Shown here one piece after another: positions 1-22,480 of a stretch of 22,480 nt of DNA; positions within the stretch are counted from its first letter, which is position 1; every line of letters begins with the position of its first letter. The DNA comes from an uncultured euryarchaeote. Lineage in GTDB: Archaea > Thermoplasmatota > Poseidoniia > Poseidoniales > Thalassarchaeaceae. Below the pieces are notes generated by a model. It ran no database searches. It saw only the letters and a list, made by a program, of their open reading frames with translations, and had not been told where the DNA came from. The stretch lies in the NCBI GenBank assembly GCA_937901365.1, contig CALCEF010000301.1, positions 1-22,480 on the forward strand. Reading direction: 5' to 3'. Made by a program: the position numbers and the translations under genes.

Positions 1-169
1 GACGATCCTTGACTGCATCGACCTGAGTTGTAATCCCTTGGGTTAATCGCGAAAAGCGCTCACCCAATGCGATTTTCTGTGATTCCGACATTGCCTCTGG
101 AAGAGATGGTTCAGGTTCTGAAACCTCGTCCTCATCCTCTACGAGGATGAAATCGTCGGACTCGTCCAT
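1..169 (-). CDS. Unknown acidic protein, N-terminal part (runs off left edge)
   Basis: An open frame from ATG at 169 continues to the window edge, giving 56 residues. The start MDESDDFILVEDEDEV is strongly acidic, followed by a Pro/Glu-rich stretch and then a more helical segment (SQKIALGERFSRLTQ). I do not recognise a family. A TATA-like element lies at 221-228 and the leader between it and the ATG contains a run of eight C on the coding strand. No purine-rich Shine-Dalgarno is visible before the ATG. The next gene upstream on this strand is tRNA-Leu. The acidic N-terminus resembles the acidic tails and linkers of other proteins in this window and may only reflect proteome style. The function cannot be named from this fragment. 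Confidence 0.6.
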   Translation of the reverse strand, partial: MDESDDFILVEDEDEVSEPEPSLPEAMSESQKIALGERFSRLTQGITTQVDAVKDR

Positions 170-220
170 GAGGCTGCGAAAGGAGGGGGGGGTTTGAACC
201 TCGCTATTGCGGTATGCAGG

Positions 221-228
221 AATATAAC
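221..228 (-). promoter_or_regulatory. TATA-like box of the left-edge gene
   Basis: The minus strand reads GTTATATT here, about 55 bases upstream of the ATG at 169. An archaeal TATA box would place the transcript start near 200 and leave a leader of about 30 bases with a C8 run (185-192 on the plus strand). The assignment rests on sequence only. Confidence 0.4.
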
Positions 229-235
229 TTTGTTG

Positions 236-269
236 AATTTTCCAATTGGAAAATTAATTTTTCAATTGG
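236..269. repeat. Nested palindromes abutting the tRNA-Leu 3' end
   Basis: Positions 236-255 form a perfect 20-bp palindrome, AATTTTCCAATTGGAAAATT. Positions 242-269 form a second, overlapping 28-bp palindrome with one mismatched pair (left half CCAATTGGAAAATT, right half AATTTTTCAATTGG). CAATTG therefore occurs three times in 34 bases. The first three bases of the second palindrome, read on the minus strand, are the encoded CCA of the tRNA. In the tRNA transcript this would be an AT-rich hairpin with a short T-run, so a terminator or processing signal is the simplest reading. A protein binding site is possible. Confidence 0.6.
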
Positions 270-351
270 TGCAGGGGGCAGGATTCGAACCTGCGAAGCG
301 CTTGACAGCGGATCTTGAGTCCGCCCCCTTTGACCACTCGGGAACCCCTGC
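267..351 (-). tRNA. tRNA-Leu (anticodon CAA), CCA encoded
   Basis: On the minus strand the acceptor arms GCAGGGG and CCCCTGC pair perfectly. The anticodon arm is GCGGA-CTCAAGA-TCCGC with anticodon CAA, which reads UUG. There is a variable arm long enough for a class II tRNA and the T arm is GCAGG-TTCGAAT-CCTGC. Discriminator A and a templated CCA follow (270-267). The length is 85 bases with CCA, and no intron is needed to fold it. The 5' end lies only 28 bases after the stop of the giant surface-protein gene on the same strand, and I see no clear TATA box in that gap. Co-transcription, or a promoter inside the end of that gene, is likely. Confidence 0.95.
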
Positions 352-379
352 GAGGAACCGACGACCAGATTCTTGGTGT

Positions 380-3300
380 TCATTCTTCCTCTTCATCGAC
401 GTCCTCCAATCCAGGAGGCATTGGGGGTGGAGTTTCATCTGGGAACTCAGATGGAGGCTCTGGCCAATCCCCCTCTTCGTCATCCCATTCCCCATCTGTT
501 TCTTCTTCATCTCGGAGCCACAGTAGTGCGATTCCGAAGCCTAAGGCTGTGCATACAAGAATGAGGAAACTGACAACCATTGGCCCATCACCAAATACAC
601 GTTCAAACCAACTTAGACTTGCTCCTTCTTCACGAATTGGTGGAAGGTCGATGGGTAAGCGAGATGATTCATTTTCATCGAGGACAATATAGACTTGTAA
701 ATCACCCTCCCGCCATGCTTCAAATTGGAAAGTTACGAGTGTTGCTTGCCGTGGGTCTAGGGTGATATTTTGATTACCCAAATCAATGATCTGAATATCC
801 ATATTCGGTCTGGTTTCCCAAGCCCAAAGTCCCACGGTTAGGTTCCCCTCCAAGTTTCCAAGGTTATTTATTCGAACATCTACACGAATATTTTGGCCAA
901 CTTCAGGAGCTGGTGGATGTACCCAAATAGAAAGTAGTTCAGGGGTAAAATGCATCACTTCTAATGCTGGAATACGTGGATACTCATCTGTTCCTGGGCC
1001 CTCCAGTGCATTGCCGGCCAAATCCTGACCCTCGACCCAAACCAGCAACAGGTCGCCGGGTTCCATTTGTGTGATTGGAGTGAAATCGACGTAAGTGGAG
1101 TAGACCCACGATGAATCTGAATGGACACCTAAACCCATGTCTACTTGGCCTTCAGAGCCAATAATATCAATTCCATCACGGCGATATTTCCAATGTAGTT
1201 CTAGAGTTTGATCGCCCATTCCGCCTTCGTCTTCAACTGTGAAGGTAACTAATTGATTGGTCAGATAATCGGATCGAAGTTGAATGAGGCTTGTTGATTG
1301 GAATTCAATCACTGGTGCCACATTATCGATTGCGACTTCAAATGCCATATCTGGCAAACTCGAATTGAAATCACTCTTGTTTGCTAGACCGAATTGAACC
1401 CAGTGTATGGGCCCGGGCCAATTTCCAATCTCAAAATCGATCGTGGCACTAAACCCAACACCAGCAGATTCGTGCAATTCTGAATAGGGGTTAGCACCCC
1501 CTTCAATCACGACTTGAATCATTGAAGAATGTGGTAAATGGATGGCAAGTGGTGCATTTGTTTCCCTGTGGGATACTGACGCTTGCAAATACATTGAATC
1601 TCCGGGTTGCAGGTTGAGTCTGTGTTCATATGCTGGCATTGAAGGCACAGTCAAATCTTGTACCTCATCGACATTCCATCTCAAACGATTATCCAATGCC
1701 CACGCTAAGTGTTCCAAATTTGTCGCACCGCTAGAAACCAATTCACCGTCCTCAATCATACGGAGTGATGGAATCCATGCCCCCTCCAACCAAGTTTCAG
1801 GGGCATGGTAATCGATGGCGAAGAAAATGGTGACACGGTAGGCGTCGTCTCCAAGTGATTCTGTTGCAATATCTAACGGAACGATTGACGTGTCACCGTC
1901 AGTAGTCAATAGTTCCTGTAGTGGATAATATTGGATTATTCCTTGTCCGTCTCCAGAGACATCTAATTCGATTAAATCGATAGAATTGAGGCCATTGCCA
2001 TCTTGGAAAGTGAATGAAAAAGAGTGTTCAATGCCTTGCAGTAAAGCCATGTCTTCATGGCGATCTAATGTAATCGAAGGCAAAGACACTTGGGTTGGCT
2101 GTTGAGTTTCAATCACCATTGTCGCCAAATCGCTGTCAAATCCAGGTCCACCCGCATCGGAGTAAGAAAATCCTGCATAGTCACCACCTTCTATGTAACA
2201 TGATATTCGATCCCCATCATCCATACCAGCAATGCTCACAGCTGGGAAATCAACTCGAATAGAGCCGCGAGGGACTCCCCCGAGGAATTGCATTGACTCG
2301 CCATACTCAATCTCATCAGGTATGCCATCTTGATCAGCATCATCGTAGGTTTCAAACCAGCATCTCAAATTCACGAAAGATTGCAATAATTCTTCATCAT
2401 GAACTTCAATCCAGAATGGAACGGTTCGGTCTGGAGACAAGATGTTGCCATCGGCCAATTGGCCCCCTTCAGGAGTATGAATCATCAATGGACCAAGGGT
2501 CGGTTGTTCCGAGTCAACCTGAATATCCACCGATAATGTGCCACCTGAGGCATCCTCCGCACCAAATGTAGACGTGCCTGATGGACCGATTTGCAAAATC
2601 CATGGTGATATTGATACATTTCCTTTCTCATTAGGCAAGACTATGCTTGCGTCAAAATAGCCTTGATTACTACTAGTACCAATCGATTGTAGCGTGCCGT
2701 TGTTCGTCTCAAGTTCCAAAGCGACGCGATAAGCATCTGCCGAGGGGTGCTGATTTGCTTGCCCCTCAAATCTCACGACTCCAGTAACATCGATGGTGGA
2801 ACCTGCTTTCGCGTGGAGCGGATATCTTGCATCCCACGTATTTGACAAAAGACGAGATTGCTCATCCCTGACTTCCCAAGAGATTACTTCCAAATCGTTC
2901 TCCATCGCTTGGTGATTTGAGCCCCCAATCATGGCATGCCCTGGACCAAGGGTGAATCCATCGGATTCTATTGCTTCAGCCAATACTCGAATCCAATCTT
3001 GGTCATCAAAGGCCCAATTGGTCCGGAAATGCCACTCGATTTCGTATGCATCGTGGCTCACAAACTGGACATTGGCCGTCTGAAGATACATCTGCTCTGA
3101 ACCGAAGATCTGCGTAGCAATTGGTTGATCTGATAAATCTTCAATATGGACTTCAATATCGATTCCTCCACTGGATTGTAGACGTAATATGGCCGCATCT
3201 AACAGGTCTCGATCAAAGAGATGAGTATGATGGCTTACAATTGTCACATTTTCATCAGGCACCATGGTTCCACCCGGTACAGATGTGACCTCGTTGACAA

Positions 3301-6300
3301 TTCGTTGAGCATGTGATATGGACCCTGAAAGGGCAACACCACCCTGATCCGCTTCTAGGATAATCGGTATCTGTAAATTACCAGAACTAATGATTGCTGA
3401 GCCAGTACCATTGATCGCGTCTGATTGGATTGATCGAAGTGCTTGTCCTAATCCTGTAATCGAATCTGTGGATTCCCATGAAATGGCCATACCGATGAAG
3501 TTGAAAAATTGTGAATCTGATTGATTTTGAATTGTGGCCGTTGGATATGGTAGAATTCGGATTTCTCCGGCTTCCATCGAATCATGTATTCCATTTGCCC
3601 AGGTCCATGAAATGTCAGCAGTTGCATAAAGGGTCATGCCTTGATCAAGTATTATTCCCGGTGAATTCCATTGCGTCCATGTTGTGTTTGAACTGTTGTT
3701 CTGATGGGGCCCATCATACCAACCAAAGGCGCCATGTGGTTCAAAATTCCATGACCAGTCCACAATTCCATCCCCTCCTACATCCAGTGCCCCATTGTGC
3801 ATTGGCGCACCAAGCTGACCTGTGAATGACGCATAGCGAACCCAACCACCCGGTTGAAGGTCGATTGTGGGGCGAATGTTGACTGCGGCATGAGGTAATG
3901 TGATACTCTGATTGTTCAACATGCCAGTTGCAAGTAAAGCCCCCTGTCCGTCCCACAATTGGAAAATGGCACCTGCTGATTCAGCGATAATAATCACATC
4001 TTCAATAGGGGCATCTCCAAAAGCAGCAGAACCTGAAATCCTCACAGTATTGAGTGTTGGATTGGAAAAATTATTCTCAATTTTATCATGAATTAATGAA
4101 GGAGGGATGTCCCACCCATTGGTTCCATCAGCACCATTCAGAATTCGAACCGCTCCCGAATGTAATCCTGCAATTCTGGGGGTTAACTGGTGATCAGTCG
4201 TACCAAATTCAACTTGAATACGATACGAATCATGATATGGAAGCACAGGGAATTCAGAATGCAGTGAGTTGGAGGATAAGCCAAATGGAACTTGTGTTCC
4301 ATTTGTGTCAATCAGTGATGCTCTTACCCATGTACCATTTGGTACATTAGCATCAATATCAATTGTAGGAGCAAAACCATCTGGATTTTCAAAAAGTAAG
4401 TCACTTGTCCATGAGCCATTGGATTCAAACCAATCGACAATGACTCCTACATCGTCAATGTACCACCCATCCATTTCGATGAATGGATCAGAGAAAAAGG
4501 AGAAGCGAAGCATGACATCTTGCCCCCCAAAACTGGACAAGTCACCTTCTACGTGGGTGAACGATTTGTTTGATGTGCACCCACCACCTTTCTGATTGGA
4601 GCCGTCCCACACCCATTTTTGGTAGAAAGGTGATTGTGCATTATTCCAATGCTGTACATCATAGAACAAAGGAATATCTTGACCATAGATTTGCCATGAG
4701 GTGCCATTGTCTACACTGGTGTAGAGTGCGCCACCATCCCATCCCGGTTCTGCACAAATGAAGTGGTCAAACGAAACCCTTGCACTGGCACCCAATGGAA
4801 TATGGTAGGACGGACTGATGAGGTGGGACCAGGAATTTGCAGCATGACGATCAGCAAGACCCATCGCTACACCGGTTTGGCCACTTGGCCAAGACGAGGG
4901 GCCCCAACCACTCGCATTGGATAGGGCGCCGAACTCCCAAGCCTGTCCATGCGGTGTTTGCACATGCCATCCATCCGCAATGAAAGGAGCGCCTTCGAAA
5001 GACCAAGTTGTCTCCCATGGACCATTGTTCCCCCAGTTGCTCAGATACTGCCATTGATCATAGATACCACCCGGCAATATTCCATGCCAATAACCGCCGT
5101 TTGTTGTGAAATTCTCAGACCACATGATATCGGTTGTACCGGAATGTGTTCGAGTTATACTCATGTCATCGATGAAGACCCCTTCTGGAGGATCCAAAGA
5201 ACCACCGTAACCTGACGATGGCATTTGGTCCGTTTCTACAATGATTCGGAGCATCAAACTACCATTGCTTGGAATTGTAAATGATGAAGGGAAGGGGTGT
5301 GAAACTTCCACCCAACCGCCAGAGTCTTCCATTATTGTCCGACCTGCAACAGTCAATCCATTGGGCCCAGGAATTCCCCCTACTGGAGACATACGATGCC
5401 AAGAAATATTGTCGCTAGATACTCTAACCTCAAATTTGTCCCACGAGCCGCCCTCCAAATCAAAGTCGGTCCAATACCGGACCATCCAAGCGCCAGATGT
5501 ACCCGAACTGGTGTTCAGTTGAATGGGGATGGTCAGATGTGCGTGAGCATCAGCTGCATATTCGCCAATCAGAGAGCCGTGGAACCATGACCCTGGCGTT
5601 TCACCATCATTGGATATCGTGACTTCGTCTACGTACCATCCTGGACGATCAACCGAACCTGTCGGGTCGGTCCAAACAACAAACCGATGTTGCATGGATG
5701 TCGCATTTGCAGAGTGTAGGTGGGTTATGTCGAATGTTGAATTGACCCAACCGCTTGCATCTGGTCCACCGAATACACCGAAGCCTGAACCATTTGCACC
5801 ATTCGGAACGGGGGCAGATGAGGAAATGTTCCAACTGTATCCACCCACCGGCTCTACGTAAATCCATGTGACACCACCATCGGTGCTGACTTCAGCCCAA
5901 GCACCGGATGATCCCACACTCTGATTTGTGTGATGTAAGTGATACCAGTGGTTGAAAGAAAATCTCCACTCATTGGCCAATGTAGGAACTGGACTGGATG
6001 GCGATGTGAGCCAAGCAAACGTTCCTGCAGGCAATGGATCTTCTGGGAGGGTCGCAGCGATGAGTGATCCATCGCTAGCAAGAGATGGGATGAGACCTCC
6101 TGCTGCCTGCCGTGCACTGTAGTTCATCGCAAAGGGTCCATTGAATTGAGAGGGTTCGGCCATTCTCCAAACGTTTGCTGCTCCGCCGACAGTGTATTGC
6201 TGAAATTGTAACGATAGAGATTCCAAATCATCAAGGCGACCGACTGTCTGATTGACACCGAGAGTCAATTCATGCTCAAACACTGAAATCGATGCGTCAT

Positions 6301-6574
6301 CAAATTCGCCATGACTAAAATTGAGTGAAGGACTGTCCGCAACCCAATGTTGACCAGTGCCCCCATCGCCATTGGCACCTGTTGAAACATTGACCCAGCC
6401 ATCCAAAATCGTTGAATTCACTGGAATTTCAAAAGAATCTTCTGTAATGTTGGATAGAGTACCGGTTCCATTTGGTTGAACAATAATCTCTGAATCACCG
6501 ATGTAGGGGCTCTCAATTGCTTGTGTAACCGGGGCGAACAACATCAACAGAACCAGTAGGATTGCGGTTCGCAT
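380..6574 (-). CDS. Giant secreted, membrane-anchored surface protein (2064 aa)
   Basis: The protein starts with a clear signal peptide (MRTAILLVLLMLFAPVTQA). It ends with a membrane segment at about residues 1999-2018 and a 43-residue, very acidic, Pro-rich tail, giving an outside-facing protein anchored at its C-terminus. The N-terminal third has three beta-rich modules, each closing with a Trp/Phe-Ile-Asp-Asp-type motif: GWYVDEVTI near 318, GVFIDDMSI near 469 and GWYIDDVGV near 707. That pattern is typical of MAM/immune-inhibitor-A-like jelly rolls. A DxDxDGxxD calcium-type loop (DADQDGIPD) lies near residue 1412. The region at about 1885-1985 resembles a CARDB Ig-like domain. N-glycosylation sequons are frequent. 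No protease or hydrolase active site was recognised. A role in adhesion, substrate capture or cell-surface structure is inferred. The ATG at 6574 is supported by the signal peptide directly after it. Confidence 0.85.
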   Translation of the reverse strand: MRTAILLVLLMLFAPVTQAIESPYIGDSEIIVQPNGTGTLSNITEDSFEIPVNSTILDGWVNVSTGANGDGGTGQHWVADSPSLNFSHGEFDDASISVFEHELTLGVNQTVGRLDDLESLSLQFQQYTVGGAANVWRMAEPSQFNGPFAMNYSARQAAGGLIPSLASDGSLIAATLPEDPLPAGTFAWLTSPSSPVPTLANEWRFSFNHWYHLHHTNQSVGSSGAWAEVSTDGGVTWIYVEPVGGYSWNISSSAPVPNGANGSGFGVFGGPDASGWVNSTFDITHLHSANATSMQHRFVVWTDPTGSVDRPGWYVDEVTISNDGETPGSWFHGSLIGEYAADAHAHLTIPIQLNTSSGTSGAWMVRYWTDFDLEGGSWDKFEVRVSSDNISWHRMSPVGGIPGPNGLTVAGRTIMEDSGGWVEVSHPFPSSFTIPSNGSLMLRIIVETDQMPSSGYGGSLDPPEGVFIDDMSITRTHSGTTDIMWSENFTTNGGYWHGILPGGIYDQWQYLSNWGNNGPWETTWSFEGAPFIADGWHVQTPHGQAWEFGALSNASGWGPSSWPSGQTGVAMGLADRHAANSWSHLISPSYHIPLGASARVSFDHFICAEPGWDGGALYTSVDNGTSWQIYGQDIPLFYDVQHWNNAQSPFYQKWVWDGSNQKGGGCTSNKSFTHVEGDLSSFGGQDVMLRFSFFSDPFIEMDGWYIDDVGVIVDWFESNGSWTSDLLFENPDGFAPTIDIDANVPNGTWVRASLIDTNGTQVPFGLSSNSLHSEFPVLPYHDSYRIQVEFGTTDHQLTPRIAGLHSGAVRILNGADGTNGWDIPPSLIHDKIENNFSNPTLNTVRISGSAAFGDAPIEDVIIIAESAGAIFQLWDGQGALLATGMLNNQSITLPHAAVNIRPTIDLQPGGWVRYASFTGQLGAPMHNGALDVGGDGIVDWSWNFEPHGAFGWYDGPHQNNSSNTTWTQWNSPGIILDQGMTLYATADISWTWANGIHDSMEAGEIRILPYPTATIQNQSDSQFFNFIGMAISWESTDSITGLGQALRSIQSDAINGTGSAIISSGNLQIPIILEADQGGVALSGSISHAQRIVNEVTSVPGGTMVPDENVTIVSHHTHLFDRDLLDAAILRLQSSGGIDIEVHIEDLSDQPIATQIFGSEQMYLQTANVQFVSHDAYEIEWHFRTNWAFDDQDWIRVLAEAIESDGFTLGPGHAMIGGSNHQAMENDLEVISWEVRDEQSRLLSNTWDARYPLHAKAGSTIDVTGVVRFEGQANQHPSADAYRVALELETNNGTLQSIGTSSNQGYFDASIVLPNEKGNVSISPWILQIGPSGTSTFGAEDASGGTLSVDIQVDSEQPTLGPLMIHTPEGGQLADGNILSPDRTVPFWIEVHDEELLQSFVNLRCWFETYDDADQDGIPDEIEYGESMQFLGGVPRGSIRVDFPAVSIAGMDDGDRISCYIEGGDYAGFSYSDAGGPGFDSDLATMVIETQQPTQVSLPSITLDRHEDMALLQGIEHSFSFTFQDGNGLNSIDLIELDVSGDGQGIIQYYPLQELLTTDGDTSIVPLDIATESLGDDAYRVTIFFAIDYHAPETWLEGAWIPSLRMIEDGELVSSGATNLEHLAWALDNRLRWNVDEVQDLTVPSMPAYEHRLNLQPGDSMYLQASVSHRETNAPLAIHLPHSSMIQVVIEGGANPYSELHESAGVGFSATIDFEIGNWPGPIHWVQFGLANKSDFNSSLPDMAFEVAIDNVAPVIEFQSTSLIQLRSDYLTNQLVTFTVEDEGGMGDQTLELHWKYRRDGIDIIGSEGQVDMGLGVHSDSSWVYSTYVDFTPITQMEPGDLLLVWVEGQDLAGNALEGPGTDEYPRIPALEVMHFTPELLSIWVHPPAPEVGQNIRVDVRINNLGNLEGNLTVGLWAWETRPNMDIQIIDLGNQNITLDPRQATLVTFQFEAWREGDLQVYIVLDENESSRLPIDLPPIREEGASLSWFERVFGDGPMVVSFLILVCTALGFGIALLWLRDEEETDGEWDDEEGDWPEPPSEFPDETPPPMPPGLEDVDEEEE

Positions 6575-6635
6575 GGTCTTGCCCCGGACGAGCCACCTTC
6601 GGCTGTGGGTTTGAACACAACGGATGGCTGACTAG

Positions 6636-6652
6636 AGCGCCCGTAGGGCGCT
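6636..6652. repeat. GC-rich hairpin in a divergent intergenic region
   Basis: AGCGCCC-GTA-GGGCGCT is a perfect 7-bp inverted repeat with a 3-base loop. It lies near the middle of the 134 bp between the divergent surface-protein and GINS starts, 57 bases before the GINS ATG and 61 bases before the other. No T-run follows on either strand, so a terminator is unlikely. It could be an operator or a leader hairpin. Confidence 0.6.
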
Positions 6653-6708
6653 ATGCAAGTGAATGGTTCATTTACCGGCACGGAGGAGAGGCAGTTCGCG
6701 GTGAGCGT

Positions 6709-7599
6709 ATGGTCGAGCAAGAAATCCTACAAGGACCTCAATTGGAGGCAGTAGAGGCCCAACTCCATGCGTTGCTAAGGTCTCAAGCAAAGCATGCCTT
6801 ACCTGTAGATCTCCCACGACCAGATTTCTGGCATGTCTGCTCACAGTTACTGCAATCGATTGAATTGGAATTGGCTGAAATAAACCGTGCAGAGGGGTTT
6901 TCACCACGAACTCAAACACTTACTCGACGTCAAGCAAACTTGCGAAGAGCGATTGCTGATTTGACGCGTCATCGCTTGAACGCATTTGTCAATCATGCAG
7001 CCCTTGCCAATCTTGCGAGTACTCCTTTTGGAGATGCTGTGGCAGAAGCAAACACGAATCTTGCTCCTGTAGATTGGCAACGCCAAGATGGTGCAGAGAG
7101 AGCATTCCACGTAGGAGTATCAGAACTCATTGAACAATACAAGAGGAATGTTTCGTGGAATGGGTTGCAACGGGGTGTTCTGAATGCAGATATGCTGCCT
7201 CAACCTACCACACCGGCAGGAAATGCTCAACTTGACGAATTTGTCGACAGTCCTGATGGATTAACCGGACAAAGGCCGCCGGAAATCGAGCAAGACGTTG
7301 CGGAGGTATGGGAAGATCCTGACTTTGATGAAGAGGACCGCATTTCGATGATGGAAGAATATCCTGAAGTTTCTGAATCCCTGATTTCTGATGATGAACC
7401 TGATGCGAGTGTTGATTCGAACATGGGTCAAACTGGTGGAATGATACGACTCCGTATTCTCAAGGATCTCCCTGAGCCAATCCTAGATGAATCGGGAGAA
7501 GAAATCGAACTCCTTGAAGGAGATTCATTCAACTGTATTTCAGTGGTAGCTGAAACCCTAATCGCTGCCGGTTGGGCTGAAGCGGTAACCCTCGAGTAG
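6709..7599 (+). CDS. Archaeal GINS complex subunit (Gins51/Gins15-like)
   Basis: GINS joins MCM and a Cdc45/RecJ-like protein in the archaeal replicative helicase. The 296-residue product has a helical N-terminal A-like region (about 1-150). After it comes an acidic linker (about 165-240). The C-terminal B-like domain of about 50 residues begins IRLRILKDLPEPILDESGEE and matches the family pattern of a short beta strand, DLP, GD, then a helix ending in an Ala-rich Leu/Ile-A-G-A segment. The A-then-B order fits the Gins51 class. The frame is open upstream to 6562, but ATG 6709 is preferred: it follows GGTGAGCGT, and the extra upstream residues look like non-coding promoter sequence. The gene is convergent with rpsJ, with 14 bases between stop codons. 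DNA polymerase B is 3 kb away. The family assignment rests mainly on the C-terminal domain. Confidence 0.72.
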   Translation: MVEQEILQGPQLEAVEAQLHALLRSQAKHALPVDLPRPDFWHVCSQLLQSIELELAEINRAEGFSPRTQTLTRRQANLRRAIADLTRHRLNAFVNHAALANLASTPFGDAVAEANTNLAPVDWQRQDGAERAFHVGVSELIEQYKRNVSWNGLQRGVLNADMLPQPTTPAGNAQLDEFVDSPDGLTGQRPPEIEQDVAEVWEDPDFDEEDRISMMEEYPEVSESLISDDEPDASVDSNMGQTGGMIRLRILKDLPEPILDESGEEIELLEGDSFNCISVVAETLIAAGWAEAVTLE

Positions 7600-7613
7600 A
7601 AGATTAACTGTGT

Positions 7614-7943
7614 TCAAGAGACTGAACGTAGACTGAGTTCAATGGTTACCGTGTCAGGGATTGGAATGCGCATCACCTGACGGAGTGCACCTTCTTCCTT
7701 AGCACTACCAATGACCAATTCGAGAAGGCGCTTGTGGATTCGCATCTCCCAGTGATCCCATGTCTCACTACCTTCGCCATCGGGTGCCTTGCGGCACGGT
7801 ACGACCAAACGGCGTGTGGGTAGCGGGATTGGTCCACGCAACTGAACACCTGTCTGCTCGCTGATGTTGCGAATTGATGCGCATACTTCGTCGATGTCGA
7901 CGTGGTTCTCACCAGTCAATTTGATGGTGGTAACCGTTGGCAT
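7614..7943 (-). CDS. rpsJ: 30S ribosomal protein S10 (uS10)
   Basis: The 109-residue product has the features of archaeal uS10: an N-terminal strand (TVTTIKLTGENHVDIDEVC), the loop QLRGPIPLPTRRLVVPCRKAP and the following EMRIHKRLLEL segment. uS10 is part of the head of the small ribosomal subunit. It follows EF-1A by 39 bases on the same strand, the order EF-1A then S10 that is conserved in Archaea, so it is expected to share the EF-1A promoter. No separate promoter is evident in the gap. The length is normal for the archaeal family. Confidence 0.95.
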   Translation of the reverse strand: MPTVTTIKLTGENHVDIDEVCASIRNISEQTGVQLRGPIPLPTRRLVVPCRKAPDGEGSETWDHWEMRIHKRLLELVIGSAKEEGALRQVMRIPIPDTVTIELSLRSVS

Positions 7944-7982
7944 TGAGCATCCCTTGTCCGATGGTGTGAATCAGTGGTAATC

Positions 7983-9272
7983 TCACTTCTTCTCAATCTT
8001 CATGCAAACGCCTGCTGCAACCGTCTTGCCCATGTCGCGAATTGCGAAGCGGGAAAGTTCGGGGAAAGCATCCATCTGCTCGATTGCCATCGGCTTTGTT
8101 GGCTGGAAGCGAATCAGGCAAGCGTCACCAGTCACAAGGAAAGCCGGATTGGCTTCCTTGCCTGCCTTGGAGGTCTTCTCCAAGAGTTCTACGAAGCGAA
8201 CTGCAACCTGAGCCGTGTGAGCGTGGAACACTGGTGTGTAACCTGCTGCAACAGCCTTGGGGATGTCCATCAACTGGATCTGACCAACGAAGCTCTCGTC
8301 GTGACGAACGAACATTGGCTCATTGTCCGAGTATCCTGCAATGTCACCACGGCGGATGTCCTGTGCGGATAGACCACGAACGTTGAATCCAACGTTGTCA
8401 CCAGGCTCTGCCTTGTCGACCATTGTGTGGTGCATCTCGATGCTCTTGACCTCAGCCGACTTCTGGCTAGGGTTGAAGACTACTGTCTTACCAGCATTGA
8501 GGATACCAGTTTCAATCTTACCAACAGGCACAGTTCCGATACCGCTGATCTTGTAAACGTCCTGAATTGGAAGTCGAAGAGGTCGGTCGGTTGGCTTTGG
8601 TGGCATTTGGATACCGTCGATGCACTCGAAGAGTGTTGGGCCGCTGTACCAGCTCATGTTGTCACTCTTGTTGTACAGGTTTTCACCGTTGAAAGACGAG
8701 CATGGCACCATTGGGACATCTGCTGGGTTGAATCCAGCCATCTTGAGCAGATTGCTGACTTCTTCCTTGACACTGTTGTACTTGTCCTCACTGTAGTCGA
8801 CACCAGAGATATCCATCTTGTTGATGTTGACGATGAGTTGCTTTACACCCAATACGCGCGCGAGGAAAGCGTGTTCCTTGGTCTGCGCGTTGACACCGTC
8901 GTTTGCTGCAACGCAGAGAACTGCGGCGTCAGCCTGACTGGTTCCAGTAATCATGTTCTTCACGAAGTCACGGTGACCTGGTGCGTCGATGATTGTGAAG
9001 TAGTAGTTCGGTGTGAATAGTTCCTTGTGAGCAACGTCGATCGTGATTCCACGCTCGCGCTCTTCCTTCAGGCCATCCATAACGTAAGCAAGACCGAATC
9101 CGGCCTTGCCCATCTCGGCTGCTAGCTGTTCGTTCTTTTCAATAACGTGGTCTTCGATGTGGCCAGTGTCGAGTAGTAAACGACCGACTGTGGTCGATTT
9201 ACCGTGGTCGACGTGACCTACGAATACAATGTTTAGGTGCGGCTTTTTCTTATCTTCCCACTGAGATCCCAT
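7983..9272 (-). CDS. tuf: Translation elongation factor 1-alpha (aEF-1A)
   Basis: The 429-residue GTPase delivers aminoacyl-tRNA to the ribosome. The motifs are intact: G1 GHVDHGKST at about 19-27, G3 DAPGH, G4 NKMD, and the beta-barrel domains with the RRGDIAGY and [10 protein letters not shown] signatures of the EF-1A family. I chose ATG 9272 rather than the in-frame ATG at 9326. The later start is preceded by AAAGGAAGG, gives the usual N-terminus ([20 protein letters not shown]), and lies 38 bases downstream of a strong TATA box, whereas the upstream ATG would lie before the predicted transcript start. It heads a two-gene operon with rpsJ. Confidence 0.97.
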
Positions 9273-9310
9273 GTTGAGTCCTTCCTTTGAGCGTCCCGCC
9301 GACCCAACTC

Positions 9311-9320
9311 CCATATATGA
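9311..9320 (-). promoter_or_regulatory. TATA box of the EF-1A/S10 operon
   Basis: The minus strand reads TCATATATGG. With the archaeal spacing of about 25 bases the transcript would start near 9288, giving a leader of about 16 bases that holds the AAAGGAAGG ribosome-binding site. A small inverted repeat (ATCCTT-CACAA-AAGGAT, 9325-9341) lies just upstream. Confidence 0.65.
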
Positions 9321-9385
9321 AGGCATCCTTCACAAAAGGATACGAGGAAGTGCACTCAAATGCAACACTGTAACGCCAAATGTGC

Positions 9386-10579
9386 TTACTTGTACTCTAA
9401 TATGATGACAAATGATTTCACAGTGGAATCATGTTGCTTTTCGTTGACCAAATCCACAGTCCATTGGCCATCCAAATAATTTCGGAAATGTTGGGTACTC
9501 AAGCGGAGATCTACGCAGCGATCATCTTCGTGACAATTGCCAGCCGTTCGCTGTTCATCATCGAGGTATGTGCTGTTTGCTACCTCTTCTGTATCTGAAT
9601 CAGATTGTGATCCATTGTATACATAGGCATCGAGTTTGTTGGCGCAAATGCTGGATGGTGTGCAGGTTCCTGGTTGCCAATCATCATCCTGTTTTGGATA
9701 GGTGAATTGGATTTTGACATATCGAACTGTATTGCCAGTGTCCTGGTTGTAGGTCACTGGATAGGCGAATGTCACTGTGCCGGAGCCTGATGTTCCATTG
9801 CCATCAATTGTGAATTCAGCCCAAGCACCTCGATAATTGACGAAAACATCCATGTCCATGGTGTCAATGAATCCTTGATTGTCAGTGACTGTGAGGCGGA
9901 TCTCGTATTCACCTGGCCATACATTGGTCCATTCTGCATTCTCACCAGTCTTGTCAACATCGTTGGCCGTGTCGCCATCTCCATCACTGTCGACGTTGAT
10001 ATCCAAATCCCATTCGTAATCTGTTAGATACGAACTGGGATCGCCTGCTGCTGAGTCTGAGCCATCTAATTGTATCGTGGTCATCGCGTCCACTGTGTCA
10101 TCATTGGTTTCCATCTCTTCCTCACAAATCCAAGCGAGGATGAATGTGCCCGCAGGGGGTTCTTCACCCGTGCAGTCATCGTCTTTGTAGTGGTTGATTG
10201 AGGCTGTGGGCAAAACTGCATCAGCCGAAGCCACAACGATGCTCTTCGTTTCTATGCCAGCCATATCGCCGCTATCGGTAACAGTCAGTGTAATCGTCTT
10301 GGGCCCTTCGGAATTGTAAGTGTGAGTCACCGTGGATAATCCGATGCCTTCCTGTGTATTGTCGTCACCAAAGTTCCACTCAAAGGTCATTTGATCGTTA
10401 TTTGGATCCCGTGTTGCTGATGCATCAAACGTAACTGAGTCTCCCACTTTGACCGTCCCTGAGGGCGAGATTGTAAACGAGACGATTGGAGCTGAATTGC
10501 TCGACATCGTTTCAAGGCACCCAGCCATTGCAGTGGCCAGTAGAAGGGTGGCGGTGAACAGCACTGTAGCGCGTCGCAT
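9386..10579 (-). CDS. Secreted lipoprotein with two PKD domains
   Basis: A short basic start and a hydrophobic stretch end in a lipobox-like MAGC, so Cys21 is the likely lipidation site. Residues 31-118 form a PKD domain (PSGTVKVGDSVTFDAS, then WNFGDDN and the HTYNSEGPKTITLTVTD strand). Residues about 123-248 form a second PKD-like domain with inserted Asp-rich, probably calcium-binding loops (DINVDSDGDGDTANDVDKTG) and TVTDNQG. The last 145 residues form a beta-rich module ending LDGQWTVDLVNEKQHDSTVK, which resembles the end of a proprotein-convertase P domain; this is tentative. No catalytic domain was seen, so it is likely a binding or adhesion lipoprotein. The start at 10579 gives a clean signal sequence; an in-frame ATG at 10606 adds nine residues and is also possible. 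It lies just downstream of polB. Confidence 0.8.
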   Translation of the reverse strand: MRRATVLFTATLLLATAMAGCLETMSSNSAPIVSFTISPSGTVKVGDSVTFDASATRDPNNDQMTFEWNFGDDNTQEGIGLSTVTHTYNSEGPKTITLTVTDSGDMAGIETKSIVVASADAVLPTASINHYKDDDCTGEEPPAGTFILAWICEEEMETNDDTVDAMTTIQLDGSDSAAGDPSSYLTDYEWDLDINVDSDGDGDTANDVDKTGENAEWTNVWPGEYEIRLTVTDNQGFIDTMDMDVFVNYRGAWAEFTIDGNGTSGSGTVTFAYPVTYNQDTGNTVRYVKIQFTYPKQDDDWQPGTCTPSSICANKLDAYVYNGSQSDSDTEEVANSTYLDDEQRTAGNCHEDDRCVDLRLSTQHFRNYLDGQWTVDLVNEKQHDSTVKSFVIILEYK

Positions 10580-10624
10580 GAACCTAAGGGGGCGTTTGCC
10601 CGTCATCAACCATTCGCTAAAATG

Positions 10625-10639
10625 GACGCCTACGGCGTC
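10625..10639 (-). terminator. Hairpin at the polB stop codon
   Basis: On the minus strand GACGCC-GTA-GGCGTC begins inside the TGA stop of polB and is followed by CATTTTA. A 6-bp GC-rich stem with a 3-base loop plus a short T-run fits a terminator placed exactly at the gene end. It separates polB from the lipoprotein gene 59 bases downstream. A T-run of four is modest. Confidence 0.5.
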
Positions 10640-13142
10640 AGAAGAAATCAAACGTCTGTTGACGGCTCCCTGCAAGCAAATCTTTGTCCGTCCATCCATA
10701 CACTTCGGTAATCCGACCCATCGCTCGAGCGAGCCGTTCAGCATAGAACGACCAATCGGGTACTGGAGGGGGATCTCCAGTCTCTGCAACCAACCATGGT
10801 TCAACGGTTTGACCTTTTTTGGAGTCTGTAACAATGTAACTGACCTTCATACCAGGAGTAAATTGGAGTCCGCGGGCGATTCGCTTGCGGGCTGCTTGAA
10901 CATAGGGCAAACCATCGGGATTCGCATACACGCTATGGAAGTCCCATTCGTTCTTCTTTGCATCCCATTTCCCTTTACATGAACGACTGATGATCAAGTC
11001 CTCGACATTGACTTCTCCAGCCTTGACCGAACGAATCAATCCAATGACGTGCTTGTATGCCCCTTCTTCGTCCCCATCCAGAATTCGTTCGAATGTGCCC
11101 ATCATCGTCTTATTGAGCAAGTCAAATGAGTCTGTGCGTCGCACCTCATAGCCGCGAATCAGTAAATCCTCTTCTGGCCAAACCACACGGCCCACATAGC
11201 GCTTCTTAGCACCATGACTGAAGAAAACAGAGAGGCCTTTCTCAAATTCAAGCTCAGCACCTTCTTTGGTGAAGCGGTTCGCCAATTCATGACCGAAGGT
11301 GACCAAAGATTTCTTGCCTTCTTCGGGTGCTGAAACAAAGACCGAATCCGTATCTGAATAGACAACAGGATGACCTTCTTTTTCCAATGCATGGATGATT
11401 TTCTTGATGTTAGAACGGGCCCAAGCGGTAATGGCTGAACCGATGTCCGGATGTGTAAATCGATAGAAGGCTGATGCGAATACGCCGTAGAAAGTGTTCA
11501 TCAGAATTTTCACCGCGGATTGCATTTGATCATGGAACATTCGTGTAGATTCATCCTCTGCACTTTTCATCAGCGCTTTGTGCTCATCTCGCTGCGCCAT
11601 CAAATCCTGTAGCAATCGTGGAACCAGCCCTTCGCGGACCTCTTTCTTCAGGAACTTCGTGCCACTCGGGGATTGGTTGACTTCCGAGGTTTCGTCTGTA
11701 CTGTCAACGCGCGTTGTGTGGCAGATGTTGTTCGTAATCATAATTGAGGGATACATCGACTTGAAATCGAGTACTGCAACCCATGGGTAACGACCACCTT
11801 CAATATCGTGTACGTAACCACCTGTAATGGCGTCTGATTTGCCTCCGCGTCGCGTCATGGGTACGGCAATGTTTTCTCGATCTGCAAGTCGGATGACCAA
11901 ACTGTCCAACCATTGACTTGTTGAACCAATGATCGTAGTTTCAAGTGGAACCATACCAACTGCTGCGAGCGCCTCTTTCCGTGCTGTTGCTGAAATGGCA
12001 TCTAGAATCTCAATCGGTAACAGTGCGTCTTGTGCACAATATTCGAGAACGACATCTGGGCGCTCTGCCCATTCCTCGTCCATACGGCTGGCATCCACAT
12101 CCATCTTGCGAAGTTCTTCTCGTTCTGGGAACAATAGTTCTGAGACGAACTTGAGCGTCTCGCGCTTGGGGCGTAGTGTCATTCGCGCCTCCCACCATGC
12201 ATCCATTACACAACGACCGGATAGCGTCCATTTGCGATTTTGTTGGCGGTTGGCCAATATGGGTGCTCCGCGCATGCCGCCTTTGCACGCCTCTTCTGTG
12301 ACCGGAACGCGCCCCCAACCGGCGAGCATTGCTCTGGTCAATCGATCCTTGGAATCTTCCAATTCCTCCATCCGCTCCTTGATCTTGGGCAAATCGAAAT
12401 TGTCGATGTTGTATCCTGTGATGATATCGGGGTCACTGTCACGCACGAGGCGTGTCAAACCTTCAAGCATCTCACGCTCATCGCCTCTGAAGGTGTGAGT
12501 CTCACTTTCTCCATTCTGTTCAACCACTGCTGCAGCACACAGAATTTGACCGGACTCAATGCTGGTTTCCAAATCGAATGAAAAGGTCACAAACGGTGCA
12601 GCGAACGCCTCGATTGCGCGTAAATCGTCGATATGGCAGCGCGCCACCTGATCTGTTGGATACAATCCTCTGCCGCCAGCATCACGGATGGCATCGCCAT
12701 CCTTTGGAAGCAATTCGCCTTTCCAAGCGATGTGAGGGCCCAAGTCAAGGTCGAGTAAGAGTCGCTGAGGGAAAATGATGTCAGCACTGGTGACTACCCA
12801 GCCATCGGATTTCAGTGCGTCTCGAATTTTTGGTACATTGTAGGGTTGCTTGACCTCGACCTTCCAATGTGGTTTGGTGCCTAAATCTGTCCACTTATCG
12901 ACGGGGGTATGAATCAGTGTGACATCCTTGATCTTGCGAACCTTTTCCAATCGCTCTTCGATGTCAGTTGGCAAATCGGTTGCCTTTCCAATAACTGCAA
13001 TTTCGAGGAATGGTCGCAATCCATGAACCAACAATAGCGTCGAATGTCCCTCGCGTGCGCGTAACCAGAGTTCAACCACCGTTTTCGAACCTGCGCCTTG
13101 GTAGGAAGCCGCGACAATACAGGCCTCCTCTTCGGCGGACAT
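10638..13142 (-). CDS. polB: DNA polymerase family B
   Basis: The 834-residue replicative or repair polymerase carries all family B motifs. Exonuclease: FSFDLETS (D190, E192), NIDNFD (D250) and YCAQD (Tyr368, D372). Polymerase: motif A DFKSMYPS (D459), motif B KILMNTFYG (K545) and motif C YSDTDS (D597, D599), followed by a KKRYVG segment. The length is usual and no intein interrupts the motifs. The C-terminus ends GSRQQTFDFF, close to a PCNA-interacting box but one residue short of the canonical spacing. ATG 13142 is preceded by CAAGGCAC; an in-frame ATG at 13187 would add 15 unconserved-looking residues. The gene diverges from the aminotransferase gene across 141 bp and ends in a hairpin. 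Confidence 0.97.
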   Translation of the reverse strand: MSAEEEACIVAASYQGAGSKTVVELWLRAREGHSTLLLVHGLRPFLEIAVIGKATDLPTDIEERLEKVRKIKDVTLIHTPVDKWTDLGTKPHWKVEVKQPYNVPKIRDALKSDGWVVTSADIIFPQRLLLDLDLGPHIAWKGELLPKDGDAIRDAGGRGLYPTDQVARCHIDDLRAIEAFAAPFVTFSFDLETSIESGQILCAAAVVEQNGESETHTFRGDEREMLEGLTRLVRDSDPDIITGYNIDNFDLPKIKERMEELEDSKDRLTRAMLAGWGRVPVTEEACKGGMRGAPILANRQQNRKWTLSGRCVMDAWWEARMTLRPKRETLKFVSELLFPEREELRKMDVDASRMDEEWAERPDVVLEYCAQDALLPIEILDAISATARKEALAAVGMVPLETTIIGSTSQWLDSLVIRLADRENIAVPMTRRGGKSDAITGGYVHDIEGGRYPWVAVLDFKSMYPSIMITNNICHTTRVDSTDETSEVNQSPSGTKFLKKEVREGLVPRLLQDLMAQRDEHKALMKSAEDESTRMFHDQMQSAVKILMNTFYGVFASAFYRFTHPDIGSAITAWARSNIKKIIHALEKEGHPVVYSDTDSVFVSAPEEGKKSLVTFGHELANRFTKEGAELEFEKGLSVFFSHGAKKRYVGRVVWPEEDLLIRGYEVRRTDSFDLLNKTMMGTFERILDGDEEGAYKHVIGLIRSVKAGEVNVEDLIISRSCKGKWDAKKNEWDFHSVYANPDGLPYVQAARKRIARGLQFTPGMKVSYIVTDSKKGQTVEPWLVAETGDPPPVPDWSFYAERLARAMGRITEVYGWTDKDLLAGSRQQTFDFF

Positions 13143-13283
13143 GTGCCTTGATTGCGGCGGGTGTCTTTGAATTCTATGGGGGTGCATCGCTGCAAAAAGT
13201 TAGAGAAAAGACAGGCGGAATGGTTGAGAACCACCCCTTGCGTTGACGGTGCAGTCAGATACGCAGATGCGGGGGTAATTTCG

Positions 13284-14321
13284 ATGGAGGAACAAATTGA
13301 CTGGGACGCACTCACCTTTTCGTTCACCCCCACAGACACGATGTATGTCGCAACCTGCAAACTCGGTGAAGAATGGGAAGAAGGAGAGATGATGCCCTTT
13401 GGAGACATCACCATTTCTCCAGCTGCAGGCGTCCTCAATTATGGTCAAGGTTTGTTTGAAGGGATGAAGGCGCAGAGAAGCGTAAACGGTGGAATTGTTT
13501 TGTTCCGACCTGAGCGCAATGCTGCTCGACTCCAAGATGGTGCAAGGCGATTGGGTATGCCTCCAGTTCCAGAAGAGATGTTCATCAATGCCATCGAGAG
13601 TGTGGTGGCTGCCAATGCACGTTGGGTACCACCTACCGGAAAAGGCGCCCTCTACATTCGACCCGTGTTGTGGGGTACCGGTGCTATTCTGGGTGTATCT
13701 CCTGCTCCAGAATACACGTTCATGATCTATGTCTGTCCTGTTGGACCCTACTTCAAAGGTGGAATGCATCCGATTTCACTGAAGGTCAGTGACGATTACC
13801 ATCGCGCTTGCCCTGGTGGTTCTGGTGGTGTCAAAGCGATAGGGAACTATGCACCTGGAATGATGCCCTCAAAGGGTGCAAAGGGCGAAGGTTTTGCTGA
13901 AATCATCTACCTTGATGCTGTTGAACACAGATACATCGAAGAAGTCGGTGCGGCCAATTTCTTCTGTGTCAAAGATGGAATCATCCACACACCTGAATTG
14001 ACTGGAACCATTCTACCCGGAATCACTCGAGCATCGATTATTGATTTGGCTCGAAGCAAGGGTTACGAGGTCCGTGAAGAGAAAGTCGATATCGAATTTG
14101 TATTGCAAGCCGATGAGTGCTTCTGTGCAGGCACGGCTGCAGTGATTAGCCCGATTGGATCGATTTGCCATGGTGATATCTGCACGATGTACTGCAACAA
14201 CGAAGTCGGCCCTGTCACTCGTGAACTGTATGATTCACTGACTGGAATCCAAACTCAAGCAGAAGCGGATGCCTTCGGTTGGGTTCGTGCGGTACCCATG
14301 CCAGAAATCGAAGTCGAGTGA
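13284..14321 (+). CDS. ilvE: Branched-chain amino acid aminotransferase (class IV, PLP)
   Basis: This enzyme transfers the amino group between Leu/Ile/Val and 2-oxoglutarate. The 345-residue product shows BCAT signatures: NYGQGLFEGMKA, LYIRPVLWGTGAILGVSP, GGVKAIGNYAP (with the PLP lysine in VKAIGNY), YIEEVGAANFF, TGTILPGITR and CAGTAAVISPIG. The pattern is that of the long, eukaryote/actinobacterial-like BCAT type rather than the short E. coli IlvE type. ATG 13284 is preferred: GGGGG lies 6-10 bases upstream, and the frame before it is not BCAT-like. No other Ile/Val pathway gene is adjacent. The stop is 3 bases from the stop of convergent srp19. Confidence 0.92.
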   Translation: MEEQIDWDALTFSFTPTDTMYVATCKLGEEWEEGEMMPFGDITISPAAGVLNYGQGLFEGMKAQRSVNGGIVLFRPERNAARLQDGARRLGMPPVPEEMFINAIESVVAANARWVPPTGKGALYIRPVLWGTGAILGVSPAPEYTFMIYVCPVGPYFKGGMHPISLKVSDDYHRACPGGSGGVKAIGNYAPGMMPSKGAKGEGFAEIIYLDAVEHRYIEEVGAANFFCVKDGIIHTPELTGTILPGITRASIIDLARSKGYEVREEKVDIEFVLQADECFCAGTAAVISPIGSICHGDICTMYCNNEVGPVTRELYDSLTGIQTQAEADAFGWVRAVPMPEIEVE

Positions 14322-14324
14322 ACT

Positions 14325-14771
14325 TCACTTGCGGCGCTTGCGGCGTTCACTGGGTTTGCGACCCTTTCCGGCCTTGAACGACTTGCGCTGACTTTGTCCT
14401 CGTCGATCGCCAACCTTTGGACCGCTCTTTTTGGCCGCCTTCTCTGCTGCCTTGGTTTCTGATTCTTGACTACTCCATGCGGTTCCAATCGCCTGAAGGA
14501 TGCCTTCTTTTGATTCGGCTCCTGTGGCCGAGAGCGCATCCGCGGTCGAAATCCACAGTCGACCTTCTTGCGCATGAGGGCGAGATGGGTGGCTGGTATT
14601 CTCCTCGCGTTTCATCTTGCGAATACCTGCACTTCGAGCAGCATAGGCCAATCCATCGAGTGTTGGGTTGGCGACTGAACGGTTCTTTGAAACCCGGCGA
14701 CCGGCCCTTCGGCTGACCTTTGAATCGAAGTATCCAGGCCAAACGACTATTCGGTCTGGGTGGTTTGCCAT
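14325..14771 (-). CDS. srp19: Signal recognition particle 19 kDa protein
   Basis: SRP19 binds the tips of SRP RNA helices and enables SRP54 loading in archaeal and eukaryotic SRP. The N-terminal part has the family motifs IVVWPGYFDSKVSRRAGRRV and then VANPTLDGLAYAARSAG. The core is followed by an unusual C-terminal extension (about residues 95-148) very rich in Lys, Arg and Ala (ending RKPSERRKRRK), which makes this protein about 50 residues longer than typical archaeal SRP19. ATG 14771 is preceded by GGAGGGAACGAG, a strong Shine-Dalgarno; the upstream in-frame ATG at 14819 overlaps the eS8 stop and would add residues foreign to the family. It is cotranscribed with rps8e, 44 bases downstream of it. 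Confidence 0.9.
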   Translation of the reverse strand: MANHPDRIVVWPGYFDSKVSRRAGRRVSKNRSVANPTLDGLAYAARSAGIRKMKREENTSHPSRPHAQEGRLWISTADALSATGAESKEGILQAIGTAWSSQESETKAAEKAAKKSGPKVGDRRGQSQRKSFKAGKGRKPSERRKRRK

Positions 14772-14787
14772 CTCGTTCCCTCCGAGA
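14771..14787 (-). promoter_or_regulatory. Hairpin with the srp19 Shine-Dalgarno in its loop
   Basis: The minus strand reads TCTCG-GAGGGAA-CGAGA. A 5-bp stem closes a 7-base loop that contains most of the GGAGGG ribosome-binding site, and the last stem base is the A of the srp19 start codon. Folding would present or mask the translation start. The stem is short, so stability is uncertain. Confidence 0.5.
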
Positions 14788-14815
14788 CTGGGAACACGTC
14801 CTCTAATGTCAACCT

Positions 14816-15205
14816 TCACTCAAGCAGAACGCCGTTGATTACGCCGTGACTACCTGGTCGGCTGGTGATTCGAACGCGACCCTTGTCCGTCTCTACAACA
14901 GCGCCCTTGGTCATGATGTTACGTCGAACGAAGTTGGGATCTGCTGCATTTTCGGCAACGGACTGAAGTGTTGCTTGGGTGACCTTTCCGGTCTTCTTGT
15001 CAGCCACATTGATGACCGTGTCGAATAGAACGCGGACGGTTTGTGAACCGGCACGCTTTCGGTAGTTCTTACGACTTGTATCACCAATCATGGTAAACTG
15101 CTTTTCAGAGGCAATTTCTGTGCGACGCTTGCCGCGATAACTGCTTGGTCGCTTGAGTCGACCGCCGGATGGCTTGCGTCGTGAGATACCGTGCCAGTGT
15201 GCCAT
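14816..15205 (-). CDS. rps8e: 30S ribosomal protein S8e (eS8)
   Basis: The 129-residue protein is an archaeal eS8 of normal length. The start WHGISRRKPSGGRLKRP, the stretch RGKRRTEIAS and the end FVRRNIMTKGAVVET...GRVRITSRPG are family signatures. It belongs to the small subunit and is absent from Bacteria. The ATG follows a 7-bp hairpin that contains the ribosome-binding site. A TATA-like box lies at 15241-15250, so it is the first gene of an eS8-SRP19 operon. The promoter region is shared, back to back, with the ACT-domain gene. Confidence 0.95.
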   Translation of the reverse strand: MAHWHGISRRKPSGGRLKRPSSYRGKRRTEIASEKQFTMIGDTSRKNYRKRAGSQTVRVLFDTVINVADKKTGKVTQATLQSVAENAADPNFVRRNIMTKGAVVETDKGRVRITSRPGSHGVINGVLLE

Positions 15206-15208
15206 AGT

Positions 15209-15225
15209 GCTTCCCTCTGGGAAGC
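15209..15225 (-). promoter_or_regulatory. Leader hairpin enclosing the rps8e ribosome-binding site
   Basis: The minus strand reads GCTTCCC-AGA-GGGAAGC followed by ACT and the ATG. The 7-bp perfect stem with a 3-base loop holds the only purine-rich ribosome-binding sequence (AGAGGGA). From the TATA box the transcript should start near 15222, within the 5' end of the stem, so the whole stem may or may not be in the RNA. Confidence 0.55.
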
Positions 15226-15240
15226 GGGCGACCTACTTCC

Positions 15241-15250
15241 CTTATTTCAA
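15241..15250 (-). promoter_or_regulatory. TATA-like box of rps8e-srp19
   Basis: The minus strand reads TTGAAATAAG about 40 bases upstream of the eS8 ATG. It is consistent with an archaeal TATA box and a leader of roughly 17-20 bases. Confidence 0.45.
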
Positions 15251-15283
15251 GAGCGCGATTGACAAATTTTGCCATCCGGTGGG

Positions 15284-15289
15284 TAAATA
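15284..15289 (+). promoter_or_regulatory. TATA-like box of the ACT gene (leaderless transcript)
   Basis: TAAATA is centred 28 bases upstream of the GTG at 15315. The usual archaeal TATA-to-start distance of about 25 bases puts the transcript start at or within a few bases of the start codon, and no Shine-Dalgarno is seen. A leaderless message is the natural reading. Confidence 0.5.
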
Positions 15290-15314
15290 GCGGAAACACG
15301 GCCCGGCCAAATCG

Positions 15315-15722
15315 GTGATGACCGTGAGTGGTGGGCGCTTGGAATTCAAAATAGAACTGCGCGATGAAGCTGGGCAATTGGCCCTTGTAAGTCGTGAATT
15401 TGCAAATCGAGGAATCAATATCGAGACCATGTGTGCAATTGACACGAACGTCGTCATCGTGACCGATCAAATCGTTGAGGCGCGCATGGCATTGGATACA
15501 TTGGGTATCGCCTATGCCACCAAGAGCCTGTTGTCACAATCGATGCCGGACAAACCAGGGGCGCTTGCTGACTTCTCAGAGCGTCTAGGAGAAGCCGGCG
15601 TGAGTATTACTTCGATTTACGTCTTGTCGAGAATCCAAGGAGCGACCGAACTCGCCTTTTCAGTGGATGACTTGGATAAGGCACGAGCAACTCTCAATCT
15701 GCACGAATCTGTGCCACCTTGA
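15315..15722 (+). CDS. Tandem ACT-domain amino-acid-sensing protein
   Basis: The 135-residue protein consists of two ACT domains and nothing else. The first (about 5-65) has the pattern FKIELRDEAGQLALVSREFANRGINIETMCAI. The second (about 72-135) has MPDKPGALADFSERLGEAGVSITSIYVL. ACT pairs bind amino acids and regulate metabolic enzymes. This arrangement is seen in stand-alone ACT regulators and resembles the acetolactate synthase small subunit in layout, but I cannot name the target. Translation may start at GTG 15315 or the next codon, ATG 15318. The stop codon directly abuts the stop of the convergent FAH gene. An aminotransferase for branched-chain amino acids lies 1 kb upstream, which is only suggestive. 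Confidence 0.85.
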   Translation: MMTVSGGRLEFKIELRDEAGQLALVSREFANRGINIETMCAIDTNVVIVTDQIVEARMALDTLGIAYATKSLLSQSMPDKPGALADFSERLGEAGVSITSIYVLSRIQGATELAFSVDDLDKARATLNLHESVPP

Positions 15723-16322
15723 TTAGGCTAAAATCAAGTCTAATTCAGAGAGAACCGTTCCGTCTTCGCTTAGAAGTCGGGCTTGTACGTGATCTCCTCT
15801 CTTCATGGGACCAATGCCGGACGGAGTCCCACAAAATAGCAAATCTCCATCCTCGAGAGGTGCCCATTGTGCTAGATTGGCGATGAGATCGAGTGGTGAA
15901 AATGACATCTCGCCAATCGATGCTTCCTGCCTAGGTTCGCCATTGATGGCGAGTTCCAATCGAAGATGGGCCAGACCGATTGGCGGTTCAGCGAAAGGCC
16001 CGACGATTGCACTATTGGTGAATCCCTTCGATTGGGTCCAAGGCATTCTTTCTGATTTCGCGATGTCTTGAGTGGCTCGATCCGTCAGGTCTAGACCCAC
16101 TGCAATTGCTGACAAGGTTTGATCTCCTCGGAGTTTGAGCACCAATTCAACTTCATGATGAACTTCTTCCAAATGTGGAGAGAGCATCATTTCGCAGCCC
16201 ATTGGCGGTTGAGCGAGGGCAGCCCAAGGTTTGAGGAAAAACCTCGGTGATGTGAGGGGTTTTGCACCCATCTCTTCTGCGTGAGCATCGAAGGTCCGAA
16301 GTGCGCACCAGATGCTCGGCAT
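15723..16322 (-). CDS. Fumarylacetoacetate hydrolase family protein
   Basis: The 199-residue enzyme belongs to the FAH/FAHD1 fold, which cleaves or decarboxylates acylpyruvates and related 2-oxo acids with a divalent metal. Visible signatures are RFFLKPWAALA near the start, the metal ligands in HHEVELVL (E57 and E59) and GLDLTDR (D78 or D81), the KGFTNSAIVGP segment and CGTPSGIGPM near the C-terminus. The length matches the single-domain FAHD1-like group. The exact substrate (acylpyruvate, oxaloacetate, or a catechol meta-cleavage product) cannot be read from sequence. It diverges from the PUA gene across 72 bp. Confidence 0.88.
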   Translation of the reverse strand: MPSIWCALRTFDAHAEEMGAKPLTSPRFFLKPWAALAQPPMGCEMMLSPHLEEVHHEVELVLKLRGDQTLSAIAVGLDLTDRATQDIAKSERMPWTQSKGFTNSAIVGPFAEPPIGLAHLRLELAINGEPRQEASIGEMSFSPLDLIANLAQWAPLEDGDLLFCGTPSGIGPMKRGDHVQARLLSEDGTVLSELDLILA

Positions 16323-16394
16323 GATTACGCGAGTGAGTGATTGACCATCAAATGAGCGGGAGAATTGAAAGAGTGCCTATTCCTCGTTTGAGGC

Positions 16395-16907
16395 GTGGCC
16401 AAGAAGGACTGGAAGTTGAAAGGGCGTAAGCCCGTCCGTCATAAGAAAATCAAGGGGTTGATTGACAGATTAACAACACCGCTTGGAGTTGAAACTGACC
16501 TTTCTACCGCATTCCTTGAAACCGCTACATTCGGACCATGGAATATGTTGATTGTCGACAAATCTCCTCTTGGTATGGAAGTCGAGGATTCCGAGGGGGA
16601 AACAATCGCATTTCCTACACTACGTGGTATCCTCGCTTGGAATCCAACACAGAAATGGTGTGAAGTGGATCATGGAGCAATTCCCTTTCTGATGAATGGG
16701 GCAGATTGCATGGCTGCGGGGATTCACCGTGCATGTGATCGTATCGAAATTGGAGATTTAATTTGGATTCGTGACCAATCACACGGTAAACCACTGGCCA
16801 TCGGATGGGCTACGATGGATTCAGCCGAAATGGTCGACGCAGTCAAGGGCAAAGCCGTGAAAATGCTGCACCATATTGGTGACGAGCTTTGGGAATTGGA
16901 GTTGTGA
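16395..16907 (+). CDS. PUA-domain protein, MCT-1/Tma20-like
   Basis: The 170-residue product starts with a Lys-rich segment. It carries a C-terminal PUA domain (about 75-165) with the family's FPTLRGILAW, VDHGAIPFLMNGADCMAAGI, GDLIWIRD and GKPLAIGWA motifs and ends HHIGDELWELEL, as in archaeal and eukaryotic MCT-1/Tma20 proteins. These bind RNA and, in eukaryotes, act in translation initiation and ribosome recycling. The start is GTG at 16395 (V-A-K-K-D-W), chosen because it begins the conserved basic region and no ATG precedes it. No Shine-Dalgarno is evident. The stop abuts the stop of the convergent csp gene. Confidence 0.85.
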   Translation: MAKKDWKLKGRKPVRHKKIKGLIDRLTTPLGVETDLSTAFLETATFGPWNMLIVDKSPLGMEVEDSEGETIAFPTLRGILAWNPTQKWCEVDHGAIPFLMNGADCMAAGIHRACDRIEIGDLIWIRDQSHGKPLAIGWATMDSAEMVDAVKGKAVKMLHHIGDELWELEL

Positions 16908-17108
16908 TTACTCTTCTTCGTCGACCTTGCGGACGTTGGTTGCCATGGGGCCTCGGTCGCTTTCGCCGACCTCGAATTCAACGGCATCTCCGTCGTATAT
17001 TTTCCCATTCACTTCGGTGATGTGAACAAATAGATCTCCTTCCCCTTCTCTTTCAATAAATCCGTAGCCTTTTGTCTGATTAAACCACTTGACAGTACCT
17101 TGTGCCAT
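16908..17108 (-). CDS. Cold-shock domain protein (CspA family)
   Basis: The 66-residue single-stranded RNA/DNA-binding OB fold begins [18 protein letters not shown] (RNP1 KGYGFIE) and continues DLFVHIT (RNP2-like). The tail is acidic and ends DEEE. The length is that of bacterial CspA proteins, a family that is patchy in Archaea and probably acquired. ATG 17108 gives the canonical N-terminus; an in-frame ATG at 17129 would add seven residues and is possible. The upstream gap shared with the divergent secreted-protein gene contains two inverted repeats. Confidence 0.93.
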
Positions 17109-17181
17109 AGCACCGGCGCGCATCGTCATAGTAATTGAGCAGGTACCCTAAGTGATTGCAAAAAATGCGTTTATTCTGTGT

Positions 17182-17220
17182 GGCTAAATTTAGCCGAAGA
17201 GGTTTTGATAAAATCAAACC
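17182..17220. promoter_or_regulatory. Paired inverted repeats between csp and the secreted-protein gene
   Basis: GGCTAAATTTAGCC (17182-17195) is a perfect 14-bp palindrome. Five bases later GGTTTTGAT-AAA-ATCAAACC (17201-17220) is an inverted repeat with one bulged T. Both lie in the 150 bp between divergent starts and include TATA-like cores (TAAATTTA, GATAAAA). They could be binding sites of a dimeric regulator overlapping the promoter of the downstream gene, or leader structure. Confidence 0.5.
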
Positions 17221-17258
17221 ACAATAGCATTATTGAGGGGAAGGTGCAACGACATTTC

Positions 17259-17840
17259 ATGATGCGTCGCTTGCTAACCCTAACCATCGCCCTCTCGCTC
17301 TGCCTTCCTTTCGCAATCGCTGGAGATGATGCCGGTGTCAACCGTACGATCGACGTGGAGGGGACACCCATCGATTCAATCGTGACACCTGTTGTTTCGA
17401 CCGATGGTGTCAATTTCACAATCAACCTAACATTGGTGGATGAAGCCGCTGAGAATGGAACTACTGTAGAATGGACGGTCCAACAGTGCATCAATAGTGG
17501 AGTTTGTAATCCTCCTGAGAAAATGTCCATGGAAAATGCAACCAATTCAACAAAGGATTGGTTTGGATCGATTACACCGGTCGATACGCATTCATACATC
17601 AATTACGATGTCGTCCTAACCTACGCGAATGGGGAAGACGAGAAATTCCCAGAAGGTGGTTTTTCTGAAGGAGGAAAAGTGTGGTCAGATTGCTGGGTAT
17701 CTGGGGAAGATAGCGGCGGTAACAATTGCCCTGCAACCGTTGTCTTGCCGGATGAAGGGGGCCTTATGCCGGCCCCTGCATTGATCTCTACAATACTCGT
17801 AGGTCTATCCGCTGCATTGATTGCAAAGCGAGATGACTAA
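17259..17840 (+). CDS. Small secreted protein with a CTERM-like C-terminal anchor
   Basis: The 193-residue protein has a signal peptide (MMRRLLTLTIALSLCLPFAIAG) and a beta-rich ectodomain with Asn/Thr sequons (NFTINLTL, NGTT, NATNST) and four Cys. It ends GGLMPAPALISTILVGLSAALIAKRDD. This tripartite tail of a short Pro motif, a hydrophobic helix and basic residues resembles archaeal and bacterial CTERM sorting signals. Whether an archaeosortase processes it is unknown; a simple membrane anchor is the alternative. ATG 17259 or 17262 starts the signal peptide; a GAGGGG stretch lies 19-24 bases upstream, so the spacing is long, and the in-frame GTG at 17244 has spacing that is too short. The next gene, on the same strand, follows after 40 bases. 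The function of the ectodomain is not recognised. Confidence 0.75.
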   Translation: MMRRLLTLTIALSLCLPFAIAGDDAGVNRTIDVEGTPIDSIVTPVVSTDGVNFTINLTLVDEAAENGTTVEWTVQQCINSGVCNPPEKMSMENATNSTKDWFGSITPVDTHSYINYDVVLTYANGEDEKFPEGGFSEGGKVWSDCWVSGEDSGGNNCPATVVLPDEGGLMPAPALISTILVGLSAALIAKRDD

Positions 17841-17860
17841 GCGTCGCCGATGATGGCGAT

Positions 17861-17879
17861 GGCTCACCAAAGGTGAGCC
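17861..17879 (+). promoter_or_regulatory. Hairpin holding the ribosome-binding site of the aminopeptidase gene
   Basis: GGCTCACC-AAA-GGTGAGCC is a perfect 8-bp stem with a 3-base loop, one base before the ATG at 17881. The 3' arm contains GGTGA, the only plausible Shine-Dalgarno. A second, weaker hairpin (TCGCC-GATGAT-GGCGA, 17844-17859) stands directly in front. Together they fill the 40-bp gap after the secreted-protein gene. Confidence 0.6.
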
Positions 17880-17880
17880 C

Positions 17881-19206
17881 ATGGGAATGACAATCACTGA
17901 CAAGCAGATTGCAGAACTACGAAAGGCGTTTGATGCGAACCCTGCAAACAAAGTGGCGCAGAATGCGGTGACCAACGTCCAACTACCTGATTTGACCCTA
18001 AATCGAAATATCATACAGGATATTGACAACTCTTTCAGTGTCAAGCTAGATGAATGGAAAGTCACTTCACAGAAGAGAAGTGGACGTTGTTGGTTATTCG
18101 CCGCGTTGAATCTTTTCCGGCCTGGGACGATGAAGAAATTGAATGTCAAGGATTTCGAATTCAGCCAGGCTCACATCCACTTTTGGGACAAATTTGAGCG
18201 CTCAAATCATTTCTTGGAAGCCATCATTGACACCGCTGATCGACCTGTGGATGATCGGACCATTCACTTCCTACTTTCGGACCCAATCGGTGATGGTGGG
18301 CAATGGAACATGGCGATGAACCTCATCGAGAAACATGGTTTGGTTCCCAAAACGGCTTATCCTGAATCGAATACCAGTAGTGCAACTCGATGGATGAATA
18401 CGGAATTGAAGAATATCCTCCGAAGTTCTGCTTGTGAAATTCGCGCCATTCTGGAAAATGGTGGTAGTGAAGAAGAGGCGAGAGCCCACAAGGAAAAGAG
18501 GGTTGCAGATATCTGGAACATGTTGTGCATTCACCTCGGAACTCCGCCAACAACCTTTGATTGGCAGTGGAGAGATAAAGACAAGAAATTCCACCGAAAA
18601 GGCTCGATGACGCCTCAAGAATTTGCCGAAGAATACGTCGATGTCGATTGGCGAAATTATGTCTGCATCGTCAATGATCCTCGAAATGAATACTACCAAA
18701 CTTACACCGTTGACTATCTACAAAATGTAGCTGGGGGCCCGCCAGTGGTTTATCTCAACGTTCCAAGTGATGAAATGAAGGCAATTACCCAGAAACTACT
18801 GGAGGATGGTGTGCCGGTTTGGATGGGTTGTGATGTTGGAAAAGAAATGGACCGCAAAGGTGGATATTGGGATGCCAATTTGTTCAACGTTAGTGAGTTG
18901 TATGGTGTTGAATATGGAATGAACAAAGAAGATCGCTTGCGCCATGGACAAACGATGATGACCCACGCAATGCTATTCACAGGAGTGGATGTTGTCGATG
19001 GAAAACCAAGACGTTGGCGTGTCGAGAATTCCTGGGGAGATGATACCGGACAGAAGGGCTACTACACGATGAATGACTCATGGTTTGATGAATACATGTT
19101 TGAAATTGCCGCGCCCAAAGATTACCTCACGGAAAAGATGCAAGCGGGTCTTGAAACCGAACCGGTTGTACTTCCAGCGTGGGATCCAATGGGTTCACTG
19201 GCCTGA
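17881..19206 (+). CDS. Aminopeptidase C / bleomycin hydrolase (peptidase family C1B)
   Basis: The 441-residue papain-fold peptidase forms self-compartmentalised barrels in its family and trims N-terminal residues from peptides in the cytoplasm. The catalytic set is complete: Gln64 and Cys70 in TSQKRSGRCWLFAALN, His362 in THAMLFTGVD and Asn383 in VENSWGDD. The C-terminus PAWDPMGSLA matches the conserved PepC/bleomycin hydrolase tail that reaches into the active site. No signal peptide is present, so it acts inside the cell. The family is best known from Firmicutes, Bacteroidetes and eukaryotes, so transfer is likely. The start is ATG 17881 (17887 also possible), directly after a hairpin with the ribosome-binding site. 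The 3' end overlaps the convergent hydrolase gene by 12 bases. Confidence 0.95.
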   Translation: MGMTITDKQIAELRKAFDANPANKVAQNAVTNVQLPDLTLNRNIIQDIDNSFSVKLDEWKVTSQKRSGRCWLFAALNLFRPGTMKKLNVKDFEFSQAHIHFWDKFERSNHFLEAIIDTADRPVDDRTIHFLLSDPIGDGGQWNMAMNLIEKHGLVPKTAYPESNTSSATRWMNTELKNILRSSACEIRAILENGGSEEEARAHKEKRVADIWNMLCIHLGTPPTTFDWQWRDKDKKFHRKGSMTPQEFAEEYVDVDWRNYVCIVNDPRNEYYQTYTVDYLQNVAGGPPVVYLNVPSDEMKAITQKLLEDGVPVWMGCDVGKEMDRKGGYWDANLFNVSELYGVEYGMNKEDRLRHGQTMMTHAMLFTGVDVVDGKPRRWRVENSWGDDTGQKGYYTMNDSWFDEYMFEIAAPKDYLTEKMQAGLETEPVVLPAWDPMGSLA

Positions 19207-20127
19207 GTGAATCCAGCCTGCGACTTTCAGCAAGCACTGTTTGGATTCTGGTATCATGGAACCAAACAACCACCAATCATGGAACATGGCTGGCCAAATG
19301 TCTACTTCAAAATCACCACCAGCGGCTATTGCATGTTCACCAACGATTCGGCTGTCATCGAGTAATATTTCTTGCTCACCCACCAATATCAAAGTACGAG
19401 GCAGGCCCTTGAAATCACCAAAGATTGGAGACACGTAAGGATTCTTTTTGTCGGCAGCGGTAGGTGCATAATGTCCAGCACAAGTGATTGCCATTTTTTG
19501 AGACAACATCGGATCTGCTTTGGCCTTGGTCACGTAGCTTTCCGATTCGCATGTTAAATTCGTCCATGGAGAAAACAAAACTGCACCGTCAGGAAGTCGA
19601 TGTCCTTCATCACGGAGGCGCATCATGAGTGCAAGACTCAGCCCCCCTCCTGCAGAATCTCCACTGAGGATTAGTTTTGATTTGGGGTTGGTTTCTACGA
19701 TGTCTAACCAAGCGGCAAGTGCATCGTCAATCGCGCCAGGATAGGGATTTTCAGGTGCCAATCGATAATCGATGGAATAACAAATGCTGCCTGTAACCTT
19801 GGCAAGATTTCTGAGGCCAATTCGATGTGTGGTCAGCGAAGATCCAATGCAGTATCCACCTCCATGTAGATACACGATTTTCGTGTCAGGGTTGGATTGC
19901 TTCACCGGGGTAAAACTGACACCGGGTACGCCACCGAATGTGGAGCGTTGGGTTTTCACAGCAAAAGAAAGAGTTGGTTTTGAGAAAACCCAAGTCGGTG
20001 GGTGTATGAGCCAACGAACGATTTTGGGTGAGAGAGGGATGAATTTAGACAGCGATTTGTTGATTCGAAGGGGGATTGAAATCAGACGGCTGCGTAGACT
20101 CAATGACTCACCCTGACCAATGCTCAC
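19195..20127 (-). CDS. Alpha/beta hydrolase, hormone-sensitive-lipase-like esterase
   Basis: The 310-residue protein has the HSL-family oxyanion motif HGGGYCIG (88-95), the nucleophile Ser158 in LSGDSAGG, a DYRLAPENPYP segment and the catalytic His283 in FHDWW. The acid is E253 or D257 in GEQEILLDDS; I cannot decide which. Family members hydrolyse short to medium acyl esters. There is no signal peptide; a basic, hydrophobic N-terminal cap is present. The start is uncertain: GTG 20127 overlaps the preceding gene by 20 bases, while an in-frame TTG at 20103 follows GGTGAG and avoids the overlap. It is the last gene of the parA run and overlaps the convergent aminopeptidase gene by 12 bases. Confidence 0.88.
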   Translation of the reverse strand: MSIGQGESLSLRSRLISIPLRINKSLSKFIPLSPKIVRWLIHPPTWVFSKPTLSFAVKTQRSTFGGVPGVSFTPVKQSNPDTKIVYLHGGGYCIGSSLTTHRIGLRNLAKVTGSICYSIDYRLAPENPYPGAIDDALAAWLDIVETNPKSKLILSGDSAGGGLSLALMMRLRDEGHRLPDGAVLFSPWTNLTCESESYVTKAKADPMLSQKMAITCAGHYAPTAADKKNPYVSPIFGDFKGLPRTLILVGEQEILLDDSRIVGEHAIAAGGDFEVDIWPAMFHDWWLFGSMIPESKQCLLKVAGWIHSGQ

Positions 20128-20521
20128 ACAGACGTTCCAAGAGACGCCGTGCGGGAATCCCCCATTGGACGATTGTGACGGTCGCTTCGCTCCGATCAGC
20201 GGCTAATTTGCCTTCTTCAAAACCAGGTGCGCCCAAATCGGAAGGGACGAGGGGGAGTTTGTCACCACCACTAAGCACAGTAATTTGAACGCCGTTTGAC
20301 TTGGCCTCTTTCGATAACAATTCTGTATCTTGATGACCTTCTGATTGCAACAACCTTGCAATCGCTTCCATCAATTGCTCGACCGTATCTGTACCGGTGC
20401 CAGGGGGCAACCCTTCTGAGTCACCAATCGAGGGGCCGTAGGCATCAAGAAAAGGTAAATCCTGGTCATGCTGGGCCAATAAATCATCGAGACCCCGGCC
20501 CAATACGCGCTTTTTCGACAT
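20108..20521 (-). CDS. Small ParA-linked protein with a ParB-type N-terminal peptide
   Basis: The 137-residue product begins MSKKRVLGRGLDDLLAQ. This matches the N-terminal LGRGLxALL peptide that chromosomal ParB/Spo0J proteins use to contact ParA and stimulate its ATPase. The rest does not look like ParB: there is no room for the CTPase domain plus HTH plus dimer domain (ParB is usually about 280 residues), and no GERR-type motif is present. Residues about 45-65 form a likely helix (VEQLMEAIARLLQSEG). Residues 80-137 alternate strands and a final helix (VQITVLSGG, ATVTIVQWG, ARRLLERLCEHW). ATG 20521 follows the parA stop by 5 bases and is preceded by GGAG, so the two are co-translated. A ParA partner or adaptor is inferred; what it attaches to is unknown. 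Confidence 0.75.
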   Translation of the reverse strand: MSKKRVLGRGLDDLLAQHDQDLPFLDAYGPSIGDSEGLPPGTGTDTVEQLMEAIARLLQSEGHQDTELLSKEAKSNGVQITVLSGGDKLPLVPSDLGAPGFEEGKLAADRSEATVTIVQWGIPARRLLERLCEHWSG

Positions 20522-20526
20522 GAGGA

Positions 20527-21456
20527 TTACTCCAAGGTGAGGTTCCACCGTTGAGCCAGATTGGCCGCGAGTTCGCGATAATCCTTCCCACCATTCGATT
20601 CTGGTGCATGAATGTGGATTGGAATACCCTCACTGGGCGCCTCAGCGAGTTTGATGTTCCGTCGAATTGGTGGTTCCACAATCAAATCACCAAATGTTTC
20701 CTTCAATTGGCCCAATACTTGGCTGTTCAGTAACGTCGGAGCATGCATTGTCATCATCACTCCATCAAATCCTAAGTTTGGATTCAGACGGCGGCGAACC
20801 TCTCGGATTGTGGCTGACAACATTGCAACACCTTCCAAGGCGAAAAACTCGGTTTGGACCGGTACGAGGACCGCATCGCTTGCAACCAAGGCATTGATGG
20901 TGACCAAACCCAAACTTGGGGCTGTATCGAGGAGGATGAGGTCGTAGTGAGGTAGTAGTGATTCGAGACCTTCTGCCAAACAACGCTCACGGCCAAGCCG
21001 AGTGGAGAGTTCTTGCTCAAGGCCAACCAAAGATCGCTCGCCAACCACTAGATGGAGGCCAGGTACTGCGGTTGCATGACGACATGCCGCAGCTTGTTCG
21101 GGCTCTGTGAACAGTGTACGAGTCGTGTGCATGACTCTACTTTTGTCAATCCCCAGTCCGGTCGCACAATTTCCTTGCTGATCGCAATCTACGACCAATA
21201 CTCGAACACCATGCAACGCGAGATGGGTGGCGACGTTGATGACGGTGGTTGTCTTTCCAACGCCACCTTTCTGATTCATGATTGTGACAACTCGACCTCT
21301 ATTTGCAGGGGTTGGGCCAGCGACGGGTAGATCGATTTCAGCACGAGGTTCTGCAGAACTCAAGGGGTCTGAATCTGGAGATTCAATCTCCTCTTCGGTG
21401 AATTCAACAACCAAAGGTGCTGCAACCGCTTCCGGCAGCACATCGTCTTCATCCAT
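20527..21456 (-). CDS. parA: ParA/Soj-type partition ATPase
   Basis: The 309-residue protein has the deviant Walker A KGGVGKTT (63-70), the A' motif DCDQQGN (90-96) and Walker B LLDTAPSLG (175-183), plus the family's VPVQTEFFALEG and PIRRNIKLAEAPSEG segments near the C-terminus. ParA ATPases dimerise on DNA with ATP and move or space a partner-bound cargo. Unusually, about 50 acidic, Pro-rich residues precede the ATPase domain. ATG 21456 (MDEDDVLPEA) is chosen; an in-frame ATG at 21468 adds four residues and fits the promoter about equally well. The gene is followed after 5 bases by the small ParB-peptide gene, as parA is followed by parB in bacteria. Chromosome, plasmid or protein-complex positioning cannot be told apart from sequence. 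Confidence 0.92.
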   Translation of the reverse strand: MDEDDVLPEAVAAPLVVEFTEEEIESPDSDPLSSAEPRAEIDLPVAGPTPANRGRVVTIMNQKGGVGKTTTVINVATHLALHGVRVLVVDCDQQGNCATGLGIDKSRVMHTTRTLFTEPEQAAACRHATAVPGLHLVVGERSLVGLEQELSTRLGRERCLAEGLESLLPHYDLILLDTAPSLGLVTINALVASDAVLVPVQTEFFALEGVAMLSATIREVRRRLNPNLGFDGVMMTMHAPTLLNSQVLGQLKETFGDLIVEPPIRRNIKLAEAPSEGIPIHIHAPESNGGKDYRELAANLAQRWNLTLE

Positions 21457-21483
21457 GGTGCATCCCACTTGCGTCCGCTCTTG

Positions 21484-21490
21484 CTATACT
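21484..21490 (-). promoter_or_regulatory. TATA-like box of parA
   Basis: The minus strand reads AGTATAG, within CAAGAGTATAGCAAG, about 30 bases before the start of parA. The predicted transcript start near 21462 allows a leaderless or very short-leader message. It separates parA from the upstream gene that ends at 21540. Confidence 0.45.
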
Positions 21491-21539
21491 CTTGAGGCTG
21501 ACGGGGCAAAATGGAACGATAATGGCTGTTTTACGCCTA

Positions 21540-22480
21540 TCATACTGGGCTCGAAGCAAGAATCCAACCTGCCATACGTCCGGTTTCTGCGTCCATTCCT
21601 ACCCGCAGACTATGCTCAGTGTTGCCCGATGTCCATGTACGTTCGAGATAGATTGTCACTTTTCCACCCATGAGATCAAACTCGTCTAACCATTCAGATA
21701 CCGCATTTTCTTCAGGTACGACAAGAGCGTACCCGATTTGAACATCGTCGCGAATATTTCCATTAGTTGTGACTTGAGGGTGTAAATCCGGATAGTATGT
21801 GGATGAAACCATACGGCTCTCTAGTGAAGACAACTTGTGGGTTTGTGGGATTTGATCTCGCGAGTGTTCCGGCTTGTCATCACCACTCAACTGGCCATCA
21901 CCGGAATTCAAACAGTTTTCACCACCTGGCCAAGTAACCCTAACCCAACCTGCTTCTACAGAACTAACCCACGATAGGTTCCATACTGGAGAACTGCCGG
22001 TTCGATCATCCTTGGCGGCGAAGACATAACCATCACCATTCAGGGCAGTATTTGCAGAACCAAAGGCTTCTGCATCCGTCATCACACAAGCAACGGCTTG
22101 CTCAAGATTGAATCTTGTTGAGGAATTATCCGGCATGTGCTTGCCCCAAGAGACACGTTCTGATGTCGAGGGTTTGTTGTCGGAACGATCAGGGCGAGTG
22201 GCGTAGTATGTCTGCCAATCCAACAATTCATTCCCACGCTTGAAAGAGGTCTGCTCCAATGTGTATCTTACAACAAACTCTCCTTCAGGGAAAGTGAGGT
22301 CAATCGCTTCAGATTCCGTAAATGAACAACCCGATTCAGTTTTTGATTTGTCAATCAGCACATCGACGACTTGTTTGGCAGCCAATGGTTGTCCAGGAAT
22401 AGCCCACAGAATCATTTGTGCGTGTCCCAAACATTCTCCGATTTTGATGTGCTCCATTCTAATTTGAATCGCATCTTGGC
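21540..22480 (-). CDS. Unknown protein, C-terminal part (runs off right edge)
   Basis: The frame is open from the right edge to the TGA at 21540. An internal ATG at 22457 would give 305 residues, but in-frame codons without a stop continue to 22480 and no ribosome-binding site precedes that ATG, so the true start is probably outside. The visible 313 residues are soluble-looking, with many Trp and acidic/Ser-rich loops and few Cys (GECLGHAQM, SGCSF, VACVM, ENCLN). The end, VTIYLERTWTSGNTEHSLRV then GMDAETGRMAGWILAS, is beta-rich. Composition resembles the secreted proteins in this window, so an extracellular protein is plausible. I do not recognise a family. It lies 83 bases upstream of parA, which has its own TATA box. 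Confidence 0.7.
   Translation of the reverse strand, partial: QDAIQIRMEHIKIGECLGHAQMILWAIPGQPLAAKQVVDVLIDKSKTESGCSFTESEAIDLTFPEGEFVVRYTLEQTSFKRGNELLDWQTYYATRPDRSDNKPSTSERVSWGKHMPDNSSTRFNLEQAVACVMTDAEAFGSANTALNGDGYVFAAKDDRTGSSPVWNLSWVSSVEAGWVRVTWPGGENCLNSGDGQLSGDDKPEHSRDQIPQTHKLSSLESRMVSSTYYPDLHPQVTTNGNIRDDVQIGYALVVPEENAVSEWLDEFDLMGGKVTIYLERTWTSGNTEHSLRVGMDAETGRMAGWILASSPV

Follow-up and report, generated by a model that had tools for sequence, protein, structure and literature searches.

In bacteria, ParA dimers bind DNA, and the N-terminal peptide of ParB and DNA together trigger ATP hydrolysis; the peptide alone is sufficient for binding and, with DNA, for stimulation in vitro (PMC12462528). 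Residues L11, R13, L15, L18 and I19 of Myxococcus ParB contribute to binding or activating ParA (PMC12462528), and a survey has defined the ParA-binding motif by the pattern (L|F|I)G[K/R]G(L|F|I) (PMC12704722). That survey describes chromosomal ParABS as generally absent from archaea (PMC12704722). The idea that N-terminal activating stretches can be grafted onto varied bodies has been published (PMC7993993, PMC10241942).

The window, i.e., the whole stretch of 22,480 nucleotides that was analyzed, belongs to a Poseidoniales genome (contig C301; 81% complete, 376 contigs). On its minus strand a partial gene for a SAP-domain protein is followed by parA1 and, after a gap of 5 bases, by the gene of a small partner that we call MINI. 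Re-reading the ORFs gave the same coordinates and 5-base gap for parA and its 137-residue partner as a first-pass annotation had reported. The features are as follows.

20108..20521, minus strand: MINI (partner), 137 aa; a ParA-binding peptide like that of ParB, on a domain that is not ParB
20477..20503, minus strand: ParA-binding motif of MINI, L-G-R-G-L-D-D-L-L, residues 7-15 (sequence and published motif definition)
20435..20521, minus strand: conserved N-terminal segment of MINI, residues 1-29, ending DLPFLDAYG (alignments; AlphaFold2 pLDDT ~50 for residues 1-30)
20111..20392, minus strand: C-terminal domain of MINI, residues 44-137 (AlphaFold2: a-b-b-(a)-b-b-a)
20527..21456, minus strand: parA1, Soj-like ATPase, 309 aa (ORF, Pfam, match to Thermus Soj)
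21250..21270, minus strand: deviant Walker A of ParA1, KGGVGKT, residues 63-69 (sequence; alignment to Thermus Soj)
21540..22480, minus strand: SAP-domain membrane protein, C-terminal part, its gene cut by the contig end (match to the L074 SAP protein)

Elsewhere in the window, positions 380-6574 (minus strand) hold a 2064-residue, secreted-looking ORF with a hydrophobic stretch towards its C-terminus and then an acidic tail.

ParA1 matches Pfam PF13614 at 175 bits, and its best match of solved structure is Thermus Soj (1wcv; E 5e-52, residues 55-302). It combines the deviant Walker A with Soj-like sequence across the whole ATPase domain, as ParA/Soj proteins do, and the stretch R-R-N-I-(K/R)-L-A-E-A-P-S (R-N-x-x-L-A-E-A-P-S) is largely conserved. 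The N-terminus carries an acidic extension of ~50 residues, within which residues 16-24 (window 21385-21411) form a hydrophobic-acidic V-x-F-x-E-E-E stretch. In the acidic linker of the SAP protein there is a similar, conserved stretch resembling EAEV(F/L)EAEI, of which some relatives have repeats (residues 60-75 of P0195; L074:3840-5933); judging by their sequences, the two stretches are possible docking motifs.

Of 59 relatives, 55 have a second ParA-family gene (ParA2, ~40% identical), the exceptions being G005, G017, G023 and G033. In four of the five loci readable downstream (L088:5897-6859, minus strand; L090, L110 and L111; not L091; a sixth locus is cut) it is followed by an ORF of 84-91 aa with a ribbon-helix-helix-like start (MTSVSVS.EVRRQLN or close). 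SegB of the archaeal SegAB system is a ribbon-helix-helix protein, and ParA2 with this ORF would, by sequence, make a SegAB-like pair.

The N-terminus of MINI reads MSKKRVLGRGLDDLL..., with LGRGL at residues 7-11, which satisfies the pattern of the ParB/Spo0J N-terminal motif; residues 7-15 fit the Myxococcus ParB motif as well as the survey pattern. The first-pass annotation had identified this N-terminus with the ParA-activating peptide of ParB, and the fit of LGRGLDDLL to the published pattern supports that assignment. As a bacterial control, 65 of 79 parA loci show the pattern among the first 60 residues of the next ORF downstream; at 7 of the 79 an ORF of this kind was missing. A looser pattern, outside which the window's own VLGRGL form falls, occurred in the first 60 residues of 31 of 891 archaeal ORFs (non-redundant, at least 100 aa, from loci fetched via parA or its partners, so that the family is over-represented); 30 of these 31 are the gene after parA and one is another ORF. 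Within the window's genus the peptide codons of MINI have a pN/pS of 0.024 (24 codons from the motif on, 55 pairs, 11 of the 16 loci). Given the fit to the published pattern, the slot after parA and the strong purifying selection, a chance match appears unlikely. The corresponding alternative, that the GLGRGL start is convergent or accidental and the two genes form an ordinary operon whose products make no contact, can draw on the shortness of the motif and on an hhalign probability of only 5.9% against bacterial ParBs; set against this are the near-confinement of the motif to the slot after parA and its presence, under selection, on two unrelated bodies, and we consider it highly improbable. 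That the peptide binds ParA1 is very probable.

The body of MINI is a different matter. No Pfam or NCBIfam family scores over the cut-off, a sequence comparison with the PDB gives no match, and the ParB/Srx CTPase fold with its HTH body was not found by Pfam (cut-off) or by hhalign against 8 bacterial ParBs, where only residues 2-21 of the MINI profile, the peptide, align (P 0.0064). The earlier view that the ParB body is missing thus stands on both the Pfam result and the failure of the C-terminal part to align with the ParB core, and the degenerate core that could have overturned it did not emerge, hhalign covering the peptide alone. A full-length ParB or parS elsewhere in the genome, also raised earlier, was not encountered: the window's own genome (81% complete) has no ParB_N match and no parS-like 16-mer at ≤2 mismatches of the bacterial consensus (reversed control, 1). 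With the same mismatch limit, a wider set of 39 genomes yielded 24 parS-like sites in 16 genomes, and its reversed control 12 sites in 9, the listed sites all having 2 mismatches with at most 3 per genome; this search used only the bacterial consensus, on partly incomplete genomes. Several relatives do have short ORFs of 130-215 aa that match ParB_N weakly (L062-L069 and L071), on contigs other than those of the listed ParA hits; these resemble stand-alone ParB-fold enzymes.

AlphaFold2 (58 sequences) predicts residues 44-137 of MINI with high confidence (mean pLDDT 89-97 per ten-residue block from residue 51 onward) and the first 43 residues with low confidence. The predicted order is helix-strand-strand-short helix-strand-strand-helix. 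Fold searches returned no significant match, a match to a DNA-binding domain being weak, and in the window the domain is acidic (9 K/R vs. 15 D/E), with the balance reversed in 2 of 7 relatives. These two points count against the unrecognized DNA-binding fold that the first-pass annotation had offered as an alternative. Another idea, that the locus serves chromosome segregation proper, with the C-terminal domain of MINI as DNA-binding module of a new centromere protein and ParA1-MINI as a reduced ParABS, we judge unlikely.

The partner is not the same in all Poseidoniales. Downstream of ParA1 and on the same strand, 67 genomes (38 of the 59 relatives and 56 of 145 genomes of the class, 27 shared; hits strong enough for orthologs) carry MINI in 30 cases and an EamA-type transporter (Pfam EamA, 86.9 bits) in 37. 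The distance from the parA1 stop to the start of the conserved body is 122-201 bases in MINI loci and 6-154 bases in EamA loci. The peptide stands at the N-terminus of 20 of the 37 EamA proteins, e.g., MAKGGLGRGLDEIYSKTEGPDLSSF, distributed by genus as 4/7 in g3, 2/2 in g5, 6/6 in g6, 1/4 in g9, 7/7 in g11, 0/8 in g8 and 0/3 in g10; the strict published motif is found in 22 of 30 MINI and 17 of 37 EamA proteins. Across the 145 class genomes, 77 have MINI, 46 have EamA (E 1e-40) and none has both; at E 1e-10, one of the 59 relatives (G057) has MINI with a distant, 28% identical EamA relative. Six genomes of EamA genera, all 79-87% complete, have neither ParA1 nor EamA. Residue 184 of ParA1, in the Walker-B-proximal loop, is L in 20/20 EamA genomes with the peptide and I in 12/17 without it.

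A profile search for the MINI family gave 773 proteins at E 0.01, 120 of them listed, and within the reach of the searches the family occurs in Poseidoniales only. The homologs that bear a name are assigned to Candidatus Thalassarchaeaceae, Poseidoniales, Poseidonia or, at a broader level, Euryarchaeota and Thermoplasmatota (a single one carries the label Rickettsiales), which points to a Poseidoniales source for the window. By genome, MINI is present in 77/145 of the class and 24/145 of the phylum, all matches lying within families f1 and f2. Family f3, which gave no ParA1 hit, adds 9 EamA relatives at 43-49% identity; the peptide is missing from the three of these that were read.

That a second, unrelated body has the same peptide agrees with a cargo different from a chromosome bound at parS. 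This part of the earlier reading, a peptide placed on a different module for a non-parS cargo, is strengthened by the EamA proteins, its DNA-binding-fold variant being the less favored part. Neither the EamA fusions nor the nature of the SAP membrane protein, truncated at the contig end, could be seen from the window.

With ParA2 as root, the ParA1 tree unites the 57 ParA1 rows used in a single clade (support 100; 10 of 16 g1 rows left out), with the EamA rows as a single clade nested among the MINI rows (SH-aLRT 99). A second tree, built without the Walker-B loop and with 8 MINI rows, again gives one EamA origin (99/95; 98% of 200 bootstrap trees). MINI is thus the older partner, its body having been replaced once by EamA and the peptide kept or transferred. 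The peptide changes four times inside the EamA clade on the ParA1 tree and was probably lost there several times after the replacement. The nearest sampled outgroup of ParA1 is bacterial ParAs, in a sample that excludes other archaeal ParAs and with long-branch warnings on the placement among them; we infer that ParA1 was captured from bacteria.

Several lineages break the link between peptide and ParA1. ParA1 persists beside 17 of the 37 EamA proteins, and in the archaeal record L124, with no peptide on the transporter, so that in these cases it would be dispensable or have a substitute. In f2 (which we infer to be Poseidoniaceae-like), 58 of 65 MINI genomes show no ParA1, and MINI would therefore have a role apart from it; typical starts in these proteins are RGLDHLM or RDLDHLM. 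Among 37 MINI loci picked to cover genera (fragment G138 dropped), an intact motif is present in 16 of 19 loci with ParA1 and in 2 of 18 without (degenerate in 16 of 18), but the tree reduces this to 2-3 independent comparisons, which do not support the association. Genera g16, g19 and g20 are counterexamples: in g20 an LSKGF form occurs in the absence of ParA1, and in g19 ParA1 accompanies a TGRGL form. The earlier expectation that homologs keep the peptide and stay linked to parA is thus borne out in the window's family and not in f2, where most MINI genes occur without ParA1 and with a degenerate motif.

MINI could instead chiefly serve the SAP membrane protein as its partner, with ParA1 an optional regulator and the ParB peptide a relic on its way out. 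The persistence of MINI and the SAP gene without ParA1 in many f2 genomes speaks for this, as do the four changes in the EamA clade if read as losses. A relic, however, would sit poorly with purifying selection on the peptide, which extends from MINI (pN/pS as above) to EamA g6 (0.126; 9 codons, 6/6 genomes) and g11 (0.158; 20 codons, 6/7 genomes, one with X left out), or with its having been kept through the swap, as its presence on both bodies implies. We consider this account doubtful.

The SAP gene lies directly upstream of parA1 in 31 of 33 loci read, the other two ending at a contig edge. It also adjoins MINI in 10 of 14 readable loci without ParA1; in genus g12 the two are apart (4/4 loci read). 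The window ORF at 21540-22457 is 35% identical to residues 394-695 of the L074 SAP protein, and the SAP domain and membrane span of the relatives would fall beyond the contig end. PF02037 is found in 99 of 102 full or partial SAP relatives among the matches listed, scoring 41.5 and 33.4 bits in two of them (cut-off 23.9), and hydropathy indicates a single membrane span at 111-129. In many MINI loci the SAP gene is preceded by a gene for a membrane protein of 330-420 aa, TM360 (seen at L087, L092, L095, L096, L100, L105, L108 and L246-L248), which BLAST did not detect in EamA loci. Genes for a Xer-type tyrosine recombinase and for a RimK-like ATP-grasp protein (labels given from a look at the sequences) lie divergently beside the locus in many genomes read (L073:1511-3704 and equivalents); in the EamA locus L074 the SAP gene is 47 bases from the divergent RimK-like gene.

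We propose, with a probability of roughly 0.5, that the locus encodes a ParA-type positioning system of Poseidoniales in which the partner's peptide drives hydrolysis by ParA1 on behalf of a membrane-bound cargo, probably the SAP protein. A cargo at the membrane, for which the odds look about even, is suggested by the fusion to EamA and by the linkage of the SAP gene. In these surface-ocean archaea the motor would then act on some target at the cell membrane and not on a chromosome marked by ParB. By analogy with bacteria, ParA1-ATP dimers would bind the nucleoid without sequence preference, and the partner peptide would enter a pocket at the dimer edge and, with DNA, cause ATP hydrolysis and release. 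The partner body would link ParA1 to the membrane-bound cargo, most likely the SAP protein, whose cytosolic SAP domain, we assume, may touch DNA and whose outer part resembles half-open barrels. The outcome would be a moving or regularly spaced contact between nucleoid and membrane. In the EamA clade, assuming a cytosolic EamA N-terminus, the peptide would sit directly on the membrane protein, so no soluble adaptor would be needed. A fuller version, which we put forward more tentatively, is a nucleoid-to-membrane positioning machine that uses a captured bacterial-type ParA without ParB or parS. The ParB peptide alone would drive it, first from a small adaptor to a membrane-anchored, DNA-binding SAP protein and later from a multi-span transporter, and gradients of ParA would position complexes in the membrane or keep the chromosome attached to it.

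The archaeal layout and the natural body swap appear new, since a description of the Poseidoniales ParA1-MINI/EamA layout was not found in searches of open-licence PubMed Central papers. A survey based on the ParB fold would miss this system because the peptide alone is retained. The locus is also a natural experiment for the grafting proposal (PMC7993993), two bodies exchanging in one slot beside one ParA, and this experiment of nature includes the peptide changes inside the EamA clade.

Compared with known systems, the locus shares with bacterial ParABS (Soj/Spo0J) a Soj-type ParA, a partner start of the form LGRGLxxL(L/I) and the parA-partner gene order (PMC12462528), but it differs in that neither a ParB body nor, by the bacterial consensus, parS was found, and in a partner body that is swapped between lineages. 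Archaeal SegAB is likewise a two-gene unit with a ParA-family ATPase of archaea (PMC12284271), but SegB is a DNA-binding partner, and here it is ParA2, not ParA1, that adjoins a ribbon-helix-helix-like ORF. McdAB, PpfA-TlpT and PomXYZ resemble it in placing a short N-terminal activating stretch on an unrelated interaction body (PMC7993993, PMC10241942), but these are bacterial, whereas the Poseidoniales peptide is of ParB type and one of its bodies is a multi-span transporter. The architecture of the ParA1-partner pair fits positioning of the McdAB/PpfA-TlpT type, by analogy with those systems.
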